64,000 bases of DNA from Nesterenkonia xinjiangensis. Lineage in GTDB: Bacteria; Actinomycetota; Actinomycetes; Actinomycetales; Micrococcaceae. The stretch covers positions 3,162,001 to 3,226,000 of the forward strand of contig NZ_JACCFY010000001.1 of the NCBI RefSeq assembly GCF_013410745.1, written 5' to 3'. Both the position numbers and the translations under genes were made by a program. The notes under the pieces are model-generated. The model was not told the origin of the DNA, did no database searches, and worked only from the letters and a program-made list of their open reading frames with translations. This document shows, one piece after another, positions 1-64,000 of the stretch. How positions within the stretch are numbered: the first letter of the stretch is position 1; each line of letters opens with the position of its first letter.

Positions 1-123
1 GAGGTCTTCGGCCGACGCTACGGCGCCCGTCCGGCGGCGATCCGTGATGCTGAGATGGTGCGTGCCCGGCAGCTGGTGGAGGAGAAGTTCGGCACCGAAG
101 CCTGGACGTCTCGCGTCCCCTGA
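1..123 (+). CDS. C-terminal end of an unidentified protein (partial)
   Basis: The first 40 codons of the window are an open frame that ends with TGA at 121-123; the gene begins upstream of the window. The visible tail is basic and helical-looking (start EVFGRRYGARPAAIRD, end EAWTSRVP) and has actinobacterial GC-rich codon use. I do not recognise the family from this piece. It is the only plausible coding sequence before the tRNA gene. Its start and domain content cannot be seen here. Confidence 0.55.
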   Translation, partial: EVFGRRYGARPAAIRDAEMVRARQLVEEKFGTEAWTSRVP

Positions 124-196
124 GGCCGGTGCGCCCGGACCGCACACCCTGCCCCTGCCGTGCCCCTGAGGAGCAGCAAGGAGGCACATGGCCCGA

Positions 197-227
197 TTCG
201 TGAACCACGTGGCACGCGTGCTAAAGT
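197..227 (+). promoter_or_regulatory. possible promoter of the tRNA-Leu gene
   Basis: A TAAAGT hexamer at 222-227 lies 32 bases before the mature tRNA 5' end, a normal distance for a -10 box with a short processed leader. The -35 is weak (TTCGTG at 197-202, spacing 19). This is an inference from position. Confidence 0.3.
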
Positions 228-259
228 TTCATGTCGTTGCCCACGGGCATCGATCACCC

Positions 260-346
260 GCGCGGGTGGCGGAATAGGTAGACGCGCTAGCTTGAGGTGC
301 TAGTCCTCTATTAATGAGGGTGGGGGTTCAAGTCCCCCTCCGCGCA
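260..346 (+). tRNA. tRNA-Leu, anticodon GAG
   Basis: The acceptor stem GCGCGGG (260-266) pairs with TCCGCGC (339-345), followed by discriminator A at 346. The anticodon stem CTAGC/GCTAG encloses the loop TTGAGGT, so the anticodon is GAG, reading CUC and CUU. A long variable arm (CCTC...GAGGG) typical of class II tRNAs and a T arm with GGTTCAAGTCC are present. The CCA end is not encoded. The gene is a single-copy unit followed directly by a strong hairpin terminator. Confidence 0.95.
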
Positions 347-353
347 CGATCCA

Positions 354-395
354 GGCCCCGGTCTGATCAGGATCTCTCCTGATCAGACCGGGGCC
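354..395 (+). terminator. intrinsic terminator of tRNA-Leu
   Basis: A perfect 19-base inverted repeat (354-372 with 377-395) and a 4-base TCTC loop are followed by TTCTCGTT. It lies 8 bases after the tRNA and isolates it from the sugar operon. Confidence 0.85.
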
Positions 396-477
396 TTCTC
401 GTTGTGTGCCCGGCGGAGTACAGCCGGGACGGGGAGGTCTCCGTCACCGTCGACGCCACAGAGTTAGTCCAGTGGTC

Positions 478-512
478 TTGATTTTGAGAGTGGCGTATGT
501 CTCAATGGGCGG
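478..512 (+). promoter_or_regulatory. promoter and probable operator of the GntR-anmK operon
   Basis: TTGATT at 478-483 is separated by 17 bases from CTCAAT at 501-506, and the GTG start follows 6 bases later, the spacing seen for leaderless genes elsewhere in this window. A hyphenated dyad, TTGAGA (484-489) and TCTCAA (500-505), occupies the spacer and -10. AGTGGTCT at 471-478 equals one half of the DasR/NagR-type site known for HutC-subfamily amino-sugar regulators. Autoregulation by the adjacent GntR protein is inferred. Confidence 0.45.
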
Positions 513-1232
513 GTGACGAAGTATCACGGGATTCGGGACCAGCTGCTCGAGCGGATCGACACCATGGCCGCGGGGGAGCAGCTGCCCTCTGAGCGCGAGC
601 TCGCCGCGGAGCTCGGCGTGGCCAGGATGACGCTGCGCCGCGCCATCGACGAACTCGTCGTCCGCGGCGCCGTGCGTCGCCGCCACGGCTCGGGAGTCTT
701 CGCCCTGGGGCCCAAGCTCGACCAAGGGCTGGCCGCAAGCTCCTTCACCCGGGACATGCAGGCCCGCGGACTGAGGCCCGGCGCCCGCACCCTCTCCTTC
801 GACACGGGCCCGGCGGGCCCGCTGGCCGCCCGTCGGCTGGATGTGGCCCCGGACACCGCGCTGATCCGCCTGACCCGCCTGCGTCTGGCAGATGACGAAC
901 CCATCGCCCTGGAGCAGCTGCACGTGCCCGCCGAGCTGGTGCCCGGACTGAGCCGGGGAGACCTCGAAGACCGTTCCTTCTACACGCTGCTGGCGCAGCG
1001 CTACTCCGTGACGCTGGCTAAGGCTGTGCAGACCATCGAACCTACAGTCCTGGACGCCCAGGAGTCCCGCGACCTCGCCGTGCCCGAGCACACCCCCGCC
1101 CTGCACTTCGAACGCACCTCCTGGGACGCCGACGGCCGGGCCGTCGAGTTCGTCCGCTCCGTCTATCGAGGGGACCGGTACAAGATCCGCACCGAGCTGG
1201 CCCTGCCCGGGCCCGAGCAGGAGGCACCGTGA
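513..1232 (+). CDS. GntR/HutC-family transcriptional regulator of the amino-sugar operon
   Basis: This is a 239-residue protein. The N-terminal winged helix-turn-helix (about residues 4-70) carries the classic LPSERELAAELGVARMTLRR segment. A UTRA ligand-binding domain (about 80-230) places it in the HutC branch, whose members usually sense amino sugars or their phosphates. The GTG start is supported by a -10-like box 6 bases upstream; no Shine-Dalgarno sequence is evident. The stop overlaps the anmK start by four bases (GTGA), so it is the first gene of the cell-wall-sugar operon and most likely its repressor. The ligand is probably MurNAc-6-P or GlcNAc-6-P, which is inferred from context. 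Confidence 0.85.
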   Translation: MTKYHGIRDQLLERIDTMAAGEQLPSERELAAELGVARMTLRRAIDELVVRGAVRRRHGSGVFALGPKLDQGLAASSFTRDMQARGLRPGARTLSFDTGPAGPLAARRLDVAPDTALIRLTRLRLADDEPIALEQLHVPAELVPGLSRGDLEDRSFYTLLAQRYSVTLAKAVQTIEPTVLDAQESRDLAVPEHTPALHFERTSWDADGRAVEFVRSVYRGDRYKIRTELALPGPEQEAP

Positions 1233-2527
1233 TCATCACCGGCCTGATGTCCGGAACCTCCGCCGACGCACTCGATGCGGCCCTGGTGGAGATCACCGAC
1301 GACGTCGACGGGACCCTGCACCTGGACCTCCTGGCGGCACACGAGATCCCCTTCCCCGAAGCGCTCTCCGCCGACATCCACCGACTGCTCACTCCTGGGG
1401 AGGTTCCGCTGGAGCTGGTCAGCAGCGTGGACCGTGAGCTGGGCCTGCACGGCGCCGGCGCCGTCGCGGCACTCCTCGAAGCGTCCTCGGACCGGACCGG
1501 CCGGCGATGCGAACTGGTCGTCACGCACGGACAGACCATCCGCCATGAGGTGGTCGACGGCCAGGTGCTCAGCACCCTGCAGATCGGCCAGCCCGCCTGG
1601 ATCGCCGAACGCACCGGCCTCCCGGTGCTCTCAGACATCCGCGCGCGGGACGTGGCCGCAGGCGGTTCCGGAGCTCCGCTGGTCAGCCTCCTGGACCACC
1701 TGCTTCTGGCCGGACGCCCTGGTGCCGCCGCCGATCGCGCCACGGCGATGCTCAACCTGGGCGGCATCGCCAACATCACCGTGGTGGCTCCGGGCCGCGA
1801 GACGATCGCCTTCGACACCGGCCCGGCCAACGCGCTCATCGACGTCATGGCACGGAGACTCAGCGGCGGTGCCCAGCACTGGGACCGTGAGGGCCGACTC
1901 GCCGCCCAGGGAGAGGTGGACCAGCCTCTGCTCGAGGCTCTCCTCACCGAGCCCTACTATGCCCGGCCGGCCCCGAAGACCACGGGCAAGGAGCTCTTCC
2001 ACGGAGATCATCTCGACGCCGCACTGCACAGACGCGCCACCCTGCCGGGCCCACGGCCCAGAGACGTCGACGTCGTCGCCACCGTGACCGCGCTGACGGC
2101 TCGGACCGTGGCCCAGGCCTGCCGCCGCCACGATGTCGGCGAGGTGGTCGCCTCCGGCGGCGGAACCCGCAATCCGACGCTGATGCGGATGCTGCGCGCT
2201 GAGCTGGCGCACGGGGGAGCGCCCATCGAGCTGACCACCACCGATGACGCCTTCGGCCTGCCGGAAGGCGCCAAGGAGGCCTGCCTGACCGCATTGCTGG
2301 GCTGGCTGAGCTGGCACGGGCTGCCCGGCACCCTGCCCAGCGTCACCGGCGCGGCGCACCCCTCCGTGGCCGGACGCCTGACCCCCGGACACGACCCCCT
2401 GGCTCTGCCCGATCCGCGTGGCCGGATGCCCGACCGCCTGCGCATCCGCCGGGCCTCGGAACCAGCCGCCGCCCCGACGACCACCCCCGCGCACCAGAGC
2501 CCAGGAGGCCCGGAATGCACACCCTAG
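1229..2527 (+). CDS. anmK: anhydro-N-acetylmuramic acid kinase
   Basis: A cytosolic kinase that phosphorylates and hydrolyses 1,6-anhydro-MurNAc to MurNAc-6-phosphate in peptidoglycan recycling. The 432-residue protein begins with GLMSGTSADALDAAL (residues 5-19), the AnmK signature at the phosphate-binding loop, and contains the sugar-kinase motifs LNLGGIANI and AFDTGPANALID. Length is somewhat above the usual 370-400 because of a proline/alanine-rich C-terminal tail. The GTG start at 1229 overlaps the regulator stop and is preceded by AGGAGG. Its own end overlaps the symporter start by 13 bases, so translation is coupled. Its product is the substrate of MurQ encoded two genes on. Confidence 0.93.
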   Translation: MIITGLMSGTSADALDAALVEITDDVDGTLHLDLLAAHEIPFPEALSADIHRLLTPGEVPLELVSSVDRELGLHGAGAVAALLEASSDRTGRRCELVVTHGQTIRHEVVDGQVLSTLQIGQPAWIAERTGLPVLSDIRARDVAAGGSGAPLVSLLDHLLLAGRPGAAADRATAMLNLGGIANITVVAPGRETIAFDTGPANALIDVMARRLSGGAQHWDREGRLAAQGEVDQPLLEALLTEPYYARPAPKTTGKELFHGDHLDAALHRRATLPGPRPRDVDVVATVTALTARTVAQACRRHDVGEVVASGGGTRNPTLMRMLRAELAHGGAPIELTTTDDAFGLPEGAKEACLTALLGWLSWHGLPGTLPSVTGAAHPSVAGRLTPGHDPLALPDPRGRMPDRLRIRRASEPAAAPTTTPAHQSPGGPECTP

Positions 2528-4005
2528 ACCTCATCGTCATCCTCGGATACCTCGCCGCCACCGCCTGGCTGGGGCTGCGTCTCAGCGGCCGCCAGGCCGG
2601 GCTGAAGGACTACTTCCTCGGGGGACGCAACCTGCCATGGTGGGCCGTCTGCCTCTCGGTGGTGGCCACGGAGACCAGCGCGCTGACCGTGGTCGGCACC
2701 CCGGTGATGAGCTATCTGGGGGACTTCTCCTTCCTCCAGGTGGCCGTGGGCTACCTCATCGGACGCATCGTGGTCGCCTTCCTGATGCTTCCGCGCTACT
2801 ACGACGGCGAGATGGTCACCGCCTACGCCTATCTGGGCAAGCGGTTCGGGCAGAGCACCCAGACCACCGCCGGGGTGACCTTCCTCTTCACCCGCCTCCT
2901 CGCCGATGGTGTGCGGGTCCTCGCCGCCGCGATCCCGATGAAGCTCATCCTGGACGGCATGGGCCTGCACACGAACTACTTCACGATCATCGTGATCCTC
3001 TCCGTGGTCACCATCGCCTACACGTTCATCGGCGGCATCAAGGCTGTGGTCTGGGTCGACGTCGTCCAGATGTGCCTGTACGTGCTGGGCGGATTCCTGG
3101 CGATCATCGTGGTCTCCATGCAGACCGGCGGCGGCTGGTTCACCGACGCAGCCGCAGACGGCAAGCTGAACCTGCTGGTCACCACCGGCAATCCGCTGTC
3201 CGACGCCTCCACGCTGATCCCCTCCCTGATCGGAGGCGCGGTCTTCGCGATGGCCTCCCACGGGGCCGACCAGATCGTGGTCCAGCGTCTGCTGACCTGC
3301 CGCAGCCGTGGTGAGGCCCAGAAGGCGCTCATCGGCTCCGGCATCCTGGTCTTCTTCCAGTTCCTGGTGTTCCTGGTGGTCGGTCTGGCGCTGTGGGGAT
3401 ACTACGAGCAGCGCGCTCCGCAGGACCTGGGGCTGGGGCGCGACGATGAGATCTTCCCCCTGTTCATCATCGAGGCGCTTCCGGCCGGCATCTCCGGTCT
3501 GCTCCTCGCCGCGATCCTGGCCGCCGCGATGAGCACGCTGTCCTCCTCGCTGTCGGCGCTGTCCTCCTCCACCGTGACCGATGTCTACGCGAAGATCCTG
3601 CGGCGCCCGCTGGGGGACCGGGAGGGGCTGCGCGCCGGCCGGTGGGCCACTGTCGGATGGGGCCTGGCCTTCATCGTGCCGGCGGCCTTCTTCCAGTCCG
3701 ACGAGGGCAACATCGTGATCCTCGCCCTGGGCATCGCCGGCATCACTTACGGAGGGCTGCTCGGGGCGTTCATCTTCGGCATCGTGAACAGCAGGGCCCG
3801 AGCCGCCGACGCGAACATCGCCTTCGTCGCCGCGGTCGCGGTGAACCTGTTCTTCTTCGTGATGGAGAAGTATGTGGTGGGGGAGGTCTGGGTGGCCTGG
3901 CAGTGGTACCCGCTGCTCGGAGTCATCGTCACACTGAGCGTGGGCGGACTGCTCGGGCTGCGCCATCCCGCCCCCTCCCGCGCCGCCGACGTGCCCACCA
4001 CCTGA
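2515..4005 (+). CDS. sodium/solute symporter (SSS family), probable MurNAc or anhydroMurNAc importer
   Basis: A 496-residue polytopic membrane protein with about 13 hydrophobic segments. The N-terminal helix is followed by DYFLGGRNLPWWAV (residues 32-45), a hallmark of the SSS family, then ATETSALT in the sodium-site helix region. A conserved small-residue segment around AAAMSTLSSSLSALSSS precedes the last helices. The ATG lies inside the end of anmK. The family covers sialic acid, proline, sugar and vitamin carriers, so substrate cannot be read from sequence. Context (anmK upstream, murQ and kinase downstream, no PTS component) suggests uptake of unphosphorylated cell-wall sugar; this is inference. 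Confidence 0.85.
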   Translation: MHTLDLIVILGYLAATAWLGLRLSGRQAGLKDYFLGGRNLPWWAVCLSVVATETSALTVVGTPVMSYLGDFSFLQVAVGYLIGRIVVAFLMLPRYYDGEMVTAYAYLGKRFGQSTQTTAGVTFLFTRLLADGVRVLAAAIPMKLILDGMGLHTNYFTIIVILSVVTIAYTFIGGIKAVVWVDVVQMCLYVLGGFLAIIVVSMQTGGGWFTDAAADGKLNLLVTTGNPLSDASTLIPSLIGGAVFAMASHGADQIVVQRLLTCRSRGEAQKALIGSGILVFFQFLVFLVVGLALWGYYEQRAPQDLGLGRDDEIFPLFIIEALPAGISGLLLAAILAAAMSTLSSSLSALSSSTVTDVYAKILRRPLGDREGLRAGRWATVGWGLAFIVPAAFFQSDEGNIVILALGIAGITYGGLLGAFIFGIVNSRARAADANIAFVAAVAVNLFFFVMEKYVVGEVWVAWQWYPLLGVIVTLSVGGLLGLRHPAPSRAADVPTT

Positions 4006-4027
4006 TCGTTCCCCGGGAAAGGACCCC

Positions 4028-4963
4028 ATGGACCAGCACGACGCCGCACTGCCGCCCACGGAACGGCGCAACCCCCGCACGGAGAACCTGGAGGAGCTCA
4101 GCACCCAGGAGCTGCTGCGCCGTCTCCATGACGAGGACCACCGGGCGGTGTCCGCGGTGGACGCGGTGCTGCCCGATCTCGCCGTCGTAGTCGACCGGGC
4201 CGCCGAGAGGTTCAGGCGCGGAGGCGATGTGCACTATTTCGGAGCAGGGACCTCCGGGCGGCTGGGGGTGCTCGACGCCAGCGAGCTGCTCCCGACCTTC
4301 AACCTGCCGCCCGGGAGGGTCGTCGGACATATCGCCGGCGGACCTCGCGCGCTGCAGGAGGCGGTCGAGGACGCGGAGGACTCCGTCGACGACGGCGCCG
4401 CCGCAGTGGCGGAACTGGGCGCCGACGACGTCGTCGTCGGACTCGCCGCCAGCGGCTCCACCCCCTACGTGGGCGGGGCGCTCGCCGCCGCCCGGGACCG
4501 TGGACTCGCCACTGTGCTGATCTCCAGCAACCCGGAGGCCCCGCTGCGGGCGCACGCAGACCATCACCTCTGCCTCGACACCGGGCCGGAGGCCATCACC
4601 GGCTCCACGCGCCTGAAGGCCGGCACCGCGCAGAAGCTGGTCCTCAACGCCTTCTCCACCGCCCTCATGGTGGCCGTCGGACGGACCTGGAGCAACCTCA
4701 TGGTCTCCATGGTCGCCACCAACGCCAAGCTGCGCGAACGCACCGTGCGCATTCTGCGCGAGGCCACCGGCATCGAGGAGCCTGCGGCCCGCCGGACGCT
4801 CGCCCAGGCCGAGGGCGACCTGAAGACCGCCCTGCTGATGACGCTCTCCGGCCTCGATGCGGATCAGAGCACCCGCCTCCTGCATGAGCATGCCGGCTCG
4901 GTCCGCGATGCCCTGCGCGCCGGTGAGAAGCCTGCCACGCAGCGGGACCAGGGGCGGACATGA
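4028..4963 (+). CDS. murQ: N-acetylmuramic acid 6-phosphate etherase
   Basis: MurQ cleaves the D-lactyl ether of MurNAc-6-P, giving GlcNAc-6-P and D-lactate. The 311-residue protein shows N-terminal TERRNPRTENLEELST and the SIS-domain phosphosugar loop FGAGTSGRLGVLDASE (residues 71-86) with the conserved acidic residue at 86. A second family motif, GSTRLKAGTAQKLVLN, follows near residue 197. Length is normal. The ATG follows GGGAAAGGACC (4016-4026). It overlaps the next kinase gene by four bases. With AnmK it forms the core of the MurNAc dissimilation route. Confidence 0.95.
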   Translation: MDQHDAALPPTERRNPRTENLEELSTQELLRRLHDEDHRAVSAVDAVLPDLAVVVDRAAERFRRGGDVHYFGAGTSGRLGVLDASELLPTFNLPPGRVVGHIAGGPRALQEAVEDAEDSVDDGAAAVAELGADDVVVGLAASGSTPYVGGALAAARDRGLATVLISSNPEAPLRAHADHHLCLDTGPEAITGSTRLKAGTAQKLVLNAFSTALMVAVGRTWSNLMVSMVATNAKLRERTVRILREATGIEEPAARRTLAQAEGDLKTALLMTLSGLDADQSTRLLHEHAGSVRDALRAGEKPATQRDQGRT

Positions 4964-5922
4964 CGTTGCTCGGCATCGACGTCGGCGGCTCCGGCAGCCG
5001 AGCGGCCCTGCTCGCCGGCGACGGCGCGACACGCTGGGTGCTCCACGGTCCGCGTGTGGAGGTCCGCCCCACCGGGAGCACCGTCGCGGAGATCGTCCAG
5101 GAGCTCATCCGCCAGATCCGCGAGCAGCGTCCAGCGGACCTGCTCGATCTGGAAGGTGCCGCAGTCGGCGCCACCGGCCTCGCCTCCCTCGTGGCCCGGC
5201 CGCAGGACATGCTGGAGCTGCTGGGTCGGGAGACCCGCACTGCCGGGGCGGTGGCCATCGACGCGGTCACCGCACACCTCGGAGCGCTGGGCGGTGCGGG
5301 CGGAGCCGTCACTGCGCTGGGCACCGGTGCCATCACGGTCAGCCACCCTGGTCCGCAAGGCCCCGGCCGCTGGCGGCGGATCGACGGTTGGGGGCATCTG
5401 CTCGGGGACCGAGGGGGAGGATCCTGGGTGGGGCGGCGCGCGCTGGAGACCGCGCTGCGCGCCCATGACGGCCTCGACCCGGCCGGGGCCACGATCCTGG
5501 CGCAGGGCGTCCGCCGGTTCGGACCGCCGGGCAGCTGGCCGGCGCAGATCTATCCGCGCCCGGACCGCGCGGGGGTGCTCGCCTCCTTCGCCCAGGACGT
5601 CGTCGGTCTCGCCGAGCACGATCCCAGCGCCCGGAACATCCTCCGTGAAGCCGGCAGGGAAGCCGCCGCGGGCACCCTGGCGGCGCTCGAGGCCGCCGAG
5701 TGGACCGAGGACACACCGGTCCCGCGCCGGGCGGCGCTCGCCGGAGGTCTGGCCGGGACCACGGGGCACCTCCAGGAGAGCTTCCGCGCCGTGCTCGAGG
5801 AGGCCGATCCGCCTGTGGATCTGGTGCCCTCCCAGGGGGACCCGCTCGACGGCGCCCTGCGCCTGGCGCAGATGGTGGCCGACGGGGTCCGCGTGGCACA
5901 GGAGAGCCATGTCTGGACATGA
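4960..5922 (+). CDS. BadF/BadG/BcrA-type sugar kinase (GlcNAc and/or MurNAc kinase)
   Basis: This 320-residue ASKHA-fold kinase begins with LLGIDVGGSGSRAALL (residues 3-18), the ATP phosphate-1 loop, and has ALGTGAIT and GWGHLLGDRGGGSW motifs found in GlcNAc kinases of this family. Known relatives include human GlcNAc kinase and clostridial MurK, which accepts both MurNAc and GlcNAc. In this operon it could make MurNAc-6-P from imported MurNAc (a second entry point for MurQ) or GlcNAc-6-P. The ATG overlaps the murQ stop (ATGA). It is the last gene of the operon; the next gene has its own -10 box. Confidence 0.85.
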   Translation: MTLLGIDVGGSGSRAALLAGDGATRWVLHGPRVEVRPTGSTVAEIVQELIRQIREQRPADLLDLEGAAVGATGLASLVARPQDMLELLGRETRTAGAVAIDAVTAHLGALGGAGGAVTALGTGAITVSHPGPQGPGRWRRIDGWGHLLGDRGGGSWVGRRALETALRAHDGLDPAGATILAQGVRRFGPPGSWPAQIYPRPDRAGVLASFAQDVVGLAEHDPSARNILREAGREAAAGTLAALEAAEWTEDTPVPRRAALAGGLAGTTGHLQESFRAVLEEADPPVDLVPSQGDPLDGALRLAQMVADGVRVAQESHVWT

Positions 5923-5955
5923 ATCCCGCTTCCCTTCGGGCGCCAGGGCGAGCGA

Positions 5956-5961
5956 TAGGGT
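5956..5961 (+). promoter_or_regulatory. -10 box of the M20 peptidase gene (leaderless)
   Basis: TAGGGT lies 6 bases before the ATG at 5968, so transcription probably begins at or next to the start codon. Confidence 0.6.
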
Positions 5962-5967
5962 GGTCCC

Positions 5968-7287
5968 ATGACTGACGCACTCGACCCCGCAGCCCTCTCC
6001 GAGCAGGACGTCGTCGACTTCTGCCGGGACCTGATCCGGATCGACACCACCAACTGGGGCAACGGGCGCTCCCACGGGGAGCGCGTGGCGGCCGAGTACT
6101 GTGCAGAGATCATGCGCCGGGCAGGTCTCGAGCCACAGATCTTCGAGTCCGCCCCGGGGCGGGCCTCCGTGGTGGCACGCTGGGAGGGCACTGACCCGGA
6201 GGCCGGCGCGCTGGTGGTCCACGGGCACCTCGACGTGGTCCCGGCCCAGGCGGAGGACTGGCAGGTGGACCCCTTCGCCGCCGAGATCGTCGACGGCATG
6301 ATCTGGGGCCGCGGTGCGGTGGACATGAAGGACATGGATGCGATGATCCTTGCCGCGCTGCTGCGCATGCGTCGCGAGGGGCACCGGCCGGAGCGAGACA
6401 TCATCTTCGCCTTCTTCGCCGACGAGGAGGACAACGGCACCTACGGCGCCGGCTGGCTGGTGAAGAACCACCCGGAGCTCTTCGCGGGCGCCACCGAGGC
6501 CATCAGCGAGGTCGGCGGATTCTCGACAGAGATCGCCGGCACCCGCGCCTATCTCATCCAGACCGGTGAGAAGGGCTTGCACTGGACGAAGATGATCGCC
6601 TCGGGCACCGCCGGGCACGGCTCCGCGGTCCAGACCGACAACGCCGTCGTCACCCTCGGTGCTGCCGTCGCGCGCATCGGCGAGCACGAGTGGCCCATCG
6701 AGTACACCAAGACCACCCGGGCCCTGATGGAGCAGCTCTCCGAGCTCACCGGCATCCCCTTCGACGAGCAGGACCCCTCCGCGCTGCTGGAGGCCACCGG
6801 CAGCACCTCGAAGTTCATCGCCGCCACGCTGCGCAACACCTCCAACCCGACGGTGCTGGAGGCCGGTTACAAGCACAACGTGGTCCCGGGCACCGCCGAG
6901 GCGCTCGTCGACGCCCGTACCCTGCCGGACCAGGACGAGAAGGTCGCGGCCACGCTGCAGGAGCTGGCCGGGGACAAGATCCGCTTCGAGCTGCAGAACG
7001 GCGGACCCTCTCTGGAAGTGCCGTTCTCCGGGGCCTTGGTGGAGGACATGGTCGCCTCGCTGCGAGCGGAGGACCCCGAAGGCGTCGTGCTCCCGTACAT
7101 GCTCGGCGGCGGCACGGACAATAAGCACCTCTCCGCGCTGGGCATCGCCGGCTACGGGTTCGCCCCGCTGCAGCTCCCTGCGGAGCTGGACTTCACCGGC
7201 ATGTTCCACGGGGTCGACGAGCGCGTGCCGGTGGACTCGCTGATCTTCGGCGTGCGGGTGCTGCATCGTTTCCTGGCCGCCCAGTGA
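5968..7287 (+). CDS. M20/M25/M40-family metallopeptidase (dipeptidase/deacylase)
   Basis: A 439-residue cytosolic di-zinc hydrolase of the ArgE/DapE/carboxypeptidase G2 superfamily. Visible metal and catalytic motifs are VVHGHLDVVP (residues 83-92, His87 and Asp89), GRGAVDMKD (bridging Asp119), ADEEDNG (general base and metal glutamates 153-154) and a C-terminal MFHGVDERVP with the last metal histidine. Length suits the family, which has a small dimerisation insert. The substrate is not determinable; actinobacterial orthologues are usually annotated simply as M20/M25/M40 peptidases. The ATG is fixed by the -10 box 6 bases upstream. It is downstream of the sugar operon but apparently a separate unit. 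Confidence 0.88.
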   Translation: MTDALDPAALSEQDVVDFCRDLIRIDTTNWGNGRSHGERVAAEYCAEIMRRAGLEPQIFESAPGRASVVARWEGTDPEAGALVVHGHLDVVPAQAEDWQVDPFAAEIVDGMIWGRGAVDMKDMDAMILAALLRMRREGHRPERDIIFAFFADEEDNGTYGAGWLVKNHPELFAGATEAISEVGGFSTEIAGTRAYLIQTGEKGLHWTKMIASGTAGHGSAVQTDNAVVTLGAAVARIGEHEWPIEYTKTTRALMEQLSELTGIPFDEQDPSALLEATGSTSKFIAATLRNTSNPTVLEAGYKHNVVPGTAEALVDARTLPDQDEKVAATLQELAGDKIRFELQNGGPSLEVPFSGALVEDMVASLRAEDPEGVVLPYMLGGGTDNKHLSALGIAGYGFAPLQLPAELDFTGMFHGVDERVPVDSLIFGVRVLHRFLAAQ

Positions 7288-7348
7288 CGGAACGGGCCGG
7301 TCACTGCCCGTCACTGCCCGCGCAACACCGCCTGAGAGGACATTCCCA

Positions 7349-8554
7349 ATGGGCCCTGACCACCGTGACCTCCTCGCCGAGAATCCCGATCCACGGGTGC
7401 GTGAGCTGGTCTCCCATGTGCTGACCCCGGAGCTGCTGGACCGCGTCCGATCACGTGCACCGGCCTACGACGAACGCAACGAGTTCTGCCACGAGGACCT
7501 GGCCGAGCTGATCGAGGCCGGTTACCTGCGGGCACTCGTGCCGGAGGAGCTGGGAGGGCTGGGCTGGGACCTGCCGGACCTGGTCGCGGGGCAGCGGCTG
7601 CTGGCGGCGCACGCCCCGGCCACCGCGCTGGCGGTCAACATGCACCACGTGTGGGTGTCCGCAGCTCGGCAGATGGTGGCCCGCGGTCATTCGGAGTTTC
7701 GACAGGTCCTCGAGGAGGCCGCGGCGGAGGAGATCTTCGCCTTCGGGATCTCCGAACCGGGCAACGACGCGGTCCTCTTCGACTCCGGCACCGAAGCCCG
7801 TGTCGCCGAGGACGGCTCGGTCAGCTTCACGGGGATCAAGATCTTCACGACGCTCGCACCCGTGTGGACCCGGCTGGGTCTCTTCGGACGCGACGTCGAC
7901 GGCGGCGAGACGCCGCTGATCTTCGGCTTCCTCGAGCGCGAGGCCGACGGCTGGCGCAGCCTCGACGACTGGGACACCCTGGGCATGCGGGCCACCCAGT
8001 CGCACACCACCGTCCTGGAGGGGGCGCGGGTGCCGGCCGGACGGATCGTGCGACGACTGCCAGCGGCTCCGAACCGGGACCCGCTCGTCTTCGCGATCTT
8101 CTCCTCATTCCTCGGGCTGCTCGCCGCGGTCTACACCGGCATCGGGGATCGCGCCCTGGAGCTGGCTGTCGCGCACGCCGGCTCCCGCACCGCCCGCACC
8201 ACCGGGCAGCCGCTCAGCACCGATCCGGACATCCGCTACCGGCTGGCCGAGGCGCGGCTGCATCAGCTCGTCCTCGACGCGCAGCTGCGGGGCGTGATCG
8301 AGGACATCGAGACCGGCGCAGATCACGGAGAGCTGTGGTTTCCCCGGCTGGTCACGCTGCGCACCAGCGCCACCCGCACGGCTCGCGACGTCGTCGACAC
8401 CGCGCTCCAGGTCAGCGGGGGAGGGCAGTACCGGCGGCTCAGTGAGCTCAGCCGGCTCTATCGGGACGTCCTGGCCGGTGTGCACCACCCCTCCGACGAC
8501 GAGTCCGCCCATAGGACGTTGGCGACGTCGCTGCTGGGCCCCCTTGAGGGATGA
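7349..8554 (+). CDS. acyl-CoA dehydrogenase family flavoprotein
   Basis: A 401-residue protein with the three-part acyl-CoA dehydrogenase layout: N-terminal helical domain (about 10-125) including LVPEELGGLGWDLPDLVAGQ, central beta domain with FAFGISEPGNDAVL and GIKIFTT, and C-terminal helical domain with ARDVVDTALQVSGGGQYRRLSEL. A clear catalytic glutamate in the usual helix is not obvious to me, and the subgroup resembles DszC/monooxygenase-like relatives, so the reaction may be FAD-dependent oxidation of something other than a fatty acyl-CoA. The ATG has a GAGAGGACA sequence 8-16 bases upstream. It is a single gene, convergent with the DUF5703 gene. Confidence 0.8.
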   Translation: MGPDHRDLLAENPDPRVRELVSHVLTPELLDRVRSRAPAYDERNEFCHEDLAELIEAGYLRALVPEELGGLGWDLPDLVAGQRLLAAHAPATALAVNMHHVWVSAARQMVARGHSEFRQVLEEAAAEEIFAFGISEPGNDAVLFDSGTEARVAEDGSVSFTGIKIFTTLAPVWTRLGLFGRDVDGGETPLIFGFLEREADGWRSLDDWDTLGMRATQSHTTVLEGARVPAGRIVRRLPAAPNRDPLVFAIFSSFLGLLAAVYTGIGDRALELAVAHAGSRTARTTGQPLSTDPDIRYRLAEARLHQLVLDAQLRGVIEDIETGADHGELWFPRLVTLRTSATRTARDVVDTALQVSGGGQYRRLSELSRLYRDVLAGVHHPSDDESAHRTLATSLLGPLEG

Positions 8555-8591
8555 TCCGCCGCCGGCGGGCGCGTGTCAGCTGCGGCGACGC

Positions 8592-8840
8592 TCAGAGGGT
8601 GGGCCGGACCTTCATGATCCGGCGACGCAGCCAGTATTTGCGCACCCCTCCGGTGTACAGGCGGCTGCGGCGCAGCTCCCATTTGCCGTATTCCGCGTGG
8701 TCGACGATCCGTCGTCGGACCTCTGTGAGGGATTCTCTGGGCTGACAGGTGATCACCATGTACTCCCAGTGCAGGCCGGACGCATCGTCGGCCGTGTACC
8801 GGGCGGCGGAGGAGGGGAACGCGGAGAACTGCTGGGACAT
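8592..8840 (-). CDS. DUF5703 family protein
   Basis: A small 82-residue protein. The segment EYGKWELRRSRLYTGGVRKYWLRRRIMKV is characteristic of the actinobacterial DUF5703 family of unknown function. The N-terminal half (AEDD-type sequence around HWEYMVITCQPRESL) fits the family's beta strand. The strongly basic C-terminus is preserved. Length is typical. The ATG has GGCAGGAATG just upstream (Shine-Dalgarno-like), and a TAGGGT -10 box sits about 80 bases upstream. Confidence 0.8.
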   Translation of the reverse strand: MSQQFSAFPSSAARYTADDASGLHWEYMVITCQPRESLTEVRRRIVDHAEYGKWELRRSRLYTGGVRKYWLRRRIMKVRPTL

Positions 8841-8917
8841 TCCTGCCGATCACGCTCACTCTCTGGAGTGCGGCCGAAGGGCGATGTCAGCGCGGCATCG
8901 CCTCTGCGATTGAGTGC

Positions 8918-8923
8918 ACCCTA
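8918..8923 (-). promoter_or_regulatory. -10 box of the DUF5703 gene
   Basis: On the minus strand this reads TAGGGT, inside GTGCTAGGGTGCAC. It would give a 5' leader of about 70 bases with a recognisable ribosome site. Confidence 0.45.
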
Positions 8924-9010
8924 GCACCCGTTCCCCGCACTGTGGTCACGCGCGTCGGGAACGTGTCCGGAAACTCTCCCCGAGGTCTTACCCCACGGCC
9001 TGGGCGTTGG

Positions 9011-9016
9011 TACGGT
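9011..9016 (+). promoter_or_regulatory. -10 box of the acidic-protein gene (leaderless)
   Basis: TACGGT lies 6 bases before the ATG at 9023. This decides the ATG at 9023 over the in-frame upstream GTG near 8942. Confidence 0.55.
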
Positions 9017-9022
9017 GTGCCT

Positions 9023-9349
9023 ATGAACATCGATCCCCGCGTCGCATTGAGCACGCTGACGAACGCTCTTGAAGAGCATCTCTCTGCTTCACTCAACCGC
9101 CGAGGCGAGCAGGACCCGTCGGTCGAGGCTGCCTTCTACGGGATCGCCGACGCCTTCGAAGGCTACGAGGACGCGCTCTTCGCCGCGACCGGAGAGGTCA
9201 CCCCGCTCGACCTCTACGACGAGGACGAGGACTCCGACGACGCGTTGGACGAGGACGACGAGGATGACGACGTCCTGGAAGAGGACCTCGAAGACGACGA
9301 GGACCTCGACTCCGAGGACGACGAGGAGCGTGACGAGGGGCGACGCTAG
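9023..9349 (+). CDS. small conserved acidic protein of unknown function
   Basis: A 108-residue protein. Residues 1-68 form a folded-looking helical segment (MNIDPRVALSTLTNALEEHL, then GIADAFEGYEDALFAATGEVTPLDLYD), conserved in Micrococcales and sometimes labelled a primosomal protein in databases, as far as I recall. Residues 68-108 are almost entirely Asp and Glu with a basic end (DEGRR). No catalytic motif is seen. The extreme acidity suggests a nucleic-acid mimic, cation-binding or halotolerance role, but none is demonstrated. It stands alone between DUF5703 and uppP. Confidence 0.75.
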   Translation: MNIDPRVALSTLTNALEEHLSASLNRRGEQDPSVEAAFYGIADAFEGYEDALFAATGEVTPLDLYDEDEDSDDALDEDDEDDDVLEEDLEDDEDLDSEDDEERDEGRR

Positions 9350-9428
9350 AGGCCCTGCTGCGGGGCGCCGCGCACACGGTGTCGGATCTCACCCGGTGAG
9401 GTGGACCGCCGGACCGCCCTGGATGATC

Positions 9429-9434
9429 TAGGCT
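9429..9434 (+). promoter_or_regulatory. -10 box of uppP (leaderless)
   Basis: TAGGCT lies 6 bases before the GTG start at 9441. Confidence 0.55.
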
Positions 9435-9440
9435 CAGCCT

Positions 9441-10268
9441 GTGCAGTGGATTGAAGCGATCATCCTGGGACTGGTCCAGGGCCTCACCGAGTTCCTCCCG
9501 GTCTCCTCCTCGGCGCATCTGCGCATCGTGGGGGAGTTCCTCCCAGGAGCGGCAGACCCCGGCTCCGCGTTCACCGCGATCACCCAGCTCGGCACGGAGA
9601 CGGCGGTGCTCGTCTATTTCTGGCGGGACATCGTGCGCATCCTGCGGGCCTGGTTCGCCGCCCTGACCGGCAGGCTTCCGCATCGGGACCCGGATGTGCG
9701 CATGGGCTGGCTCATCATCGTCGGCACCATCCCGATCGTGGTGCTCGGCCTGCTCTTCGAAGATCTGATCGACACCACTTTCCGGACGCTCTGGCTGGTG
9801 GCCACGATGCTGATCATCTTCGGCGTGCTGCTGGCCGTGGCCGACGCCACCGGTCGGCAGGCCAAGCCGTTGGCCGAGCTGAGCATCCGAGACGGCATCC
9901 TCTTCGGCTTCGCCCAGGCGTTGGCGCTCATCCCGGGGGTCTCGCGATCCGGCGGGACGATCACCGCCGGTCTGCTGATGGGCTACACCCGTGAGGCGGC
10001 TGCCCGGTACTCCTTCCTGCTCGCGGTGCCGGCGGTCTTCGGCTCCGGCCTCTACAAGCTCCTGGGCTCTGTGGGGGAACAGTCCGGACCGTACACGATG
10101 GGCCAGACCATGGTCGCCACCGTGGTGGGCTTCGCTGTGGCGTACGTGATCATCGGCTGGTTCCTGCGCTATGTGTCCAGCCACTCGTACACGCTCTTCG
10201 TCAACTACCGCATCGTGGTGGGCCTGCTGGTCTACGCGCTGCTGGGCCTGGGCATCATCAACGCCTGA
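9441..10268 (+). CDS. uppP: undecaprenyl-diphosphatase (BacA/UppP)
   Basis: An integral membrane phosphatase that recycles undecaprenyl (or decaprenyl) pyrophosphate to the lipid carrier used for peptidoglycan and other envelope polymers; it also confers bacitracin tolerance. The 275-residue protein has two family signatures, [13 protein letters not shown] (residues 17-29) and [10 protein letters not shown], and about eight hydrophobic segments including a C-terminal pair. Length is normal. The GTG start follows a -10 box by 6 bases. It sits upstream of mshC, the order also seen in mycobacteria (Rv2136c-Rv2130c region). Confidence 0.95.
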
Positions 10269-10362
10269 GCGGAGGCCGCAGGAATCGACAGGCTGGAAAT
10301 ACCCAGTCCGTGGCCGACGTTGTCCACTGACCGGACTGCCCGCGCAGAAAGGACCCCCACGC

Positions 10363-11655
10363 GTGAAATCCTGGACCTCCCCGGTCGTGCCGACCCTCCC
10401 GCCCCTGCCGGAGGCTCTGCAGCTGCACGACACCGCGCGCGGAGGTCTGGCCGACGTGGCCTCCCGCGACGGCCTGGGCTCGCTCTACGTCTGCGGCATC
10501 ACCCCCTATGACGCCACGCATCTGGGCCACGCGAACACCTACCTCCAGTTCGATCTGCTGGTCCGCTACTGGCGCGCCTGCGGCCTGGACGTCCGCTATG
10601 TGCAGAACGTCACCGACATCGATGATCCCCTCCTGGAACGTGCCGAGACCACCGGCGTGGACTGGCGCGTCCTGGCCGAGGACCAGACGGAGCTCTTCCG
10701 GACCGACATGCAGGCCCTCGGCGTGATCGCCCCGGACGTCTATCTCGGTGCCGTGGAGACCATCCCTGATGTCGTCGAGGACGTCGAGGCGCTGGTCTCC
10801 CACGGGGTGGGGTACCCCGTGCCGGTCCCCGCCGAGGACCTTCCCGAGGGGGTGGCGCAGGCGCACGACGTCTACTTCGACATCGCCGCCGCCCAGGCGC
10901 GCACGGGCTGGCGGCTGGGAAGCGTCGGCGCCTACGACCGCGGCACGATGGAGGAGCTCTTCCCGGAGCGCGGGGGAGATCCTGACCGTCCGGGCAAGCG
11001 GGATCCGCTGGACCCGCTCCTGTGGAGGGCCCGCCGTGACGGTGAGCCCTCGTGGGACGGCCGGAGCCTCGGCGAGGGACGTCCGGGCTGGCACATCGAG
11101 TGTTCGGTGATCGCCCGACGCCATCTGCCGGCTCCCTTCACCGTCCAGGGCGGAGGGTCGGATCTGCGTTTCCCCCATCATGAGTTCTCTGCCGCCCACG
11201 CCACCGCCGCCGAAGGGCTCCCGCTGGCCGAGAGCTACGTCCACACCGGCATGGTGGGGCTCGACGGAGAGAAGATGTCGAAGTCCCGCGGCAACCTCGT
11301 GCTGGTCTCCCGGCTGCGCCGGGAAGGAGTGGACCCTCAGCTGATCCGGGTGGCGCTGCTGGGCCAGCACTGGCGGCACGACTGGAGCTGGAGCGATGAC
11401 CTTCTCGACCACGCCCAGGTGCGGATGGACCGTTGGAACGCGGCACTGGGCCGCGCCCCGGAGACGCACGACGGCAGCCCCGACGTCGCCGAGGACCTGC
11501 AGTACGCGCTGCATGCCGCGCTGTCGATGAACCTCAACGCCCCGGCTGCGCTGGATCAGCTGGACCTGTGGGCGTCCGGGCAGATCGCGGGGGGCACCGG
11601 TCAGGACAGGGTGCGCGAGGTCGTCGCCGGGCTGCTGGGCCTCCGATTGGGCTGA
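10363..11655 (+). CDS. mshC: cysteine:1-D-myo-inosityl-2-amino-2-deoxy-alpha-D-glucopyranoside ligase (mycothiol synthesis)
   Basis: MshC joins cysteine to GlcN-Ins using ATP, the third committed step of mycothiol synthesis, the actinobacterial low-molecular-weight thiol. The 430-residue protein is related to cysteinyl-tRNA synthetase: it has the zinc/HIGH-like block VCGITPYDATHLGHANTY (about residues 43-60), WHIECS, and KMSKSRGN. Compared with CysRS it lacks the tRNA-binding C-terminal region, as expected for MshC. The GTG at 10363 has GAAAGGACC (10347-10355) just upstream; longer in-frame extensions lie within uppP and are unlikely. Confidence 0.95.
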   Translation: MKSWTSPVVPTLPPLPEALQLHDTARGGLADVASRDGLGSLYVCGITPYDATHLGHANTYLQFDLLVRYWRACGLDVRYVQNVTDIDDPLLERAETTGVDWRVLAEDQTELFRTDMQALGVIAPDVYLGAVETIPDVVEDVEALVSHGVGYPVPVPAEDLPEGVAQAHDVYFDIAAAQARTGWRLGSVGAYDRGTMEELFPERGGDPDRPGKRDPLDPLLWRARRDGEPSWDGRSLGEGRPGWHIECSVIARRHLPAPFTVQGGGSDLRFPHHEFSAAHATAAEGLPLAESYVHTGMVGLDGEKMSKSRGNLVLVSRLRREGVDPQLIRVALLGQHWRHDWSWSDDLLDHAQVRMDRWNAALGRAPETHDGSPDVAEDLQYALHAALSMNLNAPAALDQLDLWASGQIAGGTGQDRVREVVAGLLGLRLG

Positions 11656-11669
11656 GGCTCCGGGGCTGT

Positions 11670-12599
11670 TCAGCCGTCTCCGGGCTCCGGGGGCCGCCGG
11701 CGGCGCAGGTAGCGTTCGAATTCTCGGGCGATGGCCTCGCCGCTGGCCTCCGGGAGGCTCGGCGTGTCGGTGGCCTCCTCCAGTCGCTGGACGTACTCGG
11801 CGATGTCGGTGTCCTCCTGAGCGAGCTCGTCGACCCCACGCTCCCACGCCTCCGCGTCCTCGGCGACCTCCTCGACCTCCAGGGTGAGGCCGAGCAGATC
11901 CTCGAGCTGCCGCATCAGTGCCAGCTGCGCTTTCGGGGAGGGCGCCTGACCGACGTAGTGCGGCACCGCCGCCCAGAGCGACACCGCCGGGATCCCGGCC
12001 TGGTTCGCTGTGTGCGCGAGGACTCCGACGATCCCGGTGGGCCCCTCATAGGTGGGTGCGTCCACATCCAGGGCGTCCTGCAGGGCGGCGTCCTCGCTGG
12101 AGAGCGCGGCGGGGATCGGACGGGTGTGCGGCACATCGGCGAGCAGGGCCCCCACCAGGACGATGGCAGCGACATCATGCTCGACCGCCTTGGTGAGTAT
12201 CTCCGCCGTGAACGCCTGCCAGCGGAAGCTGGGCTCCACCCCGTTGACCAGCAGGAGATCAAGCGGCGTGGACTCCGGGCGTGCCCGGTAGATCCTGGTG
12301 GCGGGCCAGACGATCTCCCGGTGCGTCCCGGTGCGTCGCACCCGGGGGCGGGTGAACTGATAGTCGTAGTAGTCCTCATCGTCGATGCGCTCCACGAGCT
12401 CGCCGTCGGCGGCCGTGGTGATCGACCGGACGGCGGAGGAGGCGGCACCACCGGCGTCGTTCCATCCCTCGAAGGCCAGCACCATCACGGTGGGGCGCGC
12501 GTCGGGAGTCTCTGCGGACTCGCGCAGGTGATGGATGAACCGGGCCGCGCGGGCCTCGGTCTCCTGGGGGGCGTCCTCGGGCTGGCTCTGCTCATCCAC
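11670..12599 (-). CDS. PAC2 family protein
   Basis: A 309-residue soluble protein of the PAC2 (proteasome assembly chaperone 2-like) family, universal in actinobacteria but with no proven role. The core begins at VMVLAFEGWNDAGGAASSAV (residues 40-59) and contains LLLVNGVEPSFRW and GIVGVLAHTANQAGIPAVSLWAAVPHY-type strands. The C-terminal 60 residues are acidic and helical and end in a basic RRRRPP patch. The GTG start at 12599 is supported by TAGTGT 7 bases upstream on the minus strand. It is convergent with mshC and divergent from the HAD gene. The link to the pupylation block 4 kb away is only suggestive. Confidence 0.85.
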   Translation of the reverse strand: MDEQSQPEDAPQETEARAARFIHHLRESAETPDARPTVMVLAFEGWNDAGGAASSAVRSITTAADGELVERIDDEDYYDYQFTRPRVRRTGTHREIVWPATRIYRARPESTPLDLLLVNGVEPSFRWQAFTAEILTKAVEHDVAAIVLVGALLADVPHTRPIPAALSSEDAALQDALDVDAPTYEGPTGIVGVLAHTANQAGIPAVSLWAAVPHYVGQAPSPKAQLALMRQLEDLLGLTLEVEEVAEDAEAWERGVDELAQEDTDIAEYVQRLEEATDTPSLPEASGEAIAREFERYLRRRRPPEPGDG

Positions 12600-12606
12600 G
12601 CTTCTC

Positions 12607-12612
12607 ACACTA
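12607..12612 (-). promoter_or_regulatory. -10 box of the PAC2 gene (leaderless)
   Basis: Minus-strand TAGTGT lies 7 bases before the GTG start codon at 12599. Confidence 0.5.
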
Positions 12613-12688
12613 GCCCTGGCGCCGAGGGGAGGGAAGTGCTGACCAGGGCGTGTGACGTCGGTGACGGCGTGAGCGCGGGAGCGGCCCT

Positions 12689-12694
12689 TAGGAT
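12689..12694 (+). promoter_or_regulatory. -10 box of the HAD phosphatase gene (leaderless)
   Basis: TAGGAT ends 7 bases before the ATG at 12702. This favours 12702 over the in-frame ATG at 12693, which overlaps the box. Confidence 0.55.
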
Positions 12695-12701
12695 GGATCC
12701 C

Positions 12702-13436
12702 ATGCTCTCCCACACCTCCTCGGCCGATCCGTCCCGTCCGCTCCAGGCGGTGTTCTGGGACATGGACGGGACCCTCGTCGACACCGAGCCCTACTGGATC
12801 GCCTCCGAGTACGAGCTCGTCGCCGCGCACGGCGGCACCTGGTCCGAGGAACAGGCCCATTCGCTGGTGGGGCAGGCGCTCACCCACAGCGCAGCGGTGC
12901 TGCAGGCCGCCGGGGTGGATCTGAGCGTCCGGGAGATCATCGACCACCTCATCGGCAGGGTCGTGGCGAAGGTCCGGGAAGAGATGCCGTGGCGCCCCGG
13001 GGCCCGTGAGCTGCTGCAGGAGCTGCACGCCGCGGGGGTCCGCTGTGCGCTGGTGACCATGAGCGAGGGTCCGCTGGCCCATGAGGTCGTGGACGCTCTG
13101 CCTGAGGGGCAGATCGAGTTCATCGTCTCCGGAGACATGGTGACCCGCGGCAAGCCTGATCCGGAGGCCTACCACCGGGCCTTCGAGCGCATGGCCGCAG
13201 ACCACCCCGAGCCGCTGGAGCGCGGACGCTGCCTGGCCGTGGAGGATTCCGTGCCGGGCACCGCCGCCGCCGCCGACTCCGGGATCGTCACCCTCGCTGT
13301 GCCGCATATGAGCCCGCTGCCGGACTCCGGTCGCTGGCACGTGCTGCCCAGTCTGCGCGGCCTCGGGGTCGATGCCCTGGAGCGCCTGGTCTCGGTGTCG
13401 CCGGGGAGCGCGCTCGGCTCCCTGGTGCGCCCATGA
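12702..13436 (+). CDS. HAD-superfamily hydrolase (phosphatase/phosphoglucomutase-like)
   Basis: A 244-residue haloacid dehalogenase-type phosphohydrolase. Motif I is VFWDMDGTLVDTEPYW (nucleophile Asp20, acid/base Asp22). A four-helix cap domain follows (about 30-95), then motif II (LVTMSEG), the lysine motif in TRGKPDPEAY, and motif IV (AVEDSVPGTAAAADSG). This is subclass IA, close to beta-phosphoglucomutase and phosphoglycolate phosphatase relatives; substrate unknown. The stop overlaps the start of the following M50 protease gene (ATGA), so the two are co-translated. Confidence 0.88.
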   Translation: MLSHTSSADPSRPLQAVFWDMDGTLVDTEPYWIASEYELVAAHGGTWSEEQAHSLVGQALTHSAAVLQAAGVDLSVREIIDHLIGRVVAKVREEMPWRPGARELLQELHAAGVRCALVTMSEGPLAHEVVDALPEGQIEFIVSGDMVTRGKPDPEAYHRAFERMAADHPEPLERGRCLAVEDSVPGTAAAADSGIVTLAVPHMSPLPDSGRWHVLPSLRGLGVDALERLVSVSPGSALGSLVRP

Positions 13437-14218
13437 CCCGGCGCCTGAGCGGCGGCGGATTCACGATCGCCCGTGTGGCGGGCACCCCGGTGCGCCTGCA
13501 GTACTCCTGGTTCCTGGTCAGCGCGGTGATCGTGGTGCTCTTCGGGCCGCAGGTGCAGCGCATCTTCCCGGAGATCGGTCCGCTGGCGTACCTCGTCGCG
13601 GCCGCCTATGCGGTGCTGCTGCTGGTCTCGGTGCTGGCCCATGAGCTCGCGCACGCGCTCACCGCCCGAGCCTTCGGCTGGCCCTCCACGGAGATCGAGC
13701 TGAACCTCTGGGGCGGGCACACCCAGTTCGTCACCCGGGGCGCCACTCCCGGGAAGTCGCTGGCCGTCGCCCTGGCCGGGCCGGCCGCGAACCTGCTCAT
13801 CGCCGCCGTCGGCTGGGCGCTCATCGAGGCGCTGGAGCCGGTGGGGGTGCTGGGCATGCTCGCCTCCGTCACCGTGCTGGTCAACTTCCTCGTCGGCGTC
13901 TTCAACCTGCTGCCCGGGCATCCGCTGGACGGCGGGCGCATCGTGGAGTCTGCGGTGTGGCGCTCCACCGGCAGCCAGGATCGCGGCATGCTGGCCTCCG
14001 GCTGGGCCGGACGTGCCGTGGTCGTGGCGATCGCGGCCACCGTGCTGGCGCTGGCGGCATCGGGGTCTCCACGGGTCAGCATCCTGGTCGTGGTGGTGGC
14101 CACCATGGTGTGCTTCTTCCTCTGGCAGGGCGCCGGCGAGTCTGTGCGGCTGGCTCGGGCCCGGCTCGCGCACCGCCGCGGCCTCGACGGCGGGCGCGAG
14201 GGCTCCCAGGAGCGATAG
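13433..14218 (+). CDS. site-2 protease family zinc metalloprotease (M50)
   Basis: A 261-residue membrane protease of the M50B family that cuts within membrane segments. The zinc motif HELAH is at residues 70-74 inside a hydrophobic helix, and the third ligand Asp166 lies in NLLPGHPLDGGR. There are about six hydrophobic segments; no PDZ or CBS domain is present, so this is the short type. The start overlaps the HAD gene. Orthologues occur beside trmI and arc in actinobacteria (Rv2625c-like proteins are related). Its substrate is unknown; a regulated anti-sigma factor is one possibility. Confidence 0.88.
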   Translation: MTRRLSGGGFTIARVAGTPVRLQYSWFLVSAVIVVLFGPQVQRIFPEIGPLAYLVAAAYAVLLLVSVLAHELAHALTARAFGWPSTEIELNLWGGHTQFVTRGATPGKSLAVALAGPAANLLIAAVGWALIEALEPVGVLGMLASVTVLVNFLVGVFNLLPGHPLDGGRIVESAVWRSTGSQDRGMLASGWAGRAVVVAIAATVLALAASGSPRVSILVVVVATMVCFFLWQGAGESVRLARARLAHRRGLDGGREGSQER

Positions 14219-14299
14219 GCTCTTCGGTGAGCCCGACGGCGCCCGCCAGGGTGCCCGCGCGAGCAGCGACCTGACACCCTTTCGACGAGAGTGAGATCC

Positions 14300-15436
14300 G
14301 TGAGCACCACCCCCGAGTCCGACCCGGCAGCATCCGTGACCGAGGGTCGCGGCCCTGTGGGCGTGCACATGCGCAAGGGCCCGCTGCAGGCAGGACAGCG
14401 CGTGCAGCTGACCGACCGGCGGGGGAGGCCCAGCACCATCACGCTCCAGCGTGGCGGCGAGTGGCACACGCACCAGGGCGTGCTGCGCCATGACACGCTG
14501 ATCGGCCAGCCGGAGGGGATCGTGGTCGCCAACGACGCCGACCATCAGTACCAGGTGCTGCGGCCCCTGCTCAACGACTACGTCCTCTCCATGCCGCGCG
14601 GGGCGACCGTGGTGTACCCGAAGGATTCTGCGCAGATCGTGCAGATCGCCGACGTCTTCCCCGGAGCGCACGTGGTCGAGGCGGGCGTGGGCTCCGGAGC
14701 CCTCTCGCTGTCCCTGCTGCGTGCCGTCGGCGATCAGGGCACCGTGCACTCCTACGAGCGCCGAGAGGACTTCGCAGAGATCGCTCGGGGGAACGTCGAG
14801 GGCTTCTTCGGCCAGCGGCACCCCGGCTGGCAGGTCCACGTCGGAGACATGCAGGAGCAGGTGCCGCGGATCGAGGCACCGGGCTCGGTGGACCGGGTGG
14901 TGCTGGACATGCTGGCGCCCTGGGAATGCCTCGACGCCGTCCGCCGCGCGCTGGCGCCCGGTGGTGTCTGGGTCAGCTACGTCGCCACCGTCACCCAGCT
15001 GTCGCGGCTGGCCGAGGCGATCCGCGCCTCCGGGGTCTTCACGGAGCCGGAGGCCCACGAGACCATGCTGCGCACCTGGCACCTCGACGGGCTGGCCGTG
15101 CGTCCCGACCATCGGATGGTCGCCCACACCGGCTTCCTGCTCTCCGCGCGTCGGCTCGCCGATGATCAGACGCCGCTGCAGCTGAAGAAGCGGGAGAAGC
15201 AGTCGGAGGTCACCGCTGAGGACATGGCGGCCTGGATGCCTGAGGACGCCGTGTGGGACGAGCACACCCTGAAACGTCGCACCGTCACCGGACGCAAGGC
15301 GCGCAAGGCCGCCACCCATGCGAGGAAGATCGCCGACGCCGCTCGTGAGGGCGACGCCGTCGCGCCGGCCGAGGACGCCGGCCGTGCCGACCACGACCCG
15401 CAGGGCGGGGGCGGCAGAGAGGAGCAGACACCATGA
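14300..15436 (+). CDS. trmI: tRNA (adenine-58-N1)-methyltransferase
   Basis: TrmI makes m1A58 in the T loop of tRNAs using S-adenosylmethionine. The 378-residue protein has the N-terminal beta domain (through VLRHDTLIGQPEG), the SAM-binding loop VVEAGVGSGALSLSLLRAVG, and the DMLAPWE motif typical of this family. A basic C-terminal extension (KRRTVTGRKARKAATHARK) follows. I prefer the GTG at 14300, preceded by GAGAGTGAG; an in-frame GTG at 14291 is the alternative. The stop overlaps arc by four bases, the same trmI-arc linkage as Rv2118c-Rv2115c in Mycobacterium. Confidence 0.92.
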   Translation: MSTTPESDPAASVTEGRGPVGVHMRKGPLQAGQRVQLTDRRGRPSTITLQRGGEWHTHQGVLRHDTLIGQPEGIVVANDADHQYQVLRPLLNDYVLSMPRGATVVYPKDSAQIVQIADVFPGAHVVEAGVGSGALSLSLLRAVGDQGTVHSYERREDFAEIARGNVEGFFGQRHPGWQVHVGDMQEQVPRIEAPGSVDRVVLDMLAPWECLDAVRRALAPGGVWVSYVATVTQLSRLAEAIRASGVFTEPEAHETMLRTWHLDGLAVRPDHRMVAHTGFLLSARRLADDQTPLQLKKREKQSEVTAEDMAAWMPEDAVWDEHTLKRRTVTGRKARKAATHARKIADAAREGDAVAPAEDAGRADHDPQGGGGREEQTP

Positions 15437-17160
15437 GCCAGGAGCACACCCCCGGTTCCCCGACCGGACCGACGACTGCCTCCGCCGAGCAGCTGCAGGA
15501 GCGGCTCGACCGCACCCACCGGCAGCTGGACGCGCTGCGCCAGCGCAGCCGGCAGCTCGAGCAGCAGCTGCAGACCGCCGGGACCAACAACCAGCGGATG
15601 GCCCGCCTGCTGGAGACCACCCGGAACCAGATGGACCAGCTGCGCCAGGCGCTGCACGCCGACGGGCAGGCTCCCTTCACCTTCGGGACCGTGATCGGCT
15701 ATCGGGAGAAGCATGAGCTTGTCGAGGGCCGCGAGATCGAGGCCACCACCGGGCCCGGCGTTGACATCCTCCACGCGGGTCGCAAGATGAGGGTCAGCGT
15801 GTCGCCGCTGCTCGATCCGGCAGAGCTCCGCCCCGGGCTGGAGGTGCTGCTCAACGAGCACCTCGCCGTGGTGGCGGTCCTGCCGGCCGAGTCCACCGGT
15901 GAGCTCGCCCGCGTCAAGGAAGTGCTGCCCGACGGCCGACTGGTGATCCTCAGCCGGGGAGAGGACGAGCGGGTGGTGCGGCTGGCCCTCGGTGAGGGGG
16001 ACGTCAGCGTCCGGGTGGGCGACGCCGTCACAGTGGATCTGCGCACCGGCACCGCCACCGAGGTCGTCCCGCTCTCGGAGGTGGAGGACGTGGTGCTCGA
16101 GGAGACCCCGGATGTGTCCTACGCGGACATCGGAGGGCTCTCTGAGCAGATCGAACAGATCCGTGACGCCGTGGAGCTGCCGTTCCTGCACTCTGACCTG
16201 TATCGCGAACACGGGCTCAGCGCGCCCAAGGGCATCCTGCTCTACGGGCCGCCCGGCTGCGGCAAGACGCTGATCGCCAAGGCGGTGGCCTCCTCGCTGC
16301 AGGGCGGAGGCGCTCCCGGCGGGCACAAGAACGGGGAGGTCGCGGCCCCGCGCAGCTTCTTCCTCAACATCAAGGGCCCTGAGCTGCTCAACAAGTACGT
16401 CGGCGAGACCGAGCGGCACATCCGGGTGATCTTCTCCCGGGCGCGGGAGCGCGCATCGGCGGGCCACCCCGTGGTGGTCTTCTTCGACGAGATGGAGGCG
16501 CTGTTCCGGACTCGCGGCACCGGAGTCTCCTCGGATGTGGAGACCACCATCGTCCCGCAGCTGCTGGCCGAGATCGACGGAGTGGAGTCGCTGGACAACG
16601 TCATCGTCATCGGCGCCTCCAACCGTGAGGACATGATCGACCCGGCGATCCTGCGTCCGGGCCGCCTGGACGTTAAGATCCGCGTCCGCCGGCCGGGTGC
16701 GGCCGGTGCGCGCGAGATCCTGGGCATCCATCTGGGCGGACGTCTGCCGCTGCGCGCCGACTTCGTGGCGGAGCAGGGCGGCCACGCCTCGGCTGTCCAG
16801 GCATTGGTCGAGGCCGTCGTCGCCCGGCTCTATCCGGCAGAGTCGGAGCCACGGCTGCGACTGGTCCATGCCGACGGGTCCCGCACCGACTTCGCCGCCG
16901 CGGACTTCATCTCCGGCGCCGTGCTGAGCAACATCGTCGACCGGGCCAAGAAGTCCGCGATCAAGGAGTTCCTGGCCTCGGACCGCCGCCCCGACGCCAA
17001 GGGGCTGACGGAGGACCAGCTGCTGGCGGCCGCTGAGGCAGAGCTGCGGGACCAGGAGGATCTGGTGAACACCGTCGACCCGCAGGAATGGGCGCGCGTG
17101 CTGGGGGCGGCCCCGTCCCCGGTGGTCGGCGTCGAGCGGCTGGCCGGAGGCCCGTCATGA
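15433..17160 (+). CDS. arc: ARC/Mpa AAA ATPase of the pupylation system
   Basis: A ring-forming AAA unfoldase that recognises Pup. Order of domains in 575 residues: N-terminal coiled coil that binds Pup (about 17-76), tandem OB folds (80-220), AAA module with Walker A GPPGCGKT (272-279), pore loop KYVGE (321-325), Walker B VVFFDE (348-353). In species with a 20S proteasome the protein ends in a GQYL docking motif. Here the last residues are GVERLAGGPS, with no GQYL. The proteasome core genes are also missing from this locus, so ARC probably acts without a protease partner, as in Corynebacterium. It overlaps trmI and dop by four bases each. Confidence 0.95.
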   Translation: MSQEHTPGSPTGPTTASAEQLQERLDRTHRQLDALRQRSRQLEQQLQTAGTNNQRMARLLETTRNQMDQLRQALHADGQAPFTFGTVIGYREKHELVEGREIEATTGPGVDILHAGRKMRVSVSPLLDPAELRPGLEVLLNEHLAVVAVLPAESTGELARVKEVLPDGRLVILSRGEDERVVRLALGEGDVSVRVGDAVTVDLRTGTATEVVPLSEVEDVVLEETPDVSYADIGGLSEQIEQIRDAVELPFLHSDLYREHGLSAPKGILLYGPPGCGKTLIAKAVASSLQGGGAPGGHKNGEVAAPRSFFLNIKGPELLNKYVGETERHIRVIFSRARERASAGHPVVVFFDEMEALFRTRGTGVSSDVETTIVPQLLAEIDGVESLDNVIVIGASNREDMIDPAILRPGRLDVKIRVRRPGAAGAREILGIHLGGRLPLRADFVAEQGGHASAVQALVEAVVARLYPAESEPRLRLVHADGSRTDFAAADFISGAVLSNIVDRAKKSAIKEFLASDRRPDAKGLTEDQLLAAAEAELRDQEDLVNTVDPQEWARVLGAAPSPVVGVERLAGGPS

Positions 17161-18860
17161 GTGTGCGTCGGCTGATCGGCATGGAGACCGAGTACGGCAT
17201 CCACGCCCCGCAGAATCCACGGGCCAGCCATGTGGCGCTGTCCATCGAGCTGGTCAACGCCTATGCGGCGGCGGTCACCGAAGAGGGCGGCGCCGTCGCC
17301 GGCACGGAGTGGGACTACCAGTCCGAGTCCCCGCTGGTGGACGCCCGCGGCTGGGTGCTGCCGCGCTCCGCCGCGCATGCCAGCCAGCTCACCGACACCG
17401 CTGAGGCGCTGGACGGCGTGAGCGGGGGAGATCCTTCGCCCGCGGACGTCGCGAGCCCGGCCGACGTCTCCGAGGGGCAGCAGGGGCACGGGGACTCCGA
17501 GTTCCATGCGCCCGGCTCCGCACACTGGCGGGGCGACTTCTTCCGGCTGCGTGAGGGGCAGCCGCAGCTGCTGATGAACCTGGTGCTGTCCAACGGGGCG
17601 CGGCTCTATGTGGACCACGCCCACCCGGAGTACTCGGCCCCGGAGACCATCGGCGCCAGGCGCGCCGTGCTCTACGACGTCGCCGGTGACGTCATCGTGC
17701 GCCGTGCCGCGCAGCGGCTGGCTGACGAGGAGGGCAGCCCGGAGCTGCTGCTGTACAAGAACAACACCGACGGCAAGTCCGTCTCCTATGGGGCGCACGA
17801 GAACTACCTGGTCCCGCGCGAGGTGCCTTTCGACCAGCTGGTCGCCGGACTCATCCCGTTCTTCGTGACGCGGCAGATCATCTGCGGCGCGGGGCGGTTG
17901 GGGATCGGTCAGCGGGCCACCGGCGTCGGATTCCAGATCTCCCAGCGCGCAGACTTCTTCGAGGAGGAGGTCGGCCTGGAGACGACGGTCCGTCGGCCGA
18001 TCATCAACACCCGGGACGAGCCGCACGCGGACGCGGACCGGCATCGCCGGCTCCATGTGATCATCGGCGATGCCAACATGAGCGAGTACTCCGCCTGGCT
18101 GCGCGTGGGCACCACGGCGCTGGTGCTGGACCTGATCGAGTCCGGACATGCCCCGCAACTTCGCCTGCACGATCCCGTGGAGGCACTGAAGGCGATCTCT
18201 CACGATCCCTCGCTGACCACCACCGTGCGGACGAACCGTGGCCAGATGACGGCCCTGGACATCCAGCGGCTCTACCTGAAGGCCGCGATCTCCCGTGCCT
18301 CGGAGAAGTCCGGGCCGAAGACCGCGCTCACCGCCCCGGACACGGAGACCGCCGAGATCCTCGAAGCCTGGGGGACGCTGCTGGAGGATCTCACCGAGGA
18401 CGTCTCGCAGGCGGCGGACCGTGTCGACTGGGTCGCGAAGCTGGCCCTGATGGAGTCCTACCGGCGCCGTGACGGGCTGGACTGGGATGCGCCCCAGCTG
18501 AAGCTGATCGACCTGCAGTACGCCGATCTGCGGCCTGAACGCGGGCTGTACCACAAGCTCGTACGGGCCGGCCGGATGCGGCGGCTGTTCTCCGACGAGC
18601 AGATCGCGTGGGCCGCCGCGCACCCGCCGGAGGAGACCCGCGCCTGGCTGCGCGGCCAGCTGGTCGCCCAGCACTCCGAGCACCTCGTGGGGGCCAGCTG
18701 GGACCAGATCCTGCTCCGCACAGGCCCGCTGGCCCGCGCCACCCGGCTCAGCATGACCGAACCGACCCGCGGCTCCCGGAACGACGCCGAGCTGGTCCTG
18801 CTCGACGCCGACACCCCGGAGAAGCTGGTGGCCGGTCTGACCCGGCTGCTGCAGCCCTGA
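17157..18860 (+). CDS. dop: depupylase/deamidase of Pup
   Basis: Dop deamidates the C-terminal Gln of Pup to Glu and also removes Pup from proteins; it is a glutamine-synthetase-like enzyme. The 567-residue protein shows GMETEYGIHAP (residues 8-18), NGARLYVDHAHPEYSAPE (146-163), KNNTDGKSVSYGAHENYL, RPIINTRDEPHADADRHRRL and VIIGDANMSEYS. Usual length is near 500; the excess is an insert of about 55 residues between ARGW (63-66) and NGARLY (146-151), rich in Asp, Ser and Gly, in the region of the regulatory Dop-loop. The ATG overlaps the arc stop; pup follows after 143 bases. Confidence 0.95.
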   Translation: MSVRRLIGMETEYGIHAPQNPRASHVALSIELVNAYAAAVTEEGGAVAGTEWDYQSESPLVDARGWVLPRSAAHASQLTDTAEALDGVSGGDPSPADVASPADVSEGQQGHGDSEFHAPGSAHWRGDFFRLREGQPQLLMNLVLSNGARLYVDHAHPEYSAPETIGARRAVLYDVAGDVIVRRAAQRLADEEGSPELLLYKNNTDGKSVSYGAHENYLVPREVPFDQLVAGLIPFFVTRQIICGAGRLGIGQRATGVGFQISQRADFFEEEVGLETTVRRPIINTRDEPHADADRHRRLHVIIGDANMSEYSAWLRVGTTALVLDLIESGHAPQLRLHDPVEALKAISHDPSLTTTVRTNRGQMTALDIQRLYLKAAISRASEKSGPKTALTAPDTETAEILEAWGTLLEDLTEDVSQAADRVDWVAKLALMESYRRRDGLDWDAPQLKLIDLQYADLRPERGLYHKLVRAGRMRRLFSDEQIAWAAAHPPEETRAWLRGQLVAQHSEHLVGASWDQILLRTGPLARATRLSMTEPTRGSRNDAELVLLDADTPEKLVAGLTRLLQP

Positions 18861-18884
18861 GCGGGGCGTGTCTGCGGGGCCGTC

Positions 18885-18914
18885 CTGACGGCCTCGGTGG
18901 CAGGGTCGTAGACT
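18885..18914 (+). promoter_or_regulatory. probable promoter of pup-pafA
   Basis: CTGACG at 18885-18890 and TAGACT at 18909-18914 are separated by 18 bases. The ATG of pup follows 89 bases later, behind GAAGAGGAG. This would let pup be transcribed apart from dop. Confidence 0.45.
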
Positions 18915-19003
18915 CGACCTGAGGCCTGAGAGAGATCGAGACCGCCGAACCGTCGGCGCCCAGCCCGGGCGGCGTCACCTCGGCGGGGAGAAGAGGAGCG
19001 ACC

Positions 19004-19219
19004 ATGCCGTCCCAGCCGCAGCGCCGTCCCAGCGAGAGCGCCCAGGACCGACCCGCAGTGCCCGACGACGGCGCCGCAGCTCCGGTGCCCGCCGGCGGCA
19101 GCACCCAGTCCCAGGGCCGCGCCGAGGAGCTCGACAGCCTGCTCGACGAGATCGACTCGGTGCTGGAGACCAACGCGGAGGAGTTCGTCAAGGGGTTCGT
19201 CCAGAAGGGCGGGCAGTAG
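19004..19219 (+). CDS. pup: prokaryotic ubiquitin-like protein Pup
   Basis: The 71-residue modifier that is attached to substrate lysines. It is disordered and polar at the N-terminus, has a helical ARC-binding segment (AEELDSLLDEIDSVLETNAE, about residues 40-59), and ends FVKGFVQKGGQ. The final Gln71 shows that Dop must deamidate it before PafA can ligate it. It is preceded by GAAGAGGAG 7 bases before the ATG. pafA begins 4 bases after its stop; no prcB/prcA lie between, unlike mycobacteria. Confidence 0.96.
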   Translation: MPSQPQRRPSESAQDRPAVPDDGAAAPVPAGGSTQSQGRAEELDSLLDEIDSVLETNAEEFVKGFVQKGGQ

Positions 19220-19223
19220 CCGG

Positions 19224-20708
19224 ATGGAGCGACGCGTCGTCGGTGTGGAGACCGAGTTCGGACTGGCCCACCAGGGGCGCGGGCGGCGCGGTCTGCCGCC
19301 CGACGAGGCGGCCCGCTACCTGTTCCGCCCGGTGGTCGACTGGGGGCGCAGCTCCAACGTCTTCATCCCCAACGGCTCCCGCCTCTACCTCGATGTCGGC
19401 TCCCATCCGGAATACGCCACCGCCGAGTGTGACGACCTCCTCGACCTCATCGCCTCGGACCGCGCCGGCGAGCTGATCATGCATGATCTCGCGCTCCGCG
19501 CCCAGGAGGCGATGGCCGCCGACGGGCTGCCCGGCTCGGTGTACCTGCTGAAGAACAACATCGATTCCCAGGGCAACTCCTACGGATCCCATGAGAACTA
19601 CCTGATTCCGCGCACCACCCATTTCCGGCGGCTCTCCACGGTGCTGCTGCCCTTCCTGGTCACGCGGCAGATCATCGCCGGGGCCGGGCGGATCGTGCCC
19701 CCAACCGAGGACCAGGAGGCCCATTTCGCCTTCTCCCAGCGGGCGGACCACATGTGGGAGGGCATCTCGTCGGCCACCACCCGCTCTCGGCCGATCATCA
19801 ACACTCGCGACGAGCCGCACGCCGATGCGGCCGTGCATCGTCGGCTGCACGTCATCGTCGGGGACTCCAGCATGTCCGAGACCACCCAGCTGCTGCGCTT
19901 CGGCTCCACGGACCTGGTGCTGCGAATGATCGAGTCAGGGGCGCCCCTGGGGGATCATGAGCTGGAGAACCCGATCAGCGCGATCCGCCACATCAGCCAT
20001 GACGTCACCGGCCGGGCGAGGGTGCGGACACGGGAGGGCCGCCAGGTGACCGCCGTGGAGATCCAGCAGAACCTGTTCGATCGGGCACGGAGCTTCGTGG
20101 CTCGGCACGGTGCTCACCACGATCGTGTCGGGGAGGTCCTCGAGCTCTGGGGCCGCGCCGTGGAGGCGGTCGCCAGCGGGGACCACTCGCTCATCGATCG
20201 CGAGATCGACTGGGCGATCAAACGACGACTCATCGATGAGGTTGCCGGCCGAGCCGGGCTCGGGCTCGGTGACGCGCGACTGGACCAGATCGACTTCGCC
20301 TATCACGACATCCACCCGGACCGAGGGCTGTTCCACCTGCTGGTCCGCCGGGGGCGGGCCGTGCGGCTGCTCGACGAGGCCCGGCTGCGACGTGCGATCA
20401 CCGATCCGCCGGCCACGACACGTGCGGCGGTGCGGGGACGCTTCCTCTCCGCGGCCCGGGCCCATGGCGCCGGGCACACCGTGGACTGGGTGCATCACAA
20501 GCTGGTGGACCGGCCCCTGGAGGCCGTCATGGTCAAGGATCCCTTCGCCGCCGAGGATCCGCGGGTCGACACGCTGCTGGGCAGGCTCCGCGGCGAACTG
20601 CGCGAGCTCGACGACGCCGAGCGGGAGGCACAGCCGGGACCGCTGGCGCTCTCCGAACGGTATGTGGCGACATCGCCGGTGCCTCCGCCGGAGCCGCCGC
20701 TCATCTGA
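19224..20708 (+). CDS. pafA: Pup--protein ligase
   Basis: PafA activates the deamidated C-terminal Glu of Pup with ATP and joins it to lysine side chains. The 494-residue, Dop-related protein starts VVGVETEFGLAHQG and contains NGSRLYLDVGSHPEYATAE, LKNNIDSQGNSYGSHENYL, RPIINTRDEPHADAAVHRRL and a conserved C-terminal helical domain. It lacks the Dop-loop, which separates it from Dop. The C-terminus is about 40 residues longer than the mycobacterial enzyme and Pro/Glu rich. The start, ATG at 19224, sits 4 bases after pup. Confidence 0.95.
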   Translation: MERRVVGVETEFGLAHQGRGRRGLPPDEAARYLFRPVVDWGRSSNVFIPNGSRLYLDVGSHPEYATAECDDLLDLIASDRAGELIMHDLALRAQEAMAADGLPGSVYLLKNNIDSQGNSYGSHENYLIPRTTHFRRLSTVLLPFLVTRQIIAGAGRIVPPTEDQEAHFAFSQRADHMWEGISSATTRSRPIINTRDEPHADAAVHRRLHVIVGDSSMSETTQLLRFGSTDLVLRMIESGAPLGDHELENPISAIRHISHDVTGRARVRTREGRQVTAVEIQQNLFDRARSFVARHGAHHDRVGEVLELWGRAVEAVASGDHSLIDREIDWAIKRRLIDEVAGRAGLGLGDARLDQIDFAYHDIHPDRGLFHLLVRRGRAVRLLDEARLRRAITDPPATTRAAVRGRFLSAARAHGAGHTVDWVHHKLVDRPLEAVMVKDPFAAEDPRVDTLLGRLRGELRELDDAEREAQPGPLALSERYVATSPVPPPEPPLI

Positions 20709-20825
20709 GGAGACGCGCTGACCTGGAGCGACGCCTCTGCCCTGAGCGAGGCTCCGGGTCGACCCTGTACAGTTCACCCTGGCGACATCACCGCCCGCCC
20801 CGATCAGTTGTGGAGGACACCCTTC

Positions 20826-21956
20826 GTGCGAAAGATGCAATACGCCCTGGCTGCCCCGGCAGTGCTGCTGCTGGCCGGCTGCTCCAGCGACGGACTCGGC
20901 GACACCTCGGCTCTGTCGGGGATCGATCTGCACTTCACCGACGAGGGTGTTCCCGAGGTGCTGATCAGCAATCCTGTGGAGTCCGACGAGGAGTCCTCGC
21001 TGATCCTGTCCCAGGGGGACGGCGATGAGCTGGATCCGGAGCAGATCCTGCACGTGTCCTCGGCGACGGTCGACCCGGCCAGCGGCGCGGTGCAGCAGGA
21101 GAACTTCAGCGAGGACACGCCCTCGCTGCTGTTCCTGCCGATGATCCAGGAGCAGAGCGAGTTCATCTACGACTCGCTGGTGGACACCGGGGCGACCGTC
21201 GGCTCCGACATCGCACTCTATGAGCCGGGCAGCGCCGAGACCGGCGGTGCGGACTCGCTGGTGATCCTCCGCATCGATGACCAGGTGCCCGCCCATGCGA
21301 CCGGCGAGGAGCAGGAGCAGAGCGGAGACCTGCCGGAGATCACCTCGGAGGTCGGCGAAGCTCCCACGCTCCCCGCCGCTCCCGATGAGGAGGAGGCTCC
21401 GGAGGAGACCGAGAGCGAGGTGCTCATCGCCGGCGAGGGTGCGGAGATCGGAGCCACTGACCAGGTCGTGGTCCGCTACACCGGCTGGACATGGTCCGAC
21501 GGGGAGGTCTTCGACTCCGCGTGGCCGGGCGTCACACCTCCGGACTCGGAGCAGGCTGCCGAGGACGGGACCACCGAGGACGAGGAAGCCGAGGACGACG
21601 GCGAGGACGACGAGGCCGCGTCGGTGCCGCCAGCCAGTTTCCCCCTGGACAACCTGGTGGACGGATGGGCCGAAGGGCTGGAGGGCAAGCACGTCGGTGA
21701 CCGTGTGCTTCTGGTGATCCCGCCGGAGTCCGGCTACGGCGAGGCCGAGGGCCATGATCTGCAGGACGAGACGCTGATCTTCGTGGTGGACCTCATCGCC
21801 TCCGCCCCGGCGCCCGAGCAGACCCAGGAGCAGATGCCGGAGCAGCCCGAGCTCACGGAGGAGGAGCTCGAGGAGCTCGAGGAGATGATGCAGGAGCAGG
21901 GCGGCGAGGACGCAGACGCCGACGACACAGACGCCGACGACACAGACGACGACTGA
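20826..21956 (+). CDS. FKBP-type peptidyl-prolyl isomerase lipoprotein
   Basis: A 376-residue secreted lipoprotein: signal peptide ending at the lipobox LLAGC (lipidated Cys19). The first half (30-165) looks like a degenerate FKBP domain. The second (about 205-330) is a recognisable FKBP core with VVVRYTGWTWSDGEVFDSAW and a C-terminal PPESGYGEAEG, interrupted by an acidic insert. Linkers and the tail are strongly acidic, ending in Asp-rich repeats. The GTG at 20826 follows GGAGGACA. It lies between pafA and a small FKBP, a common order in Micrococcales. A role in folding of exported proteins is likely from the family. Confidence 0.85.
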   Translation: MRKMQYALAAPAVLLLAGCSSDGLGDTSALSGIDLHFTDEGVPEVLISNPVESDEESSLILSQGDGDELDPEQILHVSSATVDPASGAVQQENFSEDTPSLLFLPMIQEQSEFIYDSLVDTGATVGSDIALYEPGSAETGGADSLVILRIDDQVPAHATGEEQEQSGDLPEITSEVGEAPTLPAAPDEEEAPEETESEVLIAGEGAEIGATDQVVVRYTGWTWSDGEVFDSAWPGVTPPDSEQAAEDGTTEDEEAEDDGEDDEAASVPPASFPLDNLVDGWAEGLEGKHVGDRVLLVIPPESGYGEAEGHDLQDETLIFVVDLIASAPAPEQTQEQMPEQPELTEEELEELEEMMQEQGGEDADADDTDADDTDDD

Positions 21957-21985
21957 TGTCACTGAGCTGACATGGATGACCGGGG

Positions 21986-22025
21986 CGCCCCGGGAGCATC
22001 ACCTGCAGGTGATGCTCCCGGGGCG
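21986..22025 (+). terminator. hairpin terminator after the FKBP lipoprotein gene
   Basis: A perfect 40-base palindrome (two 20-base arms, centre at 22005/22006 in ACCTG/CAGGT) lies 30 bases after the stop codon. No long T run follows, as is common for GC-rich terminators. Confidence 0.75.
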
Positions 22026-22128
22026 TCCTGCATGTGCCCAGGGTGAGCAGGGACTCTCCGCGCCGAGCATCGGCTCTCGACTCCGTTAGGCTGGGACGAG
22101 TCGTCCCGCAACGGAGAGGAAATCCCCC

Positions 22129-22533
22129 ATGTCTTTCGGTCAGCGCAGCTACGACCGCACCCGTCCTGAGATCGACTTCCCCGGCGACACCCCTCCGGAG
22201 GAGCTCGTCGTCGAGGAGCTCATCCCCGGCGGCGGCCCGGGAGTCGAGCCCGGAGACCAGATCTCCTGCCACTACGTCGGGGTCTCCTGGTCCACTGGTG
22301 AGGAGTTCGACGCCTCCTGGAACCGCGGCCAGCCCCTGGACTTCACCGCCGGCGCCGGCCAGGTGATCTCCGGCTGGGACCAGGGCCTGATCGGGATGCA
22401 GGAGGGCGCCCGGCGCCGTCTGGAGATCCCGCCGCATCTGGCCTACGGGGAGCAGGGCGCCGGAGGGGCCATCGGTCCGAACGAGACGCTGATCTTCGTG
22501 GTCGACCTGGTCAGCATCCGCCGAGCCGGCTGA
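22129..22533 (+). CDS. FKBP-type peptidyl-prolyl cis-trans isomerase
   Basis: A 134-residue cytosolic single-domain FKBP. It has the family core: DQISCHYVGVSWSTGEEFDASW (about residues 44-64), the VISGWDQGLIGMQEGARRRL helix, IPPHLAYGEQGAGGAIGPNETLIFVVDL at the C-terminus, which carries the aromatic pocket residues. No signal peptide. GGAGAGGAAA lies 8-17 bases before the ATG. It follows a terminator and has TAGGCT at 22087-22092 as a possible -10 box. pafBC begins 6 bases after its stop, so they are likely one transcript. Confidence 0.92.
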   Translation: MSFGQRSYDRTRPEIDFPGDTPPEELVVEELIPGGGPGVEPGDQISCHYVGVSWSTGEEFDASWNRGQPLDFTAGAGQVISGWDQGLIGMQEGARRRLEIPPHLAYGEQGAGGAIGPNETLIFVVDLVSIRRAG

Positions 22534-22539
22534 GCCGAC

Positions 22540-24912
22540 GTGGTCGGGTACCGGCACATCAGCCGCCGCGCCGCGGACCGCGTCGTGGGCATCGACGGGG
22601 GCATCGACGGGGACGTCGTCGCGGAGTATGAGGCCGCCTCGCACGCCACGGGTGCGGAGGAGACTCAGGACGTCACCGCCGACTCCGGGGTGAGCCGTGC
22701 CCTGTCCCTGGCCGCCACGCTGATCGACGCCGCGCCGAGCGGACTGACCAAGGCTGAGGTCCGGGAGCGCGTCGAGCACTACCGGACTGCGGGTGACGGG
22801 GCCTCGGCGGAGGCTTTCGAGCAGCAGTTCAGCCGGGACAAGCGGCATCTGCGACGCATCGGCATCGAGATCACCGAGCAGGGTGGCGGTGCGGAGGATC
22901 GCGAGGGTCGTGGAGGCGACCACGAGTTCCGCTATCTGATCGATCCTCAGGCCCACGGGCTGCCGCTGCTGGAGCTGGACGCCGAGGAGGTCGTCGCGCT
23001 GCGGCACACCGAGCTGCTGTGGAGCGGCACCCGAGCCCAGCAGGCGATCCGTCAGGCCTCGGGAGCGCTGCTCGCGCCTCATCTCGGCGAGGGCGGGCTC
23101 CCCGACGTCGGCGGACCGGCGCAGTCCCAGCCGTCGGCGGTCCGCCTGGGACTGGCGGACGATCAGGTCCTCGACCACCTGGCCGTGCTGGCTGAGGCCC
23201 GCGGCTCACGGGTCGTCGGATTCGACTACGGCCCGCGCGGCCGGCACCGCGCTGAACGCCGCCGGACTCTGCCTCTGGGCGTGGGGTCGCGCGGCGGCTG
23301 GTACCTGGTGGGCCACGACCTGGACCGCGATGCCGTGCGGGTCTACCGATTGGACCGCATCCGGGGGGCGATCGAGCCGCTCACGGTGCAGGACGACGGT
23401 GCCGCCGCCATCCTGCAGGGCATCGCGGAGGGACGGGTCGATCCCCGGAAGGTCACCCAGGAGCAGCTCGAGACCCTGGGGCCGGTCCATGGTACCGAGA
23501 CCGTGGAGCTCGCGGTCGCCGAGGCGCTGGTGCCCTCCTTCCTGCCGCATGCCCGGGCGCAGAGTGCTGAGGATGTTGAGAGCGCGGATGGTGCGGTCAC
23601 TCAGCGCCGGCGGAGCCGAGGAGACGGCGCCCGCAGGCTCACCGTGGAGACTTCGCTGCACGACTCCTTCGTCGGGAAGGTCGCGGCGGCGGGGCCCCAG
23701 GTGCACATCCTGTCCGGTCATCGGCTCACCGCTCTGGTGCGGTCCCACCTCGAGTCGGTGCTGCGCGCCCACCGGGACGTCCCGGCGGAGCCGATCGAGC
23801 TGAAGCCGGTCAAGCACGGGGCGAGGAACGACGCCCTGGTCAAGATCGCCCGTGTGGTGAGCATCGCCGCCTATCTGCAGGCCTCCGGCGGCGCCAGGGT
23901 CAGCGACCTGCTCCGGCGCTACAGCCTGGAACCCCGCCAGCTGCACCGCGACCTGCTCTCACTGCAGCAGTCTGCGGCCTTCGACGACGCGCAGTTCGGC
24001 CACTACATCGACATCACCCCGGAGCTGCCGCTGACCCGTCGCGTCTTCGAGGAGCGGCTGGTCCCGGAGGATCCGGTGATCAGGGTGCAGCTGCCCGGGG
24101 AGCGGCTCAGCAGCACCCTGGGCAGGCCGCTGCGGCTCTCCACCCCGCAGGCGCTGTCCCTGCTCATCGGACTCGAGGGTCTGATCGCCTCGGAGGACCC
24201 CACTGAGGAGCTGGTCCGGGCCGCCGCCGAGCGGCTGCGTGACCGGATCCGGGCCATCGTGCCTGAGGAGCTCGACGTCACCGCAGCCGAGCTGAGTGTG
24301 GTCTGGCACAGCGACGATGACTTCGGCCGGGAGCCCCAGCTGCACGCGGCCCTGGGGGCCGGTCATGCCGTGGAGCTGCTCTATGAGGACCTTCAGGGGC
24401 GGCGCACCAGGCGCACCGTCGATCCGGTGAACCTGCTGCATGACGGGCCACGCACCTATCTGCGTGCCTGGTGCCGCTCTGCCCAGGGGGAGCGGAACTT
24501 CCTGCTGTCTCGGATGCTGGAGCTTCGTCCGCTTCCGGAGACGCCGTTGAGCCGGGAGTCGCTCCGGCTGGCCGCCGAGCCCGCGCGGCGTCCTGAGGTT
24601 CCCCGGCTGCCCGAGGACACGCTGGTCACGCTGCGCTTCGCCCCGTCGGCCGTCGCACTCGCCGACGGCTGGGCGCCGCTGCGAGAGGCGTGGCATGAGG
24701 GCGGCGCCCGCACGGTGGAGGTCGCACTGCGCAGCCCGGCCATCGCCGTCGACCTGGCCCTGCGCTCTGGCGGCGACGTCACCGTCACCGCTCCGGAGGA
24801 GCTCTCTGCGGAGGTGCTGCACCGGGCCGAGGCGGCGTTGGCGGCGGTGCGGAGGAACGCGTCCAGCTGCGTGGAGTATCCTGAGACACAGACGAAAGGA
24901 CGCACTCCATGA
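22540..24912 (+). CDS. pafBC: fused PafB-PafC WYL-domain DNA damage regulator
   Basis: A 790-residue fusion of two WYL-type regulators that most actinobacteria encode as separate pafB and pafC. First half: winged HTH with ALSLAATLIDAAPSGLTKAEVRE (about 55-110) and a WYL domain including GSRGGWYLVGHDLDRDAVRVYRLDRI. Second half starts about residue 418 with a second HTH (VSIAAYLQASGGARVSDLLRRY) and a second WYL domain (LHDGPRTYLRAWCR). Known PafBC activates the mycobacterial LexA/RecA-independent DNA damage response. The GTG at 22540 has no strong ribosome site, so the exact N-terminus is uncertain. It overlaps tatA by four bases. Confidence 0.9.
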   Translation: MVGYRHISRRAADRVVGIDGGIDGDVVAEYEAASHATGAEETQDVTADSGVSRALSLAATLIDAAPSGLTKAEVRERVEHYRTAGDGASAEAFEQQFSRDKRHLRRIGIEITEQGGGAEDREGRGGDHEFRYLIDPQAHGLPLLELDAEEVVALRHTELLWSGTRAQQAIRQASGALLAPHLGEGGLPDVGGPAQSQPSAVRLGLADDQVLDHLAVLAEARGSRVVGFDYGPRGRHRAERRRTLPLGVGSRGGWYLVGHDLDRDAVRVYRLDRIRGAIEPLTVQDDGAAAILQGIAEGRVDPRKVTQEQLETLGPVHGTETVELAVAEALVPSFLPHARAQSAEDVESADGAVTQRRRSRGDGARRLTVETSLHDSFVGKVAAAGPQVHILSGHRLTALVRSHLESVLRAHRDVPAEPIELKPVKHGARNDALVKIARVVSIAAYLQASGGARVSDLLRRYSLEPRQLHRDLLSLQQSAAFDDAQFGHYIDITPELPLTRRVFEERLVPEDPVIRVQLPGERLSSTLGRPLRLSTPQALSLLIGLEGLIASEDPTEELVRAAAERLRDRIRAIVPEELDVTAAELSVVWHSDDDFGREPQLHAALGAGHAVELLYEDLQGRRTRRTVDPVNLLHDGPRTYLRAWCRSAQGERNFLLSRMLELRPLPETPLSRESLRLAAEPARRPEVPRLPEDTLVTLRFAPSAVALADGWAPLREAWHEGGARTVEVALRSPAIAVDLALRSGGDVTVTAPEELSAEVLHRAEAALAAVRRNASSCVEYPETQTKGRTP

Positions 24913-25172
24913 ACATCACCGGTTGGCAGATCGCCATCATCGCCCTGCTCATCATCCTGCTGTTCGGTGCGCCGAAGCTTCCGCAGCTGGCCAAGTCCGT
25001 GGGCCAGTCGATGCGCATCTTCAAGTCCGAGGTCCGCACGATGAACGACGAGTCCCAGGACAAGGAGCCCGAACCCGACGCCGACGAGCGCCCGGCGGTG
25101 GAAGGCCGCGTGGTGGACCCCTCCGAGTCTCCGCGCCGCCGCGGCTCGGAGCAGCGCCGGGACCACGCCTGA
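24909..25172 (+). CDS. tatA: twin-arginine translocase subunit TatA
   Basis: An 87-residue single-span membrane protein: N-terminal hydrophobic helix (GWQIAIIALLIILLFGAPKL, residues 5-24) with the FGxxKLP hinge, an amphipathic helix (PQLAKSVGQSMRIFKSEV) and an acidic, charged tail. TatA oligomers form the pore for folded twin-arginine proteins. The ATG overlaps the pafBC stop, with AAAGGACG upstream. tatC follows 9 bases later; tatB is not in this cluster, as usual in actinobacteria. Confidence 0.95.
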   Translation: MNITGWQIAIIALLIILLFGAPKLPQLAKSVGQSMRIFKSEVRTMNDESQDKEPEPDADERPAVEGRVVDPSESPRRRGSEQRRDHA

Positions 25173-25181
25173 GGGCGGCCG

Positions 25182-26021
25182 ATGGCCGGGACGCAGGACG
25201 AGGATCCCCGGACCACCGGACGACGCCGCAGGAAGAGACGCCGCAGGGACGCTGAGGGGAAGATGCCCCTCAAGGAGCATCTGCGTGAGCTCCGCAACCG
25301 CCTGATCAAAGCCTGTCTCGGCATCGTCGTGGGTGCGGTCGCGGGCTTCTTCCTCTATGACACGATCTTTGCGCTGCTGAGCTCCCCGGTGGTCGACTTC
25401 GACGACGTCGACCGCAGCACCGAGATCGCTTTCAACACGGTCGGGCAGCCGCTGGACCTGATGATCCGCATCTCCCTTTTCGTGGGCATCGTGATCTCGT
25501 CTCCGGTGTGGCTCTATCAGGTGTGGGCGTTCATCATGCCCGGGCTGCAGAAGAAGGAGAAGCGCTATGCGATGGGCTTCATCGCCGCCTCGGTGCCGTT
25601 GTTCGTCATCGGGATCGCCATGGCCTATGTGGTGCTGCCGCAGGCGATCCGCTTCTTCTTCACCCTGAACCCCGAGGGCACCTCCAACATCATCGCCCCG
25701 GATGTCTACTTCACCTTCGTGCTGCACCTCTTCCTGGCCTTCGGGATCGCGATGGTCATCCCGGTCGTGCTGGTCGGGGTGAACATGATGGGCCTGATCA
25801 CCGGTCGGCGGGTGCTCAAGAGCTGGCGCGGCACGCTGATGTTCATCGCGCTGATCTCCGCGATGGCCGCCCCCGGCGGTGACGCGATCACCATGTTCTT
25901 CATCGCCGGGCCCCTGGTGGTGCTCTTCGGGGTCGCGATCGTGCTCTGCCTGCTCAATGACAAGCGGCGCGAGAAGCGCGTGGCCGCGCGTGAGGCCGCC
26001 AACGAGGATCTCGTCGCCTAG
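25182..26021 (+). CDS. tatC: twin-arginine translocase subunit TatC
   Basis: The polytopic receptor for twin-arginine signal peptides. The 279-residue protein has a basic N-terminal extension (RRRRKRRRRD-like), the signature MPLKEHLRELRNRLIKA (about residues 28-44), six hydrophobic segments, and the conserved SPVWLYQVWAFIMPGL loop containing the Phe/Glu environment of the signal-binding site. Length is normal. It follows tatA directly and ends the pup-tat block; a perfect inverted repeat follows. Confidence 0.95.
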   Translation: MAGTQDEDPRTTGRRRRKRRRRDAEGKMPLKEHLRELRNRLIKACLGIVVGAVAGFFLYDTIFALLSSPVVDFDDVDRSTEIAFNTVGQPLDLMIRISLFVGIVISSPVWLYQVWAFIMPGLQKKEKRYAMGFIAASVPLFVIGIAMAYVVLPQAIRFFFTLNPEGTSNIIAPDVYFTFVLHLFLAFGIAMVIPVVLVGVNMMGLITGRRVLKSWRGTLMFIALISAMAAPGGDAITMFFIAGPLVVLFGVAIVLCLLNDKRREKRVAAREAANEDLVA

Positions 26022-26055
26022 TCATCGCCGGCCAGCAGGTCCTTGTCGGCTCTGA

Positions 26056-26117
26056 GATCGTCGCTCAGTTGCGGATCGTCGCTGAATCCAGAGACGATCC
26101 GCAACTGAGCGACGATC
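26056..26117. repeat. perfect 25-base inverted repeat between tatC and pepN
   Basis: Arms 26056-26080 and 26093-26117 are exact reverse complements with a 12-base loop (26081-26092). Within the left arm GATCGTCGCT occurs twice as a direct repeat (26056 and 26074). It lies between convergent genes, so a bidirectional terminator is the simplest reading, although neither side has a T run. Confidence 0.8.
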
Positions 26118-26160
26118 TGGGGCGGGGCCCGGCTGGTGACTCGCCCCGGGGGAGAGCCGC

Positions 26161-28854
<2,694 letters not shown>

Positions 28855-28919
28855 GACACCATTCAACCGCATCCGCCGAGCGCGGCGCCGGCCTCTTCGA
28901 CGCGGTCCGGGGGAGAGCC

Positions 28920-31016
28920 TCAACCCCCCTTGCGCTGGCTCCGACGCTCCTGCTGACGCCGCTTGACCAGGATCTTCTCGTCGACCGGGGCTTCCGAGGA
29001 GGCACGCAGCACGCGGTGGTGCTCCATCGCCTCGTCCTGTCGCTCCTGCTCGGCGCCGGAGGCGACCTCCATGCGCACGTGGTCGGCGGTGTAGCCGAAG
29101 GAGTCCACGATGTCCTGGGCCAGAGGCCGGAGCCGGGCGAGCAGCCGGTTGATGTAGGGCGAGAGGGTCCTGGCCCGCTGGGCGGAGATCCTGCCGTGGA
29201 GGAGGTACCAGTCCAGGGTCTCCTCGATGCGGGTGAGCGCATAGACGTCGCGCAGCCAGGTGAGCACCTGCCGAGTGCCGGCGTGCTCCACCTCCTCGAG
29301 GGCCTCGGTGAAGGACTCCCACACCAGAAGGTCAGCATGGGCCTTGGCGGCGTTGATGATCTCGTACTGGTGCTCGTTGAACGTCGCGGCCTGCTCAGCC
29401 TGAGGTTTGCGGGCCACGCTGCGCAGCTGGCCGGCGACGTCGGCGACCATCTGCCGGACCCGATCGGTGAGCAGCTCGCGCTGCACCTCGGTCTGCTTGA
29501 ACCAGTTGGCGCTGCGCCGCTCGTCACCGGTGTCCTGCACCGACTGCAGGGCCCGCCGCAGCCCGAACCGGTGCAGCACGGTGGACTGTGCCTGGGAGGC
29601 GACGTACCGGGAGAGGGCACCGACATCGGCGTCCTTGAACTCGGAGGCGTAGTCGCTGAGCAGTCGCTTGGCCACCAGCTGCAGCAGCACATTGTTGTCA
29701 CCCTCGAAGGTGACGTAGATGTCCAGATCGGCGTGCAGGGTTGTGAACCGGTTCTCCGCGATGAAGCCGGCCCCTCCGCAGGCCTCCCGGGCCTCCTGCA
29801 GGGTGTCCAAGGCGTGCCAGGTCGCCACCGGCTTGATCGCCGCCGCGAGGGTCTCCAGCTCCTGACGGTTCTCGTCGCTGTCGTCGGCGCCGGAGAAGAC
29901 GTCGTCGAACTTGGCCAGCAGCTTCTCCTGGGCGAAGCTCAGCGCCACGGTGGTGGCCAGCCGGGGGAGCAGGCGCCGCTGGTGGAGCTGGTAGTCCATG
30001 ATGACCTCCTCCTGCACCGGGGAGGAGGCGTTGAACTGGCGGCGCTGGTTGGCGTAGGTGACCGCGCCGATCAGCGCCAGCTTCGAGGCCGCCACCGAGG
30101 CGCCGGTCAGCGAGACCCGCCCCTGCACCAGGGTGCCGATCATGGTGAAGAACCGCCGCCCCGGGCTCTCGATCGGGGAGGAATAGGCACCGTCGGCGGT
30201 GACGGCGCCGTACCGGTCGAGCAGGTGGCTGCGCGGGACGCGGATCGAGTCGAAGCGGATCCGTCCGTTGTCCACACCGTTGAGCCCACCTTTCTGGCCG
30301 TCATCGGTGATGGTGATGCCGGGGAGGGTGTTGCCGTCATCATCGCGCAGGTGGCAGTAGAAGCAGTGGACCCCGTGGTTCACGCCGTCGGTGATCAGCT
30401 GGGCGAAGACCACGGCGTCCTTGCCGTCGACCGCCGCGTTGCCGAGATAACGCTTGGTGGCCGCGGTGAACGGGGTGTGGATGACGAACTCCTCGGTGTC
30501 CGGGTCATAGGTCGCGGTGGTGCCGAGGGAGGCCACGTCCGAACCGTGCCCGATCTCGGTCATCGCGAACGCCCCGGGCACGCTGAGGTCCATGATTCCG
30601 GGCAGGAAGCGTCGATGGTGCTCCTCGGTCCCCAGGTGGAGCACCGCCGCGCCGAACAGGCCCCATTGGACCCCGGACTTGATCTGCAGCGAGGGGTCGG
30701 CGGTGACCAGCTCCTCGAAGGCGGCGATGTTGCCTCCGTGGGAGTCAGCCCCGCCGAACTCCCGGGGGAAGGCTCGGTGCACCGCATCTGCGGAGACGAG
30801 GTCGTGGAGCTGGCGCAGCACGCGCTCGCGGTGGTCCTCCTTGGTGAGGCCTTCGATCTTGTGGAAGCGCTCCTCGGCGGCCAGCGCCCGGGAGACGCGC
30901 CGCGTCTCGGCCCAGCGGCCCAGCAGGACCTCCTCGAGCACAGCGGTGTCGAGGGATGGTGAAGCCACCTCGTGGTCAGTAGTGTCGGTGGTGGTGTGAC
31001 TTGTGGTCTGACTCAT
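28920..31016 (-). CDS. acyl-CoA oxidase/dehydrogenase family protein
   Basis: A 698-residue flavoprotein with the long acyl-CoA oxidase layout rather than the 380-residue dehydrogenase type. It has GAFAMTEIGHGSDVASL (the flavin-contact strand), SFAQEKLLAK, and REACGGAGFIAENR, the region around the catalytic glutamate in peroxisomal-type oxidases, followed by a second helical domain. The step catalysed is the first oxidation of beta-oxidation; whether oxygen or ETF is the acceptor cannot be read. ATG at 31016 follows GAAGGAGTC. It is divergent from the thiolase operon with a shared palindrome in between, and pepN is downstream. Confidence 0.85.
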   Translation of the reverse strand: MSQTTSHTTTDTTDHEVASPSLDTAVLEEVLLGRWAETRRVSRALAAEERFHKIEGLTKEDHRERVLRQLHDLVSADAVHRAFPREFGGADSHGGNIAAFEELVTADPSLQIKSGVQWGLFGAAVLHLGTEEHHRRFLPGIMDLSVPGAFAMTEIGHGSDVASLGTTATYDPDTEEFVIHTPFTAATKRYLGNAAVDGKDAVVFAQLITDGVNHGVHCFYCHLRDDDGNTLPGITITDDGQKGGLNGVDNGRIRFDSIRVPRSHLLDRYGAVTADGAYSSPIESPGRRFFTMIGTLVQGRVSLTGASVAASKLALIGAVTYANQRRQFNASSPVQEEVIMDYQLHQRRLLPRLATTVALSFAQEKLLAKFDDVFSGADDSDENRQELETLAAAIKPVATWHALDTLQEAREACGGAGFIAENRFTTLHADLDIYVTFEGDNNVLLQLVAKRLLSDYASEFKDADVGALSRYVASQAQSTVLHRFGLRRALQSVQDTGDERRSANWFKQTEVQRELLTDRVRQMVADVAGQLRSVARKPQAEQAATFNEHQYEIINAAKAHADLLVWESFTEALEEVEHAGTRQVLTWLRDVYALTRIEETLDWYLLHGRISAQRARTLSPYINRLLARLRPLAQDIVDSFGYTADHVRMEVASGAEQERQDEAMEHHRVLRASSEAPVDEKILVKRRQQERRSQRKGG

Positions 31017-31069
31017 GGTCCGACTCCTTCGCCCGCGTGGTCAGTGTGACAGTGATGATCGACACAGCT

Positions 31070-31075
31070 AGTCTA
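31070..31075 (-). promoter_or_regulatory. possible -10 box of the acyl-CoA oxidase gene
   Basis: Minus-strand TAGACT, with TTGGCG 19 bases upstream (31095-31100). The palindrome 31079-31090 falls in the spacer. Confidence 0.35.
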
Positions 31076-31078
31076 AGA

Positions 31079-31090
31079 TACTGATCAGTA
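31079..31090. promoter_or_regulatory. palindromic operator TACTGATCAGTA between divergent fatty-acid genes
   Basis: A perfect 12-base palindrome sits in the 116-base divergent region. For the thiolase side, TAAGAT at 31074-31079 is a likely -10, so the palindrome covers the start-site region; for the oxidase side it lies between -35 and -10. Occupancy would repress both units. The cognate repressor (TetR or GntR type is usual) is not in the window. Confidence 0.5.
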
Positions 31091-31132
31091 ATAACGCCAA
31101 GTCCTGGTTCCCCGACTGGAGGAGAACACCTC

Positions 31133-32443
31133 GTGACCACCCCTGACCTGACTCGCCCTGACCGGACGCGTGAGGCCGTCATCATCGGCGGCAACCGCAT
31201 CCCCTTCGCCCGCGCCCACGGCGCCTACGCTTCTGCCTCGAACCAGGACATGCTCACCTCGGCGCTCAACGGCCTGGTGGCACGGTTCGGGCTGCAGGGC
31301 CAGCGTCTGGGCTCGGTCGCCGGGGGAGCGGTGATGAAGCACTCGAAGAACTTCAACCTGATGCGTGAGTCCCTGCTGGGCACCCCGCTGGATCCTGCGA
31401 CCCCCGCCACCGACGTGCAGATGGCCTGCGCCACCGGCATGGAGGCCATCGGCTCGCTGGCGGACAAGATCCGGCTGGGCCGCATCGAATCCGCCGTCGG
31501 TGCCGGTGTCGACTCCATCTCGGATGCGCCGATCGTGGTCACCGACGAGCTGCGCGGCATCCTCATGGAGGTCAACCGGGCCAAGACGCCTGGTCAGCGT
31601 CTCAAGGCGCTGACGAAGATCCGGCCGGGCCACCTCGCACCGCAGGCCCCCGGCGTCAACGAGCCGCGCACCGGAATGTCCATGGGCGAACACATGGCCG
31701 TCACCGCCCATGCCTGGGGGATCGGCCGTCAGGAGCAGGACGAGCTCGCCCTGGCCAGCCACCAGAACCTCGCCGCCGCCTACGACGACGGCTTCTTCGA
31801 CGACCTGGTGACCCCGTTTCAGGGAGTGCAGCGCGACACCAATCTGCGGCCCGACTCCAGCCTGGAGAAGCTCGGGCGGCTGGCTCCCGCGTTCGGCCGG
31901 GACCTGGGGGAGGAGGCCACCATGACGGCCGCCAACTCCACCGCGCTGACCGACGGCGCCTCCGCGGTGCTGCTGGGCTCCGAGGAGTACGCCGACGCCC
32001 ACGACCTGCCCAAGCTCGCCACGTTCGTGGACTACGAGCAGGCGGCGGTGGACTTCGTCGACGGCGCCGAAGGGCTGCTCATGGCGCCGGCCTACGCGGC
32101 CGCGAGGATGCTCACCCGCAACGGTCTCACCTTGGAGGACTTCGAGTACTTCGAGATCCACGAGGCCTTCGCCTCCACCGTGCTGGCGCAGATCGCCGCG
32201 TGGGAGGACGAGGACTTCTGCCGGGAGAAGCTCGGTCTGGACGCTCCTCTGGGCCGTGTCGACCGCAGCCGGCTGAACCTCCACGGCTCCTCGCTGGCGG
32301 CCGGGCACCCCTTCGCCGCGACCGGCGGCCGGATCGTGGCCACGCTGGCGAAGATGCTCCACGGCAAGCCCGGCAAGCTGGGCTTCATCTCGGTCTGCGC
32401 GGCCGGCGGCCAGGGCGTCACCGCGATCCTGGAAGGACGGTGA
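31133..32443 (+). CDS. fadA: acetyl-CoA C-acyltransferase (thiolase)
   Basis: A 436-residue thiolase closest in gene context to FadA2 (Rv0243). The acylated cysteine is in VQMACATGMEA (Cys99). The histidine motif is EIHEAFA, the second cysteine is in SVCAAGGQG, and NLHGSSLAAGHPFAATGGR is the C-terminal signature. Length is slightly over a standard thiolase owing to N-terminal and loop residues. The GTG at 31133 has GGAGGAG 10-16 bases upstream. It heads the fadA-fabG-maoC operon and can work in the breaking or making direction of beta-oxidation. Confidence 0.93.
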   Translation: MTTPDLTRPDRTREAVIIGGNRIPFARAHGAYASASNQDMLTSALNGLVARFGLQGQRLGSVAGGAVMKHSKNFNLMRESLLGTPLDPATPATDVQMACATGMEAIGSLADKIRLGRIESAVGAGVDSISDAPIVVTDELRGILMEVNRAKTPGQRLKALTKIRPGHLAPQAPGVNEPRTGMSMGEHMAVTAHAWGIGRQEQDELALASHQNLAAAYDDGFFDDLVTPFQGVQRDTNLRPDSSLEKLGRLAPAFGRDLGEEATMTAANSTALTDGASAVLLGSEEYADAHDLPKLATFVDYEQAAVDFVDGAEGLLMAPAYAAARMLTRNGLTLEDFEYFEIHEAFASTVLAQIAAWEDEDFCREKLGLDAPLGRVDRSRLNLHGSSLAAGHPFAATGGRIVATLAKMLHGKPGKLGFISVCAAGGQGVTAILEGR

Positions 32444-32451
32444 GCATCCCG

Positions 32452-33810
32452 ATGTCCCGTGACACCTACACCGAATTCGTCAACACCTCGGTCGGCAAGC
32501 GCCTGACCAAGGCTCTCGGCCTGCCTCAGCCGGCGCGTCTGCGCCGTCATCGGCCCGGCGAGGCCGTGGTCCGGGGCCCGGTCGTGGTGGTCGGCACCAG
32601 CTCGGCCTCGGACGAGATCGCCGCGCTGCTGCTCGGCTGGGGCCTCGACGTCCGTCGCCACGTGGAACCCCGGGAGCGCGTCTCGGCGGTCATCGCCTGC
32701 TTCGACGCCGTCACCACTCCGGCCGACCTCAGCGAGACCGTGCTGGGTCTGGGCCGGGTGCTGAAGCAGGTCGGCCCCTCCGGACGCGTCATCACCCTGT
32801 ACCGCCGGCCGGAGACGGCGGTGGACCCCGCGGTGCGGGCCGCCCGCAAGGGCGTGGAAGGGCTGACCCGCTCCGTGGCCCACGAGATGCGCGCCGGCGC
32901 CACGGCCAACGGCCTGATCCTGGCCGAGGACCTGGATGTGGCCGCCCCCTCCGTGGCCGGGGGACTGCGCTTCCTGCTCTCCGGTCGCTCGGCCTTCGTC
33001 TCGGGGCAGCTGCTCACCGTGGACTCCGTCAATGGGACGCTTCCCCAAGACTGGGACCGTCCCCTGCAGGGGCAGGTCGCCGTGGTCACCGGCGCCGCGC
33101 GCGGCATCGGTGCTTCCATCGCGGAGGTCCTGCACCGCGACGGCGCCCGAATCATCGCGGTGGACGTGCCCGCCGCCGGAGAGCAGCTGGCGGCCACCGC
33201 GAACCGGGTGGCCGGCACGGCGCTGCAGCTGGACATCACCGCCGAGGATGCCGGAGAACGGATCCTCAGCCACGCCCGCCAGCACCACGGACGGCTCGAC
33301 ATCGTCGTCCACAACGCCGGCATCACCCGGGACAAGCTATTGGGCAACATGGACGCCGGGCGCTGGGACTCGGTGATCGCAGTGAACATCGAGGCTCAGC
33401 TGCGGATGAACCGCGCACTGCTGGCCGATGAGCTGTTCAACCGTCCCGAGGGCTCCAGCGGGCCGCGCATCGTCTCGCTGGCCTCGACCTCCGGGATCGC
33501 CGGAAACCGTGGGCAGACCAACTATGCGGCCTCTAAGGCGGGCGTCATCGGGATGGTCGCCGCGACGTCAGCGCAGCTCGAGGCCCGCCACGGGACGATC
33601 AACGCCGTCGCCCCCGGCTTCATCGAGACGGAGATGACCGCCCGCATGCCCTTCGCCACCCGCGAGGTGGCCCGCAGGCTGAACTCGCTGAACCAGGGCG
33701 GCCGGCCGGTGGACGTCGCGGAGTCGGTGGCCTACCTGGCCTCTCCGGCGGCGGGCGGCACCAGCGGGCTGACCCTGCGCGTCTGCGGACAGAATCTGAT
33801 CGGTGCGTGA
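32452..33810 (+). CDS. fabG: FabG4-type 3-oxoacyl-ACP/CoA reductase (high molecular weight FabG)
   Basis: A 452-residue reductase of the FabG4 (Rv0242c) type. Residues 1-205 are a degenerate Rossmann-like domain (VVVVGTSSASDEIAALLLG) lacking the active-site Tyr-Lys. The C-terminal half is a full SDR: cofactor loop VAVVTGAARGIGASIA (about 207-222), NAGIT, and catalytic Ser/Tyr/Lys in SLASTSGIAGN and TNYAASKAG. I take the ATG at 32452; the GTG at 32440 overlapping the thiolase stop is an equally possible start. It reduces 3-ketoacyl groups in the same pathway as its neighbours. Confidence 0.9.
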   Translation: MSRDTYTEFVNTSVGKRLTKALGLPQPARLRRHRPGEAVVRGPVVVVGTSSASDEIAALLLGWGLDVRRHVEPRERVSAVIACFDAVTTPADLSETVLGLGRVLKQVGPSGRVITLYRRPETAVDPAVRAARKGVEGLTRSVAHEMRAGATANGLILAEDLDVAAPSVAGGLRFLLSGRSAFVSGQLLTVDSVNGTLPQDWDRPLQGQVAVVTGAARGIGASIAEVLHRDGARIIAVDVPAAGEQLAATANRVAGTALQLDITAEDAGERILSHARQHHGRLDIVVHNAGITRDKLLGNMDAGRWDSVIAVNIEAQLRMNRALLADELFNRPEGSSGPRIVSLASTSGIAGNRGQTNYAASKAGVIGMVAATSAQLEARHGTINAVAPGFIETEMTARMPFATREVARRLNSLNQGGRPVDVAESVAYLASPAAGGTSGLTLRVCGQNLIGA

Positions 33811-33903
33811 GCGGATGAGGACGTGCCGGACACCGGAGCTGCGCACCGCGCCGGAGTCGCGCAGGAGCCCGGAGAGTGACCGGCGAGCAGGGAGGAGCAG
33901 CAC

Positions 33904-34860
33904 ATGAGCCCCGAGGAGATCCGAAGGATCGAGCTGCCGGCGCTGCCGCAGGTGTACCTGCGCGCCGGCTGGGAGGCCGCACGTTCCGTCGTGGGCGGTC
34001 GGTCCGGCGCGGGCGAGCAGGGCATGCTGCCCGCAGATGCCGTCGTCGCGCGGCACCCCGGAACGACGTCCGCCCAGGTGGAGGACTACCGGCGACTCGT
34101 CGGCGGTGAGGTCTTCGACGGTCGCCACCGCAGCGGGCTGCCCTCGGTCCTCGTCCACATCATGGGCTTCCCCGTCCAGATGGGCCTGCTCGGCAGGGAG
34201 GACTTTCCGCTGCCGCTGATGGGCATGGTGCATCTGAGCAATGTGGTGGAGCATCGTCGTCCCGTGACGGCGGAGACCCCTGTGCAGATCCGGGCCTGGG
34301 CGGAGGGGCTGCGGCCTCACCGCCGCGGCACGGTGTTCGACGCCGTGGTCGAGGTGCTGTCCGAGGGTGCCGAGGTGGAGGAGCCGACCGAGTCGGACGT
34401 GCTCTGGCGCGGCACGTCGACCTACCTGAGCCGCGGGGTGCATCTGGCAGGGCGGCCGGACGCGTCCCAGACGGAGAGCCGTTCAGGTCGGGACGAGTTC
34501 ACACCTCCGTTGAAGACTGCACAGTGGAGCCTGGGCGCCGACGCCGGCCGACGCTACGCCGCGGTCTCGGGAGACTGGAACCCCATCCACGTCAGCGGGA
34601 TCAGCGCGCGGGCACTGGGCATGCCGAAGGCCATCGTCCATGGCATGTACGCCGCCGGGAGGATGCTGGAGGGTCGTGAGCCCGAACAGGCGGGGCATCG
34701 TTGGCGCATCAGCTTCGAGGCGCCCATGCGGCTGCCCGGCACCGTGGCCTTCCACGCCGGGCGCGACGAGGCCGCCGAAGGAGCGGTCTGGAGCTTCACC
34801 GGCTGGGACGCCCGCAAGGGCAGGCGGCACTTCCACGGCGAGCTGGTCCTGCCCGCCTGA
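33904..34860 (+). CDS. MaoC-family (R)-specific enoyl hydratase (HtdX-like)
   Basis: A 318-residue double-hotdog protein. The C-terminal hotdog has the hydratase-2 motif YAAVSGDWNPIHVSGISA, including catalytic Asp and His; the N-terminal hotdog (about 30-175) lacks it. Rv0241c (HtdX) has this design. The start ATG at 33904 follows GGGAGGAGCAGC. It closes the operon after fadA and fabG, reproducing the fadA2-fabG4-htdX gene set of Mycobacterium, where these genes are partly on opposite strands. Confidence 0.88.
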   Translation: MSPEEIRRIELPALPQVYLRAGWEAARSVVGGRSGAGEQGMLPADAVVARHPGTTSAQVEDYRRLVGGEVFDGRHRSGLPSVLVHIMGFPVQMGLLGREDFPLPLMGMVHLSNVVEHRRPVTAETPVQIRAWAEGLRPHRRGTVFDAVVEVLSEGAEVEEPTESDVLWRGTSTYLSRGVHLAGRPDASQTESRSGRDEFTPPLKTAQWSLGADAGRRYAAVSGDWNPIHVSGISARALGMPKAIVHGMYAAGRMLEGREPEQAGHRWRISFEAPMRLPGTVAFHAGRDEAAEGAVWSFTGWDARKGRRHFHGELVLPA

Positions 34861-34898
34861 GGACGGCCCGGCGTGGTGCACGTGTCATCGCCACCCTC

Positions 34899-34904
34899 TA
34901 GGAT
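34899..34904 (+). promoter_or_regulatory. -10 box of holA (leaderless)
   Basis: TAGGAT lies 7 bases before the ATG at 34912, deciding that start over the in-frame GTG near 34873. Confidence 0.55.
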
Positions 34905-34911
34905 TGTCTCC

Positions 34912-35937
34912 ATGGCAGCGGCACAACGTGGTTCAGGGCAGCGCGGGCGCAGAGGCGCGGCCCCGAGCGCCGGGGAGGACTTCCGGACCGTGGAGCCGGC
35001 GGCGCTGATGCTGCTGCGAGGCCCCGAGGACTACCTGGCCTCCCGGGCCATGGATCGCATCAAGTCTCAGCTGCGCGCTCAGCACCCGGATCTGGAGTAC
35101 ACCCGATTCGACGTCAGCGTGGCCGCCTCCGGGGAGCTCGCGACCCTGGCCTCGCCGTCGCTCTTCGGGGAAGCCCGGATGATCCTCGCCGAAGACCTCG
35201 CCCAGATGAACGACACCTTCCTGGCCGACGCGCTGGCCTATCTGGACGAGGTCGCCGATGACGTCACACTGGTGATGCGGCACTCCGGGGGGAATCGCGG
35301 CAAGAAGCTGATCGATACGCTTGCCGGCCGTGCCGTCGTCGTCGACTGTGCTGCGGCGAAGTCCGACGCCGACAAGATGGACTTCCTGCGCCGGGAGTTC
35401 CGTGCTGCGGGCCGGGAGATCCAGTCCGACGCCGCCCGCGCGCTGGTCGCGGCCGCGGGCTCGTCGTTGTCCGACCTGGGAGGCGCCTGTCAGCAGCTGA
35501 TCCGTGACGTCGCCGGTCAGATCACCGAGGACGATGTCGATCGCTACCACGGGGGGAGGGTGGAGGCCACGGCCTTCAAGGTGGCCGACGCCGCCTTCGA
35601 GGGGCGCCGTGACGCCGCCACCCGGCTGTACCGACACGCGGTCTCCACCGGTGTCTCGCCGATCGCGGTGACCGCCGCGCTGGCCCGCAAGGGGCGGCAG
35701 ATCGCAGCGCTGGTGGACCACCGTGGCAGCACCGACCGGCTGGCATCCAGCCTGGGGGTGCCGCCGTGGCAGCTGCGGCAGGCGGCCGAGACGGCCCGCC
35801 GCTGGCAGTCGCACCGCGCGGCCGCGGCGGTGGAGGCGGTGGCTCGGGCAGATGCCGAGGCGAAGGGCGCCTCACGGACCCCTGAGTACGCCGTGGAGCG
35901 GGCGATCGGCATCATCGCAGGCTCGGTGGGCCGCTGA
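34912..35937 (+). CDS. holA: DNA polymerase III subunit delta
   Basis: The clamp-loader wrench subunit, 341 residues. It shows the family pattern LMLLRGPEDYLASRAMDRIK (N-terminal domain), the LASPSLFGEARMILAEDL block, and the C-terminal collar domain with AFKVADAAFEGRRDAATRLYRHAV. A basic N-terminal extension (residues 1-20) is seen. The gene precedes rpsT, the conserved holA-rpsT-lepA-hemW arrangement of actinobacteria (Rv2413c-Rv2404c-Rv2388c). Confidence 0.92.
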   Translation: MAAAQRGSGQRGRRGAAPSAGEDFRTVEPAALMLLRGPEDYLASRAMDRIKSQLRAQHPDLEYTRFDVSVAASGELATLASPSLFGEARMILAEDLAQMNDTFLADALAYLDEVADDVTLVMRHSGGNRGKKLIDTLAGRAVVVDCAAAKSDADKMDFLRREFRAAGREIQSDAARALVAAAGSSLSDLGGACQQLIRDVAGQITEDDVDRYHGGRVEATAFKVADAAFEGRRDAATRLYRHAVSTGVSPIAVTAALARKGRQIAALVDHRGSTDRLASSLGVPPWQLRQAAETARRWQSHRAAAAVEAVARADAEAKGASRTPEYAVERAIGIIAGSVGR

Positions 35938-36028
35938 CAGGCCCCTGACCAGCAGCGTCCTGGAGTGCTGCCACGGTGGCGGCCCCCGGCGCGCCGCGTC
36001 CTGACGGGACCGCGGCCCAGTTCTCTGC

Positions 36029-36225
36029 TACCATCTATAGGCAGTGTCCACGGCCCTCGTGGCCGGCACTCCCTGCGGCAGAGAGCTCTCCGCGCGGCGT
36101 CAGGTCCCTCTGCCTGATGACGTCACGCGATCGCCATGGCACCCCACGCCCCTCAGTCTGTCTTCTGCCGCCCAAGCAGGGATGCAGCCCTCACCACACA
36201 GTGAACCCAGACAGAAAGACAACAC
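36029..36225 (+). promoter_or_regulatory. putative promoter and long 5' leader of rpsT
   Basis: TACCAT at 36029-36034 is a possible -10 box; transcription from it gives a leader of about 185 bases with several GC-rich inverted segments, such as GGCC-CTCGT-GGCC near 36053. S20 is translationally autoregulated in other bacteria, so a control element is conceivable. No known riboswitch was recognised. The 288-base holA-rpsT gap holds no other gene. Confidence 0.35.
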
Positions 36226-36486
36226 GTGGCAAACATCAAGTCTCAGAAGAAGCGCATCCTCACCAACGAGAAGGCTCGCCTGCGCAATCAGGCCGTGAAG
36301 TCCGAGCTCAAGACCGCGGTGAAGAAGGTCCGTAAGGCGGTCCAGGCCGGTGACAAGGACGCCGCAGTGGCGGCGAACCGCGAGGCCGGTCGGAAGCTGG
36401 ACAAGGCCGCCACCAAGGGAGTCATCCACAAGAACCAGGCGGCCAACCGCAAGTCGGGGCTGGCAGCCAAGGTCAACGCCCTCTGA
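36226..36486 (+). CDS. rpsT: 30S ribosomal protein S20
   Basis: An 86-residue, lysine-rich helical protein that binds 16S rRNA early in 30S assembly. The start [21 protein letters not shown] and the C-terminal [18 protein letters not shown] are characteristic. GTG start, with CAGAAAGACAA upstream. Strongly biased codon use (AAG, GTC, GCC), as expected for a ribosomal gene. Followed by a clear terminator. Confidence 0.97.
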
Positions 36487-36520
36487 TCCTCGTCGGCTCC
36501 GCATACGTGGAGCCCTCGAC

Positions 36521-36557
36521 CGCGGGCCCCGTCGCACTTGCTGCGACGGGGCCCGCG
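36521..36557 (+). terminator. intrinsic terminator of rpsT
   Basis: A perfect 16-base stem (36521-36536 with 36542-36557) and 5-base loop CTTGC, 35 bases after the rpsT stop. A smaller inverted repeat GGCTCC...GGAGCC lies just before it (36495-36514). Confidence 0.8.
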
Positions 36558-36694
36558 TCGTGTCGGCGTGGAACTCTCCCGCCGGAGGGGACGAGCCGTG
36601 TCCGGAGGATCCCGGGCGCGTCCCCCGCGGAGTTTCATGGAAGAATGGAGCGTCAGCCGCACATCGCGTCTCCGAGGGAAGGACCATCCGCACC

Positions 36695-38551
36695 GTGTCT
36701 CCGAAGGCCCGCACTCCTCAGGTGCCCGCCGCGACCGATCCTGGCGTGATCCGCAACTTCTGCATCATCGCGCACATCGACCACGGCAAGTCCACGTTGG
36801 CGGACCGCATGTTGCAGCTGACCGGAGCCGTCCAGGCCCGGGAGATGAAGGCGCAGTACCTGGACCGGATGGACATCGAGCGTGAGCGTGGCATCACGAT
36901 CAAGTCCCAGGCGGTGCGCATGCCCTGGGAGCACGAGGGCAGCACCTACGCCTTCCACATGATCGACACGCCGGGGCACGTGGACTTCTCCTACGAGGTC
37001 TCCCGCTCGCTGGCCGCCTGTGAGGGTGCGCTGCTGCTGGTCGACGCCGCTCAGGGCATCGAGGCCCAGACGCTGGCCAACCTGTACCTGGCCATGGAGC
37101 ACGAGCTGACGATCATCCCCGTGCTCAACAAGATCGATCTGCCGGCGGCGATGCCGGACAAGTACGCCGAGGAGCTCGCCCATCTCATCGGTGGGGATCC
37201 CCAGGACGTCCTGCGCGTCTCCGGCAAGACCGGCGAAGGCGTGGAGGAGCTGCTGGACCGCATCGTGGAGGAGATCCCGGCGCCCGAGGGCGACGCGGAT
37301 GCTCCCGCCCGGGCGATGATCTTCGACTCGGTCTACGACACCTACCGCGGGGTGGTGACCTTCGTCCGCGTGGTCGACGGCAGCCTGGGGCACCGGGAGC
37401 GCATCAAGATGATGTCCACCGGTGCCACCCACGAGCTCCTCGAGATCGGCGTGTCCTCTCCGGAGCCGGAGCCCACCAAGGGCCTCGGCGTCGGTGAGGT
37501 CGGATATCTCATCACCGGGGTGAAGGACGTCCGCCAGTCGAAGGTCGGCGACACCGTCACCTCCCAGCGGAAGCCCGCCGAGGAGATCATCGGCGGTTAT
37601 GACGAGCCTCGGCCGATGGTCTTCTCGGGGCTGTTCCCGATCGACGGCTCAGACTTCCCGGTGCTGCGCGAGGCGCTGGAGAAGCTCCAGCTCAACGACG
37701 CCGCCCTCAGCTTCGAGCCGGAGACCTCTGCGGCGCTGGGCTTCGGGTTCCGGGTGGGCTTCCTGGGCCTGCTGCATCTGGAGATCACCCGCCAGCGTCT
37801 CGAGAGCGAGTACAACCTCGATCTGATCTCCACCGCGCCCAACGTCATCTATCATGTCACCGCTGAGGACGGCTCGACCCATGTGGTCACCAACCCCAGT
37901 GAGTTCCCGGACGGCAAGACGGCCGAGATCCGAGAGCCGGTGGTCGACGCCACGGTCATCGTGCCCAGCGAGTTCATCGGAGCGGTCATGGAGCTGTGCC
38001 AGGCGCGTCGCGGCTCCATGGAGGGCATGGACTACCTGTCCGAGGACAGGGTCGAGCTGCGCTACCGGCTGCCGCTGGCGGAGATCGTCTTCGACTTCTT
38101 CGACCAGCTGAAGTCCCGCACTCGAGGCTATGCGTCGTTGAACTGGCAGAGCGAAGGCGATCAGGCCTCCGATCTCGTCAAGGTCGAGATCCTGCTGCAG
38201 GGGGACAAGGTCGACGCGTTCTCCGCGATCACCCACCGCGATCATGCCTATGCCTACGGGGTCAAGATGGCCTCGCGGCTGAAGGATCTGATCCCGCGGC
38301 AGCAGTTCGAGGTGCCCATCCAGGCGGCGATCGGTTCGCGCATCATCGCCCGCGAGAACATCCGCGCCATCCGCAAGGACGTGCTCTCCAAGTGCTACGG
38401 CGGCGACATCAGCCGCAAGCGCAAGCTGCTCGAGAAGCAGAAGGAGGGCAAGAAGCGCATGAAGATGGTCGGCACCGTGGAGGTGCCTCAGGAGGCCTTC
38501 ATCTCCGCCCTGTCCTCAAACGAGGACTCGGGCGAGAAGGGCAAGAAGTAG
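36695..38551 (+). CDS. lepA: elongation factor 4 (LepA)
   Basis: A 618-residue ribosome-associated GTPase thought to back-translocate or remodel ribosomes under stress. G1 is [13 protein letters not shown], switch motif [10 protein letters not shown]3 [13 protein letters not shown]4 NKIDLP. Domain order then matches EF-G II, III and V plus the LepA-specific C-terminal domain ([20 protein letters not shown]). The GTG at 36695 follows GGGAAGGACC; upstream in-frame codons run through the rpsT terminator and are not used. Confidence 0.97.
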
Positions 38552-38554
38552 CCC

Positions 38555-39826
38555 GTGCCCGCCACGCTGCCGCTGGGAGAACCCGTCCCGGCCGACGGCG
38601 CGCTGCCCGAGCAGGTGCTCGCTGCGCTGCCGGGCCGGGCCTCCAGACCTCTGGGGCTCTACGTCCACATCCCGTTCTGCTCCGTGCGCTGCGGGTACTG
38701 CGACTTCAACACCTACACCGCTGAGGATCTCGGCCCCGGGGCGTCACGCGAGTCCTACCCGGACACACTGATCCGCGAGCTGGAGCTGGCCGCGGACGTG
38801 CTGAAGCGTTCCGGGGCGCCGGCGCGCCCGCTGACCACCGTCTTCTTCGGCGGCGGCACTCCGACGCTGCTCCCGGCCACGGAGCTCTCGCGCATCCTGG
38901 TGCGTGCCCGCGAGCTCTTCGGCCTGGCCCCCGACGCCGAGGTCACGACCGAGGCCAACCCGGACACCCTCGATCCGGCTGCGGCGGAGGTGCTGGCGGA
39001 TGGCGGATTCACCCGAGTGAGTCTGGGCATGCAGTCCGCCGTCCCGACGGTGCTGCGCACGCTGGACCGCACTCATGACCCGGCCAACGTGTCACGGGCC
39101 GTCGACGCCGCCCGGCAGGTGGGGCTGCAGGTTAGTCTGGACCTGATCTACGGCACGCCGGGGGAGAGCCTGGCCGAGTGGCGCACCAGCCTCGAGACGG
39201 CCGTGGCGCTCGAACCGGAGCACATCTCCGCCTATTCCCTGATCGTCGAGGAGGGCACCGCGATGGCGGCGAAGGTGCGCCGCGGCGAGCTGCCCGACAT
39301 CGACCCCGATGACCATGCCGACAAGTACCTGCTCACCGATGAGCTGCTCGGCGCCGCCGGCCTCCGCTGGTACGAGGTCTCCAACTTCTCCCGGGACGAG
39401 GCCACCCGTTCCCAGCACAACCTGAACTACTGGCTGGACTCCGACTGGTGGGGCGCGGGCCCCGGCGCGCACTCCCATGTGGCAGGGCTGCGCTGGTGGA
39501 ACGTCAAGCACCCGGCCGCATACGCCCAGCGACTGGCCCAAGGGCTCGCGCCCGGCCACGGGCGGGAGGTGCTCGACGACGACGCACGGGCCCTGGAGCA
39601 TCTGATGCTGCGCCTGCGGATCGCCGAGGGTCTGGACGTGGCGGCCCACGAGGCGCTGCCCGGAGCCGTGCCGCTGGAGGACGCGATGCTGCGCGGCCTG
39701 GTGACCGACGGGCTCGCCGCGGATTCTCCGCTGCGGCCGAGCTCGGCGAACCCGCGAGGCCGTGTGGTGCTGACGCTCAAGGGCCGCCTGCTGGCTGACG
39801 CGGTGACCCGCCGCCTCAGTGGATGA
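38555..39826 (+). CDS. hemW: HemW, radical SAM heme chaperone (coproporphyrinogen III oxidase-like)
   Basis: A 423-residue radical-SAM protein with the cluster motif Cys42-x3-Cys46-x2-Cys49 in FCSVRCGYCDF, preceded by YVHIPF, plus FFGGGTPTLL and the HemW-type SQHNLNYW. Unlike HemN it lacks an N-terminal extension with further cysteines, matching HemW, which hands heme to target proteins such as respiratory enzymes. GTG start 3 bases after lepA. It overlaps the convergent DUF4870 gene by 11 bases. Confidence 0.92.
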   Translation: MPATLPLGEPVPADGALPEQVLAALPGRASRPLGLYVHIPFCSVRCGYCDFNTYTAEDLGPGASRESYPDTLIRELELAADVLKRSGAPARPLTTVFFGGGTPTLLPATELSRILVRARELFGLAPDAEVTTEANPDTLDPAAAEVLADGGFTRVSLGMQSAVPTVLRTLDRTHDPANVSRAVDAARQVGLQVSLDLIYGTPGESLAEWRTSLETAVALEPEHISAYSLIVEEGTAMAAKVRRGELPDIDPDDHADKYLLTDELLGAAGLRWYEVSNFSRDEATRSQHNLNYWLDSDWWGAGPGAHSHVAGLRWWNVKHPAAYAQRLAQGLAPGHGREVLDDDARALEHLMLRLRIAEGLDVAAHEALPGAVPLEDAMLRGLVTDGLAADSPLRPSSANPRGRVVLTLKGRLLADAVTRRLSG

Positions 39827-40292
39827 GGCGCAGGTTCATCCGGTACCGGTAGGGACGGCCCTTGTTGCACTCGATCCCGGCGACCAGGCCGGAGATCGTC
39901 ATGACCATCCAGAGGAAGACGGCGACCAGGCCGAAGATCCATCCCACGGCGGGGATCAGCGCGAGGACATAGCAGACCAGCAGCACCACGGTCACCGGGA
40001 GGGTGAAGTTCAGCGCCTCCTTGGACTCCTGGGCGGTGAACGGGCCGCGGTCTCGGAAGACCAGGTAGATGATCAGCGACGGGACACAGCCCATGAGTCC
40101 GCCGAAGTGGGACAGCGTCGCCCAGCGGCGGTCCTCGGACGGGGTCAGCGGCAGCGCCGCGTCAGAGGACCCCTCGACGCGGTCGGAGTGGCTGGAGTCC
40201 GGGGGACCTGAGGTCGCGGGGCGTCGGTGCCCGGACCGGTGGGGACCATCCGAATGTGGCTGCCGCGAGTGTGGAGGCTCGGACTGTGGCAC
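39816..40292 (-). CDS. DUF4870 family membrane protein
   Basis: A 158-residue protein. Residues 1-50 are polar and Ser/His/Pro rich; then WATLSHFGGLMGCVPSLIIYL, the DUF4870 entry, and three hydrophobic segments (about 57-77, 96-116, 118-138), ending YRYRMNLRLIH. Function unknown; the family is a small membrane protein common in Actinobacteria and Firmicutes. The GTG at 40292 is preceded by GAGAGGGG, and TAGAAT on the minus strand (40358-40363) is a good -10 box. Its stop falls inside the end of hemW. Confidence 0.8.
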   Translation of the reverse strand: MPQSEPPHSRQPHSDGPHRSGHRRPATSGPPDSSHSDRVEGSSDAALPLTPSEDRRWATLSHFGGLMGCVPSLIIYLVFRDRGPFTAQESKEALNFTLPVTVVLLVCYVLALIPAVGWIFGLVAVFLWMVMTISGLVAGIECNKGRPYRYRMNLRLIH

Positions 40293-40357
40293 GGTGCCCC
40301 TCTCTGATGCTCGTGGGATGAAGGACCCGCGGCGCGGTGGGCGCCGGAGTGGTCGAC

Positions 40358-40363
40358 ATTCTA
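40358..40363 (-). promoter_or_regulatory. -10 box of the DUF4870 gene
   Basis: Minus-strand TAGAAT, giving a leader of about 60 bases before the GTG at 40292. Confidence 0.45.
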
Positions 40364-40402
40364 CCGTCCGCGCCTGGACGCTGACCGGGGGCGACACCCC
40401 GT

Positions 40403-41278
40403 TCAGACGGTGACGAAGTCGATGAGCTCCTCCACCCGTCCGAGCAGCGACGGCTCCAGGTCCGCGTAGCTGCTGACCGTGCCGAGGATCCGCTTCCACC
40501 CTGTGGCGATGTCTCGGCGGTCCCGGTGCGGCCAGCCCAGCGCCTGGAGGGTGCCGACCTTGATGTCGATGTGCCGGGGGATGTCCGGCCAGCGCTCCAG
40601 TCCGAGCAGCCGGGGCTTCACCGCCTGCCACACATCCACATAGGGGTGGCCCAGGACCATGACGTTGCCGGCGGCCCCCCGCATGGCCATGGCCTCTGCC
40701 GCGATGCGGCTCTCCTTGGATCCGGGCACGAGGTGGTCCAGGAGCACGCCGACCCGCCGCTCCGGGGCGGGGCCGAACCCCTGGAGAGCACCGACGAGAT
40801 CGTCGGCACCGTGCAGGGGCTCCACGACGATCCCCTCGAGGCGGAGGTCCTCGCCCCAGACCTTCTCGACGAGTTCGGCGTCGTGGGTGCCTTCCACCCA
40901 GATGCGCGAGGCGCGAGCCACGCGGGCGCGGGCGCCGTCCACCGCGAGCGAGCCCGAGGCGGTGCGGCGCGGAGCCTGCGCGGCTGTCGGTCGCGGAGCG
41001 GGGGCGATGACCTCCACGGGGGCGCCTTCGTGGAGGAACCCGTGGCCCAGCGGGAAAGCGCGGCTGCGTCCATGGCGATCCTCGAGTCGGACCAGGTGGA
41101 TGCCCCCGGAGGCCTCCACCCCCACGACGGCCCCCACCCAGCCGGACTCGGTCTCCTCGAGCACCGTGCCGGGGTCGGCAGGCACCTGCGGGACCCTGCG
41201 ATGCTGCGCGCGACGGCGGGAGGCCATGTCAGTGGGGCCCCAGGAGGACCAGTCGGTGGAGAAGTGAGGAGAGGTCAC
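40403..41278 (-). CDS. DUF3097 family protein
   Basis: A 291-residue cytosolic protein of the actinobacterial DUF3097 family, function unknown. Typical segments are VPQVPADPGTVLEETESGWVGAVV (about 32-55), LVRLEDRHGRSRAFPLG, and a toprim-like central part, IWVEGTHDAELVEKVWGEDLR and GVLLDHLVPGSKESR, suggesting a nucleic-acid or nucleotide-phosphate role (inference). The GTG at 41278 is 8 bases after minus-strand TAGGCT (41287-41292), fitting a leaderless transcript. It is divergent from hrcA. Confidence 0.85.
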   Translation of the reverse strand: MTSPHFSTDWSSWGPTDMASRRRAQHRRVPQVPADPGTVLEETESGWVGAVVGVEASGGIHLVRLEDRHGRSRAFPLGHGFLHEGAPVEVIAPAPRPTAAQAPRRTASGSLAVDGARARVARASRIWVEGTHDAELVEKVWGEDLRLEGIVVEPLHGADDLVGALQGFGPAPERRVGVLLDHLVPGSKESRIAAEAMAMRGAAGNVMVLGHPYVDVWQAVKPRLLGLERWPDIPRHIDIKVGTLQALGWPHRDRRDIATGWKRILGTVSSYADLEPSLLGRVEELIDFVTV

Positions 41279-41286
41279 AGGGCGGG

Positions 41287-41292
41287 AGCCTA
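41287..41292 (-). promoter_or_regulatory. -10 box of the DUF3097 gene (leaderless)
   Basis: Minus-strand TAGGCT, 8 bases before the GTG at 41278. Confidence 0.45.
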
Positions 41293-41334
41293 GCAGCGGC
41301 GTCGCAGGCTTCGTCGGATCTGACCGACACGCGC

Positions 41335-41340
41335 TAGAAT
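41335..41340 (+). promoter_or_regulatory. -10 box of hrcA-dnaJ
   Basis: TAGAAT immediately upstream of, and touching, the CIRCE element, so bound HrcA would block initiation. Confidence 0.6.
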
Positions 41341-41366
41341 TGGCACTTGCTGCAGGAGAGTGCCAG
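41340..41366. promoter_or_regulatory. CIRCE element (HrcA operator)
   Basis: TTGGCACTT (41340-41348), 9-base spacer, GAGTGCCAG (41358-41366). The CIRCE consensus is TTAGCACTC-N9-GAGTGCTAA; the spacer length is exact and seven positions in each arm pair. It lies 27 bases before the hrcA ATG. Confidence 0.85.
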
Positions 41367-41393
41367 CCGTTGTCGGGAGAGGAGAGTCGCAGG

Positions 41394-42419
41394 ATGTCGG
41401 ACACCCGTCGTCTGCAGGTGCTGCGTGCGATCGTCGAGGACTACGTGCAGACCCAGGAGCCGGTGGGTTCGCGGGCGCTGGTGGAGCGCCACAACCTGGA
41501 GGTCTCTCCGGCGACCATCCGCAATGACATGGCCTTTCTCGAGGCCGAAGGGCTGATCGCTGCGCCGCACACCTCGGCAGGCCGCATCCCGACCGATCAG
41601 GGCTATCGCATCTTCGTGGACCGGATCTCCGAGGTGAGGCCGCTCTCCCGCGCGGAACGCCGTGCCATGGACACGCTGCTCGAGGCTGCGGACGACCATG
41701 ACGAGATGCTCGAGCAGACCGTCCGGCTGCTCGCCATGCTGACCAACCAGGTCGCCGTGCTGCAGCACCCCCAGCAGTCCACCGCCAGGATCCGGCACAT
41801 CGAGGTGCTCTCCATGGGCACGCACAAGGTGCTGGTGGTGGTGATCCTCTCCTCCGGCCGGGTGGAGCAGCGCATGGCCACCATGGCCGCTCCGCTGGAC
41901 GACGAGTCCCTGCAGCGCATCGGCCAGCGGCTGGTCGAGGAGCTCCACAACCGCTCGGTCTCGGCCCTCCCGCTGCCCATGGACCAGCTCGTCGGCACCG
42001 TCGAACCGTCGCTGCAGCCCGCCATGGCGATCGTGGCCCACACGGTGGAGACGGTGCTGGAGGCGGGGCGCGTGGATCGCATCATCATGGCCGGCACTGC
42101 TAACCTCGCCAGGTCCGATCGCGATCTGGGTCCCTCCATAGGCCCCATCCTCGAGGCTCTCGAGGAGCAGGTGGTGCTGCTGCGCCTGCTCACCGAGATG
42201 GAGCAGGACCGCCGCGGACTCTCGGTCCGCATCGGTCACGAGACCAGCCACGATTCGCTCGCCGAGACCTCCGTGGTGGCGGCGGAGTACGCGATCGGCG
42301 ACGGCGGCGCAGCCGCCAAGCTCGGGGTCGTGGGCCCCACACGCATGGACTACGGCTCCACCATGTCAGCGGTGCGAGCCATGGCACGGTACCTGTCCCG
42401 GATCCTCTCTGAAGGGTGA
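41394..42419 (+). CDS. hrcA: heat-inducible transcription repressor HrcA
   Basis: A 341-residue repressor of CIRCE-controlled heat-shock genes. The N-terminal winged HTH has RRLQVLRAIVEDYVQTQEPVGSRALV and SPATIRNDMAFLE, the DNA-reading segment. GAF-like middle domain and C-terminal GPTRMDYGSTMSAVRA are family marks. Start at 41394, preceded by AGGAGAGTCGCAGG. The operator in front indicates autoregulation; dnaJ follows 3 bases after the stop. Confidence 0.95.
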   Translation: MSDTRRLQVLRAIVEDYVQTQEPVGSRALVERHNLEVSPATIRNDMAFLEAEGLIAAPHTSAGRIPTDQGYRIFVDRISEVRPLSRAERRAMDTLLEAADDHDEMLEQTVRLLAMLTNQVAVLQHPQQSTARIRHIEVLSMGTHKVLVVVILSSGRVEQRMATMAAPLDDESLQRIGQRLVEELHNRSVSALPLPMDQLVGTVEPSLQPAMAIVAHTVETVLEAGRVDRIIMAGTANLARSDRDLGPSIGPILEALEEQVVLLRLLTEMEQDRRGLSVRIGHETSHDSLAETSVVAAEYAIGDGGAAAKLGVVGPTRMDYGSTMSAVRAMARYLSRILSEG

Positions 42420-42422
42420 GAA

Positions 42423-43547
42423 GTGACTGACTACTACGAGGCGCTCGGCGTGAGCCGTGGAGCGTCCACCGACGACATCAAGAAGGCGTACCGGAAGAAG
42501 GCGCGCAGGCTGCACCCGGACGTCAACCCGTCGGAGGATGCGGCTGAGCAGTTCAAGCTCATCGGGCGTGCCTATGAGGTGCTCTCCGACGCCGACAAGC
42601 GCCGCAACTATGACGCCACCGGCGATGAGAACGGCCGCTCGCCCTTCGGCGGCGGCGGTTTCGGCGGTGGTCAGGGCTTCGGCGGCTTCGGCGACATCTT
42701 CGAGACCTTCTTCGGCTCGGGCGCCTCCGGGCCGGCCTCGCGCACCCGCCGCGGCCAGGACTCGCTGATCAGGATCCGCCTGGACCTCAAGGACGCCGTC
42801 TTCGGCACGACCAAGGAGGTCGAGATCGAGACCGCGGTGACCTGCTCGGTCTGTCAAGGCTCCTGCACCCGGGAGGGCACCAGCCCCACGACCTGCCCGG
42901 ACTGCCAGGGGCACGGTCAGGTCCAGCGCCCCATGCGGTCCATCCTCGGCACCGTCCTGCAGACCGAGACCTGCGCCCGCTGCGCCGGGTTCGGCAGCAT
43001 CATCGAGGACCCCTGCCAGGAGTGTGACGGCCAGGGCCGTGTCCGGGAGCGTCGCACCCTGAAGGTCAAGATTCCCGCCGGGGTGGACAAGGGGAACCGC
43101 ATCCACCTGGCCGGCGAGGGGGAGGCCGGTCTGGCCGGCGGGCCGCAGGGCGACCTGTTCATCGAGGTCGATGTGCGTCCTCACGAGGTCTTCACCCGCC
43201 GCGGAAACGATCTGCACGCCACGGTCTCGATCCCGATGACGGCGGCCGCACTGGGCACCACCGTCAGCCTCGACACCTTCGACGGCGTCGAGGAGATCGA
43301 GGTGAAGCCGGGCACCCAGTCCGGTGAGGTCCTCACCGTCCGCGACCGAGGGGTGGCCCACCTCCGCGGCGGGGGACGCGGTGCGCTCAAGATCCATCTC
43401 AAGGTCGAGACTCCGGCGAAGCTCAGCGACCGGCAGCGCGAGCTGCTGCGTGAGCTCGCCGTCGAGCGTGGCGAGGAGCTGGGCGAGTCCACCACCGAGC
43501 ACCGCGGCGTGTTCGCCAAGCTCCGCGAGGCCTGGGACAGTCTGTGA
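42423..43547 (+). CDS. dnaJ: chaperone protein DnaJ (DnaJ2)
   Basis: The J-protein partner of DnaK, 374 residues. J domain with HPD in RRLHPDVNP (residues 33-35 region), Gly/Phe-rich linker (about 75-105), four zinc cysteine repeats (CSVC, CPDC, CARC, CQEC at about 140-215) and the C-terminal substrate-binding domain. Linked to hrcA it matches DnaJ2 of actinobacteria, distinct from the DnaJ1 beside dnaK. GTG start. The stop overlaps rsmE. Confidence 0.96.
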
Positions 43548-44356
43548 CGGCTCCGCTGTTCCATCTCGAGCCGGGGCGGCTCGACGGGGTCGAGGTCGGT
43601 GGTCAGGTCGTGCTCGACGGCGCCGAGGGGCACCATGCCGCCACGGTGATGCGGCTGAGCTCCGGGGAGGAGATCCAACTCTCCGACACCCGGCGGCTGC
43701 GTGTGACCGGCGAAGTGATCGAGGCCGCGCGGGGTGAGCTGACGGTGGTGGTCTCTGACGTCCGCCGAGAGCCGCTCGAGCGGCCCCGTCTGGTGCTGGT
43801 CCAGGCGCTGGCTAAAGACCGTCGTGACCTGCAGGCGGTCGAATCGGCCACCGAGCTCGGGATCGAGGCCGTCGTGCCCTGGGAGGCCGAGCGGTCCGTG
43901 GCCCGCTGGAAGGCCGGCAGGGAGGCGAAGAAGCACGCCGAATGGGTGTCCATCGTGCGCACCGCGGCCAAGCAGACTCGCCGGACCGCCGTGCCGGAGG
44001 TCGAGCAGCTGCACACGACCGCTCAGTACTGCCGACGGATCGTCGAGCAGGCTGGGGTCGCCGTCGTCGTGCTCCATGAGACCGAGGAGCGCTCCCTGGA
44101 CGGCGCACTCCGGGAGCTGAACGCCGTCGATGCCGAGGAGCTCCATCTGGTGGTGGGGCCGGAGGGCGGAATCACGCCCGGTGAGATCGAGCGGCTGGTC
44201 AGCTCCGGAGCCCGCGTGGCTCGGCTCGGTCGCACCGTGCTGCGCTCCTCCACCGCCGGACCGGCGGCACTGGCCGGCGTGCAGGTCCTGCTGGGGCGAT
44301 GGAGCGGACCGGGGAGCCCGGAGGCGGGTGCCTCGGGTCCTGTGCGACGGCAGTAG
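43544..44356 (+). CDS. rsmE: 16S rRNA (uracil-1498-N3)-methyltransferase
   Basis: RsmE methylates U1498 of 16S rRNA in the assembled 30S subunit. The 270-residue protein has an N-terminal PUA-like domain (to about residue 70) and a SPOUT methyltransferase with [19 protein letters not shown] and [16 protein letters not shown], the trefoil-knot SAM site. GTG start overlaps the dnaJ stop by four bases. Confidence 0.94.
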
Positions 44357-44359
44357 ACT
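44354..44359 (+). promoter_or_regulatory. -10 box of phoH (leaderless)
   Basis: TAGACT begins with the rsmE stop codon itself and ends 8 bases before the phoH ATG at 44368. Confidence 0.5.
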
Positions 44360-44367
44360 GAGCACCG

Positions 44368-45476
<1,109 letters not shown>

Positions 45477-45480
<4 letters not shown>

Positions 45481-46010
45481 CCAGCGAGGACACCGCGCCG
45501 GCAGGCTTCACCCAGCCGGTCGGCGTCGTCGTCGACGACGATTCTGGATCCTCGGCGGTGCCCGCCGACATCGAGGAGACCCTGGGACGGCTGACCGGGT
45601 TCCTCTACGCCCGGATGCATCTGGATTCTGCGGTGGAGCTCACCGTGACCCTCGTCGACGACGCCCGGATGGAGCAGCTCCACCTCGAGTGGATGGACCT
45701 GCCGGGCCCCACAGACGTGCTGAGCCTCCCGATGGACGAGCTGCGCCCGGGGACCGCCTCGGCGGCGGTGACCGAGGGGATGCTCGGGGACGTCGTCATC
45801 TCGCCCGAGGTCGCCCGCCGCCAGGCCGCGGCCGCCGGGCATGACGTCAGCGACGAGCTCGCGCTGCTGACCGTCCATGGAGTGCTCCACCTGCTGGGCC
45901 ACGACCACGTCGAGGCCGAGGAGCGTCGCACGATGTTCGAGCTGCAGGCCAGCCTGCTCGAGGGCTTCCTGGGCCGCGCGGCCCCGACCCCCACCGTCGA
46001 CGACTCATGA
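45477..46010 (+). CDS. ybeY: endoribonuclease YbeY
   Basis: A zinc endoribonuclease for 16S rRNA 3' maturation and ribosome quality control, 177 residues. The metal motif H-x3-H-x5-H is in [12 protein letters not shown] (about 137-148), and [11 protein letters not shown] is the second signature. The N-terminal 30 residues are variable. Overlaps phoH and the CBS-domain gene by four bases each. Confidence 0.95.
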
Positions 46011-47425
46011 TCACCGGGCTGCTGATCGTCGCGGCGCTGCTCTGCGCCGCCGTGGCCGCTGTGCTCTCCACCGCCGAGGCCGGGCTGATACGGCTCTCCC
46101 GCCGGGAGGCCGAGGACATCGCCGAGCGGCAGGGCTCCGGTGCCGTGCAGATGCTTCTGCAGGAGCCGGTGCCCCACACGGTGGCCCTGCAGCTGTGGCG
46201 GTGGCTCTTCGCCACGGCCGCAGTCGTGCAGATCACCGTCGGGGTGCAGCTGGCCGTGGACGATGTCGCGCTGGCCGCCTTGACCGCCGGCGCGGTGCTG
46301 GTGGTGGGCGGGGTCGGGCTGGCCACGGTGTCGCCGCGGCGGCTGGGCCGTGCCCACCACCTGATGGTCTCCGCGGCTACGGCCCGCCTGGTGCGCGGCC
46401 TGCGGCTGGTGCTGGGGCCGATCCCGGTCATGCTGGCCGGCATCGGCGCCCGCATCGCCCCGGGCCCCGGCGAGGCCTACCAGGGCTTCTTCGACGACGA
46501 GGAGTTCCGCGAGTTCGTGGCCCGAGCGTCGGAGACCGACATCCTGGAGGACACCGAGGCCGAGCTGATCCAGTCGGTCTTCGACCTCTCCGCCACGCGC
46601 GTGCGGTCCGTCATGGTCCCCCGCACCGACATGGTCACCGTGGACACCGGGGCGAGCCTGCCGGAGGTCATGACGCTGTTCCTGCGCTCCGGCTACTCCC
46701 GCGTGCCGGTGGTGCGTGGTTCGGCCGATGACATCACCGGGATGGTGTACCTCAAGGACGTGGCCTATCTCGAGCATCAGCTGCGCACCGGTGAGGCCGC
46801 TGCGGAGTATCGCGGGCGGGCCGCCGAGGCGATCACCGTCGACGAGGTGCAGCGGGACGTCCGCTACGTCCCCGAGTCCAAGTCGGTCTCGGAGTTCCTC
46901 TCCGAGCTGCAGCGGGAGTCCACCCACGTCGCCGTCGTCGTCGACGAGTACGGGGGCACCGCCGGCCTGGTGACCCTCGAGGACCTCATCGAGGAGATCG
47001 TCGGTGAGATCGTCGACGAGTACGATGTCGAGGCGGTCGAGGTGGAGGACCTCCCGGACGGGCGCCGACGGCTCTCGGCACGGATGGCGGTGGACGACTT
47101 CGCCGATCTCTACGACCTCGACCTCGATGACGAGGAGGAGGTCGACACCCTGGGCGGCCTGCTGGCCAAGACTCTGGGTCGAGTGCCGATCGCCGGCTCC
47201 GAGGTGGAGATCGAGGGGGTCGTGCTGCGGGCCGACCGGCTCGAGGGCCGCAGGAACCGCGTCAGCCACGTGCTGGCCTGGGAGGTGGAGGGCCGACGCG
47301 GCGCCCGGGCGGGCCTCGGAACGGACGACGCCCCGGAGGCTCTCGCCGAGCAGACCGCGGACGGCGGGGAGGCCGAGGACCTCGAGGCCACCGCGGAGAG
47401 CGCCCACGCACGGCAGGGACAGTAG
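46007..47425 (+). CDS. CNNM/CorC-family (hemolysin-like) membrane protein with CBS domains
   Basis: A 472-residue protein: DUF21/CNNM membrane domain with about four hydrophobic segments (1-165), a CBS pair (about 190-340, [21 protein letters not shown] and [30 protein letters not shown]), and a C-terminal CorC_HlyC domain ([22 protein letters not shown], to about 425). An acidic tail follows. Relatives are magnesium or cobalt efflux/transport modulators; direct evidence for this one is lacking. ybeY-corC-era is a conserved order (Rv2367c-Rv2366c-Rv2364c). Confidence 0.9.
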
Positions 47426-47505
47426 AGGGAGCAGGAGTACCCGCCACGACGGCGGCGCGCGACGCACCAGGACCAGGACCACAGGATCGACCGGCAGGAG
47501 CAGCG

Positions 47506-48480
47506 GTGAGCAAGGACGCAGAGATCACCTTCGCAGAGCACGACGAGAATTTCCGCGCTGGGTTCGCCAGCTTCGTGGGGCGGCCCAATGCGGGGAAGTC
47601 CACGCTGACCAACGCACTGGTCGGCGCGAAGGTGGCGATCACCTCCTCGAAGCCGCAGACCACTCGGCACACGATCCGCGGCATCGTGCACCGGTCCGAC
47701 GCGCAGCTGGTGCTCGTCGACACCCCGGGCCTGCACCGGCCGCGCACTCTGCTCGGGCAGCGGCTCAACGACCTGGTCGTCGACACGCTCTCCGAAGTGG
47801 ACGTCGTCGGCTTCTGCCTGCCTGCCGACCAGAAGATCGGCCCGGGAGACCGGTTCATCGCGGGGCAGCTCACGAAGCTGCCGCACAAGCCGGTCGTCGC
47901 TCTGGTCACCAAGACCGACACCGTGCCGCGGGACTCTCTGGCCGAGCAGCTGATGGCCGTGGACCAGCTCGGCCGTGAGCATCTGGCGGGGGAGGGGAAG
48001 CAGGCTGACGGCTTCGCCGCGATCATCCCGGTCTCGGCCGTCGCGGGCGAGCAGACTGATGTGGTGGCGGACGAGCTGGTGTCCATGATGCCGCTGTCCC
48101 CGCCGCTGTATCCGGAGGGTGAGCTGACGGATGAGCCGGAGGCCGTGATGGTCGCCGAGCTGGTGCGTGAGGCGGCCCTCGAGGACGTCCGCGACGAGCT
48201 GCCGCATTCGATCGCGGTGGTCGTCGACGAGATGATCCCGCGTGAAGGGCGTCCGGAGGGTCGGCCGCTGCTCGACGTGCACGTCAGCATCCATGTGGAG
48301 CGTGACTCCCAGAAGGCCATCATCATCGGCCGCGCGGGGTCCCGGCTGCGCGCCATCGGCACGGCGGCCCGCGAGGGGATCTCGAAGCTGCTGGGCACCC
48401 CGGTCTACCTGGACCTCCACGTCAAAGTCACCAAGGACTGGCAGCGCGATGCGAAGAAGCTGGGTCGGCTGGGCTTCTGA
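47506..48480 (+). CDS. era: GTPase Era
   Basis: A GTPase that binds the 3' end of 16S rRNA and checks 30S maturation, 324 residues. G1 GRPNAGKST (25-33), switch TTRHTIRG, G3 DTPGLHRP, G4 TKTD, then a KH domain with the HVSIHVERDSQKAIIIGRAGSRLRAIG signature. A 20-residue acidic N-terminal extension. GTG start behind GGCAGGAGCAGC. Same pathway as the YbeY just upstream. Confidence 0.96.
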   Translation: MSKDAEITFAEHDENFRAGFASFVGRPNAGKSTLTNALVGAKVAITSSKPQTTRHTIRGIVHRSDAQLVLVDTPGLHRPRTLLGQRLNDLVVDTLSEVDVVGFCLPADQKIGPGDRFIAGQLTKLPHKPVVALVTKTDTVPRDSLAEQLMAVDQLGREHLAGEGKQADGFAAIIPVSAVAGEQTDVVADELVSMMPLSPPLYPEGELTDEPEAVMVAELVREAALEDVRDELPHSIAVVVDEMIPREGRPEGRPLLDVHVSIHVERDSQKAIIIGRAGSRLRAIGTAAREGISKLLGTPVYLDLHVKVTKDWQRDAKKLGRLGF

Positions 48481-48556
48481 CCAGGGCCTCCGCGGGGGCG
48501 TCGTCCACAGTGTGGAACGTTCCGAGACGGTCCTGGGCAGGTCTGGGCCGACGTGC

Positions 48557-48562
48557 TAGCGT
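48557..48562 (+). promoter_or_regulatory. -10 box of the leuA leader transcript
   Basis: TAGCGT lies 7 bases before the GTG at 48570, giving a leaderless short reading frame and a leuA 5' leader of about 195 bases. Confidence 0.45.
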
Positions 48563-48569
48563 GAGTGAT

Positions 48570-48671
48570 GTGCAGAACATGGCCACCGCCCCGCGTCTAC
48601 GTCAGCTTCTCCGCCGCAGCGGGGACCAGCTGGCGCGCGTGCAGCACATCATCCACGGCGCAGCATCCTGA
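48570..48671 (+). CDS. candidate leucine leader peptide upstream of leuA
   Basis: A 33-codon open frame begins with GTG 7 bases after a -10 box and ends TGA at 48669-48671. It encodes MQNMATAPRLRQLLRRSGDQ... and then 13 more residues. Three leucines in the RLRQLL stretch use CTA, CTT and CTC, codons rare here, where CTG predominates. A nested hairpin (48673-48730) follows directly. This is the layout of a leucine-responsive leader. In many actinobacteria a conserved pseudoknot, the LEU element, has been described upstream of leuA; the two views could be compatible. In-frame starts at 48561 (GTG) or 48579 (ATG) are alternatives. Confidence 0.5.
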   Translation: MQNMATAPRLRQLLRRSGDQLARVQHIIHGAAS

Positions 48672-48672
48672 C

Positions 48673-48730
48673 AAGCCGAACCTCGTTGCGGAGTCTCCAC
48701 CCCCGGTCCTGCTGACCGGCGTCTCGGCTT
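48673..48730 (+). promoter_or_regulatory. nested hairpin of the leuA leader (attenuator-like)
   Basis: AAGCCGA (48673-48679) pairs with TCGGCTT (48724-48730) and encloses a second hairpin CCGGTC-CTGCT-GACCGG (48703-48719). It starts one base after the leader-peptide stop and ends 33 bases before the leuA ATG. No T run follows, so control of translation or Rho-type termination is more likely than classical attenuation. Confidence 0.45.
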
Positions 48731-48760
48731 GATGCCCGCACTCTCACGACCCAAGGATGA

Positions 48761-50506
<1,746 letters not shown>

Positions 50507-50515
50507 ACTCGATCT

Positions 50516-51256
50516 GTGGCCGGATCGACCTTCGCCTCGCGCAGCTATCGCGACACCGCACTGGTCCTCCGCACCCGGGACCTGGGTGAGGCGGACCGCA
50601 TCATCACGATGCTGACCGCCTCCCACGGCCTGGTCCGGGGGGTGGCCAAAGGGGTGCGCCGGACCTCCTCGAAGTTCGGCGCCACCGTGGAGCCCTTCAT
50701 GGTCGCCGATGTGCAGCTCGTCCACGGCCGCAGCCTGGACATCGTCACCCAGGCGATCTCCCAGGGCTCCTACGGAGCCATGATCGTCGCTGACTATGAC
50801 AAGTACACCGCCGCGAACATCATGGCGGAGGCCGCCGAGCGGCTCACCGAGTCGGAGGGGCTGGACAGCCGACCCCAGTTCCGTCTCCTGCACGGTGCCC
50901 TCTCGGCGCTGGCCCGCGGTGTCCATGAGCCGGACCTGGTGCTCAACTCGTATCTGCTGCGTGCACTGAGCACCGCCGGCTGGGCGGTGACCTGGACGTC
51001 CTGTGTGGCGTGCGGCCGGCCCGGCCCCCAGCCCGGGTTCCATGCTGCGCTCGGCGGTCCGGTGTGCGACGACTGCCGTCCTCCGGGGACCCGCCAGATC
51101 ACGGCGGGGACCGCGGACCTCTTGCACGCCCTGCAGCAGGGCTCCTGGCAGGTCGCGCGATCCGCCGACCGGCAGGCGCGTCACGAGGCCGGCGGCGTGG
51201 TCACCAGCTACGTCCAGCACCACCTCGAGCGCAGGCTCAGCTCGCTCGGGAGATAA
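50516..51256 (+). CDS. recO: DNA repair protein RecO
   Basis: A mediator of the RecFOR recombination pathway that anneals DNA and loads RecA, 246 residues. N-terminal OB fold ([20 protein letters not shown]), helical domain, and a zinc site of two CxxC pairs (CVAC near 162 and CDDC near 184). GTG start 6 bases after a -10 box. Ends TAA, and the uppS start follows within 9 bases, the same recO-uppS pair as Rv2362c-Rv2361c. Confidence 0.94.
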
Positions 51257-51257
51257 T
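51252..51257 (+). promoter_or_regulatory. -10-like box of uppS
   Basis: GATAAT overlapping the recO stop, 7 bases before the ATG at 51265. It favours 51265 over the in-frame ATG at 51256. Confidence 0.45.
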
Positions 51258-51264
51258 GGAGCCC

Positions 51265-52131
51265 ATGGCATCACAGCGCAGCGCACACCGGCGCCCGTAC
51301 TCCGACCCCTGGCCCCACCGTGACGGCGCCCGGCCGCCGCTCCTGCCCGAGGAGCTGGTCCCGCGCCACGTGGCCGTCGTCATGGACGGCAACGGGCGCT
51401 GGGCCAACCAGCGTGGACTGCCCCGCACCGAAGGACACCGCGCGGGCGAGGGCTCACTGATGGAGGTGATGGCCGGAGCGATCGAGGCCGGCGTCGACCA
51501 TGTCTCCGTCTACGGGTTCTCCACGGAGAACTGGAAGCGTTCCCCCGAAGAGGTGCGCTTCATCATGAGCTACTCCCGGGACGTGCTGCGCCGCCAGCGG
51601 GACGTGCTGCACGACTGGGGCGTGAGGATCCGCTGGAACGGCCGACGTCCGAAGCTGTGGAACTCGGTGATCCGCGAGCTGGAGGCCGCGGAGGAGATGA
51701 CCCGTGACAATGACCGCTGCACCCTCACCATGTGCGTCAACTATGGCGGGCGTGCGGAGATCACCGACGCGGTGAGGCGCATCGCGCAGAAGGCGGCCGC
51801 GGGCGAGCTGAACCCCGCGCGCATCCGGGAGTCGACGATCGCCGCCCACCTCGATGAGCCGGACCTGCCCGACGTCGACCTGTTCCTGCGCAGCTCGGGG
51901 GAGCAGCGGCTCTCCAACTTCCTGCTCTGGCAGTCCGCCTACGCGGAGATGGTCTTTCTCGACGTGCTCTGGCCCGATGTGGACCGCACCACCCTGTGGC
52001 ATGCCCTCGAGCTCTACGCCCAGCGTGATCGGCGCTACGGCGCCGCCGTGGACCGGGTGTCCCGCTCGGCCCGTTCGGCCGGCTCCGCCGGGGCGGCGGA
52101 CTCTGCCGGGACCTCGGTCTCCGGTCCGTAG
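51265..52131 (+). CDS. uppS: (2Z,6E)-polyprenyl (decaprenyl/undecaprenyl) diphosphate synthase
   Basis: A cis-prenyltransferase making the lipid carrier for cell-wall synthesis, 288 residues. [12 protein letters not shown] contains catalytic Asp41; [10 protein letters not shown], and [20 protein letters not shown], which binds IPP, are present. The last 25 residues are a low-complexity Ala/Ser/Gly tail whose codons overlap the end of the opposite-strand hydrolase gene. Works in the same lipid cycle as UppP encoded at 9.4 kb. Confidence 0.95.
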
Positions 52132-53174
52132 GCGCGCAGCCAGCGCAGCACCTCTCCGAACGCCTGCCGACGGACCGGCTCGGGCGAGGCGAAGACATCG
52201 TGCATCGCGCGGCGCAGCCGGACGACGGTGACCCGGCTTCCCAGCTTCACCGCGCGGCGGGCGAGCAGCTCGACGTCGAGCACCGTGTCGGACTCCAGGA
52301 GCTGCTCATTCCACTGTCTGCTGTAGACGGTCTGTGTGGAGAGCAGGACCAGCACGGGGATCTCCAGGGACAGCCCCTCATGGACCTGTCGGTGCCCGGC
52401 GAGGACCGCGCGCAGCCAGCCCGCCGACATCCGGAAGGACTTCCGCGGCCGCCAGAGCGGATGCAGCGTCCACTCACCCTGGGCCTGGTCCGAGAGCGAC
52501 TGCCAGTAGTTGTCCACTCGCGGGACCCGCAGCGGGCGGCGCGGGTTGAGGTGGCTCAGCGGCGCGAGAAGGCCCTCCACCGCGGTCCGGGCGGCGGCAT
52601 CCCCGGGAAGTTCCAGCCACGGGCTGTTCAGCACCAGGGCCGAGGCCTCACCTGGGTGCCGGTGCGCCCACAGCGCGGCGACCAGCCCTCCGGTGGAGTG
52701 CCCGTGGATCACCGGTGCCGGAGCTCGGGGATGCTCCTGGCGCATCACGGCGAGCGCCGCCTCGAGGTCCGCGTCATACTCGACGAGATCGTCGATGTAC
52801 CCGGGGGTCTGCCAGGCGCGCAGGCTCCTGCCGTATCTGCGCAGGTCCAGCGCGTAGAAGGGGCGGCCCTGAGCCGCGAAGGCCTCGGCCAGCGGACGGT
52901 TGTAGAAGTAGTCGGACCAGCCGTGCAGGTGCAGCACCGGGGCGCGCGGGACCCCGTCGAAGCGGGCGGCATGGTCGGAGTCGAGCCCCGGCACGGAACC
53001 GTCCTCACCGTCGTGGCGCACCAGGGTCGCACTGATCGGCCCCTCCTCGTCCTCGCCCAGCGGCAGCGTGCGTCGCACGCAGCCGGGGAGCACATCGGGG
53101 ACCCACTGACCTGCGGGGGAGTCCTCGAGCAGCTCCTGCTGCGGGACTGTCGGGGTGATGTCGGTGTGCGCCAT
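52035..53174 (-). CDS. alpha/beta hydrolase
   Basis: A 379-residue alpha/beta-hydrolase-fold protein, monoacylglycerol lipase/lysophospholipase-like. Nucleophile elbow [10 protein letters not shown] (Ser in GHSTG), oxyanion strand [27 protein letters not shown] and a terminal His region ([10 protein letters not shown]). The substrate is unknown. The ATG at 53174 lies 6 bases after minus-strand TACTAT. The C-terminal Ala/Glu-rich tail overlaps uppS by 97 bases in antiparallel orientation. It is divergent from pyrD. Confidence 0.85.
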
Positions 53175-53180
53175 GGATCC

Positions 53181-53186
53181 ATAGTA
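53181..53186 (-). promoter_or_regulatory. -10 box of the alpha/beta hydrolase gene (leaderless)
   Basis: Minus-strand TACTAT, 6 bases before the ATG at 53174. Confidence 0.6.
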
Positions 53187-53226
53187 GGGAGTCGTCGACG
53201 CCGCGGCCATCGAGGCACCGGCGGCA

Positions 53227-53232
53227 TAGGAT
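53227..53232 (+). promoter_or_regulatory. -10 box of pyrD (leaderless)
   Basis: TAGGAT, 6 bases before the ATG at 53239. Confidence 0.6.
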
Positions 53233-53238
53233 GGCATC

Positions 53239-54441
53239 ATGCGACGTGATCCCCTCCCGGGCGCCGGACCGGCCGCCGAGACCCGCCCAGATGCCCTCTA
53301 CTCCGCCGTGTTCCGTGGGGTGCTCTCCCGGATGGACCCGGAGGACGCCCACCACCTGGCCGTGCGGGGGCTGCGCGCCGCCCACGCGCTGGGGATCACC
53401 CGGGTGCTGGAACGGATGACTCGCCCGGATCCGTCGCTGGCTCGTGAGGTGCTGGGGCACCGCTGGCCCTCTCCCTTCGGACTCGCCGCCGGCTTCGACA
53501 AGGGCGCGATCGCGGTGCTGCCGCTCGCCGCGCTGGGCTTCGGGCATGTGGAGATCGGCACGGTCACGGCCCAGGCTCAGCCGGGCAGTCCGCGGCCGCG
53601 GATGTTCCGGCTGGTGAAGGACCGTGCCCTGATCAACCGGATGGGCTTCAACAACGACGGCGCCGAGGAGGTGCGGCACCGGCTGGACGAGACGCGTCGC
53701 CGCATCGAGGACCTCAAAGCCGCCGGTCGCCATGCGCCGGTGGTCGGGGTGAACATCGGCAAGACCAAGGTCACGCCGCTGGACGACGCCGTGGAGGACT
53801 ACCTGATCTCCACCCGCAGGCTCGCGCCGGTGGCGGACTACCTGGTGGTCAACGTGTCCTCGCCGAACACCCCGGGGCTGCGCCAGCTCCAGGACATCGA
53901 GGCTCTGCGGCCGCTGCTCGAGGCGGTGGCCCGGGAGGCGGACTCAGTGGCGCGTCGGCACGTCCCGCTGCTGGTCAAGATCGCTCCGGACCTGGCGGAC
54001 GACGACGTCGACGCTGTCGCCGATCTGGTGGCGGACCTCAGGCTGGACGGAGTGATCGCCACGAACACGACCATCTCGCGGGACGGGCTGCAGACCCCGG
54101 TCTCCGTGGTGGAGGCCGCCGGGGCCGGCGGGCTCAGCGGCCCGGTGCTCGCCGAGCGGGCGGTCGCCGTGCTGAGCCGGCTGCGCGCCCGCCTGCCGGA
54201 GCAGACCGTGGTGATCTCCGTCGGAGGAGTGGTGAGCGCCGCCGACGTCGCTGAGCGACTCCGGTCGGGAGCCGATCTCGTCCAGGGCTACAGCGCCTTC
54301 ATCTACCAGGGGCCCTTCTGGGTCCGGGGGATCAACCGCGGCCTGGCCGCGATGGCGCCGGACCGGCTCAGGAGGGGAACTCGCCGCGGCCGACCAGGGG
54401 CTTCGGCAGCCGCAGACGGCGGATCTGCAGGGCACGCATGA
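53239..54441 (+). CDS. pyrD: dihydroorotate dehydrogenase (quinone), class 2
   Basis: A membrane-associated FMN enzyme of pyrimidine synthesis, 400 residues. The N-terminal helical part (10-60) marks class 2, which passes electrons to menaquinone. Visible motifs: FGLAAGFDKGAIAV, RLVKDRALINRMGFNNDGA, VVNVSSPNTPGLRQLQ (catalytic Ser region), and VISVGGVVSAADVAERLRSGADLVQGYSAF. The last 30 residues are a basic/Gly/Ala tail beyond the usual end, overlapping the opposite-strand DUF3043 gene by 74 bases. Confidence 0.94.
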   Translation: MRRDPLPGAGPAAETRPDALYSAVFRGVLSRMDPEDAHHLAVRGLRAAHALGITRVLERMTRPDPSLAREVLGHRWPSPFGLAAGFDKGAIAVLPLAALGFGHVEIGTVTAQAQPGSPRPRMFRLVKDRALINRMGFNNDGAEEVRHRLDETRRRIEDLKAAGRHAPVVGVNIGKTKVTPLDDAVEDYLISTRRLAPVADYLVVNVSSPNTPGLRQLQDIEALRPLLEAVAREADSVARRHVPLLVKIAPDLADDDVDAVADLVADLRLDGVIATNTTISRDGLQTPVSVVEAAGAGGLSGPVLAERAVAVLSRLRARLPEQTVVISVGGVVSAADVAERLRSGADLVQGYSAFIYQGPFWVRGINRGLAAMAPDRLRRGTRRGRPGASAAADGGSAGHA

Positions 54442-54979
54442 TGGCGTAGAAGCGGATGCCCTTCTCCTTCTCGCCGAAGCGCTCCTCGATCTTGCGGCGC
54501 ACGCTCCTGGCGACCCACCAGCACTCGACGAGGACGACGAGCACCAGCAGCCAGAGGAACTGGCTCATCACGATGCGCAGCTGCTCCGGGACGGCCAGGG
54601 AGATGAAGAGGAACAGGAGGACGACGATGAGCATCCACTCGCCCACGCCGGTGCGGGCGTCGATCCAGTCCCGCACGAAACGGCGTTGGGGGCCGCGGTC
54701 ACGCACCGGCAGGTAGCGCTCGTCGCCGGTCTCCATGGCGATGCGCTGCTTCTCCCTCAGCTGGCGAGTACGCTCACGCTGCGTCTGGCGGGCGACCTTC
54801 CGGTCGTTCGGCACCAGGGGCCGCCGGCGTGCGGCGACCTGGTCCTTCCGCCTCGGCGTGGGCTGGCCCTTGGGCTGCGGGGGGCGCCTCTCCTCCGCCT
54901 CGCGTGCCTCCTGCTCGGCACGTTCGGCATCACGACGGGCGACCTCGGCCTCTTCCTGCTTCTTCTTTCGTCCTAGCAC
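54368..54979 (-). CDS. DUF3043 family membrane protein
   Basis: A 203-residue actinobacterial protein of unknown function. Residues 1-85 are highly charged and probably coiled (MLGRKKKQEEAEVARRDAER, RKVARQTQRERTRQLREKQR). Then ERYLPVRDRGPQRRFVRDWID, the family signature, and two transmembrane segments (about 114-132 and 138-158), with a charged tail EERFGEKEKGIRFYAIMR. The GTG at 54979 is 6 bases after minus-strand TAGACT. The end overlaps pyrD. Confidence 0.85.
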   Translation of the reverse strand: MLGRKKKQEEAEVARRDAERAEQEAREAEERRPPQPKGQPTPRRKDQVAARRRPLVPNDRKVARQTQRERTRQLREKQRIAMETGDERYLPVRDRGPQRRFVRDWIDARTGVGEWMLIVVLLFLFISLAVPEQLRIVMSQFLWLLVLVVLVECWWVARSVRRKIEERFGEKEKGIRFYAIMRALQIRRLRLPKPLVGRGEFPS

Positions 54980-54985
54980 CGCACC

Positions 54986-54991
54986 AGTCTA
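54986..54991 (-). promoter_or_regulatory. -10 box of the DUF3043 gene (leaderless)
   Basis: Minus-strand TAGACT, 6 bases before the GTG at 54979. Confidence 0.55.
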
Positions 54992-55022
54992 CCGGGAATG
55001 ATCAGGAACACCTCCGGCGTTG

Positions 55023-55028
55023 ATACGG
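55023..55028 (+). promoter_or_regulatory. -10 box of the erpA-like gene
   Basis: TACGGT, about 57 bases before the ATG at 55086; a leader with GAAGAGG precedes the start. Confidence 0.4.
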
Positions 55029-55085
55029 TGAAGAGCAAGAGACCGACCCAGCCCGACACTCGTCGAGATCGGAAGAGGTGCACGG

Positions 55086-55508
55086 ATGAGCACTCCCACC
55101 CAGGACACAGCGCAGGACACAGCACAGGACCCGGTCCAGGAGACCGTCCAGGAGACCCCGGGCACTGTGGAGGGGCACAAGCCGCACCAGGTCGCACTGA
55201 CCGAGAGTGCGGCCCAGAAGGTGGCCTCGCTGCTCGAGCAGGAAGGTCGCCAGGACCTGCGGCTGCGCGTGGCCGTGCAGCCGGGCGGCTGCTCGGGCCT
55301 GATCTACCAGCTCTACTTCGACGAGCGCCTGCTCGACGGTGACGCGCTGCGTGAGTTCAGCGGCGTCCAGGTCGTCGTCGACAAGATGAGCGTCCCGTAT
55401 CTGGAGGGCGCGTCCATCGACTTCGAGGACTCCATCTCCAAGCAGGGCTTCACGATCGACAACCCCAATGCCGGAGGATCCTGCGCCTGCGGAGACTCCT
55501 TCCACTGA
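55086..55508 (+). CDS. erpA: iron-sulfur cluster insertion protein (HesB/IscA/ErpA type)
   Basis: An A-type carrier that delivers Fe-S clusters, 140 residues. The three cluster cysteines are Cys69 (in QPGGCSGLIY), Cys133 and Cys135 (in GGSCACGDSF). An N-terminal 28-residue extension is built of repeated QDTAQD/VQET units (DNA 55101-55158) and is probably disordered. Likely clients are nearby Fe-S proteins such as the Rieske subunit, but this is inference. Followed by hairpins; the respiratory genes begin 387 bases later. Confidence 0.93.
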   Translation: MSTPTQDTAQDTAQDPVQETVQETPGTVEGHKPHQVALTESAAQKVASLLEQEGRQDLRLRVAVQPGGCSGLIYQLYFDERLLDGDALREFSGVQVVVDKMSVPYLEGASIDFEDSISKQGFTIDNPNAGGSCACGDSFH

Positions 55509-55563
55509 GCTCACGACGGTCCCCGGATTCGTCATATTCATGACACGATCCGTCACCTGATCC

Positions 55564-55589
55564 GAGTCCCGGCCCCGGCGCCGGGACTC
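55564..55589 (+). terminator. hairpin after erpA
   Basis: GAGTCCCGGC (55564-55573) pairs with GCCGGGACTC (55580-55589), loop of 6. No T run follows; the next hairpin may complete termination. Confidence 0.5.
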
Positions 55590-55598
55590 CGTGACGAG

Positions 55599-55644
55599 AA
55601 CTCCGCCTGCGCCGCGTTTCTACGCGGTGTAGAAGCGGAGTTTT
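55599..55644 (+). terminator. second hairpin after erpA with T run
   Basis: AACTCCGC (55599-55606) pairs with GCGGAGTT (55635-55642), followed by TT and enclosing inner stems. The TTTT at 55641-55644 makes this the better terminator of the two. It also contains the TTCTAC-N5-GTAGAA palindrome. Confidence 0.5.
55618..55634. promoter_or_regulatory. palindrome TTCTAC-N5-GTAGAA upstream of ctaC
   Basis: Perfect 6-base arms with a 5-base spacer (GCGGT). Nearly the same element is found upstream of ctaE-qcr at 60780. It overlaps a terminator-like hairpin, so its role as a DNA site is uncertain. Confidence 0.4.
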
Positions 55645-55754
55645 CGTGCATCTGACCTGATCACCTCACCCCTCTCGGCGGCCTCGCCACAGCCCCCGGG
55701 GCTGCCTTCCTGCACTCGTGGCCGTGTCATAGCCGCCGGGTGCGGGGAGCGAAC

Positions 55755-55771
55755 TACTACAGTTGGTAGTA
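55755..55771. promoter_or_regulatory. palindrome TACTAC-N5-GTAGTA at the ctaC promoter
   Basis: Perfect 6-base arms with spacer AGTTG, overlapping a likely ctaC -10 (TAATCT, 55770-55775). The position suits a repressor operator. Confidence 0.45.
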
Positions 55772-55894
55772 ATCTTGTCGTCGAAGCGTCCAAGGCCGTC
55801 CAGCGGTGCTCGTCCACGCGTGACCAGCAGCTCTGCGGGCGGCCCCATAACGTGCCGATCGCATTCGCACACCGAGGAAGAGGAAGGGCCGTCT

Positions 55895-56764
55895 GTGAGT
55901 TCGCAGAAACGAACCGGCAGCCGAGGCCAGCGCGCCGTCAAGGGGATGGCGCTGGCCAGCGCGGCGGCACTGGTGCTGACGGGCTGTTCGGAGCAGGTCC
56001 AGCGTGGCTGGCTCCCCGGCAGTCGTGAGACCACCAGCAACACTGCTGAATTGACCGACCTGTGGGTCAACTCCTGGATCGCGGCTCTGGCCGTCGGCCT
56101 GCTGACCTGGGGTCTCATGCTCTGGTGCATGGTGGCCTACCGGCGTCGCAAGGGGGAGACGGGATACCCGCGCCAGCTGGCGTACAACATCCCGCTCGAG
56201 ATCATGTACACCATCGTGCCGCTGGTCATGGTGGGGGTCCTGTTCTTCTACACCGATCAGGTGCAGCGCTCCGTGGACGAGGCCCATGCAGACCCGGACC
56301 TCGTCGTCGACGTCCGCGGCAAGCAGTGGGCCTGGGACTTCAACTACAGCTATGACGGCGACGAGCGCTACTTCGCCGGCACGCAGGCCCACCTCACCGG
56401 TGAGGAGGGCGTGCGCGAGCAGCTCCCCACCCTGTACCTGCCGGTCGACCAGTCAGTGACGTTCGAGCTGAACTCGCGTGATGTGATCCACTCGTTCTGG
56501 ATCCCCGCGTTCCTGCAGAAGCGTGACATGATCCCGGGCCGCACCACCGAGATCCACCTGACTCCGCAGGAGGAGGGCAGCTTCGACGGCAAGTGCGCCG
56601 AGCTCTGCGGCGAGTACCACTCTGAGATGCTGTTCACCGTGGAGGTCGTCTCCGAGCAGGAGTTCCGCGACTACCTCGAGACCCTGCCCGAGGGTCACCT
56701 GGGTGACGAGTACGACCGGAACATCAATCTTCACGACGACGTGACTGCGACCGAAGGGGACTGA
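55895..56764 (+). CDS. ctaC: cytochrome c oxidase subunit II
   Basis: The CuA-carrying subunit of the aa3 oxidase, 289 residues. A signal peptide with lipobox LTGC (Cys31) indicates a lipoprotein N-terminus. Two transmembrane helices (about 62-84 and 106-126) precede the periplasmic cupredoxin domain with [14 protein letters not shown] and the CuA ligands in [12 protein letters not shown]. The GTG at 55895 follows GAGGAAGGG; longer in-frame starts would destroy the signal peptide. First gene of ctaC-ctaD-ctaF. Confidence 0.95.
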
Positions 56765-56766
56765 TC

Positions 56767-58491
56767 GTGGCGACCTACGAATACACCGCTGACGAACGCG
56801 CGGTAGAGTCGCGCGTCGTGCCCCGGTCCAAGGGCCGGATCGTCGTGAACTGGCTGACGACCACCGATCACAAGACGATCGGGTACATGTACCTGATCGC
56901 CTCGTTCCTGTTCTTCTGCATCGGCGGCGTGATGGCGCTGATCATCCGCGCCGAGCTCTTCGAGCCGGGCATGCAGTTCCTGCAGACCAAGGAGCAGTAC
57001 AACCAGCTGTTCACCATGCACGGCACGGTGATGCTGCTGATGTTCGCGACTCCGCTGTTCGCGGGCTTCGCCAATGTCATCATGCCGCTGCAGATCGGTG
57101 CTCCGGACGTCGCGTTCCCGCGGCTCAACGCTCTGGCGTTCTGGTTCTTCCTCTTCGGCTCGCTGATCGCCGTCTCCGGCTTCCTCACCCCGCAGGGTGC
57201 CGCCTCCTTCGGCTGGTTCGCCTATGCGCCGCTCTCCGACACCACCTATTCGCCGGGGGTCGGGGGAGACCTGTGGGTGTTCGGCCTGGCGCTGTCCGGC
57301 TTCGGCACCATCATGGGTGGCGTCAACTTCATCACCACGATCATCTGCATGCGTGCTCCCGGCATGACCATGTGGCGCATGCCGATCTTCACCTGGAACA
57401 CGCTGATCACGGCGATCCTGATCCTGATGGCGTTCCCGCCGCTGGCGGCCGCGTTGTTCGGCCTGGGCCTGGACCGTCGCTTCGGCGGCCACATCTTCGA
57501 TCCGGAGTCCGGCGGCGCCATCCTGTGGCAGCACCTGTTCTGGTTCTTCGGGCATCCCGAGGTCTACATCATCGCCCTGCCGTTCTTCGGCATCATCTCG
57601 GAGATCCTGCCGGTGTTCAGCCGCAAACCGATCTTCGGGTACAAGGGGCTGGTCTACGCGACGATCGCGATCGCCGCCCTGTCGGTGACCGTGTGGGCGC
57701 ACCACATGTATGTCACCGGCGCGGTCATGCTGCCGTTCTTCGCCCTGATGACCATGCTCATCGCGGTCCCCACGGGAGTGAAGTTCTTCAACTGGATCGG
57801 CACGATGTGGCGGGGCTCGATCACCTTCGAGACACCCATGCTGTGGAGCCTGGGCTTCCTGGTCACGTTCCTGTTCGGCGGCCTGACCGGCATCATCCTG
57901 GCCTCCCCGCCGCTGGACTTCCACCTCTCCGACACCTATTTCGTGGTGGCGCACTTCCACTACGTGGTCTTCGGCACCGTGGTCTTCGCGATGTTCGCCG
58001 GCTTCTACTTCTGGTGGCCGAAGTGGACCGGCAAGATGCTCAACGAACGTCTGGGCAAGATCAACTTCTGGATGCTGTTCGTCGGCTTCCACGGCACGTT
58101 CATGATCCAGCACTGGCTGGGCGTGATGGGCATGCCGCGGCGTTATGCCGACTACATGGTCGAGGATGGGTTCACCGCGATGAATCAGTTCTCCACGGTC
58201 TTCTCGATGATCCTCGGCGCCTCCCTGATCCCGTTCTTCTGGAACGTCTGGATCACTCACCGCAAGGGCAAAAAGGTCCTGGTCGACGACCCGTGGGGCT
58301 TCGGAGGCTCCTTGGAGTGGGCGACGTCGTGCCCGCCGCCGCGGCACAACTTCTACTCCCTGCCGCGCATCCGTTCGGAGCGTCCGGCACTGGACCTGCA
58401 CCACCCGGAGCTCTCCGACAGGCACAGCCTGCACACTCCGGCGGGCAAGGTCTTCGGCCCCGCTGACCAGAAGGACAAGGCAGGTATCTGA
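56767..58491 (+). CDS. ctaD: cytochrome c oxidase subunit I
   Basis: The catalytic heme a/heme a3-CuB subunit of 574 residues with 12 transmembrane segments. [12 protein letters not shown] (heme a His), [14 protein letters not shown] (CuB His and the Tyr cross-link), HHMYVTG (CuB histidines), and [10 protein letters not shown] (heme a3 and a histidines) are all present. K- and D-channel segments look intact. GTG start 2 bases after ctaC. A soluble cytochrome c is not needed in the actinobacterial bcc-aa3 supercomplex. Confidence 0.97.
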
Positions 58492-58892
58492 TGAAGACGA
58501 ATTCCGGACTGTTCGGCCTCCTGGGCGTCTTCGTCCTTCTCGTGGCTTTCATCTATGGGTTCGTCACGGGCTTCGAGGAGCTGGCCGGCTTCCCGCTGCT
58601 GCTGCTCACCGCCGGGCTGGGCTTCATGCTGTGGTTCTACCTGCGGCTGACCGCCAAGCACTCGGAGGTCATGGACTCGGACAACCCTGAGGGTGAGATC
58701 CACCAGCAGGCGGGGAACTACGGGGAGTTCGCTCCCTGGAGCTGGTGGCCCCTGGGCCTCGGCTTCTCCAGCGCCTTCGTGTTCTTCGGCATGGCCTATG
58801 ACTGGTGGGTCGTGTTCATCGGCGCCATCCCGGCGATCTTCTTCGTCACGGGCTGGGTGCTGGAGTACAACCGCAAGCGCTACGCCCACTGA
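58491..58892 (+). CDS. ctaF: cytochrome c oxidase subunit IV (actinobacterial type)
   Basis: A 133-residue membrane protein with four hydrophobic segments, the actinobacterial CtaF family. Segments such as GFMLWFYLRLT, NYGEFAPWSWWPLGLGF and GWVLEYNRKRYAH are characteristic. The start shares one base with the ctaD stop (TGATG). It stabilises the oxidase. Confidence 0.92.
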   Translation: MKTNSGLFGLLGVFVLLVAFIYGFVTGFEELAGFPLLLLTAGLGFMLWFYLRLTAKHSEVMDSDNPEGEIHQQAGNYGEFAPWSWWPLGLGFSSAFVFFGMAYDWWVVFIGAIPAIFFVTGWVLEYNRKRYAH

Positions 58893-58949
58893 GCGCCCTT
58901 CTGCCGGGCTCGCAGCCTGGCAGGGGAGCTCCGTGTCGTTCCCACCCAC

Positions 58950-58989
58950 GACGACGCCCGCCGGCGGCTCTGCCCCGGCGGGCGTCGTC
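58950..58989 (+). terminator. hairpin terminator of ctaCDF
   Basis: A perfect 15-base stem (58950-58964 with 58975-58989) and a 10-base loop, 57 bases after ctaF. Confidence 0.7.
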
Positions 58990-59048
58990 ATGGGCGGACC
59001 GCCCGTCGTCGGGCGTCCCTGAGGATCACCATCGAGAGGACCGAGCCC

Positions 59049-59639
59049 ATGACCATCCGCCCCATCACCATCCACGGTGAGCCGGTGCTGCACCGACGGG
59101 CCGCAGAGGTCGAGACCATCGACGGCGAGATCCGTCAGCTGGTCGAGGACATGTATCAGACCATGGACGCCGCCCACGGGGTAGGCCTGGCGGCGCCTCA
59201 GATCGGCGTGGGGCTGCGCATCTTCACCTACGCGTATCCGGACTCCGGGGCGGCGCCGCCCCGGGGAGTGCTGATCAACCCCGCGCTGCGGCTCATCGGC
59301 AAGGTCTCCAGGAACCCCCCGGACCCTGACGAGGAGACGGAGGGCTGCCTGTCGGTGCCGGGCTACGGCTTCCCACTCACCCGCAGCGGCCATGTGGAGG
59401 TGTCCGGGCTCGACCTCGACGGCACGGTGCGGCGATTCGAGGCCACCGGGTGGTTCGCGCGCATCATGCAGCACGAATACGACCACCTCGACGGCTACCT
59501 CTACGTCAATCGTCTGGACCAGAAGTGGACGCGGCGCTGGAAGAAGGCGATGAAGAAGGAGGGCTGGACGGAGCCGGGAAACACCTGGATGCCCGGGGTG
59601 GACACCGACCCGTTCGGCCACGACGACACCGAGGACTGA
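59049..59639 (+). CDS. def: peptide deformylase
   Basis: Removes the formyl group from nascent N-terminal methionine, 196 residues. Three family motifs: GVGLAAPQIG, EGCLSVPG (metal Cys) and QHEYDHLDG (metal histidines and catalytic Glu). The C-terminal 25 residues are an extra charged tail. ATG with GAGAGGACC upstream. Independent of the cox operon, which ends in a hairpin before it. Confidence 0.95.
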   Translation: MTIRPITIHGEPVLHRRAAEVETIDGEIRQLVEDMYQTMDAAHGVGLAAPQIGVGLRIFTYAYPDSGAAPPRGVLINPALRLIGKVSRNPPDPDEETEGCLSVPGYGFPLTRSGHVEVSGLDLDGTVRRFEATGWFARIMQHEYDHLDGYLYVNRLDQKWTRRWKKAMKKEGWTEPGNTWMPGVDTDPFGHDDTED

Positions 59640-59690
59640 GCGGCCCTCGCCGGGCGGCCGTCGCGGTGCTGCGGCGCCGGGAGGCAGCCC

Positions 59691-60743
59691 TCAGGCGTGG
59701 CTGAAGTCGACCCAGCGCTGCAGCACCGCGGCGGCCGCCCCGGAGTCGATCGACTCCTCGGCACGTGCCCTCTGGGCGTGCAGCCGCTCCAGCAGGTCAC
59801 CCTCGGCAGAGTCGTCGACGGCGGCGAGCCCCGCGGCCGCGTTGATCAGCACCGCCTCACGGACCGGCCCGGGCTCTCCCTCGAGCACCTGCTGGACGAT
59901 CGCAGCGTTGTCCGTGCCGCTGCCGCCGCGCAGGGAGTCGACGTCAACCTGGCTGGTCCCGAGGTCGCTGGGGGAGAACTCGTGGTGGCGGACCTCGCCG
60001 TCGCGGACCTCCCAGAGGTCGGTGGAGGCAGAGGTGGTGATCTTGTCCCGCCCGTCCTGGCCACGGAAGACCAGGCCGCGCGTGCCTCGTGCGGCCAGCA
60101 CCTGGGCCATCTTCGGGGCGAGGCCGCGGTGCGCGCAGCCCAGGGCCTGTGCATCGACCCGTGCGGGGTTGGAGAGCGGACCCAGGAAGTTGAAGATGGT
60201 GCGGACTCCCAGCTGGCGACGCGTCGGGGCCACGAAACGCATCGACGGGTGGAACCCCTGAGCGAAGAGGAATGTGATGCCGACCTCCGTGGCGGCGCGC
60301 GCCACCCGTTCGGCAGGCAGCGTCAGGTCCACGCCGAGGGCCTCGATGACGTCGGCGGCGCCGGCGGTGGTGGAGGCGCCCCGGTTGCCGTGCTTGACCA
60401 CCCGCGCGCCGGCCCCGACGGCGACCAGCGAGGACATCGTGGAGATGTTCACAGTGCCGAGCCGATCTCCTCCGGTGCCGACGATGTCCAGCGTGGGGCC
60501 CGGGATGGAGATCTCCACGGCCTTGGACATCATCGTCGCCGACAGCCCCACCAGCTCGTCGGCGGTCTCACCCTTGGCGCGCAGGGCGATCAGGAACCCG
60601 GCCACCTCGGCATCGGTCAGCTCGCCGCTCATGAGCCGGTCCATGGCCCAGGCGGAGGTCCCCGAGGTGAGGTCTTCACCGGCGAGCAGAGCGTCCAGCA
60701 GGTGCGGCCAGGTGGGCGGTGGGGAGGTGGCTGAGTCGGTCAC
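59691..60743 (-). CDS. trpD: anthranilate phosphoribosyltransferase
   Basis: Second step of tryptophan synthesis, 350 residues. PRPP-binding GTGGDRLGTVNISTMSS, VKHGNRGASTTAGAADVIEALGV and FLFAQGFHPSMRFVAPTRRQLG (anthranilate site), and IFNFLGPLSNP are present. It sits apart from the other trp genes, divergent from ctaE, the same position as Rv2192c. The GTG at 60743 is 6 bases after minus-strand TATCCT. Confidence 0.95.
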   Translation of the reverse strand: MTDSATSPPPTWPHLLDALLAGEDLTSGTSAWAMDRLMSGELTDAEVAGFLIALRAKGETADELVGLSATMMSKAVEISIPGPTLDIVGTGGDRLGTVNISTMSSLVAVGAGARVVKHGNRGASTTAGAADVIEALGVDLTLPAERVARAATEVGITFLFAQGFHPSMRFVAPTRRQLGVRTIFNFLGPLSNPARVDAQALGCAHRGLAPKMAQVLAARGTRGLVFRGQDGRDKITTSASTDLWEVRDGEVRHHEFSPSDLGTSQVDVDSLRGGSGTDNAAIVQQVLEGEPGPVREAVLINAAAGLAAVDDSAEGDLLERLHAQRARAEESIDSGAAAAVLQRWVDFSHA

Positions 60744-60749
60744 CGGACC

Positions 60750-60755
60750 AGGATA
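60750..60755 (-). promoter_or_regulatory. -10 box of trpD (leaderless)
   Basis: Minus-strand TATCCT, 6 bases before the GTG at 60743. Confidence 0.55.
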
Positions 60756-60779
60756 TCCCGGCGCCCGACACGCCGTTTC

Positions 60780-60794
60780 TCTACATTTCGTAGA
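60780..60794. promoter_or_regulatory. palindrome TCTAC-N5-GTAGA between trpD and ctaE
   Basis: TCTAC (60780-60784), spacer ATTTC, GTAGA (60790-60794). The element and spacer length match those upstream of ctaC. It is about 145 bases before the ctaE start and 37 bases before trpD. Confidence 0.45.
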
Positions 60795-60925
60795 AATTTC
60801 TGACACATTCCCACCGGTGCTGACCTTGGTACTTCCTGGGAATGACGGGGGATCGCCGGTCTGACAAGGAACTTGGGGACGCGCCACGCACCCCTCGCCG
60901 ATGGCGGACGGGCAGCGATTCAGGC

Positions 60926-60931
60926 AATAAT
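60926..60931 (+). promoter_or_regulatory. -10-like box of ctaE (leaderless)
   Basis: AATAAT, 6 bases before the GTG at 60938. It decides that start over the in-frame ATG at 60842. Confidence 0.45.
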
Positions 60932-60937
60932 GTCCTC

Positions 60938-61585
60938 GTGACGTCTGCAACCCAAGCCCCCAACGCTCCGGCGCGCACGCTGCCGAACCGCCCGAACATG
61001 GTGTCCGTGGGCACCATGGTCTGGCTGACCAGCGAGCTCATGTTCTTCGCCGGCCTGTTCGCGATGTTCTTCACCCTGCGCTCGACGCAGCCCGAGATGT
61101 GGGCGGAGTACAGCTCGCGACTCGACATCACCCTGGCCACGATCATCACCGTGATCCTGGTGGCGAGCTCCGTGACGGCGCAGTTCGGAGTCTTCGCCGC
61201 CGAGCGTCACCAGCCCCGCCGCACCGGTTCACTGATGAACATCAAGAACTGGGGCATGGTCGAGTGGTACATCCTCTCGTTCCTCATGGGCGCGATCTTC
61301 ATCGCCGGCCAGACCTTCGAGTTCGCGGAGCTCGTCTCCCACGGCGTGGCGGTCCAGACCAACGCCTTCGGGTCGGCCTTCTACATCACGACCGGCTTCC
61401 ACGGCCTCCACGTCATCGGCGGGCTCATCGCCTTCCTCTACGTGATCGCCCGGGCCTACTTCAGCGTGAAGTTCACGCACAAGGAGGCCAGTGCCGCCGT
61501 CGTGATCTCGTACTACTGGCACTTCGTCGACGTCGTCTGGATCGCGCTCTTCGGCGTCGTCTACCTCCTGCCACTCTTCGTCTGA
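60938..61585 (+). CDS. ctaE: cytochrome c oxidase subunit III
   Basis: A 215-residue membrane subunit with five transmembrane helices, the short actinobacterial form. MVWLTSELMFFAGLFAMFFTL (about 26-46), GQTFEFAELVSHGV, and TGFHGLHVIGGLIAFL with YYWHFVDVVWIALF at the end are signatures. First gene of ctaE-qcrC-qcrA-qcrB, the conserved actinobacterial order (Rv2193-Rv2196). Confidence 0.94.
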   Translation: MTSATQAPNAPARTLPNRPNMVSVGTMVWLTSELMFFAGLFAMFFTLRSTQPEMWAEYSSRLDITLATIITVILVASSVTAQFGVFAAERHQPRRTGSLMNIKNWGMVEWYILSFLMGAIFIAGQTFEFAELVSHGVAVQTNAFGSAFYITTGFHGLHVIGGLIAFLYVIARAYFSVKFTHKEASAAVVISYYWHFVDVVWIALFGVVYLLPLFV

Positions 61586-61690
61586 CCGGTGGCCCCCGTC
61601 GGCCGGCTGGACGCTGAACATCCCACCCACCCATCACTCGGCCCGCAGGACCGCACGCGGGCCCCGCACCGAGAAGTTAGGAACCGGCAC

Positions 61691-62488
61691 GTGAAGGCAC
61701 TCTCACAGAAGCGCCGCCACCCCTTCGCTGGAGTGGCACTGCTCCTCCTGGGCCTCCTGATCACAGGGGGGCTGTATGCCGCTGCCACCACCATCAACCA
61801 GGCACAGGCCAGCAACGAGGCCGACGGGTACTCGGCCAGCGACGTCGACGAGGGAGAGCGCCTCTTCGTCGCGAACTGCGCGACCTGCCACGGGATCAAC
61901 GCCGAGGGGACCGACGCCGGACCCTCGCTGATCGGTGTCGGTGCGGCCTCCGTGGACTTCCAGGTCGGCACCGGACGCATGCCGATGCAGATGCAGGGTC
62001 CGCAGGCCCAGGTGAAGCCGCAGCAGTTCAATGACGAGCAGACCATGCAGCTGTCGGCCTATGTGGCCTCGCTGGGCGCGGGCCCGGCCGTGCCTGCGGA
62101 GGAGCACACTGACGCGGACCAGGGTGACCCGGCCCGCGGCGGCGAGCTGTTCCGCATCAACTGTGCCATGTGCCACAACGCCGCGGCCGCCGGCGGCGCG
62201 CTGACTGAGGGCAAGTACGCGCCGTCGCTGCACGGCGTCGAGGAGCGCCACATCTACGAGGCCATGCAGACCGGCCCGCAGAACATGCCGGTCTTCAACG
62301 ACGCCAACATCCCCCCGGAGGACAAGCGTGACATCATCGCCTTCCTGAAGACCTACGACTCCCAGGGCACTCCCGGCGGCTTCGCGCTCGGCTTCCTGGG
62401 TCCGGTCTCCGAAGGTCTGTTCATCTGGACCGGCGGGTTGGCAGTGCTCATCGCCTCGATGGTCTGGCTCACCTCGCGCTCCTCCTGA
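61691..62488 (+). CDS. qcrC: cytochrome bcc complex diheme cytochrome c subunit
   Basis: A 265-residue membrane-bound cytochrome cc that links the bc1 complex to oxidase CuA directly. N-terminal membrane anchor (11-33), two heme motifs CATCH (63-67) and CAMCH (158-162), and a C-terminal transmembrane helix (about 240-260). The GTG at 61691 is preceded by AAGTTAGGAA. The two hemes replace a soluble cytochrome c, the hallmark of actinobacterial supercomplexes. Confidence 0.95.
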   Translation: MKALSQKRRHPFAGVALLLLGLLITGGLYAAATTINQAQASNEADGYSASDVDEGERLFVANCATCHGINAEGTDAGPSLIGVGAASVDFQVGTGRMPMQMQGPQAQVKPQQFNDEQTMQLSAYVASLGAGPAVPAEEHTDADQGDPARGGELFRINCAMCHNAAAAGGALTEGKYAPSLHGVEERHIYEAMQTGPQNMPVFNDANIPPEDKRDIIAFLKTYDSQGTPGGFALGFLGPVSEGLFIWTGGLAVLIASMVWLTSRSS

Positions 62489-62566
62489 GTCGCCGGCCGC
62501 GGTGAGCCGCAGACACCGCACACACGCACCCACCACGCAAGCACTCAAGCAAAGGACGAGAACCAT

Positions 62567-63649
62567 ATGGGCGAGCACGGTCACGGCGACCCGCATGAGT
62601 CGGGGGCCGTCATCACTGCCGGTGACGGGGAGTCGGGCAAGTACGCCATCGACAACCCCGGTCTGCCGCCGCACCGCCCGCGGGTGGCAGATGAGGACCC
62701 GAAGGCCGCGAAGCGCTCCGAGCGCCAGGTCGCCACGCTGTTCCTCATCTCGATCATCGGCACCGTGATCTTTTTCATCGGCTACTTCGCCGTGGAGCTC
62801 AGCGAGGACCTCCACGCCCTGCGCCTGCAGAACACGCTGCTGGGCCTCGGCGTCGGGTTCGCGATGCTGGGCCTCGGCCTGGGCGTGGTCCACTGGGCCA
62901 AGACCCTGATGCCGGACCATGAGCTGGTCGAGGCCCGCAAGCCGCTGCGCACGGAGGAGCACCGTCAGGAGGCGGAGCAGATCATCGACGAGGTGCTCGA
63001 CGAATCGGGCATCAAGCGCCGTCCGCTGATCCGCAACACGCTCATCGGTGCCGCCGTGCTGGCCCCGCTGCCGTTCATCCTGACGCTGCGCGACCTGGAC
63101 CGCTCTGAGGACTTCGGCATGGACCGGATGCGCCACTCCCTGTGGGAGGAGGGCGTCCGCCTGGTCCGCGACCCCACCGGCACCCCGATCCGCGCCGCGG
63201 ACATCACCGTGGGCTCGGCCATGCACGTGATCCCGGAGAACCTGCGTGAGGTCTCCGGCCACGCAGACCGTCTCTCGGAGAAGGCCAAGTCCGTGGTGCT
63301 GGTCGTGCGGATGAACCCCGACGAGATCCAGCAGGTGACCCCGGGCCGAGAGGACTGGACCCACGACGGCATCATCGCCTGCTCCAAGGTCTGCACCCAT
63401 GTCGGCTGCCCGGTGGCGCTCTATGAGCGGCACACGCACCACCTGCTCTGCCCCTGCCACCAGTCGACCTTCGACGCCGCGCAGGAGTTCAAAGTGGTCT
63501 TCGGCCCCGCCGGCCGCCCGCTGCCGCAGCTGCCCATCGCCGTGGACGAGGAGGGTTTCCTCATCGCTCGCAGCGACTTCACTGAGCCTGTCGGCCCGAC
63601 CTACTGGGAGCGTGGCTCCACTGACCCCGAGGGTGATTACAACGCATGA
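62567..63649 (+). CDS. qcrA: Rieske iron-sulfur subunit of the cytochrome bcc complex
   Basis: A 360-residue protein with three N-terminal transmembrane helices (about 54-76, 90-110, 158-175) and a C-terminal Rieske domain. The 2Fe-2S ligands are in CTHVGC (276-281) and CPCH (295-298). An N-terminal extension of 50 hydrophilic residues is typical of actinobacterial QcrA. ATG start after CAAAGGACGAGAACC. Overlaps qcrB by four bases. Confidence 0.95.
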   Translation: MGEHGHGDPHESGAVITAGDGESGKYAIDNPGLPPHRPRVADEDPKAAKRSERQVATLFLISIIGTVIFFIGYFAVELSEDLHALRLQNTLLGLGVGFAMLGLGLGVVHWAKTLMPDHELVEARKPLRTEEHRQEAEQIIDEVLDESGIKRRPLIRNTLIGAAVLAPLPFILTLRDLDRSEDFGMDRMRHSLWEEGVRLVRDPTGTPIRAADITVGSAMHVIPENLREVSGHADRLSEKAKSVVLVVRMNPDEIQQVTPGREDWTHDGIIACSKVCTHVGCPVALYERHTHHLLCPCHQSTFDAAQEFKVVFGPAGRPLPQLPIAVDEEGFLIARSDFTEPVGPTYWERGSTDPEGDYNA

Positions 63650-64000
63650 GCGCCTCCAACGAGACCTACACCGAGGACCAGTACCTCGAGACTGAGAAGT
63701 ACCAGCCCGCCACGTCGACCGGCCGTATCGCCAACTACGTGGACCAGCGAGTCGGCGGCTCCGGCATGGTCCGTGAGTTCGGGCGGAAGATCTTCCCGGA
63801 CCACTGGACCTTCATGTTCGGCGAGGTGGCCCTCTACAGCTTCGTCATCCTCATCCTCTCGGGGACGTTCCTGACCTTCTGGTTCGACCCGTCGATGGCC
63901 AGCACCCGCTATGACGGCTCCTATGCGCCCCTGCAGGGCCTGGAGATGTCCACGGCCTACGCGACAGCTCTGGAGCTGTCCTTCGACGTGCGCGGCGGCC
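63646..64000 (+). CDS. qcrB: cytochrome bcc complex cytochrome b subunit (partial)
   Basis: The menaquinol-oxidising subunit; 118 codons are visible and the gene runs past the window end. It begins MSASNETYTEDQYLE, with a polar N-terminal region typical of actinobacterial QcrB, followed by VREFGRKIFPDHWTFMFGEVALYSFVILILSGTFLTFWF, the first transmembrane helix. Heme-ligand histidines lie beyond the end. Starts within the qcrA stop (ATGA). Confidence 0.93.
   Translation, partial: MSASNETYTEDQYLETEKYQPATSTGRIANYVDQRVGGSGMVREFGRKIFPDHWTFMFGEVALYSFVILILSGTFLTFWFDPSMASTRYDGSYAPLQGLEMSTAYATALELSFDVRGG

Follow-up and report, generated by a model that had tools for sequence, protein, structure and literature searches.

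Pupylation genes without a 20S proteasome in Nesterenkonia xinjiangensis, and apparent intermediates of proteasome uncoupling in related Micrococcaceae

What does Pup do in a bacterium that carries the genes for pupylation but not those for the 20S proteasome? The question is raised by a 64,000-nucleotide stretch of Nesterenkonia xinjiangensis DNA (hereafter the window), in which a sequence-only reading described dop, pup and pafA as contiguous, with pafA starting four bases past pup. The coordinates confirm this arrangement. The dop gene (17157..18860; + strand, as are all genes described here) encodes a depupylase/deamidase of 567 residues and is separated by 143 bases from pup (19004..19219), which encodes a 71-residue protein. 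Since the window Pup ends in GGQ, deamidation by Dop would be needed. The pup stop codon ends at 19219 and the ATG of pafA (19224..20708; Pup ligase, 494 residues) lies at 19224, leaving a four-base gap (19220..19223) where 20S-bearing relatives have prcB and prcA. The distance from pup to pafA is about 1.5-2.0 kb in loci with prcBA in between and 2-6 bases in most loci without them.

Upstream of dop lies arc (15433..17160), encoding an Mpa-type proteasomal ATPase of 575 residues that ends in VERLAGGPS and has no C-terminal GQYL. All four pathway proteins pass the NCBIfam equivalog cut-offs: ARC (TIGR03689; 688.8 bits, cut-off 504.75), Dop (TIGR03688; 615.9 bits, cut-off 492.3), Pup (TIGR03687; 76.3 bits, cut-off 41.45) and PafA (TIGR03686; 664.6 bits, cut-off 551.3). 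The sequence-only reading listed a complete block of trmI, arc, dop, pup, pafA, pafBC, tatA and tatC. These genes are all present, including a trmI-like tRNA methyltransferase gene as the upstream neighbour of arc (14291..15436; Pfam TrmI-like_N 87.6 bits, GCD14 74 bits), tatA (24909-25172; TatA_B_E 59.7 bits) and tatC (25182-26021; TatC 198.3 bits), but pafBC is one fused gene (22540..24912; 790 residues; Pfam WYL in two stretches, HTH_PafC and WCX). It follows pafA as described, but a gene for an FKBP-type peptidyl-prolyl isomerase (20808..21956; Pfam FKBP_C 52.2 bits) lies between the two.

The same reading held that prcBA are missing and called for a search of the whole genome for 20S subunits. 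This search was run on the assembly, a single contig of 3,569,370 bases that is 99.57% complete, and the profile PF00227 (which matched 10 of 14 control genomes) had no match anywhere on it. HslV also falls under PF00227 and is therefore absent from this genome as well. A profile search for Bpa (PF10759; 5 of 30 genomes matched, with no named positive control) likewise gave no match in this genome. The ClpP family (PF00574) has four matches, and the ferritin family (PF00210) has two, whose translations read as one ferritin-like and one Dps-like protein. None of the at least 19 genomes listed for the genus has a PF00227 match.

Pup without a 20S is common within the Micrococcaceae and uncommon in a sample of the class. 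Among 295 Micrococcaceae genomes, Pup was found in 294 and PF00227 in 162, with 132 genomes having Pup and no 20S; in the 286 genomes of good quality the counts are 286 and 158, respectively. The sole genome lacking Pup (G067) is 82% complete and also lacks the 20S. In the class sample (296 genomes), 237 have the 20S and 241 have Pup; by a comparison of the lists by eye, 9 of these 241 have no 20S, and five genomes have a 20S and no Pup match.

To describe how far each window protein keeps the residues of its proteasome-coupled counterparts, near-invariant positions were scored against 71 coupled ARCs (those with both GQYL and prcBA), 70 Dop, 55 PafA and 69 Pup proteins. The window retains 136/144 such residues in Dop, 172/192 in PafA and 18/19 within the last 30 residues of Pup. 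In ARC, 145/158 are kept in the AAA+ part and 24/28 in the OB part, just 22/35 in the AAA lid region, and 10/35 in the C-terminal part that ends with GQYL in coupled ARCs (residues 526-575; 17008..17157, from the alignment). Set against the high retention in the motor and the enzymes, this last value indicates that the docking end decays while the rest is kept. In L005 and L162, also from the Nesterenkonia clade, ARC has lost its end further back still, ahead of the last strand region. Among named ARC proteins, those of N. halophila (75%), N. ebinurensis (70%) and N. sphaerica (67%) come nearest, and the window groups with these three in the tree. For arc, dop, pup and pafA, dN/dS is 0.16-0.40 in Nesterenkonia pairs versus 0.01-0.13 in most other pairs; as these values carry no codon-bias correction, the elevation reflects either weaker constraint or underestimated dS and is not clean evidence on constraint. 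A PafA value of 0.97 for the pair L058/L059 was excluded as an artefact, the L058 match being Dop.

Across genomes, the docking tail and the 20S are mostly present or absent together. When a 561-residue ARC ending in GQYL was used as the query, the ARC aligned to residue 560 or 561 in all 80 of the 20S-bearing genomes tested (80 of the 151 not otherwise fetched, a set that excludes Enteractinococcus and genome G001). Among 80 genomes without a 20S (of the 114 not otherwise fetched), ARC was found in 79, none of which aligned to the query end without a stop; in the 20S-less loci fetched for reading, GQYL was absent in 20/20. Apparent "tail fossils" in genus g23, where ARC alignments pass through the stop to residues 545-560, were rejected: the alignment runs meaninglessly into the start of dop.

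A raw tally of 110 loci (80 named, 29 fetched and the window) gave 71 with GQYL and prcBA, 30 with neither, four with prcBA and no GQYL, three with GQYL and a piece of one subunit, and two with GQYL and no subunit. Of these last five loci, four are truncated where their stretch ends, which leaves L129 as the one real case. The tally includes duplicates (L019/L119, L054/L132, L061/L128 and L068/L137) and stretches cut beside the locus (L040, L045, L063, L072, L019 and L119), and it scores L019/L119 as 20S-less despite the PF00227 matches in their genome (G167). The first residue of the hairpin of Mpa (described in the cited part of PMC8755798) is A in 25/25 coupled ARCs, in 0/4 uncoupled ARCs from 20S-bearing genomes and in 8/24 ARCs from 20S-less genomes, the window included; we use this residue solely as supporting evidence for a putative uncoupling.

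The four loci with prcBA and no GQYL bring in the intermediates. In three Enteractinococcus genomes (genus g21: G093, G110 and G155) and in G001 (genus g2), prcB and prcA lie between pup and pafA beside an ARC without GQYL, and a fourth Enteractinococcus genome, G167, combines PF00227 matches with a GQYL-less ARC. Each of these 20S-bearing genomes has a single ARC. Five further Enteractinococcus genomes (G021, G049, G073, G125 and G140) have no prcBA. The PrcB encoded beside the tail-less ARC has intact TT (the start of the mature chain) and an intact GDRR stretch. For prcB and prcA, respectively, dN/dS is 0.053 and 0.062 between G110 and G155, and 0.107 and 0.109 between G093 and G110. These values fall within the ranges of eight coupled pairs (0.028-0.191 for prcB and 0.028-0.160 for prcA), which indicates purifying selection on prcBA; this result covers Enteractinococcus, genus g2 being represented by one genome. 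In a PrcBA tree, G001 and Enteractinococcus are united (support 1.0) and fall within the Micrococcaceae (1.0); their stem is long (0.58), and the placement of their exact sister group is poorly supported (0.27). The tree and the shared gene position speak for probable descent of these prcBA genes rather than transfer. No pupylating bacterium that combines a 20S with a tail-less ARC was found in the open-access literature searched.

Other activators were also looked for. At E 1e-100, TIGR01243 (for Cpa, a Cdc48-like activator) gave no match in 16 genomes, some of them with a 20S; its only matches were in four archaeal controls, so this result carries no weight for or against Cpa. Strict co-occurrence of Bpa and the 20S has been published (in the portions cited of PMC8223512 and PMC4254994), but it is broken in our profile search of 30 genomes with PF10759, a model that may miss some Bpa proteins: only 4 of 11 20S-bearing genomes matched, and the other seven are G001, the four 20S-bearing Enteractinococcus, and G015 and G025, whose ARCs carry GQYL.

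The converse intermediate is found in G008 (genus g9). This genome has no PF00227 match and its ARC ends in GQYL, which contradicts, for one genome and assembly, the absence of the tail motif from 20S-less ATPases as published in the cited part of PMC3511204; no ARC tail kept without a 20S was found in the open-access literature searched. The pup-pafA interval of G008 holds one short open frame that begins like PrcB and ends like PrcA, the end matching PrcA residues 202-231 by tblastn (57%). In this assembly, the frame is a predicted prcB-prcA fusion remnant and the apparent trace of one internal deletion. The Bpa frame of G008 has a GQYL end and is shortened, missing two blocks of the four other Bpa proteins, with a profile match over 51-161. 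Genus g26 presents a recent case of loss: G077 lacks both prcBA and GQYL, and G026 and G054 have both.

Was it the tail or the 20S that the lineage of the window lost first? A tree of the arc core, dop and pafA was built with FastTree from 55 rows with 60 bootstraps, five of 60 rows having been dropped (L063, cut off before prcBA, and the duplicates or near-duplicates L054, L061, L068 and L035); L002, for which the first frame match was wrong, was scored by hand as lacking GQYL. In the main tree, all 17 tips below the most recent common ancestor (MRCA) of the window and G001 lack GQYL, and four have prcBA. Every tip of this clade is GQYL-less in 60/60 bootstraps as well. A count allowing losses only gives 11 losses of the 20S (10-15 over bootstraps) and five of GQYL (3-6). 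Under an irreversible model, the probability that the MRCA lacked GQYL is 0.98 (bootstrap median 0.988, minimum 0.754). Because the model favours a GQYL-less MRCA, the ARC tail was probably lost before the 20S in this lineage, given that loss is irreversible and that the gene tree equals the species tree. Independent tail losses within the clade are possible.

The opposite order, in which the 20S was lost first, the ARC tail decayed afterwards, and Enteractinococcus and g2 lost their tails independently, seems to us doubtful, though it is the alternative that the data bear best. G008 is an example of 20S loss while GQYL persists, relaxed selection alone would suffice for a tail to decay once the 20S has gone, and the bootstrap minimum given above leaves room for it. 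It requires, however, several tail losses within a clade that contains no GQYL tip in the main tree or in any bootstrap.

The tail-first order suggests a broader proposal, on which our judgement is evenly divided: that Pup and ARC of this clade left the 20S while it was still present. GQYL would have been dropped and Bpa lost, non-degradative pupylation would have become the main activity, and prcBA would then have been lost repeatedly, with the 20S of Enteractinococcus and g2 persisting at its old site and that of Enteractinococcus remaining under purifying selection. If this is true, the Enteractinococcus 20S must work alone or with an unknown activator, while pupylation of proteins continues in the same cell.

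For the window itself, the absence of the 20S together with the loss of the ARC docking tail means that Pup cannot feed a 20S here. We consider it likely that the locus is an intact 20S-less pupylation cassette in which Pup and ARC remodel proteins without degrading them, and that the 20S was lost secondarily, the tail of the wider clade most probably having gone first. A model is offered by Corynebacterium glutamicum, which has no prcBA and in which, according to the cited parts of PMC8223512 and PMC12288473, ARC is believed to take pupylated ferritin apart, with recycling by Dop and release of iron. Since the window encodes the same components, reversible ARC-driven unfolding or disassembly of this kind, with no degradation, is the most likely role of its Pup. 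In the predicted scheme, Dop would deamidate the GGQ end of Pup and PafA would attach Pup to lysines of target proteins; the ARC hexamer would grip Pup and pull on the target, which would be unfolded, disassembled or remodelled and then released, there being neither a 20S chamber nor a docking tail on ARC; and Dop would remove Pup again after release. We infer all of these biochemical steps, and all targets, for which the ferritin-like gene of this genome is a possible candidate. The suggestion of the earlier reading that Pup serves ARC-driven unfolding or regulation rather than degradation thus remains the preferred inference, drawn from the analogy with C. glutamicum.

Pupylation would still be degradative if ARC handed Pup-tagged proteins to another protease such as ClpP1P2, which we regard as improbable. 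The four PF00574 matches and the conserved ARC motor would allow it, but the tails of 20S-less ARCs vary in length and sequence with no new conserved C-terminal motif, and in the same clade the L005 and L162 ARCs end before the last strand region. We know of no report of ARC acting with ClpP.

Nor do we think it at all probable that these genes are decaying remnants, left over from a former Pup-proteasome system. The raised dN/dS in Nesterenkonia and the eroded ARC C terminus fit such a decay, as does the greater sequence variation in 20S-less species stated in the part cited of a 2012 review (PMC3511204). Against it, the frames of arc, dop, pup and pafA are open and the proteins pass their equivalog cut-offs, near-invariant residues are largely preserved in the enzymes and the motor, and Pup is retained almost throughout the Micrococcaceae versus the 20S in little more than half of the genomes. 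That a 20S exists in this organism and was missed, through an assembly gap (completeness falling short of 100%) or divergence so extreme that the PF00227 model overlooked the subunits, is highly improbable given a single-contig assembly with no candidate, a listed genus uniformly without the 20S and an ARC without its docking tail.

The value of this system lies in the relatives. The cited part of PMC3511204 names 20S-less actinobacteria as a way to separate the degradative from the regulatory role of Pup. The Micrococcaceae provide a natural series within one family, in related bacteria of culturable type: 20S with coupled ARC, 20S with uncoupled ARC, tailed ARC without 20S, and neither. With this series it becomes possible to test in what order the events occurred, whether Pup acts without degradation and how far a 20S needs its ATPase.

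Among known systems, the Mycobacterium and Streptomyces Pup-proteasome system shares with the window the enzymes, the tag and the gene order, but its marks of degradation, namely the 20S core genes, the GQYL docking tail of ARC and a Bpa match, are all missing here. What the window does have is a Pup with a GGQ end, the PafA ligase and the Dop deamidase/depupylase, with pup followed directly by pafA and an ATPase that is kept without its motif. The 2012 review (PMC3511204, in the part cited) describes 20S-less actinobacteria in the same terms: pup immediately before pafA, ATPase kept, proteasome-binding motif missing. The comparison with Corynebacterium made in the sequence-only reading is therefore apt, and the window locus is of an already published kind. 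C. glutamicum shares with it the adjoining pup and pafA, the retained ARC and Dop, and the lack of prcBA and of the ATPase motif (PMC3511204 and PMC8223512, as cited), whereas the window comes from another family and has a fused pafBC, and its Pup targets are predicted ones. Closer in descent are Micrococcus luteus and Kocuria rhizophila, of the same family and 20S-less in published figures (PMC8223512, PMC4254994), the cited portions of which give presence and absence only. Among the open-access literature matches listed for Nesterenkonia and Pup or the proteasome, nothing was pertinent. The 20S without a GQYL activator in Enteractinococcus and g2 has a parallel in the orphan 20S of Propionibacterium acnes (PMC4254994, in the part cited), a species that lacks ARC; in Enteractinococcus and g2, by contrast, the 20S is accompanied by a tail-less ARC and by Pup, PafA and Dop. 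The window locus is thus a further case of known 20S-less pupylation, and the interest lies in the intermediates among its relatives.

Loss of the 20S proteasome appears to have left a trace in genome G008, in which the interval between pup and pafA (locus L129, about 5715-5990) holds a short open frame resembling the start of PrcB and the end of PrcA, apparently as a fusion. The 20S is absent from this genome, and its ARC retains the C-terminal GQYL. A further stretch of G008 (L144) contains a Bpa-like frame of approximately 139 amino acids that also ends in GQYL and lacks two blocks found in four other Bpa proteins.

At four loci (L114, L115, L118, and L136), prcBA is retained between pup and pafA and the ARC lacks GQYL; Bpa was not found for any of the four. 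Purifying selection on prcBA beside a tail-less ARC was measured in Enteractinococcus only. In the class sample, five genomes (G308, G423, G433, G445, and G556), some of them incomplete assemblies, have a 20S match without a Pup match.

With respect to gene layout, pafB and pafC form one fused gene in the window (22540-24912). In L133 (G014), the dop and pup matches are spaced approximately 2.1 kb apart (5109-7233); most other loci have a short gap.

No match to the Bpa profile PF10759 was obtained in genomes G015 (locus L138) or G025 (locus L124). Both genomes have a 20S and a GQYL-bearing ARC, contrary to the strict co-occurrence of Bpa and 20S described in the literature.
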